This document shows, one piece after another, positions 1 to 64,000 of a stretch of DNA of 64,000 nucleotides. Source of the stretch: Sphingobium xenophagum NBRC 107872 (GTDB lineage Bacteria; Pseudomonadota; Alphaproteobacteria; Sphingomonadales; Sphingomonadaceae); NCBI RefSeq assembly GCF_000367345.1, contig NZ_BARE01000012.1:1-64000 (forward strand), in the 5' to 3' direction. The position numbers were made by a program, and so were the translations under genes. Position 1 is the stretch's first letter; each line of letters opens with the position of its first letter. Under the pieces are notes generated by a model. That model saw only the letters and a program-made list of their open reading frames with translations, was not told the DNA's origin and searched no databases.

Positions 1-2
1 AG

Positions 3-2539
<2,537 letters not shown>

Positions 2540-2591
2540 GTCTTGCCAGCGGCAATCAAACACACCAAAACGACCTCGTCGCGATCAGCGC

Positions 2592-2639
2592 TTCTCATCC
2601 TGATCGTCGCTAACTTCTCATCCAGATCGTCGCGCTACA
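2592..2639. repeat. IS21 right terminal repeats
   Basis: The reverse complement reads TGTAGCGCGACGATC at the outer edge, against TGCTGCGCGACAATC at the left end (3-17). A second unit lies at 2592-2611. The matching pair of units defines the right boundary of the element at 2639. Confidence 0.88.
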
Positions 2640-2640
2640 G

Positions 2641-2796
2641 ACCAGCGTCATCATCACCACGAACCTCGCCTTCGGCGAATGGCCGACCGTGTTCGGCGAT
2701 CCCAAGATGACCACGGCGCTGCTCGACCGCGTCACCCACCACTGCGATATCGTCGAGACGGGCAACGACAGCTGGCGCTTCAAAAACCGCAGCTGA
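2641..2796 (+). pseudogene. 3' fragment of a second, different istB
   Basis: The frame from 2641 reads as an IstB C-terminus, with [19 protein letters not shown] and [16 protein letters not shown], and stops at 2794-2796. It differs clearly from the intact IstB upstream. The reading frame is cut at the right edge of the complete IS21 element, so that element apparently inserted into this gene. The 5' part should lie to the left of the window. Confidence 0.85.
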
Positions 2797-2950
2797 CAGC
2801 CACCTTCGGCGCCTTCAAAAATCTATCTTGCGCTGCGCGCGCCTCCGGTCGGGCTACGCCCGCCCTCCGCCGCACGCAGCGCAAGGCCATCTTCAACAAA
2901 CCAGCATCATATTATCTGAAAAGGGGGTCCCTTTTGAACGCCGTTTGACA
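2797..2950 (+). mobile_element. Probable right end of the interrupted second IS21-like element
   Basis: Downstream of the istB fragment comes about 150 bp of non-coding DNA ending in a palindromic stretch (AAAGGGGGTCCCTTTTGAA around 2920-2939) and TTGACA at 2945-2950. The reverse complement starts TGTCAAACGG, matching the TG...CA rule of IS21 ends. The boundary is inferred because the partner end is outside the window. Confidence 0.4.
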
Positions 2951-3240
2951 ATTCCAGGCGATCATCGACCACCTTGGCGCGCAACTCGCTCGCATTGACG
3001 CCCTCGCCTAGTGATCGGGCGATGATTTGCCAGCGGATGACGGCGCAGATAGCTCCAAGCCATGGTCCGCAAAGCCATAAATGCCCGTTGGTGATTTGCC
3101 GATGTCGCAATAGAGCGCTGTCAAAAAGCGCGAACACGCTAACGTACGGGTATGGCCAACCTTGCCGATAGCTTGTTTGGTGTTTCAACCCATCGCGCGA
3201 GGGGTATGCGTGTCAGTGTTTTATGCATGCCCGCTGTAGC
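2951..3240. other. Intergenic debris
   Basis: No intact gene is visible. A short open frame at 2952-3011 (ending IDHLGAQLARIDALA, then TAG) could be the C-terminus of a lost gene, possibly another transposase. Short frames on both strands across 3012-3240 have no recognisable family features. Confidence 0.4.
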
Positions 3241-3360
3241 TGACACCTCAACGAAATGTACGTCAAGATCAACAGAGAGATGTCGATCTGGCGTGCCATC
3301 GATCATGAGCGCGAAATGCTGGAGAGTCATTTAACGAAAAGACAGAATAAAAGGGATAAT
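3241..3360 (+). pseudogene. Decayed IS6-family transposase fragment
   Basis: In the frame beginning at the TGA at 3241 the sequence reads HLNEMYVKINREMSIWRAID followed by HEREMLESHLTKRQNK. This corresponds to the IS6-family core WHLDEtYvKi..e..YLWRAvDheGevLes.vTk. The Trp codon before HLNE has become a stop and the catalytic Asp of HLDE is Asn. Only about 35 codons remain, with nothing recognisable upstream or downstream, so it is a dead scrap. Confidence 0.75.
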
Positions 3361-3425
3361 ATAGGCCAGGCAAACTTATATTAAACTAAGTAGCACTTCA
3401 AATTGTTGAACAAAAATCTGTTTTA

Positions 3426-3614
3426 CTATTTATCACTTTCTGTCTTTTCCTCGATCATTCTGGCGGCTTCAATCAAACTTTTGCCGGTTTCTGATGCAGC
3501 ATAGGCAGTCATGGTCACCGCGACCCCATTAGGCCCATCAAGCAGGACAAACCCTTCTGCCACGCTCGCTTTTCCGGGCAGCGAGTGAACACTGGTATCT
3601 TCTGGCGGTATCAT
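3426..3614 (-). CDS. Small conserved-looking hypothetical protein (62 aa)
   Basis: A 62-residue acidic protein without signal peptide, membrane segment or known motif. Its ATG overlaps the stop codon of the upstream Crp/Fnr regulator (ATGA at 3611-3614), which suggests co-translation. The central part (residues 17-45) is rich in Gly, Val and Ala and the C-terminus is charged. The function is unknown. The overlap with a regulator and its normal base composition make it a plausible real gene rather than a chance frame. Confidence 0.6.
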   Translation of the reverse strand: MIPPEDTSVHSLPGKASVAEGFVLLDGPNGVAVTMTAYAASETGKSLIEAARMIEEKTESDK

Positions 3615-4402
3615 GATGTTAGCCTTTCGACGCCTGAGCGATCCGATATAGTTTCAATGTAGAGATAGGCGGGATTAAACTGACCTCTGCGGGCCAGACC
3701 TTCGACGTCGAGAATTTCCACGAGCGATGAGCGAAAGATGCACAATCGCTCTTCCCGCAACTGCCGCAGCACGCGATTGGTGTGAACACTTGTTATGCCG
3801 CAGATTTCCGAAATATCCGCCTGGGTTAGCCCCAGGGCAAAGCGTTTTCCGTCGCTCAAGCCGACCGGCACCAGGCGGGCGTTGGTTTCAGACAGAAAAT
3901 GCGCCACACGCCCAACTGCGTCCAGCCGTCCCAGGCGGAAGAGCCACGCCCGGTGCATGGCAGCATCGAGCAGGGTGGAAAACCATAGCTTGCGCGTGAG
4001 CTCGGGCATTGTCGCGTTGATGTCGTCCAAAGCCTTGTGCGGAATGACTGCAATCGTCGCCGCTGTCAGGCTTGCGACATCATGATCCAATATCTTGAGC
4101 GGATAGCCGTGCAGGTCCAGAAAATCCCCTGGCACTTGGACAGCGACGAGCTGGCGCATCCCTTCGCGATCGTCCAGGTAACGGCACATGAAGCCCTCCA
4201 GCAGCAACATGCTCACGGACAGCGTGTCACCAGCCTGCACCACAGTCTTGCGCGCATCGATCGTTCGTATTTCGAAAACCGCTTTTTCCAGAATGGCGCG
4301 TTCATGAACATCCAGTTCGACGCCGCGACGATCCCTTAGAAATTTGTCGGTAAACAAGATTGGTCCTTCACGGCGAAAAAACCTGGGTTTGGACAATAGC
4401 AA
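3611..4402 (-). CDS. Crp/Fnr-family transcriptional regulator
   Basis: Residues about 45-150 form a cyclic-nucleotide-binding-like beta-barrel (VVQAGDTLSVSMLLLEGF, VPGDFLDLHGY). Residues about 190-220 hold a winged HTH (LTQADISEICGITSVHTNRV). No FNR-type N-terminal cysteine cluster is present, so an oxygen-sensing iron-sulfur role is unlikely. The longest frame begins at a TTG (4402); a start nearer ILFTDKF about 15 residues in is also possible. It is divergent from the catalase gene, which it may control; that is inference from position. Confidence 0.88.
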   Translation of the reverse strand: MLLSKPRFFRREGPILFTDKFLRDRRGVELDVHERAILEKAVFEIRTIDARKTVVQAGDTLSVSMLLLEGFMCRYLDDREGMRQLVAVQVPGDFLDLHGYPLKILDHDVASLTAATIAVIPHKALDDINATMPELTRKLWFSTLLDAAMHRAWLFRLGRLDAVGRVAHFLSETNARLVPVGLSDGKRFALGLTQADISEICGITSVHTNRVLRQLREERLCIFRSSLVEILDVEGLARRGQFNPAYLYIETISDRSGVERLTS

Positions 4403-4616
4403 CGGTCCGTGGCGACGCCGTATCCAGCCGCCGGAAATAAATCGCTATAACGTACATTAGTTTTGGATCCGTCGGCGCAACTTGCTGAAGAGCGCCGGGT
4501 TATCTCTCCGCAAGTGCCACGGGTTCCCGACCATGCGGGAATTCGCATTTATCTCGGATGGCCCTCAAACGTGCTGGAAACGCCTCCGGCGCCTCTCTCG
4601 TGCATAAGGATGCCCC
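4403..4616. promoter_or_regulatory. Divergent control region between the Crp/Fnr gene and katE
   Basis: These 214 bp separate two divergent genes and must hold both promoters. A weak match to an EcfG-type stress promoter (GGAAAC at 4576, 17-bp spacer, CGTG at 4599) is present. It lies so close to the start that it would remove the Shine-Dalgarno AAGGA at 4606-4610. No convincing Crp/Fnr palindrome was recognised by eye. Confidence 0.4.
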
Positions 4617-6794
4617 ATGCCTCAGTCCCCTCCCGCCGCCGGTAAAGTTCCCGGCGGTGCGCCCAAAAAGGCTTCTCGACCTGCACCTGCCGAAACTCTC
4701 TCAATGAACTTTGCAGAACCGCAGGCAGAAGGTGGCGAAACGCATCAGGTTGCCGGAGGAGACGTCGCGGTCTTGACGACGGCACATGGCATCCAGGTTG
4801 CCGATGATCAGAACAGCCTGAAACAGGGTGCGCGTGGCCCAACCTTGCTGGAGGACGCGCATTTCCGCGAAAAACTGTTTCATTTTGACCATGAAAGAAT
4901 CCCCGAGCGCGTTGTCCATGCTCGCGGCTACGGTGCGCACGGCTATTTCGAACTGACGGAATCCTTAAGCGACGTCACCCGCGCGGATGTCCTCCAGCGG
5001 GTCGGCGAACGCGTTCCCGCTTTCGTGCGCTTCTCCACGGTCGCAGGGTCCAAAGGCTCCGCCGATCTGGCCCGCGACGTGCGCGGCTTTGCCGTGAAGC
5101 TCTACACGCAGGAAGGCAATTGGGACATTGTCGGCAATAATATCCCTGTCTTCTTCATACAGGACGCGATCAAATTCCCCGATTTGATCCACGCCGCCAA
5201 GCCGGAGCCGGACCGAGACTTTCCGCAGGCGCAGACTGCACATGACAATTTCTGGGACTTTATCAGCCTGACGCCCGAAAGCTTCCATATGGTGATGTGG
5301 ACGATGTCGGACCGCGCTATTCCGCGTTCGCTGCGCACAATGGAGGGCTTTGGCGTCCACACCTTCCGCCTCGTCAATGCGGATGGCAAATCGACCTTCG
5401 TCAAATTCCACTGGAAGCCCAAGCAGGGCCTGCAATCGGTCATGTGGAACGAGGCGGTCAAGATTAACGGCGCTGATCCTGACTTCCATCGTCGCGACCT
5501 GTGGGACGCGATCAACGCCGGGGACTTTCCCGAATGGGAGCTAGGCGTTCAACTGTTTGACGATGCGTTTGCCGACAGCTTCGACTTCGACGTGCTGGAT
5601 GCAACCAAGCTGATTCCGGAAGAATTGGTGCCTGTCCGCATCGTTGGGCGTTTGGTTCTGGACCGGGTCGTCGACAATTTCTTTGCCGAAACGGAACAGG
5701 TCGCCTTCATGACCCAGAATGTACCGCCGGGCATCGATTTCAGTAACGACCCGCTGCTCCAGGGCCGCAATTTTTCCTATCTTGATACTCAGATCAAGCG
5801 TCTGGGCAGCACCAACTTCACCCATTTGCCGATCAACGCACCCAAATGCCCGATGGCCCATTTCCAGCAGGATGGGCATATGGCGATGCGCAATCCCAAG
5901 GGGCGCGCCAATTATGAGCCCAATAGCTGGGGGGCGGCGCAGGGCGGTCCGCGCGAAGACCCGGTGCGTGGCTTTAACAGTTTCACGCAGGAGGCCGATG
6001 GCTCCAAACAGCGGGTCCGTTCAGAAAGCTTCGCCGATCATTACAGCCAGGCGCGACAATTCTTTACCAGCCAGACGCCGATCGAGCAGAAGCATATCGG
6101 CGACGCTATCGTGTTTGAACTGAGCAAGGTCGAACGTCCCGACATTCGCTCACGAACCGTCTCGCACCTGATCAACATCGACGCTACTCTGGCGCAAACT
6201 GTTGCTGACGGGCTTGGTCTTGCCTTGCCCGACCCGGCAAAGGCTGCGCGACCCACCATGATGGACCTGCCGACGTCTGATGCACTGAGCATCCTCAAAA
6301 ACGGGCCGGACAGTTTCAAGGGGCGCAAGCTGGGCATCCTCATGACCGACGGCGCTGATGCTGTCGTCTTTAATGCGCTGGTAAAGGCGGTCGACAAGGA
6401 GGGTGCGGTTTACGAGGTTGTCGCGCCCAAGATCGGCGGCGTGACCCTGTCGGATGGCACAGCGGTTCCGGCCAAACAGAAGATAGACGGGGGGCCCTCC
6501 GTTCTGTTCGACGCCATTGCCGTGGTGGCGTCAGAGGAAGGCGCTGCGCTGCTAGCCATGGACGCGGCCGCCAAGGATTTCGTCACGGATGCCTTTGCGC
6601 ATTGCAAATATATCGGTTTGACAGCCGAGGCGCAGGCCTTGTTTGAAAAGGCAGGGATAGCCGATGATCTGGACGAAGCCTGCCTGCCGCTGGCGACAGC
6701 AAAGGATGCCCGGTCATTCCTGACCGCTTGCCGGGCGTTGCGCTACTGGTCGCGCGAACTGACGGTCGATCTGGACGCCCAGCCCGACGCCTGA
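4617..6794 (+). CDS. katE: Large-subunit (clade 2) heme catalase, KatE/HPII type
   Basis: At 725 residues this is the long catalase class that breaks down hydrogen peroxide. The heme-site histidine is in [13 protein letters not shown], the distal Asn in [14 protein letters not shown], and the proximal heme-ligand Tyr in [12 protein letters not shown]. After about residue 560 comes the flavodoxin/DJ-1-like domain typical of this class ([16 protein letters not shown]). The start at 4617 gives a Pro/Lys-rich N-terminal extension, normal for HPII enzymes, with AAGGA just upstream. No signal peptide is seen, so it is cytoplasmic. Confidence 0.96.
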
Positions 6795-6871
6795 TCGCGG
6801 ATCTCTACGAAAATCAACGGGGAGATGGCTTCACGCCATCCCCAACCACGCGCGCGAGAGGATGACACTCT

Positions 6872-8026
6872 ATGCGGATCGGCATCATCGCCCATCTCAA
6901 ACATCCGATAGCCGAGCCCTTTGCCGGTGGATTGGAAATGCACACGCATCTGCTGGCAAGGTCGCTGAGGGATCGAGGCCATGCAGTGACTCTGTTCGCT
7001 TCATCTCGATCGCAGCCGGGGATCAATCTGGAAGCGATCTGCGCCGAAACCGCGATACAGACTGTGGGTACGACCGAAGCCAGCGACGTGCCCTTCTTTC
7101 GCGAGCATCATGCCTATCTCAGTCTCATGACCGATTTACGCCATCGCGACTTCGACATCATCCATAACAATTCGCTCCATTATCTGCCTGTAGCTATGGC
7201 CGACAGCCTGCCCATGCCGATGGTGACGACGTTGCACACGCCGCCCTTCTGCTGGCTGGAAAGTGGTATCCGCCTATGTACAGCGCGCAGCCACAGTTTC
7301 GTCGCCGTGTCGCGCTCGGTTGCCGCTCTCTGGAACCACGTCACACATAGCGACGCAGTGATATGGAACGGCATCGACCTGCAAAAATTTGCTTTCCATC
7401 CTCAGCCCGCCGCCGATCCCTATCTGGTCTGGTATGGCCGCATCGTCCCGGAGAAGGGATTGCATCTGGCGATCGAAGCTGCCCGGCGCATTGGCCTTTC
7501 GCTGAAGATTGCAGGGCCAATCCTCGACGATGATTATTACCGGACACAGATTGCACCGGCGCTGAGTCAGGATGTCGCTCATGTCGGACATCTGACTCAC
7601 GAGCAACTCGCCCACCTCGTTGGCGGCGCGCGCGCCTTCCTCTGCACACCCATGTGGGATGAACCTTATGGCTTGGTCGTTGCCGAAGCGCTCGCCTGCG
7701 GCGTGCCGGTCGCGGCCTTTGCGCGCGGGGCGATCCCTGAAATATTGGATTCCAAATGCGGGGTCCTTGCAGTTCCGGATGACGTGACCTCGCTGGCCAA
7801 CGCTGTGCTGGCCGCGTTGGCGCTGGACCGCAGCGCGTGTCGGACCAGAGCGGAACAGATGTGCGATGCCGACCGCATGGTCGATAATTATGAGGCGCTA
7901 TATCTGCGTCAGATTGCCAAGGCGGCTTCAACTGTCTGCAGCGAAAAAACAGCATCCATCCATCTGATGCCCTCGACACGCCTGCCCCATTCGGCATCAA
8001 GCCCTAGATCGGCCTCGCTTGGCTGA
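6872..8026 (+). CDS. GT4-family glycosyltransferase
   Basis: A 384-residue GT-B fold enzyme. The N-terminal domain starts MRIGIIAHLKHPIAEPFAGG with the usual GG(L)E donor/acceptor loop. The C-terminal Glycos_transf_1 domain shows YGRIVPEKGLHLAIEA and the EPYGLVVAEALACGVPV nucleotide-sugar motif (the E..G..EAxAcG signature). It probably transfers a hexose from a nucleotide sugar at the membrane face. It is the first gene of a tightly packed seven-gene operon; GAGAGGA precedes the start. The last 30 residues are Ser/Pro-rich and lie outside the domain. Confidence 0.9.
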   Translation: MRIGIIAHLKHPIAEPFAGGLEMHTHLLARSLRDRGHAVTLFASSRSQPGINLEAICAETAIQTVGTTEASDVPFFREHHAYLSLMTDLRHRDFDIIHNNSLHYLPVAMADSLPMPMVTTLHTPPFCWLESGIRLCTARSHSFVAVSRSVAALWNHVTHSDAVIWNGIDLQKFAFHPQPAADPYLVWYGRIVPEKGLHLAIEAARRIGLSLKIAGPILDDDYYRTQIAPALSQDVAHVGHLTHEQLAHLVGGARAFLCTPMWDEPYGLVVAEALACGVPVAAFARGAIPEILDSKCGVLAVPDDVTSLANAVLAALALDRSACRTRAEQMCDADRMVDNYEALYLRQIAKAASTVCSEKTASIHLMPSTRLPHSASSPRSASLG

Positions 8027-8036
8027 CGAGCGCGCC

Positions 8037-8954
8037 ATGACGCTGTGCGTCTGCGTGCCTGCGCGGAATGAGTCGGCACGCCTGCCGATATTGCTCGATG
8101 CGCTTGCGATGCAGGACTGGCCCGATCCGATCCCGGTTTCGATAGCCATCAACAACAGTGGCGACAATAGCCGCGCTGTTGTCGAGGCCGCCCGCCAGCG
8201 TCACGCCGGGCGGCTCAATATAGGCATAACCGAACATATCTTCGCGCCGGACCTTGCGCACGCCGGATCAGCCCGGCGGCTGGCAATGGACAAGGGCCTC
8301 GAGCTTCTGCCTGCACTGGACAAGGCTGCTCTCGTCAGTACGGACGCCGACAGCCGCCCTCCGACCGACTGGCTGCGCAATATCGCCGCTGCCTTTTCGC
8401 GTGGCGCCGACTTGGTGGGCGGCCGGATTGACATAGATGGCGCAGAACCCCTGCCACCTCAAGTGCAGCGCTTGCGCATGGCATGGGACCGGTATTGGGT
8501 GAACGTCCGTACCATCGAGGATATGATCGATCCTCTGCCCTGGGACCCCGCGCCCCGCCATGGTGATCATACCGGCGCTTCGCTCGCCATTCGCGCTGCG
8601 CTTTATCTCGCCTGCGGCGGTGTTCCCGCAATCGCGAGCGGAGAGGACCGCGCGCTCGTAACGGCAGCACTCGCCCAGGGCGGGCGGCTTGTCCATCCCG
8701 TCATGGTCTCCACACGGGTCTCGCCACGGCTGGATGGACGCGCGGACGGCGGCATGGCGGCCGGGATGCAGACATTGTTCGCGAGCGCCCAAAAAAACAT
8801 CTCACCCATGGCGCCAGCCTTCACCCATTGGCACGAACGCGCGCACTGGCGCAGGCAATTGCGTATGCAGCCCGATGGCGCTGCTTTGATCGCTTTGCAA
8901 GAACCCCTGCTGCCCCCGATGCCGCATGACATGGTGCTGGAACTCCAGCCATGA
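8037..8954 (+). CDS. GT2-family glycosyltransferase
   Basis: About 305 residues with a GT-A fold: LCVCVPARNESARLPILLDA at the N-terminus and a DxD-type metal site in VSTDADSRPP. GHHTGASLAIR-like sequence (HGDHTGASLAIR) and SGEDRALV form the acceptor side. The ATG at 8037 is preferred over an in-frame TTG at 8019 that would overlap the previous gene. It ends within the ATGA shared with the next gene. The C-terminal 80 residues lack the usual transmembrane helices. Sugar specificity cannot be read. Confidence 0.85.
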   Translation: MTLCVCVPARNESARLPILLDALAMQDWPDPIPVSIAINNSGDNSRAVVEAARQRHAGRLNIGITEHIFAPDLAHAGSARRLAMDKGLELLPALDKAALVSTDADSRPPTDWLRNIAAAFSRGADLVGGRIDIDGAEPLPPQVQRLRMAWDRYWVNVRTIEDMIDPLPWDPAPRHGDHTGASLAIRAALYLACGGVPAIASGEDRALVTAALAQGGRLVHPVMVSTRVSPRLDGRADGGMAAGMQTLFASAQKNISPMAPAFTHWHERAHWRRQLRMQPDGAALIALQEPLLPPMPHDMVLELQP

Positions 8955-9994
8955 CCCGTCGCCCTATCGGCTACTATGTTCATCATCATGGCGCCGGCCA
9001 TCGCGCGCGGGCGGAGGCGATCGCCGCCGCCATCGACTGGCCTGTCGTCCTACTGGGCACGGGGCTGGGCACGACAGGGATTGACCTGTGCGATGACCGC
9101 CCCCTTTCTGGCAGCTTCGACGGTGTGGATGAGACGGCTTCACGCCCCGCTGCCTTGCACTACGCGCCTCTGGACCATGAAGGCGTACGGTCCCGCGTGG
9201 CCCAGATCGCCCAGTGGATCGCAACCGCGCGGCCTGCATTGCTGGTGGTCGATGTTTCGGTTGAAGTGGCGATGCTGGCCCGCCTCGCATCGGTCCCCAC
9301 CATCTATGTGCGGCTTAACGGCGATCGCAGCGACTTAGCCCATCTTGACGCTTTCAGGGGCGCGACAGCGCTGCTTGCGCCGTTTCATCGCGACTTGGAA
9401 ATGGCATCGACGCCGCCGTGGATCAGGAACAAGAGCCGTTATCTTCCCGGCATTACGCCAGCCACACCGGATCATCTTGCCGAAGATAACAGGATACTCG
9501 TGGTGATCGGACGGGGCGGCCCGCCGGGCGATGGCTCAGCGATCGCGCAAGCGGCCCGTGCCTGCCCAAATATGCAATGGCGGGTGATCGGGCCGGTAAC
9601 CTCAACGACCGATCGACCCGCAAATCTCGATCTGGCTGGATGGGTCAACGATCCGGTTCAAGAAATCGCCCGCGCTGGGCTGATAATTGGCGCTGCAGGA
9701 GACGGTTTGGTGAGTGCGGTTCTTGCTGCCAACCGTCCTTTCCTCTGTATCCCCGAGGACCGCCCTTTTAACGAGCAGTTGGCTACAGCGCTCGGGCTGG
9801 GTCGGCTGAACGCTGCAGTCGTTCTGGAAACATGGCCGTCTCCCGACCATTGGCCAGGCTTGATCCGCCAAGCAAAAATGCTCCCGTCGCAATGCCGCAA
9901 GCGTCTGCACGATCGCGATGGCGTAGATACGGCCGCTCGCTGGCTTGCGGGAATGGCCGCGGCTGCTGTTCAAGAACTGGACCCTGTCGCATGA
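8951..9994 (+). CDS. GT-B glycosyltransferase-like protein (MurG/GT28-like C-terminus)
   Basis: A 347-residue protein starting with GYYVHHHGAGHRARAEAIAA, a UDP-glycosyltransferase-type N-terminal loop. The C-terminal half has LDLAGWVNDPVQEIARAGLI, then GAAGDGLVSAVLAANRPFLC and EDRPFNEQLATA, resembling the acceptor/donor region of GT28 enzymes. It sits between a GT2 gene and an acyl-CoA-dehydrogenase-like gene, overlapping both by ATGA. It probably adds a sugar in the same pathway. It is more divergent than the other transferases here, so substrate and donor are uncertain. Confidence 0.72.
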   Translation: MTRRPIGYYVHHHGAGHRARAEAIAAAIDWPVVLLGTGLGTTGIDLCDDRPLSGSFDGVDETASRPAALHYAPLDHEGVRSRVAQIAQWIATARPALLVVDVSVEVAMLARLASVPTIYVRLNGDRSDLAHLDAFRGATALLAPFHRDLEMASTPPWIRNKSRYLPGITPATPDHLAEDNRILVVIGRGGPPGDGSAIAQAARACPNMQWRVIGPVTSTTDRPANLDLAGWVNDPVQEIARAGLIIGAAGDGLVSAVLAANRPFLCIPEDRPFNEQLATALGLGRLNAAVVLETWPSPDHWPGLIRQAKMLPSQCRKRLHDRDGVDTAARWLAGMAAAAVQELDPVA

Positions 9995-11106
9995 CCCTAT
10001 CCCACCATACCCGTTCCAGCATCGACAGCCCGATCGCGCGCGCGGAGGCGATCACCCCCACCCTTGTCGCGCTTGGCAGCCGCTATGATGCCGCACCAGT
10101 CTTTCCGGTCGAGAGCCTGAAGGCGCTGGTCGCAGCCGACATCCATCGCACGTTCGCTCCCATCGAAAGCGGCGGCGAAGCCTTTGAGGACGCCGCCGCC
10201 CGCAACCAGTGTTTGATGCGCATCCTGCGGATCGTCGGTCGCGCAGACCTTAGCGTCGGACGGCTCTATGAAGGCCATGTCAACGCACTCGCATTGTTCG
10301 ACTGGTTTGGCTCTGCTGCTCAAAAGGCCGAATTGGGCCGAAAACTTGATCAGGGCGCCTTTTACGGTGTGTGGGCCACCGAGCCGCCGCCGGGCGTGCA
10401 GCTATGCCAATCCATACTGCGGAGCGGCAAGTCTTTCGCGACAGGCGCAGGGGGACTTGCCTATGCCATCATCACCGCGCAGCCCGAACAGGGCGAGCGG
10501 CAACTGGTCGTCGTTCGTGCCGACGAACCCGCCCGGACAGACCTGTCGCAATGGCGGGTCAGGGGTATGCGGGCAACGGGCAGCGGCCTCTATGACCTGA
10601 CGGGCATGGCGATCGATCCATCTCACCTGCTGGGCCGGCCCGGCGACTATGACCGCGAACCGCGCTTCACCACCGGCGCCTGGCGCTTTACTGCCGTGCA
10701 ACTGGGTGGAATCGAGGCGCTGCTGACGCAAACGCGGCTCGCCATGTCTGATGCAGCGCGCGCCGATCCGCTGCAACGCGCCAAATTCGCCGACGCTGTT
10801 GCTGCGGCCCGCACCGCCTATCTTTGGATCCGCGAATGCGCACTCCGCGCTGCGCACGACGATCCCGATGGTCCCGCTTTCGCCCGCATGACGCGCGGCA
10901 TTGTTGAGCGTGCAGGTCTGGACGTGATGGAGTTGGCGACGCGCATCATCGGCACGCGCAGCGCGATGGACGGCGAAAGGATCGATAAAATCATCCGCGA
11001 CCTCAGCCTCTATCTGCGACAGGGCGGACCTGACTATGCCCGCGATCAGGCCGCGCTCGCCTGGCTGGACCATGACGCATGGGGCGCGGAGGACGCCTTG
11101 TGGTAG
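9991..11106 (+). CDS. Acyl-CoA dehydrogenase-like flavoprotein
   Basis: 371 residues. The ATG at 9991 overlaps the preceding stop (ATGA); an in-frame extension back to 9832 would lie inside the previous gene and is rejected. The middle domain (YGVWATEPPPGVQL, ATGAGGLAYAIITA) and C-terminal helices (ELATRIIGTRSAMDGERIDK, IIRDLSLYLRQGG) follow the acyl-CoA dehydrogenase fold. Members placed in glycan operons are not assigned. It could desaturate an acyl chain or oxidise a sugar-linked group; both are inference. No standalone electron-transfer flavoprotein is nearby. Confidence 0.8.
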   Translation: MTLSHHTRSSIDSPIARAEAITPTLVALGSRYDAAPVFPVESLKALVAADIHRTFAPIESGGEAFEDAAARNQCLMRILRIVGRADLSVGRLYEGHVNALALFDWFGSAAQKAELGRKLDQGAFYGVWATEPPPGVQLCQSILRSGKSFATGAGGLAYAIITAQPEQGERQLVVVRADEPARTDLSQWRVRGMRATGSGLYDLTGMAIDPSHLLGRPGDYDREPRFTTGAWRFTAVQLGGIEALLTQTRLAMSDAARADPLQRAKFADAVAAARTAYLWIRECALRAAHDDPDGPAFARMTRGIVERAGLDVMELATRIIGTRSAMDGERIDKIIRDLSLYLRQGGPDYARDQAALAWLDHDAWGAEDALW

Positions 11107-11780
11107 GTCTCTCTCTATCTGCGAAGCCGTGGCGAACGCTGCGTTGGCTGGTTCTTGCGCCCCATCCCGATGATGAGACGCTGGGGGCTGGCGCGCTTAT
11201 TGCTCAGACGGCGAAGTCGGGGCGGCTGGCGGGCCTTGTCTATCTCACCGACGGGTCTGGTTCGCATGAGACAATGCCGGGCAGGTCGGGGACATTGGTA
11301 AGCAGCCGAAAGCGCGAAGCCGCCACCGCCTTTCACCGCCTGACGGGCAACCGCAATCAACCGCCGGTGCATCTTGACTGGCAGGACGCCTCCCCCGTCC
11401 CGCCGGGACATCCTGCTTTCGATCGCGCCGCGCGACGGCTGACCGCACTGTGCCGACGCTGGCAGGTCGATGCTCTGGCCGTCACTGCCCATCACGAACC
11501 CCATTGCGACCATGAAGCCGCTGCACAACTGGCCTATGCAGTGGGAAAGCGGAGCAAGGGCAGGCTGGTAATTGCCGAATATGTCGTCTGGGCTCTGCCG
11601 CCGACCTCCTCCAGCCATCGCGAATTGCGCACCGCGCCCATGCTGCGCGGACAGCGCCGCCTTGCCCTGGCCGCGCACCGCAGCCAGCTTACCGTGTCCC
11701 ACGGTCCCGGATTTCGGCTGCCTGCTACGCGTCGTGCGATGCCCGCCAGCGACATCCTCTACCTGCGGAGAGCCTCATGA
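11079..11780 (+). CDS. PIG-L family deacetylase
   Basis: LmbE/PIG-L zinc hydrolase of about 226-233 residues. The metal motif PHPDDETLGAG lies near residue 30 and the second histidine in the VTAHHEPHCDHEA stretch near residue 140. Such enzymes remove N-acetyl groups from GlcNAc-type sugars. The start is ambiguous: ATG at 11079 overlaps the preceding gene by 28 bp, while GTG at 11100 overlaps by 7 bp. Its position next to glycosyltransferases and a NodS-like methyltransferase suggests it deacetylates an amino sugar before further modification. Confidence 0.9.
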   Translation: MGRGGRLVVGLSLSAKPWRTLRWLVLAPHPDDETLGAGALIAQTAKSGRLAGLVYLTDGSGSHETMPGRSGTLVSSRKREAATAFHRLTGNRNQPPVHLDWQDASPVPPGHPAFDRAARRLTALCRRWQVDALAVTAHHEPHCDHEAAAQLAYAVGKRSKGRLVIAEYVVWALPPTSSSHRELRTAPMLRGQRRLALAAHRSQLTVSHGPGFRLPATRRAMPASDILYLRRAS

Positions 11781-12367
11781 CGCGGCGCAAGGCCAGCCTG
11801 GATCGGGCTTATTTCGAGACGATGTTTCGTTCGACCGACGATCCCTGGGATCTGGAAAGCAGCGCTTATGAGCGGGATAAATATGCCCACAGCATCCGTT
11901 CGCTGGGCGGGCGCACCTATGGATTGGGTTTCGAGATTGGCTGCGCAAAGGGCGTACTGACGCAGTCATTGGCGCCCCATTGCCACGCATTGTTGGCGAT
12001 CGACATCAGCGAAACCGCGCTCAAGGCCGCCCGCGAGCGCTGTGCCGCGTTTGACCATGTCTCCTTTGGCCAAATGGCTTTTCCGGGACAGGCACCGGTG
12101 GGCGGCATCTTCGACCTCATCATCCTGTCCGAAGTCGCCTATTATTGGGATGATCACGACATCGGCCGCGCCGCCCAGTGGATCACCGGCCATATGGCGC
12201 CCGGCGGCGACATATTGCTGGTCCACTGGACTGGAGACACCGATTACCCCCAGAGCGGCGATGATGCGGTGCATAAAATGCAGGCCGCACTTGCCCCAGC
12301 CATCACCGAGATCACGGCGCAGCGGACGGCCAAGTATCGCCTTGATCTATGGCGCGTCTGCGCATGA
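11777..12367 (+). CDS. NodS-like SAM-dependent methyltransferase
   Basis: 196 residues. It starts with the NodS-type N-terminus (LDRAYFETMFRSTDDPWDLE, AYERDKYAHS), then SAM motif I GFEIGCAKGVLTQSLA near residue 50 and LLAIDISETAL as motif II. Rhizobial NodS N-methylates the free amine left by the NodB deacetylase on a chitin oligosaccharide. Here it directly follows a PIG-L deacetylase with an ATGA overlap, so an analogous deacetylate-then-methylate step is a reasonable inference, not proof. Confidence 0.88.
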   Translation: MTRRKASLDRAYFETMFRSTDDPWDLESSAYERDKYAHSIRSLGGRTYGLGFEIGCAKGVLTQSLAPHCHALLAIDISETALKAARERCAAFDHVSFGQMAFPGQAPVGGIFDLIILSEVAYYWDDHDIGRAAQWITGHMAPGGDILLVHWTGDTDYPQSGDDAVHKMQAALAPAITEITAQRTAKYRLDLWRVCA

Positions 12368-13215
12368 CCTTGAGCGTACTCACGATCGTCAAGAACCGAT
12401 CGGCGCATCTGGCGCAACTGATCGAAGGTCTGCGCCGCAGCACGCATTGTCCCGACGAACTCATCATCGTCGACATGGCCAGCAATCGGCCGATCCATGC
12501 CCAACAAGCGCGATTTCCAATTCATGTCCTACGTCTTGATGGCCCAGGACTGCCACTCGCGGCAGCGCGGAACGCGGCCGCGCGGGCGGCCAAAGGGGAC
12601 AAGCTGTTGTTCCTGGACGTCGACTGCATCCCGATGCGCGCACTAACAGGGGCCATCACGCAATGCCTGAAAGACCATGACGCGCTGATCTGCGCCGACA
12701 TACGCTATCTTGGCCCTGACGATGCCCGTGGCGAATGGGAGGAAGCGGATCTTCTTTCGCGGGCGCATGGACATCCTGTTCGACACTTTCCTGCAAACGG
12801 TCTGCGTCAGGAGGACAATGCCGGTCTTTTCTGGTCGTTGGCATTCGGCCTGCATCGCCAGAGATTTTTTGATCTGGGCGGGTTTGATGAAGCGTTTACC
12901 GGCTATGGCGGCGAGGATACCGACTTCGGCTTCCGCGCGCGGGAGGCAGGCCTGCCCCTGCTGTTCATGGGCGGTGCTGGTGCCTTTCACCAATATCACG
13001 ACGTTTTCGAACCCCCGCTTCAGCATCTGAACGACATTGTCCGCAACGCGAACCTCTTTCGGAAGCGCTGGAATATATGGCCGATGGAAGGATGGCTCGA
13101 CGCCTTCGAGACAGCCGGTTTGATTTTACGGTCCGGGCACGGAATTCATGTGCTTCGTCAACCAAGCGACGTCGAAATTGAGCATGCGCGAATGTTGCAG
13201 CCCGTTTCGCCCTGA
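12364..13215 (+). CDS. GT2-family glycosyltransferase, last gene of glycan operon
   Basis: 283 residues from the ATG at 12364, which overlaps the previous stop. The GT-A domain begins LSVLTIVKNRSAHLAQLIEG and carries LLFLDVDCIPM as DxD site. The GGFDEAFTGYGGEDTDFGFR motif is typical of galactosyl/N-acetylgalactosaminyl-type GT2 enzymes (glyco_tranf_2_2/GT7-like C-terminal region). It probably completes the saccharide. No polymerase, flippase or ligase gene follows, so export or attachment must be encoded elsewhere. Confidence 0.87.
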   Translation: MTLSVLTIVKNRSAHLAQLIEGLRRSTHCPDELIIVDMASNRPIHAQQARFPIHVLRLDGPGLPLAAARNAAARAAKGDKLLFLDVDCIPMRALTGAITQCLKDHDALICADIRYLGPDDARGEWEEADLLSRAHGHPVRHFPANGLRQEDNAGLFWSLAFGLHRQRFFDLGGFDEAFTGYGGEDTDFGFRAREAGLPLLFMGGAGAFHQYHDVFEPPLQHLNDIVRNANLFRKRWNIWPMEGWLDAFETAGLILRSGHGIHVLRQPSDVEIEHARMLQPVSP

Positions 13216-13553
13216 CAGAGAGGGACAGCAACATGTGCGCAGGCGTGGCGCGGATCATGTTGCCGCGCCAGTCTATCGGCGCAACATGACAGCGAGGGGA
13301 CTCGGATTTGTGCGCTTCAGCGTCAACTTGCTTCGATTTGTATTTCCGAATCTGACGATCGCAAATGTCCACCGAGCCAAAGGTCGCTGCCAACGGTAGC
13401 CGACTGGACCCGCTCACTCATAGTCAACAATGCGCCCCCTTGTGGCCAATCAACGCCGGGCGGGGGGCAAAATGTCGCGAACTCCGGTCATCGGGGCATG
13501 ACAGCCAGGCGTTGGGCGGGTAGTTCAGACTGAGATAGCGGAGAGTGTAGCTG
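13216..13553. other. Intergenic region with overlapping hairpins
   Basis: 338 bp without a convincing gene. TGGCGCGG at 13246-13253 pairs with CCGCGCCA at 13263-13270 (9-base loop). CATGTTGC near 13256-13263 can instead pair with GCAACATG near 13281-13288. The two folds exclude each other. The first is a candidate terminator of the glycan operon but lacks a T-tract. The remaining 260 bp hold nothing recognised apart from the presumed promoter of the MaoC gene. Confidence 0.45.
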
Positions 13554-14009
13554 ATGGCTGGCGTGTGGTTTGACGAAATGACGGTTGGGCAAATATTCGA
13601 GCATCCCATCCGGCGCACCGTGACGGAAACGGACAATGTGCTGTTCACCGCGATGACGCACAACCCGGCCCTGCTCCATCTGGACGAAGAATATATGCGC
13701 GGGACCGATTTTGGTCAGCGCATCGTCAACAGTGCGTTCACGCTGGGCTTGATGGTCGGCATTTCCGTCGGCGACACGACGCTGGGCACAGCGGTCGCCA
13801 ATCTGGGCTGGGACGAGGTTCGCTTTCCCAAGCCGCTGTTTCACGGCGATACCATCCATGTCGTCAGCGAAGTCATCGAACTGCGTGAAAGCAAGTCGCG
13901 GCCCAATGCAGGCATCGTCACCTTCCTGCATCAGGCCTTCAATCAGCATGGTGAGTTGGTCGCGAGTTGCAAGCGCTCCGGCCTCCAGTTGAAAAGGCCA
14001 CAGGGATGA
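13554..14009 (+). CDS. MaoC-like (R)-hydratase
   Basis: A 151-residue single hot-dog-domain protein. It shows the MaoC-type AMTHNPALLHLDEEY segment (D/N-x5-H hydratase motif, with Asn at 43 and His at 48) and VRFPKPLFHGDTIHV. It likely hydrates an enoyl-CoA such as mesaconyl-CoA. It overlaps by ATGA with a CitE-like lyase gene. A hydratase plus a malyl/citramalyl-CoA lyase is a common pair that splits branched C4/C5 CoA esters, which supports a role in organic-acid catabolism. Confidence 0.87.
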   Translation: MAGVWFDEMTVGQIFEHPIRRTVTETDNVLFTAMTHNPALLHLDEEYMRGTDFGQRIVNSAFTLGLMVGISVGDTTLGTAVANLGWDEVRFPKPLFHGDTIHVVSEVIELRESKSRPNAGIVTFLHQAFNQHGELVASCKRSGLQLKRPQG

Positions 14010-14902
14010 CCGCACCGATCCGTTCCTTTCTGTTCATTCCCGGCGACAGCGAAAAGAAGCTGGGAAAGGCCGATAGCACAGGCGCCGATGCGCTGATCCT
14101 TGATCTGGAGGATTCCGTTGCTCCGCCCAACAAAGCGCGCGCGAGAGAGATGGTGACTGCCTTTCTCATGGCACGCCCGCGCGAGCAGCGAACGTCGCAA
14201 TTGTGGGTCCGGGTCAACCCGCTCGACACCGACCTGCTGCTGGGTGATCTGGCGGCAGTCGTCGCTGGCGCGCCGGACGGGATCATGCTGCCAAAGGCTA
14301 ATGGGCCGGACGATGTGCGCACGGTTTCGCTTTTCCTTGATGCGCTGGAAGTCCAGGCGGGCATCGACGCTACCAGCATCAAGATTTTGCCGGTCGCCAC
14401 CGAGACCGCGATCGCACCGTTCCGTCTTGGCGACTATGCTGCAGCCAATCTGGCGCGGCTGGCCGGTCTCACTTGGGGGGCTGAAGATCTGAGCGCCGCC
14501 GTGGGCGCAAGCACCAATCTGGACGCAAGCGGCGAATGGACACTGACATATAAGCTGGTCCGTTCGCTGACATTGCTCGGTGCACATGCAGCAGGCGTGG
14601 CGGCGATCGATACCTTGTTCGTCGATTTCCGCGACGAGGAAGGCTTGCGCGCATCATGCCGCGCAGCCCGCGCGGAAGGATGGAGCGGCCGTATCGCCAT
14701 TCATCCCGCACAGGTCGCGCCGATCAACGAAAGCTTCATGCCAACGGTTGCCGAGGTTGAGCATGCCCGCCGGGTCGTCGCGGCCTTTGAGGCGGCCGAT
14801 GGCGCGGGGACGGTCGGCCTGGATGGCAAGATGCTCGACATCCCCCATCTCAAGCAGGCCAACAACGTGCTGGCTCAGATTGCCGCCTACGTGCGCCGCT
14901 GA
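14006..14902 (+). CDS. HpcH/HpaI aldolase, CitE-like (malyl/citramalyl-CoA lyase family)
   Basis: 298 residues, TIM barrel. Motifs: SFLFIPGDSEKKLGKA at the N-terminus, DALILDLEDSVAP (metal-binding Glu/Asp), LWVRVNPLDTDL, GIMLPKANGPDDV, and LTWGAEDLSAAVGA near residue 160. The start at 14006 overlaps the MaoC stop; a longer in-frame start at 13967 is rejected. The enzyme probably cleaves a beta-hydroxyacyl-CoA to acetyl-CoA (or propionyl-CoA) and an oxoacid. The exact substrate is not determinable. Confidence 0.9.
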   Translation: MTAPIRSFLFIPGDSEKKLGKADSTGADALILDLEDSVAPPNKARAREMVTAFLMARPREQRTSQLWVRVNPLDTDLLLGDLAAVVAGAPDGIMLPKANGPDDVRTVSLFLDALEVQAGIDATSIKILPVATETAIAPFRLGDYAAANLARLAGLTWGAEDLSAAVGASTNLDASGEWTLTYKLVRSLTLLGAHAAGVAAIDTLFVDFRDEEGLRASCRAARAEGWSGRIAIHPAQVAPINESFMPTVAEVEHARRVVAAFEAADGAGTVGLDGKMLDIPHLKQANNVLAQIAAYVRR

Positions 14903-15143
14903 TCCGTCTGGCATAGAGGGATCACCGGGCGCTTCGATCTTCAAGCCTCCCGATAGCGGCATATCGTAGGATAGACCGCCAGTGACGGTAAGGGCCTCGT
15001 GATCGAGAATGTCGCTCGGTATCCAAGGCACTTTGCGTCGTGACATACCGGCCTCCCCTTGTTGCCCATTATGCCTCGCTGCACAGGATATTTCTGACCG
15101 TCCCGTTCGGATTGAGCCCAAAGAACGGCGTTTGATTTCATAG

Positions 15144-15983
15144 TCACAATTGGTGCAGTCGGCCAATTCCATTATTTCGCAGCGCGACATCCAGATAGTG
15201 ATGAAATGCTGGCGTTCTTCCCGCGTCGCGGGACCGCAACCACGCCAGCGCCACGACGGGTCGCCAAAGCGCCAAGTCAGGGGGTGAAACAGCCCCCATT
15301 GCCATGTAACTTTTGCGCAATCGCCTCGCTGCCCAGTCCCGCCACAGATTAGTCACCCAATCGGTAGGCCCGATGCCGAACCGCATCAGCATCTCGGATC
15401 GCACCGCATCGGCCGCCGGATGGCCCGACGCTGCCTTCGACCAGTCAATCACCCTCATGCCCTGTGGCGTCATCATGACATTACTAAGGTGAAAGTCGCC
15501 ATGGATTAGCGCGTGTCCTTCAGGTAGAGTATTCAGATAGGCAATGGCAGCCCGTTGCAGCGCGACGGGCGCAGGGCCATGCGAGATGTCTGTAGCCAAT
15601 ACTTGTTTGAGTGGGCGCAACGCCCCTCCACTCTTCTGATGCATGGCGGCATGCATGGCCCCCATCCGATCCAGTGCCCACCCTGCCCGAAATGGCTTGC
15701 GGCGAATCCAGTCCATCAATGTCCCGCCTTCAAGCCGTGGATAAACGATGCCGCGCCGCCCGTCCCAAACCCACTGCCCGATCGCTGCCGCAGTAGGCAC
15801 GCCGCAACCCTCTGCATAGGAGGATGCACCGGATTCCCGCGCAATCATCTCATCCGATACGCCTTCACGAAACAATTTGAGTACATGGCCATTTCCAAGG
15901 TCGAGCAGTTGCGCACTCTCGCCTCCGGCAATCAATCGTTGCGGTTCGCCAAACGGCGCAGACATGCTTGTTGGACCATCCAT
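15144..15983 (-). CDS. Aminoglycoside/choline-kinase-like phosphotransferase (APH family)
   Basis: 279 residues with a protein-kinase-like fold. The catalytic loop HGDFHLSNVM (Brenner motif) and the metal motif VIDWSKA are intact. The N-lobe has LGNGHVLKLFREG with the conserved Lys. Chromosomal members often phosphorylate small metabolites rather than drugs, so antibiotic resistance should not be assumed. It is a single gene, convergent with the CitE-like gene. The 240 bp between them (14903-15143) contain no supported gene. Confidence 0.85.
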   Translation of the reverse strand: MDGPTSMSAPFGEPQRLIAGGESAQLLDLGNGHVLKLFREGVSDEMIARESGASSYAEGCGVPTAAAIGQWVWDGRRGIVYPRLEGGTLMDWIRRKPFRAGWALDRMGAMHAAMHQKSGGALRPLKQVLATDISHGPAPVALQRAAIAYLNTLPEGHALIHGDFHLSNVMMTPQGMRVIDWSKAASGHPAADAVRSEMLMRFGIGPTDWVTNLWRDWAARRLRKSYMAMGAVSPPDLALWRPVVALAWLRSRDAGRTPAFHHYLDVALRNNGIGRLHQL

Positions 15984-16077
15984 ATCCCCTATTCCTTACG
16001 GTAAACCGCCCGCTATTCTACCAGAAATGGCGATGGTGCGTTGGAGCAAAGTCGAACGCGCTAACGAGCGGGCGTGA

Positions 16078-16269
16078 TTCAAAGGCGAACAACTGGTGTT
16101 GTTCACGACGCGCAAGGGCGCGAAGGCGAGCGATCTTCAGTCATGGGGGCGCTCAAATGGCATCACCGAACTGGCCATTCCCCGTGACATTCGCGAAGTG
16201 GACGCGCTCCCGGTGCTCGGCACAGGCAAGCTGGATTATGTAACGATGGGGGGATTGGCAGCGGCATGA
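16078..16269 (+). pseudogene. 3' remnant of an Aas-type acyl-ACP synthetase/acyltransferase gene
   Basis: The frame 16078-16269 reads KGEQLVLFTTRKGA, NGITELAIPRDIREVDALP and VLGTGKLDYVTM. This is the C-terminal signature of AMP-binding domains in Aas-type proteins (V.vtt......G..ELavPr.i..v..vPlLGTGK.DY). A TGA at 16075-16077 lies in frame. Upstream, 16024-16074 reads EMAMVRWSKVERANERA, weakly like the GEMVSL..VE segment, consistent with an internal deletion. Only about 60 codons of a gene usually exceeding 1,000 codons survive. Confidence 0.72.
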
Positions 16270-16428
16270 CGCGCGTCATCTTGCTCGTTGGCAGGTGGTG
16301 AAATTCGGCATGTATCGCTGGATGCCGGTTCAGTTTCGCCGAATATTCCGAGCGCGCTCCCTCGCTCCCCAATATAGATTCCCGGCCATCCTCTTGGAAC
16401 GGCCTGCCTGCTCGTCTAGACGTTGGTC

Positions 16429-17661
16429 ATGCGGGGTCTGAACATCGCGATCGCAGGCTGCGGGCCGTGTGGACTGGCGGCGGCGCTGCTGCTGCATCGG
16501 GCGGGCCATCAGGTCACCCTTTTCGAGCGTTTCGATACGCCTCGCCCGATCGGTTCGGGCCTGATGATCCAGCCCACAGGCATGGCGGTCCTTGGCCGAT
16601 TGGGGTTGCTGGACGACGTGTTGCGGCGCGGATCGCGCATCGACCGGCTGTTCGGCAAGGCGGGGGACCGGGTCGTCCTTGACGTTCATTATGCCGCGCT
16701 GCGCCACCGCGCTATGTTTGGCATCGGCATCCATCGCGCCAGCCTGTTTGCGATATTGCATGAGGCGGTCCTGCGAGCGGGGATCACCGTCCATACCGGG
16801 CGCACGCTCGTGGACAGCGAACCGGTCGGTGCGCAACGTACGTTGCGCTTTGCCGATGGCGAAACCAGCATCCCCTATGATCTTGTGGTCGATGCGCTGG
16901 GCACGCGCACGCCACTGGCGCCGCCGACCGGCCGGGAACTCGCCTATGGCGCACTCTGGGCCAGCCTCGACCTGCCGCAGGACGCGCGCTTCGATCCTCA
17001 TGCCCTTGCACAGCGCTATGACCGCGCCAGCATCATGGCGGGCGTCTTGCCGATCGGCATCCCGCCTGGCGCTATGACGCCAAAGGCCGCCTTCTTCTGG
17101 TCGTTGCGCGCCGATCGGCTGGGCGACTGGCATCGGGCCGGATTGGGGCCGTGGAAGGCTCGCGTTACCGCGCTCTGGCCCGCATGTGCGCCGTTGCTCG
17201 ACCAGATTGATGATCCCGACCAGTTGACCTTCGCCCGCTACGCGCACCGTACCCTGCGGTCACCGGCTGAGCGGGCATTGGTCCATATCGGCGACGCCTG
17301 GCATTCCGCCAGTCCCCAACTGGGCCAGGGCGCCAACATGGCCCTGCTCGATGCCTGGGCGCTAGCCAAAGGTCTGGCGGACGCGAACGGGGTGGATGAG
17401 GGGGTTCGTCTCGGCATCAAGCTGCGGCGACGCCATGTCCTGACCTACCAGTGGCTCACCGCCTTGTTCACGCCGGTCTATCAATCGGACAGTCGTTTGC
17501 TGCCCTTGATCCGCGATCGTTTTGTCGGCCCGCTGTCCAAATTTTGGCCCGCTACCAGCATACAGGCGGCGATGGTGAGTGGACTGGTCGCCGATCCGCT
17601 TGGGCCGCTGGGGCTGGAAAGTGCGCTTCATAGGCCCGCGCCAGAATCGGTGGCCGCGTGA
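16429..17661 (+). CDS. FAD-dependent aromatic-type monooxygenase (PHBH/UbiH fold)
   Basis: 410 residues. The FAD-binding GxGxxG is in NIAIAGCGPCGLAAALLLH, the DG-type motif around DLVVDALGTRTPL, and the GD motif in VHIGDAWHSASPQLGQGANM. These define a single-component flavin hydroxylase. The ATG at 16429 is chosen over a TTG at 16423. The protein is cytoplasmic. It is followed immediately (ATG within the stop overlap region) by a truncated DCC-family gene. The substrate is unknown; a phenolic or quinone-precursor ring is usual for the fold. Confidence 0.88.
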   Translation: MRGLNIAIAGCGPCGLAAALLLHRAGHQVTLFERFDTPRPIGSGLMIQPTGMAVLGRLGLLDDVLRRGSRIDRLFGKAGDRVVLDVHYAALRHRAMFGIGIHRASLFAILHEAVLRAGITVHTGRTLVDSEPVGAQRTLRFADGETSIPYDLVVDALGTRTPLAPPTGRELAYGALWASLDLPQDARFDPHALAQRYDRASIMAGVLPIGIPPGAMTPKAAFFWSLRADRLGDWHRAGLGPWKARVTALWPACAPLLDQIDDPDQLTFARYAHRTLRSPAERALVHIGDAWHSASPQLGQGANMALLDAWALAKGLADANGVDEGVRLGIKLRRRHVLTYQWLTALFTPVYQSDSRLLPLIRDRFVGPLSKFWPATSIQAAMVSGLVADPLGPLGLESALHRPAPESVAA

Positions 17662-17847
17662 GTACCAATCCTGCCAGCGAGCACGGCCCGATCATCGCCT
17701 TCGACGCCATGTGCGTGCTATGCTCCGCCAATGCCGCCTTCGTGCTGCGGCACGACCGGGCTCACGTCGCTGGCCCTGGATCGCAGCCAAATCGCAACCG
17801 CGCTGAACAAGCATGGACCAGATATAGTGGCCGCTCGAAAATCAACT
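17658..17847 (+). pseudogene. Truncated thiol-disulfide oxidoreductase (DCC family)
   Basis: The first 35 codons match a DCC-family N-terminus: PIIAFDAMCVLCSANAAFVL then RHDR, with the CxxC-type pair that names the family (D...C..C). Homology stops near 17763 and the rest of the frame is unlike DCC proteins. The following 85 bp read LALDRSQIATALNKHG in another frame, of unknown origin. A deletion or rearrangement therefore removed about two thirds of the gene and joined it to the 3' side of speD. Confidence 0.72.
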
Positions 17848-18246
17848 TCAGCGTTCCAGTTTCTGACCGTCCGCTTCTCGCGCCAACTCGGAAACATCAC
17901 CCCGGCGTACTAGATTCTGGCTTATGCGGGCAGGCGACAGATATCGACATAGCACATGAAGTGCCGCTGCCGGATCATGGCGCGCGCCGCACAGGAAAAT
18001 GTCGACGGCTGCATAGCCATGTTCCGGCCAGGTGTGGATCGACATGTGGGATTCTGCGAGCAGGGCGACGCCGGTGACGCCCTGTCCTTCACCGAAATGA
18101 TGGAGGTGAAGGCCGATCACTGTCGCCCCGGCGCTGTCCGCCGCGCCGCGCAGGGCGGCGTCGATCAGAGCGACATCGTCCAGCACGGGACATCCGTAAA
18201 GGTCCGCCAACAGGTGTCGGCCATCATAGGTAATGGGCGGAATCAT
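17848..18246 (-). CDS. speD: S-adenosylmethionine decarboxylase (prokaryotic SpeD/SpeH type)
   Basis: 132 residues, the usual class 1B length. It self-cleaves at the Glu65-Ser66 bond inside AESHMSIHTWPE to form the pyruvoyl cofactor. His71 and Cys86 (DIFLCG) match the other catalytic residues. The product is decarboxylated SAM, the aminopropyl donor for spermidine synthase. Its ATG overlaps the stop of the upstream flavoprotein. It ends an operon that also carries a membrane-bound SpeE-like protein, so donor and transferase are encoded together. Confidence 0.93.
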   Translation of the reverse strand: MIPPITYDGRHLLADLYGCPVLDDVALIDAALRGAADSAGATVIGLHLHHFGEGQGVTGVALLAESHMSIHTWPEHGYAAVDIFLCGARHDPAAALHVLCRYLSPARISQNLVRRGDVSELAREADGQKLER

Positions 18247-19853
18247 AGTAGCGTCTCATGCGGATGGCCGATCGAGGATAGCGCCGCTTCCGCCGCGGCC
18301 ATGCCACGATAATGGGCTTCCTCGAACAGCGACAGCCCGCTCAGGTCCGAATGGGCACGGAAGAAGGGCGGCAGGATAGCCGCGCGTTGCCGCGGCGCGA
18401 CATCCCACAGGAAACCTGGCGTCGGCCGGACCATGGCGTGACCCCACTTCCAGAGGTCGATCGACCGGATCGCGCCGTTCAGGTCCGGATTCATCCCAAG
18501 CAAATCGTCACGCACCAGCCGCCGCCAATCCACATCGGACCGGTCGACCAGCAAGCGGCGGGCGGACGCGGGCGGCATGTCGGACAGGGCCATATACCAA
18601 GTCAGCACCGTAGGCCCCGTGTGCGAGTCGCTCTGGTGGGTGGCGACGACATAGCCGAGCGAAGCGCTGCTGGCCGATACATTATCCCAGGCAAGCGCGC
18701 TGCCCTTCCCCTCCGGCGCGCGATCGACGGTGACGTTGGCAATCAGCCAGGGGGCATAGCTGTAGGCTGCATCGGGCTTCTCGCCCAGCAGGCGGGTGGC
18801 GATGAAATGCGGCATGGCAAGGATCACGGCGTCAGCACGATAACGGATGCTGCTGCCCTGCTGCGCATCGAACACATCAACCATCGCTCCCTTCTCGTCA
18901 GGCCGGGCACGAAAGGCGACCTGCCCCGTCGTGATGCGATCCCCCAATCGATCAGCGATCAAGCTCGTCAGGCGGCTATTGCCTTCAGGCCAGGTCAGTT
19001 CATTGTCGCCCGAACCATCCGCAGTGAAGCCACGCCGGCTCGCAAAATAATGAATGCCGGCCCAGGCGGAGACGTCGGCTGGTTCAGTGCCGTAATCGTC
19101 ACGGCAGGCGTAACGAACATGCGCGCGCAGCACAGAGGAGGTCCAGCCCTGCTGGTCGAGCCACTGCGCGAAGCTCATCCGATCGAGCGCAAGCAGATCG
19201 GCATCCCTTGCGCTATAGGCGATGGGAATGGCGAAGGCAGGCCGCCCTTCCGTATCGCGGCGACGGGAAAAGTCGGCCATGGTGCGGTTGAAGGCGGCAA
19301 GGTCGGCTTCGTCCTTGGAAGACAGGCCGGTTCGGGGTACCAGCCCCTCCTGCCATTTCCCCTGCCAGAGCAGCCGCTCCTGCAAATCGGCGCAGAGTTG
19401 CAGCGGGTCATAGACCGGCTTGCCATCCCGCTCGCCCACGATCACCCCCATTTGTCGCAGCATATGGCGCAGCCCGCGCGCTTCCTCGTTGGGAATGGGT
19501 AGGTAATGCGCGCCCAAGGGATAGGCTGACACGGCATTGCGACCGCCACGGGCATTGCCGCCAGGCTGGTCTTCGAGTTCGATCAGGCGGAAATCGTCGA
19601 AGCCGGCCTCACGCAATCGCCAGCCCGCCGACAGCCCCGCCACGCCACCGCCAGCGATCAGGAGCGGCACGCGCTCTTCGCGCACCGGTTCGGGGAAGGC
19701 GCCATCGCGCAGGCGGTGGCCAAGCGCCATGTCCGCTCCCCCGCTGCTGCCCGAAGTCGGCGTTTCACAGGCTGGCAGCGCAAGCACAGTGGCAGCCGCC
19801 ATCCCGCCCTTGAGGATGGCGCGCCTGCTTGGGCCGCCCGCGTCAGCCTTCAT
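18243..19853 (-). CDS. Exported FAD-dependent oxidoreductase (amine-oxidase-like) with Tat/lipoprotein signal
   Basis: 536 residues. The N-terminus PSRRAILKGGMAAATVLAL is a twin-arginine signal followed by LPAC, a possible lipobox with Cys29. The FAD site reads LIAGGGVAGLSAGWRLREAG, with a second glycine-rich stretch GGNARGGRN. The C-terminal GLSLFEEAHYRGMAAAEAAL is typical of flavin amine-oxidase folds. It lies between the SpeE-like and SpeD genes (overlapping both), so oxidation of a polyamine or related periplasmic substrate is a reasonable but unproven idea. Confidence 0.85.
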   Translation of the reverse strand: MKADAGGPSRRAILKGGMAAATVLALPACETPTSGSSGGADMALGHRLRDGAFPEPVREERVPLLIAGGGVAGLSAGWRLREAGFDDFRLIELEDQPGGNARGGRNAVSAYPLGAHYLPIPNEEARGLRHMLRQMGVIVGERDGKPVYDPLQLCADLQERLLWQGKWQEGLVPRTGLSSKDEADLAAFNRTMADFSRRRDTEGRPAFAIPIAYSARDADLLALDRMSFAQWLDQQGWTSSVLRAHVRYACRDDYGTEPADVSAWAGIHYFASRRGFTADGSGDNELTWPEGNSRLTSLIADRLGDRITTGQVAFRARPDEKGAMVDVFDAQQGSSIRYRADAVILAMPHFIATRLLGEKPDAAYSYAPWLIANVTVDRAPEGKGSALAWDNVSASSASLGYVVATHQSDSHTGPTVLTWYMALSDMPPASARRLLVDRSDVDWRRLVRDDLLGMNPDLNGAIRSIDLWKWGHAMVRPTPGFLWDVAPRQRAAILPPFFRAHSDLSGLSLFEEAHYRGMAAAEAALSSIGHPHETLL

Positions 19854-21378
19854 AGCGCGCCCATTCCTCGGCGAAGCTGCGCACCAGCGCCTGATTGTCC
19901 AGACGGTTTACCGGCACCCGGCGGCGTGCCATGTCGAGCGGAAAGACCAATGCCTGCCGGGCGGTCGCATCCGACAAAAATCGATTGCCAGGCAGCAGGC
20001 GCGTCGTCGTGCCAGGATCGACCAGCCCGGCCAGGATGAAGCCCCATTCGCCGAAGCTCGGCACATAGACATGATAGGGTCTGGTCTGAAAACCGGCCGT
20101 CTCCAGCGTCTGCGCCACCGTCCAGAAAGCGGCGGGCGCGACCAGCGGCGACGTGCTCTGGACCACTGCCATGCCGCCGGGCGCCAGATGCGGGCGCAAC
20201 ATGCGGTAGAAGGTTTCGGTATAGAGCTTGCCCACCGAGAAATCGACCGGATCGGGAAAGTCGACGATGATGACATCGAAGCGCGCCTTCGTCTCGCGTA
20301 CCCACCGGAAAGCATCAGCGTTGACGACATGCATACGCTTGTCGGTCAGCGCATCGCCGTTCAGCGCGCGCAGCAGGCCGGTCTGACTGAACAGGCGGGT
20401 CATGGCGGGATCAAGGTCGACCAATGTGACATGCCGCACGCCGGGATGGCGGAACACCTCGCGCGCGGCCAGCCCGTCGCCCCCGCCCAGGATCAGTACA
20501 TTGGCCGGGCGTGCTACACGGCCCATTGCCGGATGCACCAGCGCTTCATGATAGCGATATTCGTCGCGTGAGGAAAATTGGAGGTTGCCGTTGAGGTATA
20601 GGCGGATGTCATCGTCGTGTCGGGTCAGCACCAGCCGCTGATAGGGGCTGGACGTCGCGTAAATCACGCGCTCCCCATAAGCGGCGATTTCCGACCAGCG
20701 CTGGATTCGCTCGGCCGTCAGCAAGCCTGCGATCAGGCTCATCATCACGACCAACGCCAGAATGCGTTCCCGCATCAGGCTGGCGCGTGATGGTACTAGA
20801 AGCAACAGGAGCAGCGCGACACCGACATTGAGCAGGCCGAACATGAGCCCGGTTCGGATCAGTCCCAGATGTGGCACCAGCAGGAGCGGAAACAGCAATG
20901 AAGCAGCCAGTGCGCCGACATAGTCGAAGGTCAGCACGTTCGACACCGTCTCGCTGAAATCGAACCGGTCGCGCAGGATGCGCATCAGCAGCGGAATCTC
21001 CAGACCCACCAGAAAGCCGATGACAAAGACAAGGCCATAGAGGATCGGGCGAAACTGCTCCACCAGCGGGAAAAGCAGGAACAACCCCGCTGCCGACCAG
21101 CCACCCACCAGCGCCACCAATATCTCGACCCGGATGAACAGGCGCAGCTCGTCGCGCTTGACATAGCGTGAGCACCAACTGCCCACTCCCATGGCGAACA
21201 GATAGGTGCCTATGATGATCGAAAATTGCGTGACGCTGTCGCCCAGCAGATAGCTGGCGATCGTCCCGGCAAGCAGTTCGTAGATGAGGCCGCAGGTCGC
21301 GACAGCGAACACGCTGGCCAGCAGCAACCCGACCAGCGCGGTGCGCCTGCGCTCGGTCGGCGCCGATGCGTCAGCCAT
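19843..21378 (-). CDS. Membrane-bound spermidine-synthase-like aminopropyltransferase
   Basis: 511 residues. About 200 N-terminal residues form six or seven transmembrane helices. The soluble C-terminal domain is SpeE-like: NGNLQFSSRDEYRYHEALVH, the SAM-type loop LILGGGDGLAAREV, LVDLDPAMTRLF and IIVDFPDPVDFS in place of the canonical DSTDPxGP. It would transfer an aminopropyl group from decarboxylated SAM to an amine at the membrane. The variant catalytic loop means the acceptor may not be putrescine. It overlaps the downstream flavoprotein gene by 11 bp. Confidence 0.88.
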   Translation of the reverse strand: MADASAPTERRRTALVGLLLASVFAVATCGLIYELLAGTIASYLLGDSVTQFSIIIGTYLFAMGVGSWCSRYVKRDELRLFIRVEILVALVGGWSAAGLFLLFPLVEQFRPILYGLVFVIGFLVGLEIPLLMRILRDRFDFSETVSNVLTFDYVGALAASLLFPLLLVPHLGLIRTGLMFGLLNVGVALLLLLLVPSRASLMRERILALVVMMSLIAGLLTAERIQRWSEIAAYGERVIYATSSPYQRLVLTRHDDDIRLYLNGNLQFSSRDEYRYHEALVHPAMGRVARPANVLILGGGDGLAAREVFRHPGVRHVTLVDLDPAMTRLFSQTGLLRALNGDALTDKRMHVVNADAFRWVRETKARFDVIIVDFPDPVDFSVGKLYTETFYRMLRPHLAPGGMAVVQSTSPLVAPAAFWTVAQTLETAGFQTRPYHVYVPSFGEWGFILAGLVDPGTTTRLLPGNRFLSDATARQALVFPLDMARRRVPVNRLDNQALVRSFAEEWARYEG

Positions 21379-21583
21379 GAATAGCGGCAGCTACGATGAT
21401 ACCCAGGGCAATGGCGATGGCGCCAGCGAACTGGGCAACGGCGACATTCTGCTTGTCCCTTATCTCCTCCCACAGCTTGCCCGGCGTCAGCAGGTCCAAA
21501 AGAACGAAGCCGGCGACGAAAACGAGCATGCCGATCCCGGCATAGACCAACGAATTGAGCAAGGTCGGCAGAGCGATGATCAT
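21371..21583 (-). CDS. DUF350 small membrane protein
   Basis: 70 residues with two predicted transmembrane helices (about 8-32 and 46-68). The conserved FVAGFVLLDLLTPGKLWEEI turn and the QNVAVAQFAGAIAIALGI helix are the DUF350 (YjfL-type) pattern. The family commonly occurs near SPFH, PspA-like and spermidine-synthase-like genes and is thought to act in envelope stress. No biochemical role is known. It overlaps the SpeE-like gene by 8 bp. Confidence 0.87.
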   Translation of the reverse strand: MIIALPTLLNSLVYAGIGMLVFVAGFVLLDLLTPGKLWEEIRDKQNVAVAQFAGAIAIALGIIVAAAIHG

Positions 21584-21592
21584 CGACGTCTC

Positions 21593-21739
21593 CTATTTAT
21601 GGGTGGGGCCGTAGGCGCGGGCGGCGCCGGCAGTGCGTCCGCCGTCGGCGAAGGGCGAATAGCCCTGCGCCGCGGCAGTCAGATAAAGACCCAATACGCC
21701 CAGGCACCAAAGGGCGTAGAGGAAGCTGCTGCGGCTCAT
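21593..21739 (-). CDS. 48-aa small membrane/secreted peptide
   Basis: MSRSSFLYALWCLGVLGLYL begins the peptide, giving one hydrophobic helix (residues 6-24). A small glycine/alanine-rich tail with YSPF and YGPT follows. Its ATG overlaps the stop of the upstream DUF4178 gene (ATGA at 21736-21739) and its stop is 10 bp before DUF350. That fills an otherwise empty 150-bp gap in a fully overlapping operon. It could be a signal-anchored peptide; there is no known family that I recognise. Confidence 0.72.
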   Translation of the reverse strand: MSRSSFLYALWCLGVLGLYLTAAAQGYSPFADGGRTAGAARAYGPTHK

Positions 21740-23076
21740 GGCGCTTCCATCCCCCGCAACCAGTCGTCGGCATCGGCGGGTGAACCGTCCTTCTGCGCCA
21801 GCCGGGCATTTTCGAACAAGATGTGAAGGACCAGCATGAACAATGGTGGTAACAGGATCATCAGCACCGCCAGCCAGAAATTGGACGTGAAGCGAGCGCC
21901 GCGCGCCACCGTCAGGTTGACCTCGATCGGGGGCTGGCCTTCGGTCTTGTAGGTACTGCTCGACGCGTCAAAGGTCCAATTGCCAGAACTGCCCCAATGA
22001 TGCGCCTGCGCATCGACGACGAGATCGTAAGTTCCGGCAGGCAGACTCGCAACCTTCAAGGTCTGCGACCGCGCCCCTTCGGACCAATAGCCGTCCGAGT
22101 CCCGGCCCGAATAATGTTCGTTCAGGGCATAGGCGTCATAGCTGTCCTGCGTCTTACGATTGACGAAGGCGACGTCGATATCGACCCAGCCTTGCTCCAC
22201 ACCGGGTGTCATCGCCTCGACCGTCATCGCCTGTTTGCCGAGCGGCAGCACGATTGGGCCGAATGTCTGCGACACTGTGGGGCCGTCGGGCGTCACCGAC
22301 AGGCTGAACATTTGCGGTTGCATGGTCCTGCCGAACAGGGTCAGCAAAACCAGCAGCGCCACGAAGGACAGGGCAGCGATCGGCCACCAGCCCTTGATCC
22401 GCCGGGCATAGGGCGAAGGCTGGTGCGCCAGCGGCGTCATACCGGGTATCCAGACGGGCGGCGGATCGACATCGAATGCCGCCCGTATCTCCCGCCCGGT
22501 CAACAGTTCGCTGATCGTCCAGCTATTCTCCCGATCATCCTGTTCCAGGCTGAGCATGAAGCCGGGGCGTACATAGTCGCTCGCGCGCACTTCCTCGCCC
22601 GGCTTCACCCGCCAGTAGAATTCGCCCGCCACCCGCGTCACGCGCGCAGTTGTGACGCTGTAAAAGGGGGTGAAGCGTCGACCAGCGACGACCCGGTCCG
22701 GCCCGTCGCGCTGCGGCGCGGCGGTCAGCATCGTGCCCAGACTCCACTGGCCATTCTGCGCGATCAGCCAACGATAGCCGACATAGGGATTGAACAGCAG
22801 ATATTCGTCCCAGATCGCCCAGCCGTCCGACCGTTGCAGCCAGCCGATCGCTTCCCATTCCACGCCGCGCAACGTGCCGCGCGTGCCGAGCGGGATCGCA
22901 AGCGAAGCCTGCATTTCATTGTAGCGGGTGATGATCCGCGCCGCCGGATCGGTCGCGTCGATCAGCGTGCCGCAATATTCGCAGGCCAGCGTGACCGTAT
23001 AGCCGGCCGCGCGAAGGGCGATCGTCCCGCCGCAGGCCGGGCATGACAGGGCGCGGACGCTGTCCTCCTCAGCCAT
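21736..23076 (-). CDS. Zinc-ribbon DUF4178 membrane protein (446 aa)
   Basis: The N-terminal zinc ribbon uses Cys12/15 (CPACG) and Cys32/35 (CEYCG). A DUF4178 beta-domain follows (WEAIGWLQRSDGWAIWDEYL, LLFNPYVGYRWLIAQ). There is a transmembrane helix near residues 226-246 (WWPIAALSFVALLVLLTLFG), a beta-rich presumably exported domain, and a second helix near residues 400-425. The topology places the ribbon in the cytoplasm and the middle domain outside. It overlaps both neighbours. DUF4178 proteins have no established activity. Confidence 0.82.
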   Translation of the reverse strand: MAEEDSVRALSCPACGGTIALRAAGYTVTLACEYCGTLIDATDPAARIITRYNEMQASLAIPLGTRGTLRGVEWEAIGWLQRSDGWAIWDEYLLFNPYVGYRWLIAQNGQWSLGTMLTAAPQRDGPDRVVAGRRFTPFYSVTTARVTRVAGEFYWRVKPGEEVRASDYVRPGFMLSLEQDDRENSWTISELLTGREIRAAFDVDPPPVWIPGMTPLAHQPSPYARRIKGWWPIAALSFVALLVLLTLFGRTMQPQMFSLSVTPDGPTVSQTFGPIVLPLGKQAMTVEAMTPGVEQGWVDIDVAFVNRKTQDSYDAYALNEHYSGRDSDGYWSEGARSQTLKVASLPAGTYDLVVDAQAHHWGSSGNWTFDASSSTYKTEGQPPIEVNLTVARGARFTSNFWLAVLMILLPPLFMLVLHILFENARLAQKDGSPADADDWLRGMEAP

Positions 23077-23737
23077 AAGCGGGCAGGCTCCAGCCGGGAA
23101 GCGGACGCAGGTTACGCGGTTGCAGCGAGGCCAGGTTCACATGATGGCCGACATAGAGGGACGGTCCATGCCGATCTTTCTGGAAGGAGGCGCAGCGCCC
23201 GTCGCGATTGCGAAAATCGACGCTTAGCGCTTCCCAGCCGATGGGCGCGGTGAAGGGCAGTTCGCCTTCGCAGCCGATGCAGCATACGGTGCGGATATCG
23301 GCGACCTCATAGGATTGTCCGGCGATATTGCCGCTTTCGCCCGGTTTGACAGGGGTATCGTTCATCAGGCGGCGGATGACCTGCGCCAGCGATCCCGTCA
23401 GTTCTACCTCGCGCAGCGCCATAAATTGGCCCATAGCCTCCCCAAGCCAGGCGTGACTGCCGTCAGCCAGAAGCATCAGCCATTCGTTCCAGGCGCCATC
23501 GTCCCAGGCCCAGCGCACCCGACCGATGATCTGGAAATTCTGATCGAAACAGCGCCCTTCCGTCCCGATCTGGATCGGGCTGATATCGAACGGCAGGACG
23601 CCAGCCTCCCCCATCCCCTGCGCGCCCTGATTGTAACGCACCACGAGCGTGCGACAATAGTCGCACACCCGAACGGGCAGCGCCGACGAGCGGAAGGCAA
23701 CCTCCGCGCCGCAAGTGGGACAGGTGACCAACTGCAT
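23069..23737 (-). CDS. Zinc-ribbon DUF4178 protein (222 aa)
   Basis: A shorter soluble relative of its downstream neighbour. The zinc ribbon uses Cys6/9 (CPTCG) and Cys25/28 (CDYC). Then comes a DUF4178 domain (CFDQNFQIIGRVRWAWDDGA, WNEWLMLLADGSHAWLGEAM). A second pair of cysteines (VCCIGCEGELPF near residue 153) may form another metal site. There is no transmembrane helix. The stop overlaps the next start by 8 bp. It presumably works with the SPFH protein encoded 7 bp upstream. Confidence 0.82.
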   Translation of the reverse strand: MQLVTCPTCGAEVAFRSSALPVRVCDYCRTLVVRYNQGAQGMGEAGVLPFDISPIQIGTEGRCFDQNFQIIGRVRWAWDDGAWNEWLMLLADGSHAWLGEAMGQFMALREVELTGSLAQVIRRLMNDTPVKPGESGNIAGQSYEVADIRTVCCIGCEGELPFTAPIGWEALSVDFRNRDGRCASFQKDRHGPSLYVGHHVNLASLQPRNLRPLPGWSLPAYG

Positions 23738-23743
23738 ACGGTG

Positions 23744-24733
23744 CTATCGAATACGGCCCAGCAGTTCCGCCTTCTTCGTATCGAATTCGGCTTGGGTCAG
23801 CGCGCCCATATCCAGCAGCTTGTGCAGCTTTTCGATCAGCGCGAACGGGTCTTCGGCCGGGGCGGAGGGCGCGCTCGCTGTGCCGCCCAAGGCGCCGGTC
23901 ATCGCCTGGCCGATGGCCAGCCCGGCCGCAGCGCCGGCACCGACCCCGGCAACGCCACCAGACTGAGCGGCGGCCGTCTCGATTGCTTCGGCTGCCTGGA
24001 ATTTGGCGTAGCGGTCAAGATCGCCCAGCACGCGCATCGAACTGGCCTTGTCGAGATGTTTCTGTACCTCTTCGGGAAGGGACAGGCTCTCTACAAAGAA
24101 GCTTTCGACCGACAGCCCCCATTGGGCGAAGGTCGGCGTGACCGCGGCCTTGAGCGCTTCGGACAAAGCGGTCTGGCTGGCTGCCAGATCCAGGAAAGCG
24201 GTGCCGCCGCCGGCCACCCCCGTCGCAAGCGCAGTCTGGATCGCGGCACGCAGTTGCGGCTCGATATCCGCCACCTTCACCTCGCCCAGCGTGCCCATGA
24301 TGCGCGAGGCAAAGGGTGCTACCTCTTTGATACGGAAGCTGTAACTGCCAAAGGCGCGGACGCGCAGCGGCCCCAGTTCGGGATCGCGTAGCGTCACCGG
24401 CTGCGCCGTGCCCCATTTCAGGCCGATCTGCTCCTTTTCGGAGAAGAAATAGACGTCCGACTTGAAGGGCGACTTGAAACCCTTGTCCCAGTTCATGATG
24501 GCCGTCATCAGTGGCAGGGTAGATGTGTCGAGCGTGTAAAGGCCGGGACCGAACATATCCGCGATCCGCCCTTCGTTGAAGAAGGCGGCGATCTGCCCCT
24601 CCCGCACCGTCAGTTGCGCGCCATTCTGGATTTCCCGGTCGGCGAGCGGAACGCGCCAGCCGAGCTGACCCGGCTCTTCCACCCAGTCGATGACATCCAC
24701 AAACTGTTTCGACAGAAAATCCAATATACCCAT
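23744..24733 (-). CDS. SPFH/Band-7 domain protein with SHOCT tail
   Basis: 329 residues from the ATG at 24733; longer upstream frames look non-coding and are rejected. The SPFH domain spans about residues 15-240 (LTVREGQIAAFFNEGRIADM, SYSFRIKEVAPFASRIMG). A Gly/Ala-rich linker follows, then a C-terminal SHOCT motif (LIEKLHKLLDMGALTQAEFD). Such proteins form membrane-associated oligomers. It is the first gene of the eight-gene operon ending with speD, so it probably scaffolds the DUF4178/DUF350/SpeE-like partners. Confidence 0.87.
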   Translation of the reverse strand: MGILDFLSKQFVDVIDWVEEPGQLGWRVPLADREIQNGAQLTVREGQIAAFFNEGRIADMFGPGLYTLDTSTLPLMTAIMNWDKGFKSPFKSDVYFFSEKEQIGLKWGTAQPVTLRDPELGPLRVRAFGSYSFRIKEVAPFASRIMGTLGEVKVADIEPQLRAAIQTALATGVAGGGTAFLDLAASQTALSEALKAAVTPTFAQWGLSVESFFVESLSLPEEVQKHLDKASSMRVLGDLDRYAKFQAAEAIETAAAQSGGVAGVGAGAAAGLAIGQAMTGALGGTASAPSAPAEDPFALIEKLHKLLDMGALTQAEFDTKKAELLGRIR

Positions 24734-25026
24734 GTCGCTCCCCCACGCTGGTCGCCAGCTTAGAATAGCAGGCCCACGGGACAAGCGAAATTGCAGCATG
24801 CGAGACTTATGACCCTTTTCTGATCTTGTCCGAGGTCGCGATCCGGTTCCGCTTGCAACCCCTTTGGCGCCGTTTGACGCCTTACGTCCTGCTCTCAACG
24901 GCGGACGAGAGGTCGATGCCCCCGTTGCCGAAGAGCCTTGGATATTCACCCGCGATTGCAAGAGCCATCAAACACTTGCTTAAACCGCAGCCGCAGACAT
25001 TATGGCGCAAATCTCAGGGGGATGTT
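24734..25026. promoter_or_regulatory. Divergent region between the SPFH operon and the DUF3857 gene
   Basis: 293 bp that must hold both promoters. The open frame continues upstream of 25027 without a stop back to 24826, but the residues there do not resemble a signal peptide. AGGGGAT at 25016-25022 is a good Shine-Dalgarno for the GTG at 25027. No operator palindrome was recognised. Confidence 0.4.
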
Positions 25027-27060
25027 GTGCGGTTCACGATTTCTGCTTGCTTGGCGAGCCTGCTTGCCGGATCCACCGCTTATGCAGCGAACAGTAAGAT
25101 TCAAACTGGGCCTGCGCCCAAATGGGCCGTCCAGTCGGAGCCTATGCCTGTTCCTGCCGACGCTGCAGGCGCGGTTTTCATCCGCCGTCAGGACACTGAG
25201 GTTCATCTCGATGACAAAGGGCAACTGCTCTACAACGGCTATCGCATAAAGATCCTACATCCCAACGCGCTTCAGCTTGGCAATCTGTCGCTGGCATGGA
25301 ATCCAGCGGCTGGTTCGCCTGTCGTCCACGCAATGAAGATCCATCGCGAAGGTCAGGTCATCGACTTATTGAAGACGGCTTCGTTCGAGATTCTGCGTCG
25401 AGAAGACCAGCTTGAAGCGGCAAGGCTGGATGGCAATCTGACCGCCGTTTTGCGTGTGCCCGATCTCAGGGTCGGGGATGAAATCGAGTTTGGCGCAACG
25501 CTCCCTGCGAGTGATCCCACGTTGGGGAAGGACGATGCCGGCCTGCTTCTCCTTGCCGCCGATCCGGCGCCGGGCCGATACCATCTTCGTCTAAGTTGGG
25601 AGGAAAAAAACAAGCCCGCCATCAAGATGACCAACGATATGATGACGGTGGCTGAACAGAGCCCGAATGCCATCGACTATCGGTTCGACAACCCTGGCGT
25701 CCTGGCGCCGCCCAAGGATGCGCCCCCTCGTTATCAATGGCAGCGGGTCGTCGAGTATAGCAGTTTCAGCGACTGGCAGGGCATATCGCGCCTTTTTGCG
25801 CCGCTATTTGCCAATGCGTCGAGTCTGAACGCCAACTCCTCACTCAAGCAGGAGGCCGCCCGCATCGCCGCGGCCCATGCGAAGCCGCTCGACCGCGCTG
25901 CCGCCGCCCTGAAAATGGTGCAGCAGGATGTCCGCTATATTTATGTCGGGCTGAATGGCGGCAATCTGACACCGGCAGGAGCCGATGAGACATGGCAACG
26001 CCGTTACGGCGATTGCAAGGCCAAGACCGCTCTGCTGTTGGCATTGCTGCGTGAGCTAGGCGTCGAAGCCGAGCCGGTCCTCGTCAATAATAGTGGTACT
26101 GATGATGGCATGGATCAGCGGCTGCCCAGCCCACGCATGTTCGATCACGTGCTGGTACGGGCGAGCATCGATGGAAAGATCTATTGGCTTGATGGCACGA
26201 TGCCTGCCGTTGTCCCACCTACACAAGAGCCGGTCATTTCCTATCGATGGGTTTTGCCGTTGACCAGGCAGGGAGGCGGTCTTGAGCGGCTTGGCTGGGC
26301 ACCTGCTTCGCGACCGAATGAGATCACGCTATTCGAAATCGATGCGCGTGCTGGCTTCGACAAGCCCGCACGCATTACCAATACAACCATCAAGCGCGGA
26401 ATCGAAGGCTTGCAGCAGGAGGTGCAATTTTCTGTAGCGACGCCCACGCAACTGCTCAGCGCGTTTCGTCAGAATGCGATCGGAAATACATGGCAGACCA
26501 TCGAGGATGTTCAGTGGCGCTATGATGCGAAGGCGCAGGCCAGCATATTGACCGTCGTCGGCACAGGCGCCGTCGACTGGGACGATGACGGCGATGGAGT
26601 AAAATCGCTGGCGCTGCCGGGTGGTGGCTTCAACCCGCCAGAAAAGCGAATACGCGCGAAAGAGCAGGATCAGGCGCTGCCATTCTACAACAAGCCGGAT
26701 TTTAGCTGTCACGTCACCACGGTCCGCCTGCCATCCACGACAAGGGCGGAGCAGTGGTCGCACAAGGATGATATTAATAACCGGATGTTTGGGCGCGCAT
26801 ATTACCGTGCATTCGACATATATGACGGCTCGTTGCGCATGATCCGTGGATCGAGAACCGAACAAACGGAAGTCGATGCTTCCAAAGCGCAGCATGACAA
26901 TGGTCGCATCGCTGCGTTTGATAACAGCATGGCATGGATAACCTACAATCCGAGCGGCAAAAACACGGATGCTCAGGCACGCAGTAGAGTGCCTACAACG
27001 ACCGAGATCGATTGGACTGGTGACAATGTGCCCTGCCTGGCATCTGGCCCGGATCGGTGA
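25027..27060 (+). CDS. Exported DUF3857/transglutaminase-like protein
   Basis: About 677 residues from a GTG at 25027, giving the signal peptide VRFTISACLASLLAGSTAYA. The DUF3857 domain follows (residues about 60-230; TEVHLDDKGQLLYNGYRIKI). A transglutaminase-like domain has the conserved segment WQRRYGDCKAKTALLLALLR (Cys) and RMFDHVLV/YWLDGTM (His/Asp region). These envelope proteins may remodel or crosslink periplasmic proteins; no substrate is known. The gene is alone on this strand. Starting at the first in-frame codon (24826) would bury the signal peptide. Confidence 0.83.
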   Translation: MRFTISACLASLLAGSTAYAANSKIQTGPAPKWAVQSEPMPVPADAAGAVFIRRQDTEVHLDDKGQLLYNGYRIKILHPNALQLGNLSLAWNPAAGSPVVHAMKIHREGQVIDLLKTASFEILRREDQLEAARLDGNLTAVLRVPDLRVGDEIEFGATLPASDPTLGKDDAGLLLLAADPAPGRYHLRLSWEEKNKPAIKMTNDMMTVAEQSPNAIDYRFDNPGVLAPPKDAPPRYQWQRVVEYSSFSDWQGISRLFAPLFANASSLNANSSLKQEAARIAAAHAKPLDRAAAALKMVQQDVRYIYVGLNGGNLTPAGADETWQRRYGDCKAKTALLLALLRELGVEAEPVLVNNSGTDDGMDQRLPSPRMFDHVLVRASIDGKIYWLDGTMPAVVPPTQEPVISYRWVLPLTRQGGGLERLGWAPASRPNEITLFEIDARAGFDKPARITNTTIKRGIEGLQQEVQFSVATPTQLLSAFRQNAIGNTWQTIEDVQWRYDAKAQASILTVVGTGAVDWDDDGDGVKSLALPGGGFNPPEKRIRAKEQDQALPFYNKPDFSCHVTTVRLPSTTRAEQWSHKDDINNRMFGRAYYRAFDIYDGSLRMIRGSRTEQTEVDASKAQHDNGRIAAFDNSMAWITYNPSGKNTDAQARSRVPTTTEIDWTGDNVPCLASGPDR

Positions 27061-27182
27061 AAGCGGCGTAGGGTCAGCAGCGGCTGCGGGCCGTGCGGAC
27101 CCGACCCTCTGGAGGCGTTCAGCGGCAAATTCCTTTCATATCGGGATCAGACGGTCCGCTAGCGATCCCAGGCGACAGAATA

Positions 27183-27720
27183 TTAGCCCTCATGCTCGAC
27201 CTGTGCATCAGTACGCTGTATTTGCGTTGTCTTACATCGACCTCGATCATAGCTGCCGACTGTCCGGATAATCTCGCCCTGCTCCGGTTCGACGCGATGG
27301 CCTCCCACAATTCCCGCGAGCACCCGCGCAATCAGTTGGTTGAGCCGGGTCACGACATAGCAGTCGATATTCGGCTCGGCATGTCCGTTGCCGATACCAC
27401 TATCGTCGGTAAGGAAGATATAGCGCCCTCCGGTGAGCGCTGCCATCGCCCGCATGACATATTGGGCGCTATCCTCGACGCCGCTCGCCGCGATCGGGAC
27501 AATTCTGACGCCCTGCTCGCGCAAATGCGCGACCGCATCGAGCGTCGCGCCGAACGCGTCGCGATGGGGTGGTGCGTCCGAGATCAGCAGCACCGCCTTG
27601 GCGGCCTCCGGGCGCCATTGCATATCGTCGGCTGCGATCAGGGCACGGTCGACGGCCTCGGGCATGTCGCCGCCGCCATCGGCATGGGCCGCAAGCAGCT
27701 GGTCGATGCCCTTTACGTAG
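27183..27720 (-). pseudogene. 5'-truncated von Willebrand factor A domain protein
   Basis: The preserved part reads AHADGGGDMPEAVDRALIAA, KAVLLISDAPPHRDAFGATL, and GVRIVPIAASGVEDSAQYVM, then ALTGGRYIFLTDDSG. This is the C-terminal half of a bacterial VWA domain with a natural-looking tail (GEIIRTVGSYDRG). Homology ends near 27720, where the opposite strand begins an NTF2-like fragment. The MIDAS DxSxS half of the domain is therefore lost. No start codon with the right context remains. Confidence 0.7.
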
Positions 27721-27968
27721 ATCCTTTGATGCAGGGAGAAGGACGAGAAGGCATTTCGGCCATGATCGCCGCGGCGCGATCGCAATTTCCTGGACATGAC
27801 TTCGCACTCACCGGCCCGGTCGACGAGCATGGCGGCAATATCCGTTTCTCTTGGGCGCTTTCGATCGATAGCGGGGAGCCTGTGGTGCGAGGAACCGATT
27901 TCGTGCGGGTCGACGCGCAAGGGCGCATCGCAGAGGTCGTAGGCTTTCTAGATGGAGGTGCGGCATGA
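27712..27968 (+). pseudogene. 5'-truncated NTF2/SnoaL-like protein
   Basis: From about 27712 the frame reads YVDPLMQGEGREGISAMIAA, FPGHDFALTGPVDEHG, and GEPVVRGTDFVRVDAQGRIA, then EVVGFLDGG. This is a SnoaL-like domain lacking its first helix and strand. The upstream part of the open frame is antisense to the VWA fragment, which marks a rearrangement point near 27715. Its stop overlaps the start of the adjacent hydrolase remnant (ATGA), showing an original operon. Confidence 0.72.
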
Positions 27969-28440
27969 CAGTGCCTTTTGTCGAAAGCGAGGATGGTCAT
28001 CGTTGGAGCGATGGGGCCGCTTCTGGTCGCCTCGGAAGAGAAGCCCCGCCCGGCGCGTCGGCAGAAATGCTCGATATGCTCATGACACAGATGGGAGCGA
28101 TTCTGGGGGCTGAATCGAGGCCACCAAGGATGCGTTTGCGCCGGGGACCAATCCAGCAGTCAGCGAATGGCTCGGTAGCATGATCCTCGACTGCTCACGA
28201 TGGACCTCCATCGATCTCCAACGTGCCTTCATGCACACGGATTTCCGGGCGAAAGCGGAGGCGCTTCGGTTGCGGATGACGATCATTTACGGTGATCGCG
28301 ATGCGTCGGTCCCGATCTATCCCACCGGCGGGCGCTATGCCGAACTGATCCCGCAGTCTCGGCTTGTGGTTCACGAAGGTGCGCCGCACGTCGTCATTCA
28401 CCCAACGAGGCACGCGCGTGGAGTGAGCAAGCGGAACCTT
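27965..28440 (+). pseudogene. Decayed alpha/beta hydrolase (haloperoxidase-like)
   Basis: The N-terminus MTVPFVESEDG is followed by a deletion to VIVGAMGPLLVASEEKP in another frame, then PAEMLDMLMTQMGA. From 28118, in a third frame, it reads DAFAPGTNPAVSEWLGSMIL, DCSRWTSIDLQRAF and TIIYGDRDASVPIYPTG, then EGAPHVV. The acid (GDRDAS) and His (EGAPH) survive, but the nucleophile-elbow serine segment is gone and frameshifts separate the pieces. The 3' end runs into foreign sequence before the IS3 element. Confidence 0.72.
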
Positions 28441-28500
28441 TTCGTTGGGAAACTGCAAATTGCTCCTGATCTGCCCCCGCCGAATGGACCGATTGGTTTG

Positions 28501-29277
28501 TTAGTGAATTAAGGTTATTGCCGCCATATCCAGACGGAGGTGGAGCGAAGCGGAACCGGAGGCCGAGATATGGCGGTGTCGCCGTTTCCGGGCCGGTGGT
28601 CGGTAGCCCAGGCTGCCGTGCGGGCGGACAGTGTTGTAATGCCGCCGCCATGATTCGATCAGCACTTTGGCCTCGGCGAGACTATAGAAGATCTTGCCAT
28701 TAAGCAGTTCGTTGCGAAGCGACCCATCGAAGCTTTCGTTATATCCATTCTCCCATGGTGATCCCGGTGCGATGTAGAGCGTCTTCACGCCGATCTGCCC
28801 CAGCCATTTCTGGACGGCAGTTGCGATAAATTCGCTGCCGTTGTCCGACCGTATATGTGCGCGCGGGTCGCGGGAGATGAACAAGTCGGCCAGGGCCGCC
28901 AGCACGTCTTCATGGCGGAGCTGCCGTGCAACGATGGGCGCGAGGCATTCCCTGCTGGCCTCGTCGATGATGGTCAAGATACGGAACTTGCCACCCTCAT
29001 GCGTGCGCCCTGCGACGAAGTCGTAAGCCCATAATGCCCCGGATATTGGGGCTGCAGGCGGATGCAGGACCCGTCGTTAAGCCACATGCGTCCACGTTTT
29101 GGCTGGCGCAGCGGAACCTTTAGCCCCTCACGCCGCCAGATCCGCTCAACTCGTTTATGGTTCACTTTCCATTTGCCCTGTGTCGATCGATGCTGGCCCA
29201 GCACCCGGCAGATCCGTCGTTCGGACACCGGCACCGGAAGCTCTCGTCGCACATGATCGATGCAGCGTCGTCGTCGC
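28501..29277 (-). pseudogene. IS3 transposase OrfB, frameshifted
   Basis: The 5' segment (to about 29036) reads VSERRICRVLGQHRSTQGKW and KRVERIWRREGLKVPLRQPK. The 3' segment reads [51 protein letters not shown] and [14 protein letters not shown], so DDE residues are present. The frames meet at GGGCATTATGGGCTTAC (minus strand), where the expected PGH-x-WAYDF needs one more base. This is not the usual OrfA/OrfB frameshift site, so it looks like an inactivating deletion. Confidence 0.8.
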
Positions 29278-29292
29278 GAGGGGCTTAGAAGT

Positions 29293-29583
29293 TTAGCTGA
29301 GCTGGCCTTCGGCTCCCCGTGCGGCTTCCTGAAGGATCAGTTTATCCAGTGTCAGGTCCGAGATCGCCCGGCGCAGCCGCTGGTTCTCCTTCTCCAGATC
29401 TTTCATTCGCTGAGCCTGATCGGTCTTGAGGCCGCCATACTCCTTGCGCCAACGATAATATGTTTGCTCGCTGACTGCGATCCGCCGGCATGCCTCGGCA
29501 GTCGAGGCCCCCTGCGCCAGCACGATCTCAACTTCACGCAGCTTGCCGATGATCTCTTCCGACTTGTGCTTCTTGCTTGGCGT
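29293..29583 (-). CDS. IS3 transposase OrfA (start codon apparently lost)
   Basis: HTH protein: KSEEIIGKLREVEIVLAQGA, STAEACRRIAVSEQTYYRWR, then a leucine-zipper-like KDLEKENQRLRRAISDLTLD. It binds the IS ends in related elements. Relatives begin near residue PSKKHKSEE, but here the codon at 29583-29581 is ACG where an ATG would be expected. The next ATG lies 20 codons inside (29523), before the HTH. The element is therefore probably silent. Confidence 0.7.
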   Translation of the reverse strand, partial: TPSKKHKSEEIIGKLREVEIVLAQGASTAEACRRIAVSEQTYYRWRKEYGGLKTDQAQRMKDLEKENQRLRRAISDLTLDKLILQEAARGAEGQLS

Positions 29584-29640
29584 CTGTCGTCCCTTTCGTG
29601 GTCCAGACTATCATAGTCTCTGGGCCACTCAGCGGGAGGC

Positions 29641-30747
29641 AGATCACTCTTTCACGTCGGACTATACTCAAAATCGATCACATTTCAGGGGAGTACGTCA
29701 CGCGGCCTGTGTTGCTGAACGAGGAACGCCGCCCGCGGATTTCCCTGGGCGGCGTATGTTGTGTGTGTGTGTTTGGTTGCGGGAGTAGGATTACAAATAA
29801 ACACGCACGGAATTGATTTATATAGCGACAAATTTCTGTTCGATTTTAGAAATTCAACAATTTAATCAACAACAATATTGAACTTCTTGAGACAATATAA
29901 ACCTTTGTAGTTCCATTGTCAATTTGATGGCCGCACAGACCCACGAGGATTGATTTTGAATTTTGAATAGGATCCCTGCGGCACGAACATCTTCGCGCCT
30001 TGTCGATGATAATCATCAAAATCCGTTCTCCGGAGCGGGTAAAGCCTCCGCTTTTGCGGCCCCATCCGACGTGCTAAAAATTCAAAATTGTGCCAGCCAG
30101 ATACCCACGGGGAGCACCTCGGCGGTTCAACAGATTGTGAATACGTATTATGTTAATTTTTATGGTCGGTGGCCCAATGAGTGCGATTGTGTCAGTTACA
30201 TTCTGCGTGAGACCGGCCGCGAAACTCTAACCCGGGGTGGACCAGAGAATGGTGTCGGATCAAAGGAGCGGGACCCTACCTCTGAATGGTAACAATCAGG
30301 GGAGCAGGTCACCGTTTTCAGAAAATTAAGACCGAAGCGTTCGACCGCCGTGGCGAAATATTCAAAGGAATCAAGTATCGAGCAAAGCCGTCTGTGGCAC
30401 TCCGAGTTTACGTGCTCAAGGACGGCCGTAAACATCTCACCTTTCGAAGGAAAATAACGCCCCCAGGGGCTCTTCGAGCCACCAACCGTTGCAGCTATTC
30501 CTCACATGGTTGTCTGGGGATAGCCATCCTGCAAAAAAGATCGTCGAGCTACGGCAATGATGAACTGCCGTTGATCGAATTGACGCTCTTCCCTTCGAGA
30601 AAGCGCCCCTTAATCTTGGACGAAATAACCACAATTATAAGTTCGCCGAGGAATTAGAAAGGATAGGTCGCAAGTAGCGGGAATCGATACAAAATCGAGC
30701 ACGTCGAGCTTTGTCCGCGAAACCTGATTCCTGCGGATTGTGACAAT
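29641..30747. other. AT-rich segment without a recognisable gene
   Basis: About 1.1 kb of clearly lower GC than its surroundings. Two open frames (29963-30292 and 30286-30657, plus strand) touch by ATG overlap, but their predicted proteins show no family motif and irregular composition. A Cys-containing stretch YYVNFYGRWPNECDCVSYIL lies in the first. I do not call them as genes. The segment may be a foreign insertion or a relic of one. Confidence 0.4.
29727..29754. terminator. Strong GC hairpin downstream of the IS3 element
   Basis: CGCCGCCC (29727-29734) pairs perfectly with GGGCGGCG (29747-29754) around a 12-base loop, followed by TATGTTGTGTGTGTGTGTTTGG. The tail is T/G-rich rather than pure T. 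It is a possible terminator for plus-strand transcription, standing in otherwise AT-rich DNA. Confidence 0.45.
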
Positions 30748-31590
30748 CTAGCTTTCACAGATCGCAAGCAGCGTTTTCTTGAGCAGCGTCTTGGTATGGC
30801 TGGTGATCGGCGACGGGGCATCGGCATTAGCCGCCAGCTCCTCGGCCAGTGCAAGGTCCTTTTCGCCGATGCCCGCTTGGCTGGCAAAGAAGGCGCGTCG
30901 GGCGGCGTCTCCCGGATTGTTGCGGAAATCGATGAAACCCGCCATCGGCGGGGTGAGATTGCCGTTGCGCTTCATCACGTTCAGCAGCTTATCCATCGGC
31001 ACGCCGGACGCCTCCGCCACATTGGCGACCTCGACACCCAGCATGATGCCGCACCAGGATACGAGATTGTTGCAAATCTTGAGCGCCATGGCCGATCCGA
31101 GCGGGCCGATGTGCATCCTGTTCGTCGAAAAGGCGTCGAGGATAATCCGGACGCGCTCGGCGACGGATTCATCGCCGCCGGTCATGCAGAAGACGAACGG
31201 ACCATCCTTGGTCATTTCGGTGCGTGTAACCGGCGCGTCGAGGACGTCGACGCCCACAGAAGCGGCGCGCTTGGCAATCTGCTGCGCGGTCTTAGGCTTG
31301 ATCGTGCTGTGGATGAGCAGGGTCGCGCCCCGCTTCATTACGGGCAACAGCGCATCGACGCATTCCAGTACCTGCGTATCGTCCCGCACGCAAATGCCGA
31401 CAGCGTCGGCATCGACGCCGACATCCGCGATGGATGCGGCGAGCGTGGCGCGGCCCTCGAACTTCGCCAATGCCTCGGGAAACAGGTCGTACACAGTAAG
31501 TTCGAGCGGCAATTTGGCCAATTCCCGCGCCTGATCGCCACCCATGCTGCCAAGGCCGATGAAGCCAATTTTCCTGATATTATCCGTCAT
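30748..31590 (-). CDS. NAD(P)-dependent 3-hydroxyisobutyrate-dehydrogenase-like oxidoreductase
   Basis: 280 residues. The Rossmann fold starts KIGFIGLGSMGGDQARELAK. The substrate-binding DAPVTRTEMTKDG and the catalytic-lysine helix GSAMALKICNNLVSW (Lys in GxxxxxKxxxN) are intact. It oxidises a beta-hydroxyacid or a related substrate to the aldehyde or keto form. It is the first intact gene of the catabolic island after the IS3/AT-rich junction. Its low similarity to the second family member at 39.8 kb suggests different substrates. Confidence 0.9.
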   Translation of the reverse strand: MTDNIRKIGFIGLGSMGGDQARELAKLPLELTVYDLFPEALAKFEGRATLAASIADVGVDADAVGICVRDDTQVLECVDALLPVMKRGATLLIHSTIKPKTAQQIAKRAASVGVDVLDAPVTRTEMTKDGPFVFCMTGGDESVAERVRIILDAFSTNRMHIGPLGSAMALKICNNLVSWCGIMLGVEVANVAEASGVPMDKLLNVMKRNGNLTPPMAGFIDFRNNPGDAARRAFFASQAGIGEKDLALAEELAANADAPSPITSHTKTLLKKTLLAICES

Positions 31591-31840
31591 GAAATATCCC
31601 TGGCCTTTTCCAAGTTCGCAAGCGAGCTAATCACTGTGAACGTCCTTCGTAAATCCCCAACTGGGTCTGCCTGACTGCCAAACTATTGCAGGAGTGCCAT
31701 GGCTAACGGCTCGACCCGTAGCTTTTCATCCGAAGCGAATGTGGCGCCAGAGCAGATGGCCGGCGTCATCAGACACCCGCTCCAGATCCGAGTTTCAGGC
31801 GTCAGCCCCGATGTCGCGGCAATTCAGCCGCCGATCCTGT

Positions 31841-33064
31841 TCAGCTCCATTGCAAATGGAGGTCTGGCACATGCAGGATATTGCCCACATAATATGGCAC
31901 CCGGAAACCGTCCTTGATCCGGAATTCCGGTATGGCCTTGACGAATTCCTCGACCGCGATCTGCAGTTCCAGCCGTGCCAGGTGCATCCCCAGGCATTTG
32001 TGGATGCCACTGCCCAGCGACATGTGCGGCGCCTTGCGATCGAAGCGGATCGCCTGGGGATCTTCATAGAAAGCCGGATCGCGTCCCACCACGGGGGAAC
32101 TAAACGCCACATAATCGCCGGGCATTATTTTCTGCCCATGAATCTCGATGACCTTGGTTGCGATACGGAAGGCCGTAACCGGCGCGAAAGCGCGCAGGAA
32201 TTCTTCGACTGCCAGGACGATCAGCGATGGATCAACGCGCAGCGCGTTCTGTTTGTCCGGATGCGACGCCAGATAGTTGAAGATGTTGCCGAGCAGGGAC
32301 GTAACCGTGTCGAGGCCGCCAATGTACAGATTGAAGCAATGGCCGAACACCTCGTCATCATTCCACAAACGGCCATCGACCTCGAAGGTCAGCACCTTGC
32401 TGATATAGTCGTCGCGCGGCTGCTGGCGGCGTGCCTCAATCTCTTCCAGCAGATAGTCCTTTACGCAGCGTACAGCGTTACCGCGCACTTGCCAGTCGTT
32501 GGAATGGAGCATTTCCTTTTCCCATTTAAGGAATTGCGTCATTCTTTCCTGCGGCAGGCCCAGCAGATCGAGGACGATGTAGATCGGGAATTTTTCCGAA
32601 AATTCATCGATGAAATCGCATTGCCCGCGATCCTTGAAGGCGTCGATCAAGGCCTGCGCTCGCTCGCGCACCTGCTCCTTCATCGCGAACATCTTCTGCG
32701 GTGAGAAATGACTGTTCAGCGCCTTGCGATAGCCGGTGTGGACTGGCGGGTCGGCCTCGGTCGGAATGACCAGCCAGTTTTCGCCGATATTCTGCGCCCA
32801 TTTGCCCATGCCGTTCTTGGTGAAATTGTCGGCATCGCGCAGCATTGCCTGTACATCCTCGGCATTTTTGAGCAGCCAGCCAGGTTGATCGCCCGGGAAG
32901 ATGTTGGTGACATAGGTGATCGGCGGCAGCTCCGCATGCATCGCGGGGATCAGCACTTCCTGTGGATTGTCATAGATCACCGTCCGCGAAAAGAGCGGCA
33001 GCGCCATCGCCAGTTCGGGCGGCACGTGATCCGGCAGGGGCTGTTGTGCGACTTGGGTCATCAT
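31841..33064 (-). CDS. Cytochrome P450
   Basis: 407 residues, soluble bacterial class. The I-helix oxygen-activation segment is LYIGGLDTVTSLLG (GGxDT in place of AGxDT). The ExxR is in AVEEFLRAFAP. The heme-thiolate loop is LGSGIHKCLGMHLARLEL. It hydroxylates an organic substrate using electrons from a ferredoxin; a [2Fe-2S] ferredoxin gene is at 55.9 kb, but no ferredoxin reductase is in the window. It is divergent from a small NTF2-like gene, and a CCTGCC/GACAGG inverted repeat lies in the shared region. Confidence 0.95.
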   Translation of the reverse strand: MMTQVAQQPLPDHVPPELAMALPLFSRTVIYDNPQEVLIPAMHAELPPITYVTNIFPGDQPGWLLKNAEDVQAMLRDADNFTKNGMGKWAQNIGENWLVIPTEADPPVHTGYRKALNSHFSPQKMFAMKEQVRERAQALIDAFKDRGQCDFIDEFSEKFPIYIVLDLLGLPQERMTQFLKWEKEMLHSNDWQVRGNAVRCVKDYLLEEIEARRQQPRDDYISKVLTFEVDGRLWNDDEVFGHCFNLYIGGLDTVTSLLGNIFNYLASHPDKQNALRVDPSLIVLAVEEFLRAFAPVTAFRIATKVIEIHGQKIMPGDYVAFSSPVVGRDPAFYEDPQAIRFDRKAPHMSLGSGIHKCLGMHLARLELQIAVEEFVKAIPEFRIKDGFRVPYYVGNILHVPDLHLQWS

Positions 33065-33096
33065 AGTCTCCGAAGCAAAAAGAGATAAATTCCACC

Positions 33097-33111
33097 CCTG
33101 CCAAAGACAGG
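33097..33111. promoter_or_regulatory. Inverted repeat CCTGCC-AAA-GACAGG (motif copy 1)
   Basis: CCTGCCAAAGACAGG lies 33 bp before the P450 start and 70 bp before the divergent NTF2-like start. It resembles CCTGTCAAACGACAGG at 49476-49491 and CCTGCCTTTCGACAGG at 55836-55851. All three occur in or at the edge of intergenic DNA in the catabolic island. It may be an operator or an RNA hairpin. Confidence 0.45.
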
Positions 33112-33180
33112 TGCGATCGTGGCCGTCCGTCTGAGACTGGTGAGCATGCGGACGAGCCGCAATGACAGGAGGCGATGCAC

Positions 33181-33546
33181 ATGAGTGAGGCAGACGTGCT
33201 GGATCTGGAACAGGCGATCCGGGACAATTACCGGCTGTGGAACGAAGGGAAGCGCGAAGAACTCGATCGTCTTTTCCGGGCGTTGGGGCCAGAGGGGTTC
33301 ACGATCGAATATGTCGGTTCGCCCGCCGTGGACGGCAACGCCGCGATGACGGAGATGTGGGCGGAATATGGAGGAAAATGCACGACCGAACCGCTGGAGG
33401 TGATCGTCAACGGCGCTGAAGGCGCCGCCTATGTCGCCAACCACCTGCAAACCAAGGATGGCGTCGTTACGCTGCCAAGCCTCGAAACCTACAAGGTCGC
33501 CGATGGCCGGCTGACGATCCGCTATTTTCATCGGACCGCTCACTAA
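33181..33546 (+). CDS. NTF2/SnoaL-like protein
   Basis: 121 residues. The helix-rich start (DVLDLEQAIRDNYRLWNEGK) and the cone-shaped barrel strands (VGSPAVDGNAAMTEMWAEY, GAAYVANHLQTKDGVV) are the NTF2 fold. Members act as isomerases, cyclases or dehydratases, or bind ligands; ketosteroid isomerase is a relative, but no catalytic Tyr/Asp pair can be assigned by eye. The ATG at 33181 is preferred over an in-frame start two codons upstream because CAGGAGG precedes it. It is divergent from the P450. Confidence 0.82.
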   Translation: MSEADVLDLEQAIRDNYRLWNEGKREELDRLFRALGPEGFTIEYVGSPAVDGNAAMTEMWAEYGGKCTTEPLEVIVNGAEGAAYVANHLQTKDGVVTLPSLETYKVADGRLTIRYFHRTAH

Positions 33547-33582
33547 CCTCCCATGCTCCGACGTGCAGGCGCTGGACACGGC

Positions 33583-34386
33583 TCAGTCCTTCGCCTGCAT
33601 GAAGGCCAGCAGGTCGGCATAATGGGGTTGGTGGACGAGACCGCCGCCCGAAATCGAGATGTTCTCACCCGTGATGTAGCGCGCTTCGTCCGAAGCGAGG
33701 AAGGCGACCAACGCCGCGATATCATCCGGCGTTCCGAATTCCGGCGTCAATATGTGCCGCTGGATGATTTCCTTCAGCCCTGGCACGGTCTTTTCCAGGG
33801 CTTCGGTCAGCACCACACCCGGCGCGATGCTGTTGCAGCGGATATTCTGCCGCCCATGCTGGGTCGCTACATATTTGGTGAGCCCGATGATCGCGGCCTT
33901 CGAGGAACCATAAGCGATGCGCGCCAGATCGCCCGCACTGCCCGAATTGGATGCGGTGTTGATGATCGAACCGCCCCCGCCCGCGACCATATGCGGGATG
34001 GCATATTTGCATCCGAGCAGATAGCCGGTGAGATTGACGTCGAGAATTTCGCGCCAGATGCCGATCGGAATATCGACGGCGGTGGTGTCCTGCGGGCTCT
34101 TGTCCGGATCGGTCATCGCCGCATTGTTGTGCAATATGTCCAGCCTGCCGAAATGGTCGACGGCGCGATCCACCATCGCCTTCACCGACTGCGGGTCGGC
34201 GGCATCGAACTGGACCGGCAGCGCCTTGTCGCCCAGCGGTTCCGCCGCGCGAACGGCGGCGGCCTCGAACAGGTCGGCGATCACGACGCGCGCGCCCTCC
34301 GCGACCAGGCGTCGCGCGACCGCGGCGCCGATACCGCCGCCGCCGCCTGTGACGATCGCCACCCTGTCTACCAACCTCGTCATCAT
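33583..34386 (-). CDS. Short-chain dehydrogenase/reductase
   Basis: 267 residues, classical SDR. The cofactor loop is IVTGGGGGIGAAVARRL, with ADLF after strand 2 suggesting NAD preference. NNAA is in ILHNNAAMTDPD, the catalytic Ser in NTASNSGSAG, and YxxxK in AYGSSKAAI. It probably oxidises a secondary alcohol, for example one made by the neighbouring P450. It lies 75 bp downstream of the TonB-dependent receptor gene on the same strand and may be co-transcribed with it. Confidence 0.92.
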   Translation of the reverse strand: MMTRLVDRVAIVTGGGGGIGAAVARRLVAEGARVVIADLFEAAAVRAAEPLGDKALPVQFDAADPQSVKAMVDRAVDHFGRLDILHNNAAMTDPDKSPQDTTAVDIPIGIWREILDVNLTGYLLGCKYAIPHMVAGGGGSIINTASNSGSAGDLARIAYGSSKAAIIGLTKYVATQHGRQNIRCNSIAPGVVLTEALEKTVPGLKEIIQRHILTPEFGTPDDIAALVAFLASDEARYITGENISISGGGLVHQPHYADLLAFMQAKD

Positions 34387-34461
34387 GCGCGCATCCCCGG
34401 TGGTGGGCTGGCGAGAGAAGGCTGCATCGATCGCAGCTTGTCCCGCCAGCCGCTTATCCGA

Positions 34462-36858
34462 TTAGAATTTAAACGTTGTTTCAACGCCATAGGTGACCGG
34501 CTGGCCAACATAGGCGGCTGCAATGCCCAATGTCCGATAGAGATCGGGGAAGCGGCGCAGCAGATATTTCTTGTTCGTGATGTTGCGGCCATAGACCGCC
34601 ACTTCGACATTGGGATTTTCAAGCTGGAACGCGATACGCCCGTTGAAGATGCCATAGCCAGGTACGAAGCCGAGGCGGTTTTCCGTCTCGTAGGCCGCCT
34701 TTGTCGCCGCCGACGCTTGATCTGCCGCCCGGACCGCATCGAAATGCTGACCCCCGACATAGGAATAGGCGCCAGTGACGGCGAGCGTGCCGCCGCCGAC
34801 AGGAATCTTCTGCGTGGCGCTGACGTTAAGCTGCTTCTTGGGCAATTGCAGCAGCGGCAAGCCGCTCAGATCGACGACGCAGCCGTTGGCGACCCCGGCG
34901 CTATTGGTGCAGCCGCTGCCGGCCACCACCTGGATTTCGCTGAAGCTGCCCTTCGCATATTTGCCATCCTGCAGCGAGCCGTTGACGCTGAGCGTCATGC
35001 CTTCCCAGGGCACGGCGGTGATTTCATTTTCTATGCCCCAGATGCGGACCTTGCCATTATTCTGGATATATTGGGTAACACCGATACCGGTCACGAAGCT
35101 GTTGACGATCGCCTGATTGTCATCCTTCCAGGTATGGAAGACCGCCGAGTTGAAGCGCAGGCGTCGGTCGAAGAGATCGACCTTCAGACCGGCCTCCACA
35201 TCCTTCACCTTTTCAGGAGAGAAGGCAGGCAGGCCGCCTGCACGCAGGTTCCAGCCGCCGGCCTTCGCCGCGCCGCGGGTCGCAGCATAGAGGAAGATAT
35301 TGTCGCTAGCCTGCCAGTCGATGCCCAGGTTCCAGGCCGGATAGTTGAATTTGGCATTCTGCTCCTGATTGCAGCTGGTGGCCGTCACGGGGCTCGTTGG
35401 CGTCACGGTGCAGTTGATGCCGGTCGGCGTACCCGCCACGGCGACGTTATAGGGCAAACCATATACCTGTGCATTGTGCAGCACGCTGTCGCGGGTGTCC
35501 CATGTATAACGGAAGCCGCCGACCGCACGCAGCTTCGGCGTCAGTTCATAATAGGCCTGCGCGAACAGACCGAAGGTCTTGTTGGTGACGTCGGCATTGG
35601 AATCGCGGATGAGTCCGCCGAAAATCTGCGAGCGGCTGAATTCATAGCCGCTTTCCTTGCCGGCATAGGCGCCCGTGATGAAGCTGAGGCTGTCGGTGAT
35701 ATTGCCGGAAAGCTGGAATTCCTGAGAAACATAATAGGATCCAGACCCCGCAAAGGTCGCCAGCAACGGCACGGCCGTACCGTCCGTATCATTCTGGCCA
35801 TAGTTCATCGAATGGCGATAGCCGGTGATCGACTTGAAGTTCAGGCCACCCAGTTCGACGTTGAGCGTACCGGAAAACCCATATACTTCGAGCGTATTGA
35901 ATGGCTGCACGCCATAGAGAGCCCGCGCTTCAGGGGTGAGCGTGCCGATAGTGGCCGGGACCGATGTCCCGGTCGCGGTGTTGCCCCACCAATGGTCCTT
36001 GGTCAGCAGGCCCGCCGTCAGGCCCGGCTGGAAGGCGGCGGGGACGATCGCCGGATTGAAGGCCCAAAGTGCGATCTGCTGACCATGGTTGTACTGACGG
36101 TTCCAGTCGCCCGAAAGGGTCAGATCCCAGCCATTGCCTTCATATTTCAGCTTGCCGCGCAAGAACTTGCTGTTGTTATCGGAAAAGTCGCGGTGGGTGG
36201 CGAAGTTGTCGCCATAGCCGTCCCGGTCACTGATTGCGCCGCTCAGGCGAATTGCGAGCCCCTCTGCCAGCGGCACATTGATATTGGCCTGCGCACCCAG
36301 CGTGCTGTAATTGCCAAACTCCGCCTTGAAGGCGCCGCTGAGCTGGTCGTTGGGATCATTGGTAACGATGTTGATCGCGCCGCCGGTCGTATTGCGGCCA
36401 AAGAGCGTGCCCTGCGGCCCGCGCAGAACTTCCAGCCGTTGCACGTCCTGAATGTCGGTCATGCCCGTCGAGGGCCGAGGGATGTAGATCCCGTCAATAT
36501 AAGTGGCGACCGCCGGATCGTTGGCGAGAATAGGCTGGAGATTGCCCTGACCGCGGATGGCAACGAAGACGATGCCGTCGCCGCCGGCGGAACCGCGGCC
36601 GATGACCAAGCCCGGCGCGGTGCGCTGAAGGTCGACGACATTTTCCACCTTGGCCGTCGTCAAGGCTTCGGGGGTTAGCGCCGTGACGGCGATCGGGGTC
36701 GTCTGGAGGCTTTCTTCAGTGCGGCGCGCCGTGACGACGATATCCTGAATGCCTTCGCTAGCGCCCGATTGCGGCTGCTGCGCATAAACGGGCTGCGCCA
36801 TGGCGGCGACGAGCGCGCCCATGCCGATCGCGCCCAGAGTGACGGCCTTCCTGCTCAT
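34462..36858 (-). CDS. TonB-dependent outer-membrane receptor
   Basis: 798 residues from the ATG at 36858, which has GGGGAGG upstream; the longer frame to 36933 has no signal-peptide character. The signal peptide GAIGMGALVAAMAQPVYAQ is followed by a TonB-box-like QDIVVTARRTEESLQ. The plug domain (GPQGTLFGRNTTGGAINIVT) and a large beta-barrel ending in YGVETTFKF (C-terminal Phe) follow. Sphingomonads use such receptors to take up bulky hydrophobic carbon sources. Here it probably imports the substrate of the island. Confidence 0.95.
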   Translation of the reverse strand: MSRKAVTLGAIGMGALVAAMAQPVYAQQPQSGASEGIQDIVVTARRTEESLQTTPIAVTALTPEALTTAKVENVVDLQRTAPGLVIGRGSAGGDGIVFVAIRGQGNLQPILANDPAVATYIDGIYIPRPSTGMTDIQDVQRLEVLRGPQGTLFGRNTTGGAINIVTNDPNDQLSGAFKAEFGNYSTLGAQANINVPLAEGLAIRLSGAISDRDGYGDNFATHRDFSDNNSKFLRGKLKYEGNGWDLTLSGDWNRQYNHGQQIALWAFNPAIVPAAFQPGLTAGLLTKDHWWGNTATGTSVPATIGTLTPEARALYGVQPFNTLEVYGFSGTLNVELGGLNFKSITGYRHSMNYGQNDTDGTAVPLLATFAGSGSYYVSQEFQLSGNITDSLSFITGAYAGKESGYEFSRSQIFGGLIRDSNADVTNKTFGLFAQAYYELTPKLRAVGGFRYTWDTRDSVLHNAQVYGLPYNVAVAGTPTGINCTVTPTSPVTATSCNQEQNAKFNYPAWNLGIDWQASDNIFLYAATRGAAKAGGWNLRAGGLPAFSPEKVKDVEAGLKVDLFDRRLRFNSAVFHTWKDDNQAIVNSFVTGIGVTQYIQNNGKVRIWGIENEITAVPWEGMTLSVNGSLQDGKYAKGSFSEIQVVAGSGCTNSAGVANGCVVDLSGLPLLQLPKKQLNVSATQKIPVGGGTLAVTGAYSYVGGQHFDAVRAADQASAATKAAYETENRLGFVPGYGIFNGRIAFQLENPNVEVAVYGRNITNKKYLLRRFPDLYRTLGIAAAYVGQPVTYGVETTFKF

Positions 36859-37004
36859 ATCTTCCTCCCCATCATTGTATGTTGCCTCGAATTCCAATGT
36901 GGAGCCGTCTAACTTGGAGCCGATCTGCTCCATAGTGGCCGGTCCACGGTTGACTGTGCGGCGATAGAATTTGGCCGCTCATCGATATTTTCCTGCTCGC
37001 CCGA

Positions 37005-37898
37005 TCAGTGGACCTGCGCTGATGCCGACCGAAAAGCCTTGGGCGTTTGACCCGTCGCGGATCGGAAAGCGGCAGAAAAGGCGGACGTGCTGTTGAAGCC
37101 GCATCGCCAGCTGATTTCCTTGATGCGGGCGCCATCGCTTCGCAGCAGCTCCTTCGCCAAAGCAATCCGGCTGCGGGCGACAAATTCACCCAGGCTGACG
37201 CCCGTCCCTTCCTTGAAAATGCGGGCGACATGACGCACGCTCATGTTGCAGTCGCGCGCAATGTCGGCGACGCCAAGAGGCGCGGAGAGATTTTCCATCA
37301 CATAGTCGATGACGTTCTGGACCTGTCGCGTGCTGCGCGAATGCAGCCCGCCCCGTTCGGGCCTGCCCATGTGCCGAGCCAGTTCGACCGCCAAGCCCAT
37401 CAGCATTGATTCGACAAGCGTCTGGCTGGCAAAGCCGGGCGTCCGCAATTCCGCAGCCAGCCCAGCAAAGAGCCGACGCATGGAAATATTCTGGACGTCG
37501 GCGCAAGGCTCAACCTTGTTCAGCGGCTGCTCGCCGTCGAACAGTTCGTCCAGAAATTCTTCTCCCAGCGCGACGCAGACGAGATGGCGCTCCTGAAGCG
37601 CTGGCTCTCCGAAATATTGGCGATGCGGCGGCATGTAGAGGATGTCCCCCGACGCTGCGCGCCGGTCCGGGCGGCCCATGCTGACCATGCTGCGCCGCGG
37701 CTGACCATCGAGCGAATAGTCGAGATAGTGTTTCTCGGGACTGAAAACGCCGCTGCTGGGCTGGACCCAGTCGAAATGCCGCACGTCCACATGTGCGTCG
37801 CGAACGGTGGCCGCCGCTTCGATGTAGAAATTCTGGACGCCAAGCCTTCCTTGGCCGGTCCAATCGCTCTCCGGACGAAACATCTCTACCTCTGCCAT
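37005..37898 (-). CDS. AraC-family transcriptional regulator
   Basis: 297 residues. The N-terminal half is a poorly conserved ligand-sensing region (GDILYMPPHRQYFGE). The C-terminal AraC DNA-binding domain has two HTH motifs (LGVADIARDCNMSVRHVARI and IKEISWRCGFNSTSAFSAAF, then RSATGQTPKAFR). It lies upstream of the receptor gene and divergent from an MFS transporter. It is the likely local activator of uptake genes. Effector unknown. Confidence 0.93.
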   Translation of the reverse strand: MAEVEMFRPESDWTGQGRLGVQNFYIEAAATVRDAHVDVRHFDWVQPSSGVFSPEKHYLDYSLDGQPRRSMVSMGRPDRRAASGDILYMPPHRQYFGEPALQERHLVCVALGEEFLDELFDGEQPLNKVEPCADVQNISMRRLFAGLAAELRTPGFASQTLVESMLMGLAVELARHMGRPERGGLHSRSTRQVQNVIDYVMENLSAPLGVADIARDCNMSVRHVARIFKEGTGVSLGEFVARSRIALAKELLRSDGARIKEISWRCGFNSTSAFSAAFRSATGQTPKAFRSASAQVH

Positions 37899-38079
37899 TT
37901 TATATTTGTCTGCGAGCCAGATAGGCGCGCCACCCGCTTTTTACCTCTATCTTCGGATAGGTGGTCAAGACCCCGCCTACAGGCACATCCATGGCGCGTG
38001 CCCGATCGAGGCGCGGCATGGGAGCATGGGCGATATATTTGTCGTGCCCCCGTTTCTATGTTCAAACAGGAGGCGCTCA

Positions 38080-38118
38080 ATGTCCATCGCACCGCTCTTG
38101 CAGCAGCGGACGCCATGA
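38080..38118 (+). CDS. 12-codon leader peptide coupled to the MFS gene
   Basis: AGGAGG at 38068-38073 stands six bases before an ATG that opens MSIAPLLQQRTP and stops at TGA 38116-38118. The stop overlaps the ATG (38115) of the transporter. The strongest ribosome site in the region therefore serves this short frame, and ribosomes could restart at the transporter. A longer in-frame start for the transporter at 38058 is the alternative. Confidence 0.45.
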   Translation: MSIAPLLQQRTP

Positions 38119-39404
38119 GAGCGCCATCGGACAAACCTGCCGCCGCCAGCCATTATCCCTGGTATGTACTGGGCATATTGACGCTGGCACAGACCTGCCA
38201 TGGCATAGACCGCGCCATCATCGGGCTGGTGTTGGCGCCGGTCGGACATGAATTTGCGCTCTCCGACGGACAGTTGGGGATATTGGCGGGTTTCGCCTAT
38301 GGCATATTCTTCGCGCTCGCCGCCCTGCCCTTCGGCGTGGCCGTGGATAGCTGGAACCGGCGCAACCTGATGACCGCGGCGCTGACATTGTGGAGCGGCG
38401 CGACCGCCTTGTGCAGCCTCGCGACAGGATTCTGGACGTTGCTCATCGGCCGGGCCGCGGTAGGGACCGCCGAAGCGGGGGGATCGCCGACCGGCATGTC
38501 GCTGCTGAGCGATTATTTCGGCGAAGACCGGCGCGCGACAGCCATCGGCATCTGGTATCTGAGTTCGGGAATCGGCCTCGCCATCGCGTTCATAGTGGGC
38601 GGCGCGATCGTGCAGAGCGCCGGATGGCGCTGGGCGTTCGTGGCCGCCGGCGTGCCGGGACTGGTGCTGGCGCCGCTGCTGCTGTTCACGGTCAGGGAAC
38701 CCGTGCGTGGCGCGCATGACGGGCCGGCGCCGCAGCAGGAAGAAACGTTAAGGCTGGGGCAACGTATCCGTCTGCTCGCGGCGCGGCCCGGACTACTATA
38801 TTGCATCTTCGCCATCGTCCTGATCGCGGCGGGCATTTACGGCATGAGCACATGGCTCACCACCTTCCTGATCCGGGTCCACGGCATGCCCATTGCGAAG
38901 GCGGGCATCCTGATCGCCATCGCCTATGGCGGCCTCGGCTCGCTGGGCGGATTCCTCGCGGGCTGGGTGATCGACCTCGTCAATCGCCGGCGAGGTGGCT
39001 TCGATCCGGCTAGGACATCCCTGTTCGGCGCGGTGATCCCGTTGCTCACGGCGGTGACCGGCGTCGGGACGGTCCTGTTCCACGACGTCGATCTAATGCT
39101 GGCGCTGCTGATGGCCTGCGGCTTCCTCAGCGCGTCCTATAATGGCCCGATCTACGCCGTCATCGTGACGATCGCCGGGCCGCGCCTGCGGGGTCTTGCG
39201 GTATCGCTGGTGCAGTTGGGCGCGAACCTGATCGGCGTGGGCGCGGGCACCTATCTGATCGGCGCGGTCAGCGACTTTGTCGGGGGAACGGCCGGTGTCG
39301 CCTGGGGAATTGGCACCGCCATGCTGTTCACATTCGCCGGGGGCATATTGCTTCTGCTGGCGGCGCGCGCGATCCGCCGCGCCAAGGCGAGCGGCGAAGC
39401 ATAA
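38115..39404 (+). CDS. MFS transporter
   Basis: About 429 residues with 12 predicted transmembrane helices. A motif-A-like loop GVAVDSWNRRNLMTAALTLW follows helix 2, and GRAAVGTAEAGGSPTGMSLL with SDYFGEDRRATAIGIWYLSS is typical of the spinster/hexuronate-like branch. It would move a small organic acid or degradation intermediate across the inner membrane. The start at 38115 follows a coupled leader; the much longer upstream open frame crosses the AraC gene and is rejected. It ends in a shared terminator. Confidence 0.9.
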   Translation: MRAPSDKPAAASHYPWYVLGILTLAQTCHGIDRAIIGLVLAPVGHEFALSDGQLGILAGFAYGIFFALAALPFGVAVDSWNRRNLMTAALTLWSGATALCSLATGFWTLLIGRAAVGTAEAGGSPTGMSLLSDYFGEDRRATAIGIWYLSSGIGLAIAFIVGGAIVQSAGWRWAFVAAGVPGLVLAPLLLFTVREPVRGAHDGPAPQQEETLRLGQRIRLLAARPGLLYCIFAIVLIAAGIYGMSTWLTTFLIRVHGMPIAKAGILIAIAYGGLGSLGGFLAGWVIDLVNRRRGGFDPARTSLFGAVIPLLTAVTGVGTVLFHDVDLMLALLMACGFLSASYNGPIYAVIVTIAGPRLRGLAVSLVQLGANLIGVGAGTYLIGAVSDFVGGTAGVAWGIGTAMLFTFAGGILLLLAARAIRRAKASGEA

Positions 39405-39407
39405 GAA

Positions 39408-39441
39408 AAGGGCGGCCCGGTGTTTCCACCAGGCCGCCCTT
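39408..39441. terminator. Bidirectional terminator between convergent genes
   Basis: AAGGGCGGCC (39408-39417) pairs with GGCCGCCCTT (39432-39441), extended after one C/A mismatch by GGTG/CACC around a TTTC loop. It separates the MFS gene (plus) from the carboxymuconolactone-decarboxylase-like gene (minus). It is well placed to end both transcripts. Confidence 0.85.
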
Positions 39442-39457
39442 CATCCTGCACGTCCCC

Positions 39458-39850
39458 TCACTTCGCGGCGTTGCGTTCCTTGCGCCGTGCCTTGGCGGCC
39501 TCGATTCCCCGGAATACGGTGGTCGTATTGCCCGCCCCGGCATAGAACAGCAGGAACAGCGGCAGGAAATCCAGCTCCTCATCGGTGAATTCTTCGTTGA
39601 TGAGGGCGCCGTTCATCTGGATCTCGACCAGATCGGCGCGGCCCAGCATGGCCGTCGCGCCCAGCACCAGCAAGCGCTTCTCCCGCATCGAGAAGATGTC
39701 GCTCGCCCACAGATTGGCGAACTGGCTACCGACGATTTCCTGGTTGAAGGACGATTCCCGATAGGGGAGCGTCATTTCCGACGATCCCGGCCCGTAGACC
39801 TTATCGAAGACTTCCAGTCCCTTCTGCCACTGTTCTTCACCGATACTCAT
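39458..39850 (-). CDS. Carboxymuconolactone-decarboxylase-family protein
   Basis: 130 residues, all helical, starting MSIGEEQWQKGLEVFDKVYG. The family core is SSFNQEIVGSQFANLWASDI, REKRLLVLGATAMLGRADLV, and MNGALINEEFTDEELDFLPL. There is no CxxC, so it is not an AhpD-type peroxidase. It could be a decarboxylase or ring-handling enzyme. Its ATG overlaps the stop of the upstream dehydrogenase gene (39847-39850), so the two are co-translated. Confidence 0.85.
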   Translation of the reverse strand: MSIGEEQWQKGLEVFDKVYGPGSSEMTLPYRESSFNQEIVGSQFANLWASDIFSMREKRLLVLGATAMLGRADLVEIQMNGALINEEFTDEELDFLPLFLLFYAGAGNTTTVFRGIEAAKARRKERNAAK

Positions 39851-40701
39851 GATTTTTCTCCCATCGCATTCTCCAGCCCGACGACCGTCCGATCGGTTCG
39901 GCGCGTCAATTCGACCAAGGGCAGCGCGATGCCGTAGCTGCGCCCCAGATCGATGGCCGCATCCAGATCCTTGACCATCAGGCCGCGGGTATATTCGCGC
40001 ACTGCCGCTTCCTGCTCGCTGGACGACGGATCGTCGCGCACCGCCAACATCAACGGTCCGCCGACGCTGTCCGAACTGGCGTCGATCACTTCTGCGAGCT
40101 GGCGGATATCCACACCGGCATTGCGACACAGGACGGACGCTTCATAACCGGCGCGAAGGCAGCCGAAGACGATGACGTTGCGGGCGATCTTCGCGGCCAT
40201 GCCCGCGCCGGGGCCGCCCATGTGCGCCACCAGCTTGGCAAAGCCGTCCAGCACCGGACGCACCTTCGCAATGGTTTCATCCGTACCGCCGACGAGGCAG
40301 ACGAGGCCATGTTCGCGGGATTTGGGGCCACCCGTCACGCCGCAATCGACCAGCTCCACGCCCGCCGCGTCGGTCAGGGCGCGAATGGCGTCCAGATCCT
40401 CCATGGAGACGGTCGCGACCAGCACCACGGTCATGCCCGGCCGCGCTCGCGCCAGCACGCCTTCGGAGCCTGACAGCACATCGATCGTCTGCTTCGCGTT
40501 GACGACGGCGATGATGACGACGTCGGACTGCGCGGCCAGCTCCGCCGGGCTGGCGACGACGGGCGGCACGCCCTCCAGCGCGTCGGCAGCATCGGCGCGA
40601 ATGTCATAGACCGCAGCCAATTGCTGTGTCCGCGCGAGACATATGGCGACGCCCGCGCCGATCTGCCCCAAGCCGATAACGCCTGCTCTTTCCATCCTCA
40701 T
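39847..40701 (-). CDS. NAD(P)-dependent 3-hydroxyisobutyrate-dehydrogenase-like oxidoreductase
   Basis: 284 residues from the ATG at 40701, preceded by GGAAAGGA; an in-frame ATG at 40758 lacks a ribosome site. The cofactor loop is AGVIGLGQIGAGVAICLA, the substrate motif DCGVTGGPKSREHG, and the catalytic Lys is in GPGAGMAAKIARNVIVF. It works on a beta-hydroxyacid-type intermediate. The pairing with the downstream decarboxylase-family protein suggests sequential steps (dehydrogenation then decarboxylation), which is inference. Confidence 0.9.
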   Translation of the reverse strand: MRMERAGVIGLGQIGAGVAICLARTQQLAAVYDIRADAADALEGVPPVVASPAELAAQSDVVIIAVVNAKQTIDVLSGSEGVLARARPGMTVVLVATVSMEDLDAIRALTDAAGVELVDCGVTGGPKSREHGLVCLVGGTDETIAKVRPVLDGFAKLVAHMGGPGAGMAAKIARNVIVFGCLRAGYEASVLCRNAGVDIRQLAEVIDASSDSVGGPLMLAVRDDPSSSEQEAAVREYTRGLMVKDLDAAIDLGRSYGIALPLVELTRRTDRTVVGLENAMGEKS

Positions 40702-40823
40702 GATCCTTTCCGCCGCTTGGTTCGCGGTCCTGTCATATCCAGGCCGCAAGGGTGGCATAGCCGGGGATGCGCCGTCATCCCGTCAGCTACCGCGTGGCCG
40801 AACCTCGACAGATTTACCGTATT

Positions 40824-42152
40824 TCACGACGCATTTGTTTCCAGCGGCAGATTTTTCGCAGCAAGGCAATAATGGAGAACCGCGATCAGGAGCACGGATG
40901 CCGACAATTGCATGCTCAGTTGCAGGCCGCTTGCCGATGCCGAGAGACAGGCGGCTGGCAGCGATGCCTTGGCCGAGACCAGGCAGTCGGCGGCATAATT
41001 GCCCTTATAGAGAAAGACAGCGAGGCGATCGCTGAGATAGCCCAACACCACCGATCCCAGCCCCAGCCCGGCGACGGTCTGGCCGAAAGCATGAAGCGCC
41101 GCGGCCGACGCCCGCATGCGCGGTTCGACCAGCGATTGGGTGATGGTCATGATCGCAGGCGTGAAGGCATAAAGCAGGGTGGTGGCGACAAAGAGAAAGG
41201 CGACCAGCCACCGCCAGTCCGATTGATGGATCGCCAGCAGATAGAAGGGCAGAGCCAGCCCCACCGCGGTCGCGGGCGCCCAGCCGCCCCAGCGTATGTC
41301 CCGCCGGATCAGCCGCGCGATCAGATAGCCGCCGCTGACCTGTCCGACCATCGTCGCCAAACTGAACGACAGCGCGAACACAAGGCCCGCATGCGCCAGC
41401 GGGAGATCGAACCGGCGAACCAGCAAGGGAATGAGGAACAGGTTGGTGCCGAACCCCACCAGCCCGACGAAGCCGCTGCCAAAGGTCAGGTGCAGGAAGG
41501 CAGGCGAACGGGCGAGCCGCCGAAGCACCATGGCGAAGGGGGGCGTATCCGCACTCTGCCCGGCATCCTTCCGTTCAGGTTCGGGAATGGTCGTAACCAG
41601 CAGCAGCGCCAGCAACAGGCCGGGCGCGCCAACAGCCACGAGCGCAAGCCGCCAGCCGAACGCCTGCGCCACAGCGCCGCCTGCAATTGCGGCGATGGCG
41701 CCGCCCAGCGGTACGCCTATCGCGATCAGCGAAAAGACGACCGCGCGCCGCCCGGCATCGAACCGGTCGGAAATCATCGACACGAGCGCTGGCGTGAAGC
41801 CCGCTTCGCCGATGCCGACACCCATGCGGCAAAGCAGCAGCTGAACGTAACTCCCCGCCGCGCCGGACAACGCGGTCATCAGCGACCAGAGCATGGTCAC
41901 CACGGCGATGATCCGAACCCGGCTGTAGCGTTCGGCCAGCCGCGCCAGCGGGATGCCGAGCACGGCATAGAAGATGGAGAAGGCCAGTCCACCCAGCATG
42001 CCAAGCTGAAGATCGCTCAGGCGCAGGTCGTGGCGAATCGATTCGCCGACCACGGCGATGATCGTGCGATCGATGAAATTGAACATGTAGATCGCACCCA
42101 GCAGCAGCAGGAACCATCTGTCCTGTGGCCGAAACCTGCCCGCGTCCTTCAT
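40824..42152 (-). CDS. MFS transporter
   Basis: 442 residues and about 12 transmembrane helices. The first helix is RWFLLLLGAIYMFNFIDRTI with the D-R pair common in this branch. Loop 2-3 is ARLAERYSRVRIIAVVTMLW, and GVGIGEAGFTPALVSMISDR is helix 4. The ATG at 42152 has AGGAG at a good distance and is preferred over 42179. It resembles the transporter at 38.1 kb in overall pattern, so the island encodes two carriers, perhaps for different intermediates. Confidence 0.9.
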   Translation of the reverse strand: MKDAGRFRPQDRWFLLLLGAIYMFNFIDRTIIAVVGESIRHDLRLSDLQLGMLGGLAFSIFYAVLGIPLARLAERYSRVRIIAVVTMLWSLMTALSGAAGSYVQLLLCRMGVGIGEAGFTPALVSMISDRFDAGRRAVVFSLIAIGVPLGGAIAAIAGGAVAQAFGWRLALVAVGAPGLLLALLLVTTIPEPERKDAGQSADTPPFAMVLRRLARSPAFLHLTFGSGFVGLVGFGTNLFLIPLLVRRFDLPLAHAGLVFALSFSLATMVGQVSGGYLIARLIRRDIRWGGWAPATAVGLALPFYLLAIHQSDWRWLVAFLFVATTLLYAFTPAIMTITQSLVEPRMRASAAALHAFGQTVAGLGLGSVVLGYLSDRLAVFLYKGNYAADCLVSAKASLPAACLSASASGLQLSMQLSASVLLIAVLHYCLAAKNLPLETNAS

Positions 42153-42295
42153 TCCTTCTCTCCTGCCGTCCGGCGGCATTCATTGTGGGTGGGACAGATA
42201 GAACAGATTCTTTTCTATGTGTATTGGTTTTCTCTTGAAACCATCCTGGGACTGCGCCAACAGATCGTCATCTTTCGACAAAGGAATCTCAGCAT

Positions 42296-42568
42296 ATGAA
42301 GACGATCATCATTGCGCTCGCCGCTCTGGGCCTGACCGCACCTGCTTTTGCCCAGGCGCCTGCGGTGGATCGCAACGAGACGATCTACTCCGCAGACGGC
42401 ACCAAGATCGGCAAGGTCGATCGCGTGCTGACGGCTGCCGACGGCGCCGTATCCGCCATTCGCGTCATCTATCGTGGCAAGTTCATCTCGATCCCCGCCA
42501 CCACACTGACCGCAGGCGAGAAGGGCGTGACGACCAGCCTGTCGAATGCCGAGCTGAAGAAGCTGTGA
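42296..42568 (+). CDS. Small exported PRC-barrel-like protein
   Basis: 90 residues. The signal peptide MKTIIIALAALGLTAPAFAQ ends with an AxA-type site. The mature part (ETIYSADGTKIGKVDRVLTA, VSAIRVIYRGKFISIPATTL) looks like a single PRC-barrel repeat of the kind sphingomonads export. The function is unknown, possibly protein or membrane-surface binding. AAAGGA precedes the start. It is not obviously linked to the catabolic genes. Confidence 0.8.
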   Translation: MKTIIIALAALGLTAPAFAQAPAVDRNETIYSADGTKIGKVDRVLTAADGAVSAIRVIYRGKFISIPATTLTAGEKGVTTSLSNAELKKL

Positions 42569-42575
42569 CTCCTTT

Positions 42576-42600
42576 CCCCGCGTTTTGACGGGCCGCGGGG
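42576..42600. terminator. Hairpin after the PRC-barrel-like gene
   Basis: CCCCGCG (42576-42582) pairs with CGCGGGG (42594-42600) around an 11-base loop. No T-tract follows, so it is either Rho-assisted or a weak terminator between the small exported protein and the TetR gene. Confidence 0.45.
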
Positions 42601-42616
42601 CATGGACCCAAGACGC

Positions 42617-42637
42617 GCCTCCGCTTAAAGCGGAGGC
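42617..42637 (+). promoter_or_regulatory. Perfect inverted repeat abutting the TetR start codon
   Basis: GCCTCCGCT (42617-42625), TAA loop, AGCGGAGGC (42629-42637). The right arm contains the GGAGG Shine-Dalgarno and ends directly at the ATG (42638). As RNA it would hide the ribosome site; as DNA it could be an operator for the TetR protein itself. Either gives tight autoregulation. Confidence 0.6.
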
Positions 42638-43267
42638 ATGAGCGCAGACCAGCAACAGCCCGCACGGACTTCACGGCGGGGTCGGCCGCCACGGTCCGAA
42701 GGCCCCGCGCTCGACCGCGCGCGGCTGATCGCAACGCTGCTGGATATGGCGCGATCCGACGGGATCGAGGCGCTCAACATCCGACCTGTCGCGCAGCGGC
42801 TGGGTGTGTCCCCGCGCCTGCTCTACCATCATGTCCGCGACAAGGAGGCGATGCTCGCCCTGCTGACGGACGAGATATTGCGCGGCCGGATGCCTGACCT
42901 GTCGGCGCCCGACTGGGAAAGCCGCCTGCGCAGCATCGCCCGTGCGGTGCACATGGCCTATCGGGATTTTCCGGGCTCCGCCGCCTTCATCCTGTCGCGC
43001 AGCGCGAACCGGCTGGAGCAGCCCAATGCGCTGACGATCCGCCGCGCCATATTCGAGGCGCTGGCCGAGGCCGGGCTGACGCAACAGCAAAGCGACGAGA
43101 TGCTGGTGATCTTCTCCGTCATCGTGCTGGGGAACGTCGTCGTGTCGGAAAGCCTGGACGACAATGACAACCGGCTGGCGATGCAGCGCAATGTCGTGGA
43201 AGCCGCCCTCACCCGCGCGACCGACATGCTGCTCACCGCAATCCGTACCGTCGCGGGAGCAGCCTGA
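42638..43267 (+). CDS. TetR/AcrR-family transcriptional regulator
   Basis: 209 residues. The HTH is NIRPVAQRLGVSPRLLYHHV followed by RDKEAMLALLTDEI. The Arg/Pro-rich N-terminus (TSRRGRPPRSEGP) is common in the family. The C-terminal helices form the effector pocket. The gene is convergent with the 11-gene minus-strand operon, whose last gene ends 27 bp away, so its target may be that operon or itself. A perfect palindrome sits over its ribosome site. Confidence 0.92.
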   Translation: MSADQQQPARTSRRGRPPRSEGPALDRARLIATLLDMARSDGIEALNIRPVAQRLGVSPRLLYHHVRDKEAMLALLTDEILRGRMPDLSAPDWESRLRSIARAVHMAYRDFPGSAAFILSRSANRLEQPNALTIRRAIFEALAEAGLTQQQSDEMLVIFSVIVLGNVVVSESLDDNDNRLAMQRNVVEAALTRATDMLLTAIRTVAGAA

Positions 43268-43294
43268 GCTCCAGCCTCAGATTCAGCCCCAGAT

Positions 43295-43828
43295 TCAGCC
43301 GAGGTCGGCGATGGACCGGACGGGGCGATCGATCCCGTCCCACGCGCAATGAGCGGCGTGCATCCGGTCGAGCGATGCCTCCATTGCGGTAGAAATTTCC
43401 ATCAGTTCGACATAGCCGCCATTGCCTCCGCGGGTATCGAACAACGCGAAACGCTCGCCCGACGGCATCTGGCCGCTGAAGGCCATGGCATAGCCTTCGC
43501 CCGTCAGTCGCTCAACGCCGTCGTCATAGGGAATGCGCAGCATGACATGGTGATACCCCTCGCCATGACGGTCGAGCATTTCGGTGAAGACCGAAGGTCC
43601 GTCATTGGTCTGCTGGAGCAGTTCGATCAGCAATCCGCCGGAAAAGCCGAACGCCACCTTCATCGCCACCTGCGTTGGCGCGCCGCGATAGATCTGGCCC
43701 GGCAGCACGGGCACGTCGAACACGAAAAACGGCCCCGCGCCCATGACCCGCGTCCAGTGATCCAAGGCACGCTCCATGTCGCGCACCACCTGGCACAGTT
43801 CCAGTATAGAGCCCTTGGGCTGCATCAT
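43295..43828 (-). CDS. VOC-superfamily (glyoxalase-like) protein
   Basis: 177 residues, two betaalphabetabetabeta modules. Module 1 starts ILELCQVVRDMERALDHWTR and module 2 GEGYHHVMLRIPYDDGVERL, with GGNGGYVELME giving the Glu ligand. It may be a metal-dependent isomerase, epimerase or extradiol-type enzyme. It is the last gene of the long operon starting at 53.4 kb, and its ATG overlaps the previous stop. A second VOC gene in the same operon (52.0 kb) is a distant relative. Confidence 0.85.
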   Translation of the reverse strand: MMQPKGSILELCQVVRDMERALDHWTRVMGAGPFFVFDVPVLPGQIYRGAPTQVAMKVAFGFSGGLLIELLQQTNDGPSVFTEMLDRHGEGYHHVMLRIPYDDGVERLTGEGYAMAFSGQMPSGERFALFDTRGGNGGYVELMEISTAMEASLDRMHAAHCAWDGIDRPVRSIADLG

Positions 43829-45093
43829 GCGTCTCCCCAGGTCTCGGCGTGAGTCCGCAGGCCATGCTGGCGCGCGCGGTCCCGCAATTGCCGCCCCCGC
43901 GCGGCGATGTCGACCCGGAGCACCCTTGCGTCCAAGTCGCGATCAATGGCCGCAAGATCGATGACGCGCACGTCGCGGATGAAGCAGGCGGGATCGGCGC
44001 CGTCGGGTACGCCCTGCCAGCGCAGCAGCATCCACCCTTGTTCAAGGCCTGCCGTATCGACCCAGTTGGCGATGCCCGGATCAACGCCGGCCAACACATA
44101 GCTGATCGTGCCATCGGCCCCCGGCGTAACCTGAGCGCTGTTGAGGCTGACAAGGCGCAGCATCGGATCGGGCGAGATGGTCCACGGATCGGCGATCTGG
44201 ATACCGGTATAATAGCTGCCCGCCGGATCGATCGTCACCAGCAACCCCTGCCCTTCCCCCAGGGCGAAACGCCCGCCAGCCAGATAGCCCCAGCCCCCGT
44301 CGCGGCCATTGGGTCCGATCAGCCGGTTGGGTTCGGGATGACCGAGAAAATCATTCTTGAACCCCGACCAGAAGGCGACCCAGGCTGGCAGGTCGGCGAC
44401 GATGGTCCGGGCGATCTCCTCCTCGTCGCGCGGGCGGTGGCCGGAGGGCGGATCCAGGCGACGGACGCTGACCTGCGCCGGCACCTGCCGCCAGTCGCGC
44501 TGACTGTCGCGGGTATAGACCTGAATCCGTGCGCCCGGCTCGGTCCGTAAATGGGTTGCGCCGCCCTCCTGCTGGCTGACCGTCACCGTCACCCTACTTT
44601 CGGCGTCGCAAAAGGGCTTCAGTTGCTGGAGCGTCAGCGCGCCCAGATTGCGTCCCAGTCCCGCATGATGCGCGGGCTCGACCTCGGCCACGATGCTGAA
44701 CTGCGGCGGATCGGCGGAAAAGCGGATGTCGACGGCATAGCGCCCGTCGCCGTCGATTGGAATTTCGCGGTTGAAATTGTCGGGATTGTCGATCGCCACC
44801 GCCGCGCCCGGATAGATATGGCCGAACCAGCGCCGCGGGGCGTTGCTGATATTCCACACGACCCGGGGATCGGCGGGATCGCCATTGGCTTCGCGCATGG
44901 CCAGTCCCAGCACCCACTGATCAAGCGCCCGATCCAGCCCCAACCGTCCGTCGAGCGCGCCTGCGAGCGGGTCCGCGAGCAGCATGAGGCGCGCTTCTTC
45001 GCGCGCGGCACGGATGTCAGGCCGTTCGATGAGGCGCAGCGCCAGCTTTTCCGCCGCTGCCTGATCGTCGGTCCAGAGGGGGTTCGCGGTCAT
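43825..45093 (-). CDS. DUF1214-like protein, cytoplasmic
   Basis: 422 residues from the ATG at 45093, which overlaps the SDR stop (ATGA). The C-terminal region LVSLNSAQVTPGADGTISYV and GVDPGIANWVDTAGLEQGWM, with LLRWQG, matches the paralogue at 49.9 kb (SLNAAQ..., DPGVHNWLDTSG, RWF), the DUF1214-type fold. There is no signal peptide, unlike that paralogue. An Asp/Trp-rich sugar- or ligand-binding function is possible but unknown. It appears in an operon with SDR, sulfotransferase and VOC genes. Confidence 0.75.
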   Translation of the reverse strand: MTANPLWTDDQAAAEKLALRLIERPDIRAAREEARLMLLADPLAGALDGRLGLDRALDQWVLGLAMREANGDPADPRVVWNISNAPRRWFGHIYPGAAVAIDNPDNFNREIPIDGDGRYAVDIRFSADPPQFSIVAEVEPAHHAGLGRNLGALTLQQLKPFCDAESRVTVTVSQQEGGATHLRTEPGARIQVYTRDSQRDWRQVPAQVSVRRLDPPSGHRPRDEEEIARTIVADLPAWVAFWSGFKNDFLGHPEPNRLIGPNGRDGGWGYLAGGRFALGEGQGLLVTIDPAGSYYTGIQIADPWTISPDPMLRLVSLNSAQVTPGADGTISYVLAGVDPGIANWVDTAGLEQGWMLLRWQGVPDGADPACFIRDVRVIDLAAIDRDLDARVLRVDIAARGRQLRDRARQHGLRTHAETWGDA

Positions 45094-45866
45094 GAAATGG
45101 TCCCCACCCGGCCGCCTTCGGTGAAGATGGTGCTGCCGGTCGTGTAGCTGGAACCATCCCCCGCCAGCAAGATCGCTGCGCCGACCGCCTCGTCCGCCGC
45201 GCCGAAACGCTTGATCGCGTTGCGCTCGGCAAGGCCCAGCCCTTTGTGGATCGCGGCCTCCTGCCCGTCCGGGCTCATCGATCCGACGCACAGGCAGTTG
45301 ATCCTGGTGTGCGGCGCCTGCGTCTTGGCCAACTCGCGCACCAGGAAAAGAAGCGCCGCCTTCGACACGCCATAGGCGACGGCGGGCGGGATCGGCGTGA
45401 AGCCGCCGCAGCTCTGGACCGAAATGACGCTGCCCTTGCCATGCGCCTTCATATCGGCCTCCGTCAGTTCGGTCAGACGCCAGGTCGCCATGACGTTGAC
45501 GTCCATCGCCGTCTTCCAGACTTCATCCGTGTTCGCCCAGAGCCCGCCATCTGCGGCATAGACGACGCCCGCCGCCGCATTGTTGAACACGATGTGGATG
45601 GGACCGAAGGCGGCGCGCGCCCCCGCCACCAGCCGTTCAAGATCGCCCTTCTCGCCCGCGTCGGCGGCGATGGCGATCGCCCGGCCGCCGTCGCGAGCGT
45701 TGATCTCTGCCGCGATCCGGTCGAGCCGGTCCTGCGAGCGGGCCGAGAGAACCACGTTGGCGCCCAATTCGGCATAGGCCTTGGCGACATGTTCGCCGAC
45801 GCCCGGCCCGACCCCGGTCAGAATGGCGGTGCGCCCGTCGAGGCGGAAACGGTCGAGAACACTCAT
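45090..45866 (-). CDS. Short-chain dehydrogenase/reductase
   Basis: 258 residues from the ATG at 45866. The cofactor loop is ILTGVGPGVGEHVAKAYAEL (GxGxxxG variant), NNAA in IVFNNAAAGVV, the catalytic Ser in VISVQSCGGFT, and YGVSKAAL as YxxxK. It is the classical SDR fold with likely NAD(P)-dependent alcohol oxidation. The gene follows the sulfotransferase by 25 bp and overlaps the DUF1214-like gene, so it belongs to the same transcript. Confidence 0.92.
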   Translation of the reverse strand: MSVLDRFRLDGRTAILTGVGPGVGEHVAKAYAELGANVVLSARSQDRLDRIAAEINARDGGRAIAIAADAGEKGDLERLVAGARAAFGPIHIVFNNAAAGVVYAADGGLWANTDEVWKTAMDVNVMATWRLTELTEADMKAHGKGSVISVQSCGGFTPIPPAVAYGVSKAALLFLVRELAKTQAPHTRINCLCVGSMSPDGQEAAIHKGLGLAERNAIKRFGAADEAVGAAILLAGDGSSYTTGSTIFTEGGRVGTIS

Positions 45867-45891
45867 GCTGGATACTCCAGAAGATCGGGGG

Positions 45892-47079
45892 TCAGGCGCG
45901 GTCGAACAGATGGCCGTAGCGCGCATAATAGTCGGCGAGCCGTTCATGCACCTCGCCCGGATCGACGCCGAACTGGTCGGGGCTGTGCCTGTGCTTGCCG
46001 AGGCGGCTGGCGGCGGGATTGTTCGTCAGGAACTCCACGATGCGGTCACGATGGGGGTCGGTGAAGGGCAGGCCGAACCGGTCATAGATGCGCTCAATCG
46101 TCGTCATCGGGTCAGCGACGATATCGCGATGGGCGAGGTCCAGGATGCGGCCCTCGATCGCCGTATCGTTGGCACGGGCCTGCGTCGCTCGCGCCAACCC
46201 CGCGCACCAGGTATCGACGACCGAGCGGCCGATCGCCTGAAGATCATTGGCGCCGCCCACCGCCGCCAGGAAGCCGGCGATCATGCTCGACAGCGAAGAA
46301 AGGGTCAGCACCGGATCGCGATGCGTCCACACCAGCATCGCGCCCGGATAGGTTTCCACCAGGCCCGGCAGGTCCATGAGATGCTGCGGCGATTTCAGCG
46401 TCCAACGGCCCCTTGGCCCTTTCCACTGGAAGTGCTGGAGCATCCGCTTGTGGGTGCGATATTGCCCTTCTGGCACGACGTCCTGCAGCCATCGGGCAAA
46501 GGCGGGCACGCCCAGTTCGGCCGGGAAATTGGTGCTGGCGAAATGCAGCATCATGCCATGGTTGCACTCGCCCGGCTGGGTGCAATCCATCCGCTGGATG
46601 TCGGCCAGTTGCGGCGCGTGCTTCAGCCAGTTTTCATAGATGGCCTGCACCTGCGCGATGCGCGGATCGCTGTCGAAACTGGATATTTCCGGCGCCGGCC
46701 AGGGGATATACCATTCCCATTCGCGCGGCGCCCGGGCCGCCGGATCGAGGCAAAGCAGGTCGTATGTGATCGTCGTCCCGGTGCGCGGCAGGCCGCAGAC
46801 GATCAGCGGGTCGCCCACATCCTGCGCCACGATGTCAGGATGCAGCCGTTCGTCTTCGGCGAAGCGCAGCCGGGTCGCGAGCAGGCCGACGATTTTGTGA
46901 TGCGCGGTCTCGCGTAACTGGGCGGACGGGTCCATCGCCTCGACTGCATCGACCAGCCGACGAAAGCCGGTCATGAAGGACAGGTCCGATCCAAAGTCCG
47001 ACAGTCCGGTCACGGCGCGCGCTTCCGCGATCAGTGCATCGGCGGAAAGCGGCGCGCGCTCTGCGACAGCGCTTTTCAT
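45892..47079 (-). CDS. PAPS-dependent sulfotransferase-family protein
   Basis: 395 residues. The 5'-phosphosulfate-binding loop is IVCGLPRTGTTITYDLL. A WTLKSPQHLMDLPGL segment follows, and the 3'-phosphate motif is MLVWTHRDPVLTLSSL. These define the bacterial Sulfotransfer_3 type, which would sulfonate a hydroxyl using PAPS. The N-terminal ARAVTGLSDFGSDLSF is shared with the second family member at 54.5 kb (TGLSDFG), so they are paralogues. The ATG at 47079 overlaps the stop of a short leader; a GTG at 47115 is the alternative. Confidence 0.87.
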   Translation of the reverse strand: MKSAVAERAPLSADALIAEARAVTGLSDFGSDLSFMTGFRRLVDAVEAMDPSAQLRETAHHKIVGLLATRLRFAEDERLHPDIVAQDVGDPLIVCGLPRTGTTITYDLLCLDPAARAPREWEWYIPWPAPEISSFDSDPRIAQVQAIYENWLKHAPQLADIQRMDCTQPGECNHGMMLHFASTNFPAELGVPAFARWLQDVVPEGQYRTHKRMLQHFQWKGPRGRWTLKSPQHLMDLPGLVETYPGAMLVWTHRDPVLTLSSLSSMIAGFLAAVGGANDLQAIGRSVVDTWCAGLARATQARANDTAIEGRILDLAHRDIVADPMTTIERIYDRFGLPFTDPHRDRIVEFLTNNPAASRLGKHRHSPDQFGVDPGEVHERLADYYARYGHLFDRA

Positions 47080-47108
47080 GAATGCCCTTCGACCGGCCGC
47101 TGCCGCAT
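47076..47108 (-). CDS. 10-codon leader peptide coupled to the sulfotransferase gene
   Basis: GGAGAGG (minus strand) stands about seven bases before an ATG opening MRQRPVEGHS and ending at TGA 47078-47076. The stop overlaps the sulfotransferase ATG at 47079. This repeats the arrangement in front of the MFS gene at 38.1 kb. It may couple translation; chance is not excluded. Confidence 0.4.
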   Translation of the reverse strand: MRQRPVEGHS

Positions 47109-47203
47109 GACTCACCTCTCCATTTTATTATTCCACACTGTATATTTATTGATTGGGGCATCTGTCAAGCGGGCAATTCGCTTTTACACGCAGCGGCCCG
47201 TTT

Positions 47204-48334
47204 TCAGGCCGCCTTGTCTTCCACCGGCGTTAGATTCTTCATGAAGGCTACGAAATCCGGTCCGAGTTCGGGGATAGGCAGCCCCAGCTTTTCAGCCAGA
47301 TACAGGGTCATGAAATTGTCGTTGAGCGATTTGTTGGTCGCGGGGATATTGCCGATGCCGACCTGCCGGTCGAAGGCGCCCACGGCGACCAGCGCCATAC
47401 GGAGCGCCGCAACGATGTCATAATAATCGAGATGCCCGGCCTTCTGGCCGCTCGCCGCTTCCCAGATGGCGATCGTCTCGTCCTTGGTCGGCAGTCCCTC
47501 CAGCCGGGTAATGCCGAAGCGGCGGCCGAACAGATCGTCGAAATAGAGCCACCAGGCGAGGTCAAGCTCGGCCGGTCCCAGCGCCGCAAGCTCCCAGTCG
47601 ATCAGCGCGTTGACTTGGCCGTCGGCGGAAAACATCACGTTCGACGGCGTGGGATCGCCCCACAGCACATTCACCCCCGCATCGTTTGGCATGTTGGCGC
47701 GCACATAGGCCATGGCTGCATCCACGATGGGCATGGCGCGCCCCCGTCCGGCCGCCTTGTGCCACGCTTCGAGGGCGCCGACATATTGATCAAGCCCGGG
47801 CTGCCCATTTTCCGGCTGTGCGAGAAATTCAAAGCCATCGCGCCAGTCGATCGTCGCCAGGCTGGCAAAGGCGTTGATGGCATTGGTGAATGTTTGCCGC
47901 CGCTGCGCCGGAGTCATCTCGACCAGCCAGCCTTCCAGATTATAGTTGGGCTTCTGCTTGGCGCATTCCCCTTCCACCTTGCCCATGACGAGGAATGGCA
48001 GGCCGAGAATATCGGGTTCCAGATGCATGCCGATCCACGGTGGCACGGGCAGGTCGCCGCGCGCGTCGAGCGCCGCCATCATCTTGCCCTGCAGCGCCAG
48101 GCTGCTGCCGAACACCACTTCCAGATCCATCGGCTGACGGCGAACCACGAGCGTCTGGCTCTGCGGGCCAGCCGGATCGACATAATCGACGTCGACGAAA
48201 AAGATGTCGGCCGAAAATCCCGCACCCAGCGTCACGTTGAGCGGACGCACGCGAATGTCGCGCCATTCGGGCTTCTCGCCCGCCAGCCAGCCCTGCAGCG
48301 GCCCGGTGATGCGTTTCGGGGTCAGCAATTCCAT
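47204..48334 (-). CDS. APH-family phosphotransferase (acyl-CoA-dehydrogenase-associated type)
   Basis: 376 residues. The kinase-like fold has NVTLGAGFSADIFFVDVDYV at the N-lobe, VLWGDPTPSNVMFSADG as catalytic loop and NALIDWELAALGPAELDLAW as metal motif. The usual His of HGDxxxxN is Trp, while the catalytic Asp and Asn remain, as often in this branch. Actinobacterial and sphingomonad relatives accompany catabolic clusters. It could phosphorylate a hydroxylated intermediate. It is 3 bp downstream of the LLM gene. Confidence 0.85.
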   Translation of the reverse strand: MELLTPKRITGPLQGWLAGEKPEWRDIRVRPLNVTLGAGFSADIFFVDVDYVDPAGPQSQTLVVRRQPMDLEVVFGSSLALQGKMMAALDARGDLPVPPWIGMHLEPDILGLPFLVMGKVEGECAKQKPNYNLEGWLVEMTPAQRRQTFTNAINAFASLATIDWRDGFEFLAQPENGQPGLDQYVGALEAWHKAAGRGRAMPIVDAAMAYVRANMPNDAGVNVLWGDPTPSNVMFSADGQVNALIDWELAALGPAELDLAWWLYFDDLFGRRFGITRLEGLPTKDETIAIWEAASGQKAGHLDYYDIVAALRMALVAVGAFDRQVGIGNIPATNKSLNDNFMTLYLAEKLGLPIPELGPDFVAFMKNLTPVEDKAA

Positions 48335-48336
48335 GA

Positions 48337-49425
48337 TTACAACCCCTTCGCCGCCAGAGCGCGCTTCAACTCAGTGACGAGCGGCCCCATATCCTTAGGC
48401 GACGAACCATGGAGCAGGATTTCATCAGCGCCGGCGTCCAGGAAGTCCATCAGTTGGTCGGCACATTGGGCGGCAGTCCCTACTGCAGCGCCTTGATCCA
48501 GCCACTCCTGCGGAATGAGGCGGCTGACATCCACCAATTCCTGCCGGGTATAGGCCTGATCCGCAGGCTTGCCGTTGAGGCTTGCGATCTTGGGATGGGC
48601 GCGGATATCTTCCAGCACCTTCTTGTCCCAACCATTGATGTCGACGATCAGGTCGCCGAAGCCGGGCAATTCGAAATAGGTGATCGCGCGGCCGCCGACG
48701 ACGGCCTCCTCTTCATCCTTGGGCAGGTCCGGGGCGACGATGATATTGTGATAGATACGCACGGACATGGGATCGCGCCCGGCCTTTTCGGCCGCGTCGC
48801 GGACGATCTTCGCGCTGTTCTTCACCCCCTGCGCCGACACGAAGGGATGCAACAGCACACCGTCGCAATGTTCGCCCGCAAATTCCAGGCTCTTGGGCCC
48901 GATCGCGGTAAAGATGATCGGCGGCGGCGTGCCGCCATGGCGATCGGTGAGGCTAATGGCGGGGAATTTGCCCAGCACGCCCTCATAGTCGATCTTCTCG
49001 CCGGCCCAGAGGCGGCGGCAGATGGAGATCAGGTCAGCCAGCCGTTCCATGGTGATCGGCGGCGACCCCAGCATTTTCATATAGGCGGGCACCGCCCGAG
49101 CGAACATGAGGCGGAAGCGTTCGCCGCTCATCGCCTGCATCATGTCGGCGACGCTGGCGGTGACGAGCGGATGGCGCATCGTCGCATACATGGTGCCGGT
49201 GATGCGGATCTTCGACGTAGCCTCGGCCACCGCGCCCGCCAGCACCGCCGGTTCCTTGAGCGCATAGCGTTCGGAAATCCACACGCAGCCAAGGCCGATG
49301 CGCTCCGCCTCCTTCGCTTCATCAATGCCGCGACGCGGATCGTTCACGCGGCCGGGCAGGATATAGGTGCCGAACTTGTCGAAAAGCGCCCGTGCGCCCG
49401 GTTCCACCGCTTCCGTCATTCCCAT
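48337..49425 (-). CDS. LLM oxidoreductase, F420-type (TIGR03857-like)
   Basis: 362 residues, luciferase-like TIM barrel. KFGTYILPGRVNDPRRGIDE opens the chain, AERIGLGCVWISERYALKEP is the first loop, and PIIFTAIGPKSLEFAGEHCD with GVLLHPFVSAQG sits near the cofactor site. The sequence resembles the actinobacterial family annotated as coenzyme-F420-dependent. Hydride transfer to or from an alcohol, aldehyde or enone is the usual chemistry. F420 use here is inferred from family and from a cofC-like gene at the right edge. Confidence 0.85.
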   Translation of the reverse strand: MGMTEAVEPGARALFDKFGTYILPGRVNDPRRGIDEAKEAERIGLGCVWISERYALKEPAVLAGAVAEATSKIRITGTMYATMRHPLVTASVADMMQAMSGERFRLMFARAVPAYMKMLGSPPITMERLADLISICRRLWAGEKIDYEGVLGKFPAISLTDRHGGTPPPIIFTAIGPKSLEFAGEHCDGVLLHPFVSAQGVKNSAKIVRDAAEKAGRDPMSVRIYHNIIVAPDLPKDEEEAVVGGRAITYFELPGFGDLIVDINGWDKKVLEDIRAHPKIASLNGKPADQAYTRQELVDVSRLIPQEWLDQGAAVGTAAQCADQLMDFLDAGADEILLHGSSPKDMGPLVTELKRALAAKGL

Positions 49426-49474
49426 GTCCTCTCAAATATATGCCGCTGCAATGCCGTCGGGAGGAGCATTGGGA

Positions 49475-49492
49475 ACCTGTCAAACGACAGGT
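49475..49492. promoter_or_regulatory. Perfect inverted repeat CCTGTC-AAAC-GACAGG (motif copy 2)
   Basis: ACCTGTC (49475-49481) and GACAGGT (49486-49492) are perfectly complementary. The repeat overlaps the stop codon of the NTF2-like gene and lies 50 bp before the LLM start on the minus strand. It matches the repeats at 33097 and 55836. It could be an internal operator or an RNA stem that divides the long operon. Confidence 0.5.
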
Positions 49493-49935
49493 CTGGGGTG
49501 CACCTCGACATAGAGGCGGGTGAGCTTGAGCGCAGCGATTTTCCACTGTCCGTCCCGACGCACATAGCGTTCCCTATAATGGCCGAAACCCGTGATCGAC
49601 TGGCCGCCCGGAATGGGGCATTTGCCCGGCGCCCAGACCACCCGATCCTGCATCGCCGTGATCATGTCCGCCTCGTCGCCGCGCAGGTCGATCTCCGACG
49701 AATGGATCTGATGCGCCGACCGCGCATCGATGACCGCGGAGCGCACCTGCTCCAATATGGCAGCATGCCCACTCATCGGCGGATTGCCGGTATCCTCCTC
49801 GACGTCCAGCACCGCATCGGGCGTGAACAGGGAAAGAAAGCCGTCCCAGTCCTTCGTGTCGAGAAAGCGGCAATAGCGCGCCTTCACGTTGCGGATCGCC
49901 TCATAATCGAGCAGCCGGGCCAGATCGTCGCTCAT
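49480..49935 (-). CDS. NTF2/SnoaL_4-like protein
   Basis: 151 residues. LARLLDYEAIRNVKARYCRF and DTKDWDGFLSLFTPDAVLDV form the characteristic N-terminal helices and first strand. YRERYVRRDGQWKIAALKLT closes the barrel. This subgroup commonly accompanies aromatic and steroid catabolic genes and may act as a dehydratase or isomerase, or be a ring-hydroxylase beta-like partner; none is proven. It is 11 bp downstream of the DUF1214-like gene. Confidence 0.87.
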   Translation of the reverse strand: MSDDLARLLDYEAIRNVKARYCRFLDTKDWDGFLSLFTPDAVLDVEEDTGNPPMSGHAAILEQVRSAVIDARSAHQIHSSEIDLRGDEADMITAMQDRVVWAPGKCPIPGGQSITGFGHYRERYVRRDGQWKIAALKLTRLYVEVHPRPVV

Positions 49936-49946
49936 TTAGTCCTCCA

Positions 49947-51260
49947 TCACCAGATGATGCGCGTGTGCGCGCGCAGGGTGCGTTCGCGGATCGCTTTCGC
50001 GCGTGCGTCCGGCGTCACCAGCACGGTATCGGCGGGCAGATGGCTGCGCACGTCGGCCAGCTTGACCTTCTTCATCGTCGGCGTGGGCCGCTCGTCGGTG
50101 TTGAACCAGCGCCCCTGCACCGCGCCGCTGGCATAGCCCGACGTGTCGAGCCAGTTGTGGACGCCCGGGTCGCGCGCGGAAATCACGGCGCGGAAATAGC
50201 CGTCGCCATCGAGCACGGCCTGCGCCGCGTTGAGACTGGACTGGTTATGATACCAGTCGGTCGTCTCATAAAGTTCGTTTGTCAGGATCAGCGACCAGTA
50301 GTCGACCTCCTTGGGAATCTGCACCTCGGTAATCAGCGCCTCGTCATCGGCCAGTTCGTAGGCGCCCTCATAATAGGACTGCCGGGCAAGACCGGTCATC
50401 TGCGAAAAGTCGACAACTTTCAGCGTATTGATCAGTCCTTCGTCGCGCAGTTTCTGCACCTTGTCGGGAAAGGCCAGCGCGCAGACCGCCGCAGTGGCCG
50501 GGATCTCGGCGAAACCGTGCGACAGTTGCGCCAGCGTGGGGCGTCCCTTGGCGGCATGATCGGCGTCCAGGCGCACGATGCCGAAGCGCGGCTCGCGCTC
50601 GACGCCCCAGTCGCAGGCGACGATCCGGACCATCAGCTTCTCGGTCGCGGGTTTCAGCTCCCACCAGTCGCCCTCATAGCCGGTAGGCCGGGTCGGCGAG
50701 AGGATGACATCGAAACTTCCGTCGGCACCGATATGCAGGTCGTTGAAATCATTCGCATCCTGCGCGGGATGATGCTGCCCGGTGCGCAGCGTGTCCGGGC
50801 CGAGCTGCGCCAGGATCACCATCCGCGTCGTGCCGCGATCCCCCCGGATGCGATAGGTGCCGCCCTTTTCGATCAGCGCCGCCTTGTAGATGGTGTCCGC
50901 ATTGGGCTGAAAGATATTTTGGCAGATGTTGAGTTCGGGCACGAAGATCGGGTGACTGCGATCATGCATGATCGCGTCGTTGGTCGTGCGCAACACGCCC
51001 GACAGCAGCAGCCGCATCGATTCCTGCATGACGCGGGGATCGCTGCGCAGCCTTTCCGGGATACGATCACGCATCAACTGGCCCAGCGGACGAAGCTGGT
51101 CGAGCAGATCTTCCCATTCGAAAATGCCGTTGTTGCTCATCTCATTCTCCACCCTATTCTTCCGGTTGACGGCGGACGCCCCGGCGATCCCGCCCGACAG
51201 CAAAAGCCCGGCGAGGACGGCTGGCAGTCCCGTGCAGATTTCCCGCCTAGTCTGTGGCAA
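49947..51260 (-). CDS. DUF1214-like protein with Tat-type signal
   Basis: 437 residues if started at 51260, where PQTRREICTGLPAVLAGLLL then SGGIAGASA forms a twin-arginine-like signal. This start overlaps the upstream phosphatase gene by 14 bp. An internal ATG at 51140 (MSNNGIFEWEDLLDQL) would give a 397-residue cytoplasmic form with GGAG upstream. The body ends in the DUF1214-type region SSLNAAQAVLDGDGYFRAVI and DPGVHNWLDTSGYASG, shared with the paralogue at 43.8 kb. Export is favoured because the extension reads as a coherent signal. Confidence 0.75.
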   Translation of the reverse strand: MPQTRREICTGLPAVLAGLLLSGGIAGASAVNRKNRVENEMSNNGIFEWEDLLDQLRPLGQLMRDRIPERLRSDPRVMQESMRLLLSGVLRTTNDAIMHDRSHPIFVPELNICQNIFQPNADTIYKAALIEKGGTYRIRGDRGTTRMVILAQLGPDTLRTGQHHPAQDANDFNDLHIGADGSFDVILSPTRPTGYEGDWWELKPATEKLMVRIVACDWGVEREPRFGIVRLDADHAAKGRPTLAQLSHGFAEIPATAAVCALAFPDKVQKLRDEGLINTLKVVDFSQMTGLARQSYYEGAYELADDEALITEVQIPKEVDYWSLILTNELYETTDWYHNQSSLNAAQAVLDGDGYFRAVISARDPGVHNWLDTSGYASGAVQGRWFNTDERPTPTMKKVKLADVRSHLPADTVLVTPDARAKAIRERTLRAHTRIIW

Positions 51261-52011
51261 GCAATTGCCTCAGCGCAGCACGCCGCTGCGCGTCGACGCC
51301 GGCCGCCTCGAAATAGCCTTCAATACCGCCCCATCGCGTCGCGACCATATCGAGTGCGCTCAGGAGGAAATCATCCTGCACGCCGATCAGGATGGCCACC
51401 ATGTCGTCGGGCGGCACGAAACCGAAGGTCTTTTCCAGATCGCGCTTGAGATGACCCGACACGCGCAGATTCTGGCCGAATATGTCGGACTTGCGATAAT
51501 CCTCCATGATCACGGGACGCGGCACGGCGAGCAGGTCGAGGAACAAGGCGATGACGACGCCGGTCCGATCCTTGCCTGCCGTGCAATGCACCAGCATCGG
51601 CGTGTCCTGCGCCAGCAACGCATCGACCATCCGCGACAGATGCGGCAGAAAGGCCTGCGGCATGAGGCCGTAATTGTGCGTCATCACCTCGACGGCGCGC
51701 GCGGCGGTCGGCTCGCGACCGAGCGACAGCCACATGTCCTCGCCCTGCGCGCGCAGGTCGGTATTCATGTCGAGGTCGAGCATATGGCAATCCGGGCCGC
51801 ACCAGCCATGGGGCGCGGCGTCCCTCTCGATCGTGGATCGGAGGTCCGCCACCGAGCGAAAGCCCAGATCCGACAGCTCTGCATGATGATCCTCGAAGAA
51901 ACTCGCCGGCCCTTCGGAGCGGAACAGGATGCCGGACCGGACCTGCCCTCCCCCCGCGGTCGGCAGGCCGCCTATGTCGCGGAAATTGAGGCGGGACAGG
52001 GCGATGGTCAT
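51247..52011 (-). CDS. Tyrosine/dual-specificity-type protein phosphatase
   Basis: 254 residues. The P-loop MLVHCTAGKDRTGVVIALFL contains the Cx5R active site. LNFRDIGGLPTAGGGQVRSG at the N-terminus is the usual start of the bacterial Y_phosphatase3 type, and ADLRSTIERD is the FRGE-like strand. It could act on phosphotyrosine, phosphoinositides or a small phosphorylated metabolite. In the same operon as an APH-type phosphotransferase, a metabolite phosphatase is plausible. Confidence 0.9.
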   Translation of the reverse strand: MTIALSRLNFRDIGGLPTAGGGQVRSGILFRSEGPASFFEDHHAELSDLGFRSVADLRSTIERDAAPHGWCGPDCHMLDLDMNTDLRAQGEDMWLSLGREPTAARAVEVMTHNYGLMPQAFLPHLSRMVDALLAQDTPMLVHCTAGKDRTGVVIALFLDLLAVPRPVIMEDYRKSDIFGQNLRVSGHLKRDLEKTFGFVPPDDMVAILIGVQDDFLLSALDMVATRWGGIEGYFEAAGVDAQRRAALRQLLATD

Positions 52012-52015
52012 GCAG

Positions 52016-52528
52016 TCAGTCCTTCACGGGCGGATAGGCAGGGACGACGGCACGCATCTGCGCCAGCAGGTCGGGCGCCATCCAGACATGCTCGACATAA
52101 TGGCCCAGCGTCGCGCGCTCGTCGGTGTAGATATAGCGCAGCGAGTCGCCCAGCGCGCCTTCGAACACGACCGGGTGCCGCGTCAGGTCGAGGGAAGCGA
52201 CATGGGCGTCCCAATGCTCCAGCGGTCCGTCGATCCGGGTCGCGACATGATGGAAGCGGATGGCCAGATCGTCTCCCTCCGGCAGAAAATCGCTGAACAG
52301 GGGGGCCGTGTCGCCCACCGGCTCGATCAGTTCGATCTCCACGCCATTGACGTTCGCCAGCGCGATATTCAGCACTGGCTTGCCGACGGGGTCTTCACCC
52401 GGCTGAACGTTCGAAAATTCGAAGAAGGCCGGCGTGCCATAAGCATCCTTGAGCGTGGCCATCGCCGCGTCAAGATTGTTGGTGACATAGGCCACCTGGC
52501 AGTGCTGGCTGTTGGGCCGGGCGAACAT
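52016..52528 (-). CDS. VOC-superfamily protein
   Basis: 170 residues. The first module is HCQVAYVTNNLDAAMATLKD and the second IRFHHVATRIDGPLEHWDAH, with VEIELIEPVGD giving the putative Glu ligand and RYIYTDERATLGHYVEHVWM the C-terminal strand. The pattern resembles glyoxalase-like proteins placed beside SDR and LLM genes. Function unassigned. It is 4 bp upstream of the phosphatase gene and 62 bp downstream of an SDR. Confidence 0.85.
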   Translation of the reverse strand: MFARPNSQHCQVAYVTNNLDAAMATLKDAYGTPAFFEFSNVQPGEDPVGKPVLNIALANVNGVEIELIEPVGDTAPLFSDFLPEGDDLAIRFHHVATRIDGPLEHWDAHVASLDLTRHPVVFEGALGDSLRYIYTDERATLGHYVEHVWMAPDLLAQMRAVVPAYPPVKD

Positions 52529-52590
52529 GCATATCTCCTGTAATATCGACAGTCAGGCCGTAAAGGCCCGGCGCGGCACCTGCCGCTCGG

Positions 52591-53382
52591 TCAGTTGGCG
52601 GACATCTTGCCGCCGTCCACAACCAGCGTGTCGCCGGTGTGGTAAGCCGCCATGTCGCTCGCCAGATAGACGACCGCGCCTTCCAGATCGGCCGGCTTGC
52701 CCGCCCGCCCGAGCGGGGCCTTGGCGGCCACGACATCCGCGATCATCCTGCCGACCTCCGGATCGGCGAACGTCATTTCGGTTTCGATGAAGCCCGGCGC
52801 GATGACGTTGCAGCGCACCCCGATCGGACCAAGTTCGGTCGCCAGCGCCTTGGCCAGCGCATTCAGCGCGCCCTTGGCGATGCCGTAATGGGCCATGGTC
52901 GGCACGCCCTGGAAGATCGAGCCGCTGCCGCAGATGATCAGCGAACCGCCAGGGTCGCCGGCTTCCGCGCGCGCCTTCATGTGCCGCGCGCCCTCCCGCA
53001 GTGTGAAGACGGCGCCGTCGAGATTCACGTCGATCAGCTTGCGATAGGTGGCGACGTCCATGTCGGTGAACGGCACCCGGCTGGCAATGCCGGCATTGGC
53101 GACCACCGTGTCGACCCGGCCCATGGCATCGAGCGCGCGGGCGAAGCCGGCGACGATCGCGGGCTCGCTGGACACATCGACGACATCGGCGAAGACCCGC
53201 ACCCCATGCGCGCGCAATGCGGCGGCCGCCTCTTCATTCTTGTCGGCGCGCCGCCCCCAGAGAATGACGTCGCTGCCGGCACGGGCAAGACCGCGAGCAA
53301 AGCCGAAACCCAGCCCCGAGTTGGCCCCCGTGACCAGCGCCACCTTGCCGCTCAGATCGAACAGATTTTCCGGCATGTCCAT
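52591..53382 (-). CDS. Short-chain dehydrogenase/reductase, first gene of long operon
   Basis: 263 residues from the ATG at 53382 (MDMPENLFDLSGKVALVTG). The cofactor loop is TGANSGLGFGFARGLA, followed by WGRRADKNEE, suggesting NADP(H). NAGIASRV, the catalytic Ser region IICGSGSIFQG, and YGIAKGAL are intact. It heads an 11-gene minus-strand run to 43.3 kb with mostly overlapping or short gaps. An inverted repeat at 53462-53493 is just upstream. Confidence 0.92.
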   Translation of the reverse strand: MDMPENLFDLSGKVALVTGANSGLGFGFARGLARAGSDVILWGRRADKNEEAAAALRAHGVRVFADVVDVSSEPAIVAGFARALDAMGRVDTVVANAGIASRVPFTDMDVATYRKLIDVNLDGAVFTLREGARHMKARAEAGDPGGSLIICGSGSIFQGVPTMAHYGIAKGALNALAKALATELGPIGVRCNVIAPGFIETEMTFADPEVGRMIADVVAAKAPLGRAGKPADLEGAVVYLASDMAAYHTGDTLVVDGGKMSAN

Positions 53383-53461
53383 TCTCCCGATGGCCGCTCG
53401 AACGGCGGCGGCGCTTTGGCCCGACATTGCTGGCGACCGGACCGATGAACAAGCGGCACAA

Positions 53462-53493
53462 GTTTCGCGATCGTGCCAATGTCATCGCGAAAC
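53462..53493. promoter_or_regulatory. 10-bp perfect inverted repeat upstream of the SDR operon
   Basis: GTTTCGCGAT (53462-53471) and ATCGCGAAAC (53484-53493), 12-base spacer. It lies between the AraC gene (ending 53504) and the first SDR gene, both on the minus strand. It is either the AraC terminator or an operator for the operon; no T-tract favours the latter. Confidence 0.55.
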
Positions 53494-53503
53494 GGCCCCG
53501 GCT

Positions 53504-54382
53504 TCAATGCATCACGCCCTCTCGGAATTGCCGCGGGGTCAGTCCGGTCGCCTTGCGGAAGGCGGCCGAAAAGGCGGCCGCGCTGTCGAAACCGCAATCC
53601 CAGGCGATGACCTTGATCGCCGGACTGGCCTGACGCAGCAACTGCTTCGCCCGGTCGATCTTGCGGTCGGCGACGTAGCGGGTGAGCGTCTGTCCCGTGG
53701 CTATCTTGAACTGTCGGAAGAAATGGCGGGTGGAAAGGCCGCATTCCGCCGCCAGCTCGGCGACGGACGGGGGTTTGCCCGGCTGTTGGACGCGATCGTC
53801 GATGCGTTGAAGCTGGGTACGGGACATGCCCCCTCCGCCCCTGTCGCCAGCGCGCGCCGAACCGCGCAGATAGCGCTGCAATTCGATCGCGGCCTGAAGC
53901 CATATCGCCTGCGTCAGCATCTCGCTGCAAAAGCCGGGTTGCGCAATCTCCCCGGCGATGCGCCGCAGCGCCTCGCGCACAGTCGGACTGCGCACGTCGA
54001 GCGAAGCCTGCAACGCGTCGCTCGACAGGTCCGGCCCGTCATGATCGAAGCCCATTCCGTCGAAGCCGCAACATATGGATGTCTGCTCGCCCTCGCCCCA
54101 TTGTGTATGCAGTTCGCTTCGCGCCGGAACGAACAGCACGTCGCCCAGGGCACTGGCCCCGCCCTTCTCCATCCCGCCATAACCGCCGCAGGGACGCCCC
54201 GGGCGAGGAGACAGCGCTAGATCGAGAAAGCTGCGTGGCGACGAAAAGACCCCACCCTGCTCGCCGCGGAAGCGATAATGATGCAATTCCATCACGACGC
54301 CGGGCAGCGCGATCCGTCCCCGGACCGTGCATTCCATCGTCGGTGTGACGGGCAGATCATAGACCTGGGAAACAGCGTTCAT
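53504..54382 (-). CDS. AraC-family transcriptional regulator
   Basis: 292 residues from the ATG at 54382; the in-frame extension to 54451 lacks domain character. The C-terminal AraC domain has SVAELAAECGLSTRHFFRQF and IKVIAWDCGFDSAAAFSAAF, then RKATGLTPRQFREG. The N-terminal effector region is rich in Gly and contains GDVLFVPARSELHTQWGEGE. It sits just upstream of the 11-gene operon on the same strand and divergent from the second sulfotransferase, so it is the best candidate to regulate both. Confidence 0.92.
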   Translation of the reverse strand: MNAVSQVYDLPVTPTMECTVRGRIALPGVVMELHHYRFRGEQGGVFSSPRSFLDLALSPRPGRPCGGYGGMEKGGASALGDVLFVPARSELHTQWGEGEQTSICCGFDGMGFDHDGPDLSSDALQASLDVRSPTVREALRRIAGEIAQPGFCSEMLTQAIWLQAAIELQRYLRGSARAGDRGGGGMSRTQLQRIDDRVQQPGKPPSVAELAAECGLSTRHFFRQFKIATGQTLTRYVADRKIDRAKQLLRQASPAIKVIAWDCGFDSAAAFSAAFRKATGLTPRQFREGVMH

Positions 54383-54533
54383 CCGACCTCTCCGAACAGT
54401 TTCGCCTGCCGCGACGCCATGGCTGCATGGCATGGCGCTTTTGCGGAGCATTTGGCGCAGCGGCGATGGCTGCGCACCTTGCCGAAGAAAGGGTCCACGC
54501 TTTTAGATGGCGTATCGAAAAGAGGAGAGAACC

Positions 54534-55823
54534 ATGGGCAGTGCCGTGCAGGAAGAGGCCGCGCGCCGTAACATCATCGACATTACCGACCTGCATCACC
54601 CCGTGCTGACCGATGTCCAGAAGCAGGTGATCGCCGGGGCCGAGGCGGCGGCGGACCAGATCGTCCTGAAGCCGGAGGTCATTCTGGCCGCCGCGCAGGC
54701 GCAGACCGGGCTGTCGGATTTTGGCGCAGATGATTTTCGCGAACGGCTGGCCGTCTGGTGCCAGGCGGTGGACGAGGATGCCAACGCCTCTGCGGTCACG
54801 CGCGCCAATCTGTTCCAGATGATGATCCGCTTTGCCGCAACGCGCCTGCGGATCGAGGACATGGTGAAGCGCCACCCGGAGATATTGGACATTCAGATCG
54901 ACCGCCCGATCATCGTCGCGGGCCTTCCCCGCTCGGGCACGACGCATCTGCTCGGCCTGCTGTCGGCCGATCGCCGCTTCCGCTCGCTGCCCTGGTGGGA
55001 AGCGATCGCGCCGGTTCCCGCCCCGGACGAAACCCCGACGGACGAGGACAGCAATCCGCGCTGGACCAAAGCGGAACAGGGCTGGCGGATGATGGAATCC
55101 ATCCTGCCCTATATGGCGATCATGCACGAGTTTTCGCCCGATCATATCAGCGAGGATATCGAGCTTCAGGCCGTCGATTTCTCCTCCTATCTGATCGAAT
55201 GGCTGGCGCATGTGCCGCGCTGGCGCGACTATTATCTGAGCCACGACCAGTCGGGCACCTATGCCTATCTGAAGAAGGGTCTCCAGGTTCTGACCTTCCT
55301 GAAGGGTCCGAACCGCTGGGTGATCAAGTGCCCGCAGCATATGGAGCAGTTGCCCGCTCTCTATAAGACCTTTCCCGACGCCACCTTCGTCCTGACCCAT
55401 CGCGATCCGGTCGGGTCGATCCGGTCCCAGCTCACCATGTATAGCTATGCGGCGCGCATGTTCCGCAAGACAATCGATATTCAGGAGCCGCTCGGCTACT
55501 GGCCCGACCGCTATGAAAAGCTGCTCCGCGCCTGCGTGCGGGATCGCGACATCCTGCCCCCGGACCAGACGATCGACGTCTATTTTCATGACTGGATCAG
55601 AAATCCCGATCCGATCCTGAAAGAGATTTATCGCCTTGCCGACATCCCGCTGACCGATGAGGCTCTGGCCGATCTGCACGACTATCTGGCCGAGCATGGC
55701 GAGCAGTCCAAGGGCAAGATCGTCTATGATCTGGAACGCGATTTCCATGTGACCGGCGAGGAATTACGCCGCCCGTTCGCTTTTTATTTCGAGCGTTTCC
55801 CGGTGCAGGTTGAGGTAAAATAG
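54534..55823 (+). CDS. PAPS-dependent sulfotransferase-family protein
   Basis: 429 residues from the ATG at 54534, preceded by GAGGAGAG; an in-frame ATG at 54507 has no ribosome site. The PAPS loop is IVAGLPRSGTTHLLGLL, then WVIKCPQHMEQLPALYKTFP and the 3'-phosphate motif FVLTHRDPVGSIRSQL. The N-terminal AQAQTGLSDFGADDFRERLA shows kinship with the enzyme at 45.9 kb. It heads a plus-strand group with a ferredoxin and an NTF2-like gene. Confidence 0.88.
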   Translation: MGSAVQEEAARRNIIDITDLHHPVLTDVQKQVIAGAEAAADQIVLKPEVILAAAQAQTGLSDFGADDFRERLAVWCQAVDEDANASAVTRANLFQMMIRFAATRLRIEDMVKRHPEILDIQIDRPIIVAGLPRSGTTHLLGLLSADRRFRSLPWWEAIAPVPAPDETPTDEDSNPRWTKAEQGWRMMESILPYMAIMHEFSPDHISEDIELQAVDFSSYLIEWLAHVPRWRDYYLSHDQSGTYAYLKKGLQVLTFLKGPNRWVIKCPQHMEQLPALYKTFPDATFVLTHRDPVGSIRSQLTMYSYAARMFRKTIDIQEPLGYWPDRYEKLLRACVRDRDILPPDQTIDVYFHDWIRNPDPILKEIYRLADIPLTDEALADLHDYLAEHGEQSKGKIVYDLERDFHVTGEELRRPFAFYFERFPVQVEVK

Positions 55824-55835
55824 GAGAGTTCACGA

Positions 55836-55851
55836 CCTGCCTTTCGACAGG
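55836..55851. promoter_or_regulatory. Inverted repeat CCTGCC-TTTC-GACAGG (motif copy 3)
   Basis: One mismatch from a perfect repeat of CCTGTC/GACAGG with a 4-base spacer. It is 62 bp before the ferredoxin start and 13 bp after the sulfotransferase stop. Same core as the repeats at 33097 and 49476. Confidence 0.45.
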
Positions 55852-55913
55852 ATGGAAATCAACGACCCCTGATTAGGAGGGGGCATTGCTTTCGATTCCA
55901 CCAGAGGAACGCC

Positions 55914-56231
55914 ATGCCCGAATTGAATGTCATTACCCGTGACGGCGCACAGCAGACGATCAATGCATCCGCCGAAACCTCGGTAATGGAGGCCATACGA
56001 GATTCCGGTTTCGACGAGTTGCTGGCGCTGTGCGGCGGCTGCTGTTCCTGCGCGACATGCCATGTCTATGTCGACCCGGCCTTCGCTCAGTCCCTGCCCC
56101 CGGTAACGGACGACGAAAGCGATCTGCTGGATGGATCGCCGCACCGCAACGACTATTCGCGCCTGTCCTGTCAGGTCATGATGACGGAAGCCCTCTCGGG
56201 CCTCACGGTCACCATCGCTCCTGAAGACTGA
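55914..56231 (+). CDS. [2Fe-2S] ferredoxin, adrenodoxin/putidaredoxin type
   Basis: 105 residues. The cluster ligands are Cys40, Cys46, Cys49 ([14 protein letters not shown]) and Cys86 (RLSCQVMM), the C-x5-C-x2-C...C spacing of vertebrate-type ferredoxins. It would pass electrons to the P450 at 31.8 kb or to the Rieske protein at 57.5 kb. A cognate NAD(P)H ferredoxin reductase was not found in the window. It follows the second sulfotransferase gene on the same strand. Confidence 0.95.
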
Positions 56232-56269
56232 GCATAATGCCCATCCTGAATGCATGAGAGAGGACTATC

Positions 56270-56773
56270 GTGGCCTGGAAAGAAGATATTCGTGAACAGC
56301 TCGACGTGTCGGATTCGACCGTACTGACCGACAAGCAGAAGCAGATGGTCAAGCATTGGACCGACCTTCAGGAAACCCTGAACGCCGGCGATTTTGACGG
56401 CATGGATCGGTTTTTCCATCCCGATTTCCGGTACGGCAACCCCAACCGGCCGGATCTGGGCACCTATGAACAGTGGAAGACGTCGCCGGTCGCGCTCTAC
56501 AAGACCTTCTTCCCCGCGGCCTACAAGACCATCGACGCGGTCGGCAAGGGCGACGACGAAATCTGGATCTACGCCACCCACTACTGCAAGCATGTCGGCG
56601 GCCCCTATATGGGCGTGCAGCCGACCGGCAACGAGTTTCAGGTCAACTGGTTCTCGATCGTCAAGTTCAAGGACGACAAGATCGTCAGCATCTTCAGCAT
56701 TTCCGACGTGCTGACCATGCTGAAGGACATCGGCGTGGTGGAAGTCCCCCAGCCGGTCGATCCCTACAAATAA
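56270..56773 (+). CDS. SnoaL/NTF2-like protein (167 aa)
   Basis: The core is QMVKHWTDLQETLNAGDFDG, MDRFFHPDFRYGNPNRPD, and FQVNWFSIVKFKDDKIVSIF, then SISDVLTML. This is the ester-cyclase-like SnoaL branch, in which an Asp acts as acid/base in polyketide ring closure. Here the setting is catabolic, so a ring-opening, hydrating or ligand-binding role is more likely. It starts with GTG at 56270, after AGAGAGGA. It is convergent with a TetR gene and separated from it by a shared hairpin. Confidence 0.85.
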   Translation: MAWKEDIREQLDVSDSTVLTDKQKQMVKHWTDLQETLNAGDFDGMDRFFHPDFRYGNPNRPDLGTYEQWKTSPVALYKTFFPAAYKTIDAVGKGDDEIWIYATHYCKHVGGPYMGVQPTGNEFQVNWFSIVKFKDDKIVSIFSISDVLTMLKDIGVVEVPQPVDPYK

Positions 56774-56793
56774 GCAGATACTCTACTGTTCTT

Positions 56794-56823
56794 CTTCCGC
56801 TCCGGTCAGGCGACCGGCGGAAG
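56794..56823. terminator. Hairpin between convergent NTF2-like and TetR genes
   Basis: CTTCCG (56794-56799) plus CCGGTC (56802-56807) pair with GACCGG (56812-56817) plus CGGAAG (56818-56823), with a 2-base bulge and AGGC loop. It overlaps the 3' end of the TetR gene. There is no T-tract. Its position between converging genes supports a bidirectional terminator. Confidence 0.55.
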
Positions 56824-57471
56824 GAGGGCAGCGAGCAGGAAGGCGGCCAGCCTGTCCGCATGTTCGGCGGCATGGACATCATCCACTTCCCGCCCGGCCC
56901 CCAGCCTTTCCTGCATCGGCACGGCGCAGAAATAATAGCCGACCCCCTGCACCAGCAGCGCCATCAACGCGGCCGTCGATAACCCATGAACCGGCCGCTG
57001 GAGCCGCACCGCGTCGAGCAGGCCGTCGAGCCGTCGCTGGAACGGCAGCACGAATTGTTCGACGATATGGTCCAGCCGCCAGGTCGAACGGCAACCTTCC
57101 ACATTGGTCAGCGCCACGATGTCGCCGTTGTCCGTCGCCCACAGGCAGAAACGCTGGATCAGGTGGCGCAGCCGAACCTCGGGATCGGCCGGTTCGTCAA
57201 AGGCGGCTTCGACGAAGGGCGAGGCCTGCGCCATACGCCAGTCGACCGCGCGTATCCACAGATCCTCCTTCCGGCCAAACCGGACATTCAGCAGATTGTG
57301 GCTAACCCCGAGCCGCTTGGACAGGTCGCGCAATGTCGTAGCTTCGTAGCCGCGCTCAGCGAAGGTCGCGAATGCAAGGGCCAGCAGCTTGTCCTCGTCT
57401 AAGGCATGGGCGGCATTGAGGGCGGGACGGCCACGAGTGCGCTGGGGACGGTCGAGCATCAGCATGTCCAT
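56806..57471 (-). CDS. TetR/AcrR-family transcriptional regulator
   Basis: 221 residues. The HTH is TLRDLSKRLGVSHNLLNVRF followed by GRKEDLWIRAVDWRM; the N-terminal QRTRGRPALN is a typical basic arm. The C-terminal domain (RLRHLIQRFCLWATDNGDIV) is the effector region. It is divergent from the Rieske gene, and a TGACA/TGTCA inverted repeat lies between them, so it most likely represses the Rieske-LLM group. Confidence 0.93.
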   Translation of the reverse strand: MDMLMLDRPQRTRGRPALNAAHALDEDKLLALAFATFAERGYEATTLRDLSKRLGVSHNLLNVRFGRKEDLWIRAVDWRMAQASPFVEAAFDEPADPEVRLRHLIQRFCLWATDNGDIVALTNVEGCRSTWRLDHIVEQFVLPFQRRLDGLLDAVRLQRPVHGLSTAALMALLVQGVGYYFCAVPMQERLGAGREVDDVHAAEHADRLAAFLLAALLPPVA

Positions 57472-57484
57472 AGTGAAAAGACGT

Positions 57485-57501
57485 TGACATATAAATTGTC
57501 A
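57485..57501. promoter_or_regulatory. Candidate TetR operator in the divergent promoter
   Basis: TGACA (57485-57489), 7-bp AT spacer, TGTCA (57497-57501). It overlaps a TTGACA -35-like box at 57484-57489 reading toward the Rieske gene. Only 66 bp separate the two divergent start codons, so a regulator bound here would affect both promoters. Confidence 0.55.
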
Positions 57502-57537
57502 TCCGTCAATTTAATAGAAAGGAGAGTGGATAGCGCT

Positions 57538-58476
57538 ATGAGTCTCGATTCTGATCTTTGGTGGGCTGTCGCCCGGTCCGAGGAAGTGACCTCCCAAAAG
57601 CCGCTTTCCGTCGATATCGGCGATCAGCCGGTGGTGCTGTGGCGCGACAATCAGGGTATCGCCCGCGCGCTGGAGGATCGCTGCCCGCATCGTCGCGCGC
57701 CTCTGTCGCTCGGCTGCATCCGCGACAACGGCCAGATCCAGTGCGGCTATCATGGCTGGAGCTATGACGGTGAAACCGGACGGCTCAAAGAAATTCCGAA
57801 CATGAAGGATCAGCAGAAATTTCCGCCGATCTACAAGGCCAATGCCTTTGCGGTAACCGAACAGGCCGGCTTCGTGCGGGTCTGCCTCAATCCCAAGGCG
57901 CAGGCGCCGCTCAGCGCCGACCCGAAATATACCTATGTCGGCACGGTCAACGTCAGTTGCAGCCATCAGGAATATTTGAACGCTCTCTATGATGACCCCA
58001 GCCTGATCCTGTCGGTCCGCGGTGTCCGCTTCAGCCCCTATCTGATGTCGGAACTGCACGAGGAAAACGGCCTGCTGGTGATGGAGCGCAACTGTCAGTG
58101 GCATCCGCTGCATTGGCCGTCGCATTTCGTGGCTGAATTTCCGCTCACCCTGCTGACGCGAACCCATCCGCTGACCGGCGAAACGCAACTGACGTTGCGA
58201 GACGACCAGTTCAACGATCTGCTCCACGCCGTCCTCTCGCCCGTGCCTTCGGCGCGGGGGGTGACCGCCGTCCGCTGGCGGGCCGAACTGGGCGTGCGCC
58301 ATCCGGGCGTGCGCGGCGCCGTGCTGCGCGGGATCAACCCGCTGTCGGTGCACGCGTCGATCGACGGATCGAAATTGCGCGCCACCAAGCCCACCGTTTC
58401 GCTGCACGGCGAGGATTTGCGCAAGGCGATGCTGGAAACCAAGCCAGCGACCCATGATCAGACCGTAGCGGCCTGA
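57538..58476 (+). CDS. Rieske oxygenase-like subunit: [2Fe-2S] site kept, mononuclear iron site lost
   Basis: 312 residues. The Rieske domain is complete: Cys49-x-His51 (EDRCPHRRAPLS) and Cys69-x2-His72 (QCGYHGWSYDG). In the catalytic domain the place where NxxDxxHxxxxH should stand reads YLNALYDDPSLILS (residues 146-159). The Asp is Tyr151 and the two histidines are Pro154 and Ser159. It can therefore carry electrons but probably cannot bind the mononuclear Fe(II). The ATG at 57538 is used; AAGGAGAG is somewhat far upstream. The next gene supplies the missing motif. Confidence 0.88.
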   Translation: MSLDSDLWWAVARSEEVTSQKPLSVDIGDQPVVLWRDNQGIARALEDRCPHRRAPLSLGCIRDNGQIQCGYHGWSYDGETGRLKEIPNMKDQQKFPPIYKANAFAVTEQAGFVRVCLNPKAQAPLSADPKYTYVGTVNVSCSHQEYLNALYDDPSLILSVRGVRFSPYLMSELHEENGLLVMERNCQWHPLHWPSHFVAEFPLTLLTRTHPLTGETQLTLRDDQFNDLLHAVLSPVPSARGVTAVRWRAELGVRHPGVRGAVLRGINPLSVHASIDGSKLRATKPTVSLHGEDLRKAMLETKPATHDQTVAA

Positions 58477-58490
58477 AGGAGGAATTGAAG

Positions 58491-59564
58491 ATGCTCGAAA
58501 CCGCCGATCGTCCCGTTTCGCACGACGATAATTCCGCCGCGCCATCGGGTGGCAGCCCGATCGCGCTGAACGCCATCAACCGCTGGGTGCCGCATAATCT
58601 GGTGATGCGCGACAGCTGGTTTCCGGTAGCGCATGATTATTCCGTGACTGGCAAGCCCGTCCGTCGCGCCGTCTATTCGCACCCCATCTTCCTGTGGCGC
58701 GACAATGGCGTCGCCGTGGCGAGCGAGTTCCATCCCAATGAGCGGATCACCCGCGACAAGAGCGAATTCACCAACGCCCAGGGCCGCTATCCGGTGATGG
58801 AGCATTATGGCGTCGTCTGGGTATGGTTCGGCAATCCGCTGGCCGCCGATCCCCGCCATTTGCCCAGCCTGCCCTTCCTCCCGCCCAAGGGCGGCCTGCC
58901 GCGCCACATGACCGCGACCGTCCGCTTTGAAAGCTCAGCGCCAATCAGCTTGGAAAACCTGATCGACCTGACCCATGCCGATTTCCTGCACGCCGACGTC
59001 GTTGGGGACGAACGGTCGGACAGCGAGACGGTGGAAACCTTCTACGACAGCGAGACCGTCACGATGGTCCGCACCTGCGTCAACAAGTCGGTCGCGCCGG
59101 TGATGAAGTTCTTCAGCGGCATCAAGCAGCCGACCCAGAATGTGCGGCAGGTGATCCGCATCTATCTGCGTTCGCACTGCGCCATCGCCTATGGCCGGTT
59201 CAGCCCCGGCGACGATGTGCCTCTGTTCCACCCCTGCACGCCCGAAACGCGGGATCGTACGCGGATGGAAATGGTCATGAACACGTCCAATGCGGGGTTG
59301 ATGTTCCGCCATGTCATGCCCAAGGCGGGCTACAAGGTGTCGCGGCAGGACAGCTATATGACGTCCCCGCAAAGCCCGCGCTACATGCGCCACACCGACC
59401 GCAAGGATTTGCACAGCAAGTTCGACCAGGCCGGGCAGCGCTATCGCATGGCGATGATGGAGTTGGCGGACCGGCAGGCGAAGGGCGATTTCGACTATCG
59501 TGACAATGTCAGCGCTGATTGCAGCGACATCATCGGCCTGCGCAAGGAACTGTTCCAGTTCTGA
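58491..59564 (+). CDS. Rieske oxygenase-like subunit: mononuclear iron site kept, Rieske site lost
   Basis: 357 residues from the ATG at 58491 with AGGAGG eight bases upstream. The N-terminal fold follows a Rieske domain (FLWRDNGVAVASEFHPNERI, then RYPVMEHYGVVWVWFGNP), but the CxH and CxxH ligand pairs are absent and the loop is shortened. The catalytic domain keeps a perfect NxxDxxHxxxxH in LENLIDLTHADFLHADV (Asn156, Asp159, His162, His167). It is 14 bp after the stop of the complementary subunit. Together they would form a working oxygenase with shared centres; this is inference from motifs. Confidence 0.88.
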   Translation: MLETADRPVSHDDNSAAPSGGSPIALNAINRWVPHNLVMRDSWFPVAHDYSVTGKPVRRAVYSHPIFLWRDNGVAVASEFHPNERITRDKSEFTNAQGRYPVMEHYGVVWVWFGNPLAADPRHLPSLPFLPPKGGLPRHMTATVRFESSAPISLENLIDLTHADFLHADVVGDERSDSETVETFYDSETVTMVRTCVNKSVAPVMKFFSGIKQPTQNVRQVIRIYLRSHCAIAYGRFSPGDDVPLFHPCTPETRDRTRMEMVMNTSNAGLMFRHVMPKAGYKVSRQDSYMTSPQSPRYMRHTDRKDLHSKFDQAGQRYRMAMMELADRQAKGDFDYRDNVSADCSDIIGLRKELFQF

Positions 59565-59581
59565 TCTGATCTCCCCCATGG

Positions 59582-59614
59582 GCGGACGGCAGCGTCCGCT
59601 CTTTTTTCTTTTTT
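59582..59614 (+). terminator. Intrinsic terminator just before the LLM gene
   Basis: GCGGACG (59582-59588), GCAG loop, CGTCCGC (59593-59599), followed by TCTTTTTTCTTTTTT. This is a canonical Rho-independent terminator for the Rieske genes. Its T-tract runs straight into GGAGA, the ribosome site of the next plus-strand gene at 59624. Confidence 0.88.
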
Positions 59615-59623
59615 GGAGACGCC

Positions 59624-60700
59624 ATGTCCACGCTCGTCAATGCCGTCGGCGGCGAACGCCGCTGGTGGGCCGTCATGCCTACCCTGCCCGCCTCCGCCAT
59701 GGCGGGGATCGGCCAGCAGATGGAACAGGCGGGTTTCGAGGGCTGCTTCTCGCTTCAGATTTACGGGCCGCCCTTCGTGCCGATGGCCGCCACCGCCGCA
59801 CTGACGAACAGCCTGAAGGTTGGCACGGGCGTCGCCATCGCGGGAACACGCAGTCCGGTGGAGACCGCTTATGCGGCGATGGATGTCGATCGCATTTCCA
59901 ATGGCCGTTTCGTGCTGGGCCTGGGCTCCAGCATCAAGAGCTGCGTTACGGGCATGTATGGGGAGCCGGAACGCAAGCTGCTGTCGCACCTGCGCGAAAG
60001 CATCAAGGTGATCCGCTATGTCATCGCCAATGCGCATAAGGGTCTCGATCCGATCGCGGGGGAATATTTCTCCGCCGATTTCGAAGAGATGATGCTGACC
60101 GCCCCGCCGGTGCGGGAGGAAATCCCGATCTGGATCGCAGCGCTGCAGGAAAAGATGACCGCGCTTGCGCTGGAGGTTGGCGATGGCCTGATGGTCCACG
60201 CGCTCTGGTCGGCCGCCTATACCAGGAGCCGACTGCCCTTCATCACCGATACGCTAGCGAAATATGGCCGCAAGCGCGAGGATATCGAAATCAACGCGTG
60301 GCCGTGGATCGCGGTCAACGACGACAAGCAGAAGGCGATCGACGATAGTCGCGCCACCGTTGCGGCTTATTCCGGCTACAAGGAATATGAACCCTTCTTC
60401 GAGGCGATCGGCTTTGGCGATCAGGCCCGCGCTTGCCAGCTCAGCCTGGGCGAGCATGGCGACATCGCAAAGGTCATCGGCAATGTATCCGACGAGATGG
60501 TCGAAGCCTTCGTAACCTGCGGGCCGGTGGACGAAGTGCTCGAAAAGATCGAGCCGTTCTGGGACGTGGTGGATTCACTCTGCCCGATGACGCCCTATCG
60601 GGATCTCACCATGGAGCAGTTGACCGACTATAATGCGGGCCTGTTCAAGCTGGTGGCGACCGCCCGGGCGCGCGCAGGCATGGTTGCCGAACCGGCGTAG
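59624..60700 (+). CDS. LLM oxidoreductase, F420-type (TIGR03617-like)
   Basis: 358 residues. The luciferase-like barrel includes GFEGCFSLQIYGPPFVPMAA, LKVGTGVAIAGTRSPVETAY, and NGRFVLGLGSSIKSCVTGMY; the C-terminal EIPIWIAALQEKMTALALEV and GDGLMVHALWS follow. This pattern matches the LLM group usually assigned to F420 in actinobacteria. It lies 59 bp after the Rieske pair, behind an intrinsic terminator. It may reduce or oxidise the oxygenase product. Confidence 0.87.
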   Translation: MSTLVNAVGGERRWWAVMPTLPASAMAGIGQQMEQAGFEGCFSLQIYGPPFVPMAATAALTNSLKVGTGVAIAGTRSPVETAYAAMDVDRISNGRFVLGLGSSIKSCVTGMYGEPERKLLSHLRESIKVIRYVIANAHKGLDPIAGEYFSADFEEMMLTAPPVREEIPIWIAALQEKMTALALEVGDGLMVHALWSAAYTRSRLPFITDTLAKYGRKREDIEINAWPWIAVNDDKQKAIDDSRATVAAYSGYKEYEPFFEAIGFGDQARACQLSLGEHGDIAKVIGNVSDEMVEAFVTCGPVDEVLEKIEPFWDVVDSLCPMTPYRDLTMEQLTDYNAGLFKLVATARARAGMVAEPA

Positions 60701-60727
60701 CAGCCTGCGGCGCTCTCAGGAATTGAA

Positions 60728-60774
60728 ACGGCAGAAGCCGGGATCGGGATATTCCTGATCCCGCCTTCTGCCGT
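60728..60774. terminator. Strong bidirectional terminator between convergent LLM and flavoprotein genes
   Basis: ACGGCAGAAG (60728-60737) pairs with CTTCTGCCGT (60765-60774). After one mismatch, CGGGATCGGG (60739-60748) pairs with CCTGATCCCG-type sequence (60754-60763) around a 5-base loop. That gives about 20 base pairs with one wobble and one mismatch. It is ideally placed to stop both converging transcripts. Confidence 0.9.
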
Positions 60775-60794
60775 TCACACCACCGTAAAAAGGA

Positions 60795-62450
60795 TCAGGC
60801 CGGCACCAGTGTGTCGGCCATGGCTTTGCCCGCGATGAAGCCGGTCACCATGGCCGGGCCGACATTGCAGCCATGGGCCGGCGACTTGCCGCGCCAAATG
60901 GAATTGGCATCGAGTCCTGCGGCGAACAATCCCTCCACCGGCGCGCCATCGGTTCCGATCACGCGGCACTGCGCGTCGATCTTGAGGCCCACAGTCGTCG
61001 ATCCGTCGCCCGGATAGATTTTGATGGCATAGAAGGGCGCGGTTTCCACCCGGCCCAGGCACGGGTTGGGCTTGTGCTTGGGATCGCCGATCTCGATGTC
61101 GATCTGCGTGTCGCCCTTGCCGAAATCCGGATCCTTGCCCGTCTCGGCATAGCGGTTCATCTTCGCGACGGTCGCCATCAGGCCATCGGCGTCGACCCCG
61201 ATCTTCGCGGCCAGTTCACGCAGGCTGGGCGCCTCTATGACATAGCCCGCCGCGATCAGCTTCTTCAGGCCGCCACCGCCGGGATAGACCATGCCCATGC
61301 CATATTTCTTGATGAAGGCGGCGTCGCCGATGATGTGGGCGGGCACGGTGCCGCTCTTGTGCATGGCTTCCACGAAATGGACCGAAGCCTCATTCCCGAA
61401 CCGCTCGCCCTTGGCATCGACCGCGATGCAGCCGGGCTTCGACATATCAATCAGATGGGCGTAGCGCGCGACATAGCCGTCCGACCGCGTCATCTTGGAC
61501 ACGACGGCCCAGACCGCGTTGACCAGATTGTCGCCGTCCAGCGATGCCCCGGCTTCCAGCCCCATGTTCATCCCGTCGCCAGTGTTTTCATAGGGCAGGA
61601 TCGAGACATGCTCCTCGGCATAGGGGATGTAGGCCTTGCGAAGCTGCTCGCTGGCGGAAAAGCCGCCCGACGCCAGAAGCACGCCGACCCGCGCCGCGAT
61701 ATCCTCGCCCTTAACGCGCACGCCGGTCACGCGGCCGGCCTTCACCAGCAACCGATCGACGGCCGCATCCTTGCGCAGCGTGACACCGGCATCCAGCGCC
61801 GACCGCATCAGGCGCGCCGCCAGCGCATTACCCATGGTCAGGCGCGTGCCGCGCGGATAGCGACGAACCTTGTCCAGGCCGAACTTCGCGGCCAGCTTGC
61901 CAAAGTGGAACAGCGACTTGGGCGAGGGCATTTCGGCCAGATAGGGGAGATCGAACAGATCGATCATGAAGCCGCCGGGCGCGTTGAACTCCTCTCGCGC
62001 TGGACGAAGATCGGCGAAGTGATCGCCCAACTTCTTGCCGTCATATTCCTGCGGCGACAACAGGCGGCCATGATCAGCCGCGCCGGGGACTTCCGGATAC
62101 CAGTCGCTGCTCGGCGGCGAGAGCAGGAAACGCACCTGGCTATTCTGTTCCAGCCATTCCACCATTTCCGGACCGGCATCGAGATAGGCGTCGATCAGCG
62201 CGGGATCTGCCGTCGGTCCGATGACGTCCAGCACATATTGGCGCGCCACGGCGCGGCTGTCCTCGACACCGGCCGCTCTGGCCTGCGGACTGTCGGGAAT
62301 CCAGATACCGCCGCCCGAAACCGATGTCGTGCCGCCGAAATGCGCGGCCTTTTCCAGCACGAGGACCGACAGCCCGGCAGACGCGGCCCTGATCGCGGCC
62401 GTCATGCCGGCCGCGCCCGATCCTACCACAACAACATCATATTGGGCCAT
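60795..62450 (-). CDS. 3-ketosteroid-dehydrogenase-like FAD flavoprotein
   Basis: 551 residues from the ATG at 62450. FAD loop YDVVVVGSGAAGMTAAIRAA, then KAAHFGGTTSVSGGGIWIPD (the GGTT..SGG..W segment of KstD/fumarate-reductase flavoproteins). C-terminal PFYAIKIYPGDGSTTVGLKI and GLFAAGLDANSIWRGKSPAH, GCNVGPAMVTGF. In 3-ketosteroid dehydrogenases a Tyr and Gly of a YPGD-like segment take part in 1,2-desaturation. The same fold also serves fumarate and urocanate reductases, so steroid specificity is tentative. Confidence 0.87.
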   Translation of the reverse strand: MAQYDVVVVGSGAAGMTAAIRAASAGLSVLVLEKAAHFGGTTSVSGGGIWIPDSPQARAAGVEDSRAVARQYVLDVIGPTADPALIDAYLDAGPEMVEWLEQNSQVRFLLSPPSSDWYPEVPGAADHGRLLSPQEYDGKKLGDHFADLRPAREEFNAPGGFMIDLFDLPYLAEMPSPKSLFHFGKLAAKFGLDKVRRYPRGTRLTMGNALAARLMRSALDAGVTLRKDAAVDRLLVKAGRVTGVRVKGEDIAARVGVLLASGGFSASEQLRKAYIPYAEEHVSILPYENTGDGMNMGLEAGASLDGDNLVNAVWAVVSKMTRSDGYVARYAHLIDMSKPGCIAVDAKGERFGNEASVHFVEAMHKSGTVPAHIIGDAAFIKKYGMGMVYPGGGGLKKLIAAGYVIEAPSLRELAAKIGVDADGLMATVAKMNRYAETGKDPDFGKGDTQIDIEIGDPKHKPNPCLGRVETAPFYAIKIYPGDGSTTVGLKIDAQCRVIGTDGAPVEGLFAAGLDANSIWRGKSPAHGCNVGPAMVTGFIAGKAMADTLVPA

Positions 62451-62484
62451 CAAGTCCTCCCGATCCTTCTTTCGATATCTCTGA

Positions 62485-62512
62485 GGAAAGGCACGGCCTT
62501 CCGCGCCTTTCC
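62485..62512. other. Inverted repeat between two minus-strand genes
   Basis: GGAAAGGC (62485-62492) pairs with GCCTTTCC (62505-62512), 12-base loop. It stands in the 73-bp gap between the LLM gene and the flavoprotein gene. It may be a weak terminator or processing site; no T-tract. Confidence 0.4.
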
Positions 62513-62523
62513 CCCGGCAGGTT

Positions 62524-63444
62524 TCAGATTTTGGGCATGATTTCCTCGGCGACCCACTGGAGCCGATCGAGATATTCGGTGAGCCCGGATATCCCCGGCG
62601 GCAGAGGAACGATGGTTTCATTGACCCCCAATTCCTTCAACCAGCCCACCTGATCGATAACCTTTTGCGCATCCCGCGTTCCGGGCGCGCGCGGGTCGTC
62701 CATGATTTCGTGATGGGCGCCGACGTTGAGCATTTCCAGTGCAAAGAACAGATCGATCGGCCGCCCGTCATATTCCGGCTGTGAACGTATGAAATCGAGG
62801 CATTCGGGGAATTTTTCCGGCGGCGTGCGGAAGGGCGACCAGCCGTCGCCGAATTTCGCCACCCGCCTGAGCACCGGTTCGGCGTCGCCCCCGAGCCAGA
62901 TCGGCAGCCGCGGCTGCTGCACAGGCTTGGGTGCGAAACCGACATTGTTGAAACGAACGAATTCGCCTTCAAATTCGGGCTTGTCCGACGTCCACAATTC
63001 GATGATCGCGGCGATATATTCATCGGCCATGCGTCCGCGCTGGTGGAAATCGACATTCAGCATGTCGAACTCTTCCTTCAGCCAGCCGACCCCGAACAGG
63101 GCTGTGGCTCGCCCGCCGCTCAGCCAATCGAGGGTCGACCAGGCCTTGGCCTGGACGATCGGACTCTGCAGCGGCAGGATCGACACCGAGGAGCTTAATT
63201 TCATCGTCTTGGTGCGGCCCGCCAGGAACGAGAGGGCGACCGTGCCATGGACATAATGGTCGCCTGACAGGCCAATATGCTCTTGCGGAATGATGAAATG
63301 TTCGCCCAACATGCACTTGTTGAAGCCCAGTCGATCGGCCGTCGCCATCGCCTGTCCGATGTCGTCCCCGGTCAGGCTATATTCCCAAGCTTGCGTCATT
63401 GCCGCAACATGCATGCTGTTGGGCACGCCCACGTTCAGTTTCAT
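62524..63444 (-). CDS. LLM oxidoreductase, F420-type (TIGR03619-like)
   Basis: 306 residues from the ATG at 63444 with AGGGAGGA upstream. Barrel motifs: GFNKCMLGEHFIIPQEHIGL, SSSVSILPLQSPIVQAKAWS, TLDWLSGGRATALFGVGWLK, and PRLPIWLGGDAEPVLRRVAK with FGDGWSPF. This is the LLM branch commonly labelled F420-dependent in mycobacteria. It precedes the KstD-like gene on the same strand and is itself preceded by cofC, with an 88-bp gap holding a palindrome. Confidence 0.87.
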   Translation of the reverse strand: MKLNVGVPNSMHVAAMTQAWEYSLTGDDIGQAMATADRLGFNKCMLGEHFIIPQEHIGLSGDHYVHGTVALSFLAGRTKTMKLSSSVSILPLQSPIVQAKAWSTLDWLSGGRATALFGVGWLKEEFDMLNVDFHQRGRMADEYIAAIIELWTSDKPEFEGEFVRFNNVGFAPKPVQQPRLPIWLGGDAEPVLRRVAKFGDGWSPFRTPPEKFPECLDFIRSQPEYDGRPIDLFFALEMLNVGAHHEIMDDPRAPGTRDAQKVIDQVGWLKELGVNETIVPLPPGISGLTEYLDRLQWVAEEIMPKI

Positions 63445-63505
63445 CGACCGATCCTCCCTGATTTCCAGATAGGCGGGCAGAATGGCCGGGATCGGTTCGA
63501 CAACA

Positions 63506-63521
63506 CCTTCCCTTGGGAAGG
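63506..63521. promoter_or_regulatory. Perfect 16-bp palindrome between cofC and the LLM gene
   Basis: CCTTCCC-TT-GGGAAGG, 62 bp upstream of the LLM start on the minus strand. It may be an operator for the LLM-flavoprotein pair or a small hairpin after cofC. Confidence 0.45.
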
Positions 63522-63531
63522 ATAGCACCAG

Positions 63532-64000
63532 TCAAGATTTCAGTCTTGCTGGGCCGATATCATGCAGTTCAGCCAAATCTGCGGGCGTGTCGATGTCGAA
63601 GCCGAGAGCGGCCCGATCCACAATCGCCGCTCTCGGGCGCTGCTGCCTGTGGAGCATAAGGCTATCCCGTCCGAAAGCGAAGCGGAACGGATTGGCGTCC
63701 CGGAGCGCCACCGCATTTGTGCCGCGGCCGTGCCGATCCGGCGCAAAGGCGCAGCCGCGATCGTCAGCGGCAGCCAGCAGGGTGTGGACGTCCTGCACCG
63801 TCAGATGCGGCAAATCGGCATGGATCACGAGCAAGGGACGATTGCCCAATTGCGCCCGCGCGCGCGCCAACTCTGGATTGAGGCCGCCACCATTGTCGGG
63901 CAACCAACGCGATGGCCATTCGGATACTTCTGTCGGCGCAAGAAGATATAGGGAACCGATCGCATTCACATTGGACAGGCAGGTCATAACCCGCGCGGCC
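63532..64000 (-). CDS. cofC: CofC-like 2-phospho-L-lactate/phosphoenolpyruvate guanylyltransferase, 5' part cut by window end
   Basis: At least 155 residues; the frame continues past the window. The nucleotidyltransferase motifs are LLVIHADLPHLTVQDVHTL, CAFAPDRHGRGTNAVALR (PDRxGxGTN), FAFGRDSLMLHRQQ and LGFDIDTPADLAELHD. These are characteristic of CofC, which activates 2-phospholactate or PEP with GTP in coenzyme F420 synthesis. An internal ATG at 63987 exists, but the family is longer (about 200 residues), so the true start is probably outside. The partners cofD and cofE are not in the window. Confidence 0.88.
   Translation of the reverse strand, partial: AARVMTCLSNVNAIGSLYLLAPTEVSEWPSRWLPDNGGGLNPELARARAQLGNRPLLVIHADLPHLTVQDVHTLLAAADDRGCAFAPDRHGRGTNAVALRDANPFRFAFGRDSLMLHRQQRPRAAIVDRAALGFDIDTPADLAELHDIGPARLKS

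Follow-up and report, generated by a model that had tools for sequence, protein, structure and literature searches.

Gene organization and annotation

The window, a stretch of 64,000 nucleotides, carries two adjacent genes on the same strand whose products, P1 and P2, look like complementary halves of a Rieske oxygenase. The following features are relevant to their interpretation:

55914..56231, + strand: [2Fe-2S] ferredoxin (PF00111), candidate electron donor; blastp match in 33/54 loci
56806..57471, − strand: TetR-family regulator (PF00440), divergent; blastp match in 34/54 loci
57538..58476, + strand: P1, Rieske subunit of 312 aa, with a Rieske domain and a degenerate catalytic domain
57682..57753, + strand: Rieske [2Fe-2S] ligands C49, H51, C69 and H72 of P1
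57982..58017, + strand: P1 residues 149–160, the place of the iron motif, located by profile alignment, multiple alignment and row counts
58491..59564, + strand: P2, catalytic subunit of 357 aa, with a metal-less Rieske-like domain and a mononuclear-iron domain
58599..58835, + strand: P2 residues 37–115, Rieske-like scaffold without cluster ligands, from hhalign and motif search
58956..58991, + strand: iron motif N156, D159, H162 and H167 of P2
59349..59351, + strand: D287 of P2, likely third iron ligand
59580..59601, + strand: terminator-like hairpin just 3' of P2
63532..63987, − strand: cofC-like gene just downstream of the pair, 98 bits against a cut-off of 105

The coordinates and lengths of both genes, residues Cys49, His51, Cys69 and His72 of P1, the NxxDxxHxxxxH motif at residues 156–167 of P2, the gap of 14 bp and the divergently oriented TetR gene had been given in the initial annotation, and all were borne out. 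The same is true of its central claim that the two proteins are complementary, P1 carrying all four Rieske ligands but lacking an iron site and P2 the reverse. Above the Pfam cut-offs, P1 matches the Rieske family (PF00355) alone and P2 matches VanA_C (PF19112) alone. The annotated database records that we examined name the halves 'Rieske protein' and 'oxygenase' or 'aromatic ring-hydroxylating dioxygenase subunit alpha'.

Complementary metal ligands in P1 and P2

Homologue searches returned 399 proteins for P1 and 195 for P2, and the best 120 of each were compared with the window's proteins. All four Rieske ligands of P1 are kept in 121/121 of these sequences, and N156, D159, H162, H167 and D287 of P2 are likewise invariant (121/121). 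We take D287 to be the third iron ligand, as in the oxygenase family, and D159 to be the Asp that in intact enzymes bridges to the Rieske His of the neighbouring subunit. Among 54 loci collected from public genomes, the four Rieske ligands were read in 51 of the 52 with a full P1, the exception (L047) being due to one unread base. The P2 motif residues are present in every one of the 53 loci whose sequence extends that far, L053 being cut, with the invariance of N156 and D159 in the loci being partly by construction, since both belong to the peptide patterns used in the locus scan. D287 is found in 52/53 loci, the sole exception being the apparently frameshifted L037. Chance loss or sequencing error behind the missing ligands is ruled out by this invariance across relatives and loci.

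At the place of the iron motif in P1, Ala149, Asp152 and Ser155 align to the Asn, the Asp and the first His in a profile alignment with 21 intact VanA-type oxygenases, and Val160 aligns to the second His in a joint multiple alignment with intact oxygenases. Hence, the initial annotation was right that P1 has no iron site, yet its reading of Tyr, Pro and Ser in place of Asp, His and His was off by one in register, and the Asp is in fact kept. Indeed, Asp152 is present in 52/53 readable rows, whereas the Asn and both His are lost: position 155 is His in 2/53 rows, position 160 in none, and no row (0/53) has both. A DxxHxxxxH string lies about 15 residues ahead of this place in L013 and L018, which we read as chance.

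Confident predicted models suggest that both proteins retain the two-domain fold of an alpha-subunit, P1 as a Rieske domain with a metal-less catalytic domain and P2 as a metal-less Rieske-like domain with an iron-bearing catalytic domain. In the P1 model, ten-residue pLDDT means are at least 89 over residues 131–300, except for 62 at residues 191–200. Compared with intact enzymes by hhalign, P2 aligns over 286 columns starting from its Rieske-like domain, and P1 over 151 columns only, so that it is the predicted fold that links the second P1 domain to the catalytic domains of intact enzymes. Both match the whole chain of dicamba monooxygenase (3gke/3gb4/3gte, VanA-type) in fold, although that enzyme carries both metal centres on one chain. 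As such, the attributes of a single-chain alpha-subunit are divided here: the fold, a Rieske plus a helix-grip catalytic domain, is predicted for both, the Rieske ligands occur in P1 only and the 2-His-1-carboxylate triad in P2 only. A CxH...CxxH string was found in none of the P2 proteins of the 54 loci.

Conservation differs between the domains of P1, where 24/112 columns of the Rieske domain are near-invariant compared with 6/171 in the second domain. The second domain is nonetheless retained, all 52 full P1 genes encoding at least 295 aa. In P2, near-invariant columns are equally dense in the emptied domain (12/79) and the catalytic domain (28/191), with a mean conservation of 0.70 versus 0.77. 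A swap of conservation between the domains of both proteins is therefore true of P1 only. The emptied P2 domain is not relaxed and so has some role, which is a guess in the reading of the two proteins as an obligate pair; this, like the retained second domain of P1, weighs against that reading.

Co-occurrence and distribution of the pair

In 52 of the 54 loci, P2 is immediately preceded by a full P1 gene in the same orientation; several loci are near copies, so that these counts are not independent. The available sequence of the other two, L030 and L051, ends where P1 would lie; at this place L051 has an ORF of 108 aa that matches P1 weakly (29 bits). The lowest identities to the window's proteins are those of L054, 31% for P1 and 33% for P2. 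If the first possible start codon is assumed, the reading frames of P1 and P2 would share one or four bases in L043, L049, L050, L052 and L054, all distant loci. The pair is constant while neighbouring genes differ among loci.

In 397 genomes of the window's family, P1 and P2 (P2 model at E <= 1e-20; P1 model at E <= 1e-30 and near full length) each match 13 places, side by side, and do so in one set of 11 genomes. In these genomes the two losses go together, with 13/13 places paired and neither gene alone. In a previous draw of 298 genomes, which overlaps this one, P1 and P2 were at 8 and 8 places in 6 genomes. That either gene commonly occurs alone was rejected, with 0 orphans at the 13 and 0 at the 8 places, in searches that score the first few candidates per genome and that weak orphans could escape. 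The P1 model further matched six proteins in the 397 genomes (ORFs of 350–847 aa) and eight in the 298, with its N-terminal part only. Over both draws, these matches stop between model positions 117 and 202 (model length 309 or 311), the six of the 397 genomes between 126 and 202 of 311; judged from the partial alignment, we read them as ordinary oxygenases. Two genomes, G049 and G237, hold two copies of the pair each, and the second copy of G049 scores far lower and looks like a distant type. In a phylum-wide draw of 398 genomes, P2 was found in the window's own genome only. The pair is rare overall and sporadic.

Pairwise distances of P1 and P2 are strongly correlated (Mantel r 0.954) over 50 of the 54 loci, leaving aside L037, L051 and L053, which are frameshifted or cut, and L030, which is without P1; none of 2000 permutations reached this value, the maximum being 0.43. 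This congruence of sequence distances supports that P1 and P2 share one history.

Natural fusions of the two halves

A search with P2 of the most divergent locus, L054, returned 289 proteins, and the best 120 were examined. All 120 have NxxDxxHxxxxH and the third Asp; the Rieske motif is absent in 118, five of the 120 being shorter than 300 aa, where its absence tells little. It is present only in P0338 and P0343, two proteins of 461 aa each, the source name of the latter being Candidatus Binatia. Residues 9–121 of the fusion match a P1-type Rieske domain (47% identity to P1 of L052), and residues 128–459 match P2 over its whole length, the metal-less Rieske-like domain included (44% identity to P2 of L054); in Pfam, it matches PF00355 and PF19112. 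The second domain of P1 is missing from both. Since P0338 and P0343 are 76% identical, a single assembly artefact is unlikely. When P0343 was compared with plasmids, each of the best four records, two of them from Croceicoccus marinus, matched in two pieces, P2 and an adjoining Rieske gene. The order Rieske, metal-less Rieske-like, catalytic iron is in itself an unusual oxygenase architecture. The fusion strongly suggests, at the level of sequence, that P1 supplies electrons to P2; it speaks for the partnership, not for a stoichiometry.

Phylogeny and NdmC-like relatives

Trees were computed from 20/66 rows of A3, 20/62 of A4 and 21/21 of A5 (intact VanA-type oxygenases), with 8 rows added for a second tree; these are quick trees with long branches. 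P1 forms one clade and P2 one clade. In the second, free tree, P1 is joined (support 89) by the NdmC-like rows and a single intact oxygenase, and P2 stands elsewhere. Holding P1 and P2 together in one clade is not rejected (p-AU 0.48); holding P2 and the NdmC-like proteins together is 25 log units worse and disfavoured, though not rejected (p-AU 0.11). Duplication with reciprocal loss, the subfunctionalisation raised in the initial annotation, is a possible origin of P1 and P2 that the free tree does not favour. The tree places an oxygenase with both motifs, at L092:1471-2460 (−), among the NdmC-like proteins, and it is perhaps near the ancestor of the NdmC-like split.

NdmC-like genes adjoining Rieske genes were also seen in four genomes of the window's class (L097, L098, L099 and L100), those of L097 and L098 being assigned by motif and length. 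According to Pfam, L100 has two tandem VanA_C-only genes, a Rieske-reductase and a GST, and in L099 a VanA_C-only gene is accompanied by a GST and by a Rieske-only gene of 217 aa, which takes the place of the reductase fusion.

Genomic neighbourhood and regulation

Near the pair are the ferredoxin, a SnoaL-like protein, a sulfotransferase-family protein, two LLM oxidoreductases and a flavoprotein that resembles 3-ketosteroid dehydrogenases below the NCBIfam cut-offs. The initial annotation had placed the pair under one promoter, for which a simple consensus scan of 57400–59700 gave no sigma-70-like site. The hairpin after P2 weakly fits a two-gene transcript, with 3 sites found compared with 1.6 expected in shuffles. 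By eye, the inverted repeat TGACA-N7-TGTCA, which may be an operator for TetR, is seen in the intergenic region between TetR and P1 (57480–57510, TTGACATATAAATTGTCATCCGTCAA).

A coenzyme F420 biosynthesis cluster with several LLM-class oxidoreductases adjoins the pair. Besides the cofC-like gene, cofD, cofE, npdG and cofGH score over their cut-offs in the next 5 kb, on the contig continuation (L058:104-4814). F420 genes are annotated likewise on N. resinovorum and Croceicoccus plasmids; a literature search for F420 in sphingomonads found nothing pertinent.

Discussion

Altogether, P1 and P2 very probably make up a single Rieske non-heme iron oxygenase, of which both are obligate subunits. The mainstay of this case is threefold, namely the complementary invariant ligand residues, the co-occurrence and adjacency of the genes and the natural fusions, as read from the sequences; from these we infer metal content, docking, electron transfer and activity. 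A division of this kind is not without parallel. Like the proposed P1/P2 split, the chlorophyllide a oxygenase of Micromonas pusilla (MpCAO) is one oxygenase in two polypeptide chains, and Kunugi is said to have placed, in 2013, its Rieske cluster on one chain and its mononuclear iron on the other. The two MpCAO chains are active in vitro with the reductase VanB, and a heterodimer or a trimer of dimers was proposed (excerpts of PMC9615114). MpCAO is, however, an algal chlorophyll enzyme, whereas P1 and P2 are bacterial and nearest to VanA/dicamba-type oxygenases.

The precedent put forward in the initial annotation, NdmC/NdmD, is also in print: in the excerpted review PMC10380055, NdmC is without a Rieske cluster and receives electrons from the Rieske domain of the reductase NdmD, in an NdmCDE complex of 3:3:3. 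Here too the iron chain, that of a methylxanthine N7-demethylase, is fed by a Rieske domain on another protein. Yet in this system the Rieske domain is part of an NADH reductase and a GST-like subunit is present, whereas P1 is without a reductase domain, PF00355 being its sole Pfam match above cut-off, in contrast to the NdmD-like protein found in L100. NdmD-like queries matched P1-type genes only in the 54 loci, and two GST queries gave no ORF match (E <= 1e-6) in these loci with their flanks. MpCAO may be the closer precedent, and P1 and P2 are most likely a separate bacterial variant of a known but rare kind, an oxygenase divided over two proteins. No description of the split pair in these bacteria was found in the open-licence literature, and one may still be in print elsewhere; the excerpts of PMC8540908 and PMC8399759 mention ordinary Rieske monooxygenases and no split pair.

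How could such a pair work? In intact Rieske oxygenases, as given in the excerpts of PMC12445004, the cluster lies ~12 Å from the iron of the next subunit and ~45 Å from that of its own chain, so that the electron transfer between subunits to which the initial annotation appealed is indeed in print; PMC9060491, also in excerpt, gives a similar account. With transfer between subunits already the rule, placing cluster and iron on separate proteins is mechanistically easy. The Rieske cluster of P1 would take electrons, perhaps from the neighbouring ferredoxin, and P1 would dock on P2 such that His72 meets Asp159. Electrons would then move to the mononuclear iron of P2 (His162, His167 and Asp287), which would activate O2 on the substrate. 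P2 has kept Asp159 invariant while lacking the ligands of a cluster, which suggests docking of the Rieske His of another chain at this residue. The ferredoxin would presumably be the donor to P1, which is uncertain since it is matched in only 33/54 loci.

The assembly is a separate matter, and the first of the alternatives concerns it. The initial annotation had proposed an alternating heterohexamer, a ring of P1 and P2 in which each half serves the other. Intersubunit transfer as the family rule (PMC12445004, in excerpt), the prediction of both domains in both proteins and the conservation of the emptied P2 domain would all agree with it. Structurally known oligomers are, however, C3-symmetric according to the same excerpts, a ring of three cannot alternate two chains, and a six-membered ring would need new angles. 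Furthermore, both fusions omit the pseudo-catalytic second domain of P1, so that reciprocal service is not required, at least in these. The alternating ring is thus not the likeliest assembly, and we consider it quite improbable. Given that strict alternation is impossible with three positions and that the second P1 domain is dispensed with in the fusions, we favour instead, with much less certainty than the pairing itself, a trimer of P2 whose emptied Rieske domains would free a docking site by each iron for P1, giving 3:3.

It could also be argued that P1 is no structural subunit at all and acts as a diffusible Rieske-type ferredoxin that reduces P2 transiently. One cluster motif without an active site fits such a protein, Rieske ferredoxins occur among the weaker P1 matches (AndAb, HcaC; 1fqt), and the fusion would also be compatible with a tethered donor. 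P1 itself is not a single-domain Rieske ferredoxin, having 312 aa and a second predicted domain. We regard the diffusible donor as unlikely, but as an alternative worth keeping in mind. A further view, in which P1 and P2 have nothing to do with each other and are degenerate neighbours with roles of their own, is hardly credible: the remaining genes nearby do vary among loci, yet the invariant ligands, the co-occurrence, the congruent distances and the fusion all contradict it.

Beyond the single pair, we tentatively consider, at slightly less than even odds, that it may represent a widespread bacterial class in which the Rieske domain of the catalytic chain is emptied and in which each iron depends on a Rieske domain that comes from a partner protein or is fused to the chain as an additional one. 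If true, cluster and active site would be decoupled, in an assembly unlike any solved member. The record names that we examined give no hint that, by the known mechanism, neither half could be active alone. It is difficult to probe how the transfer of electrons between subunits is gated as long as each chain has both centres. With the centres seemingly on separate proteins, as in the obligate pair proposed here, each could be altered, labelled or titrated alone, and the fusion, with its Rieske, emptied Rieske and catalytic domains, would offer a third arrangement for comparison.
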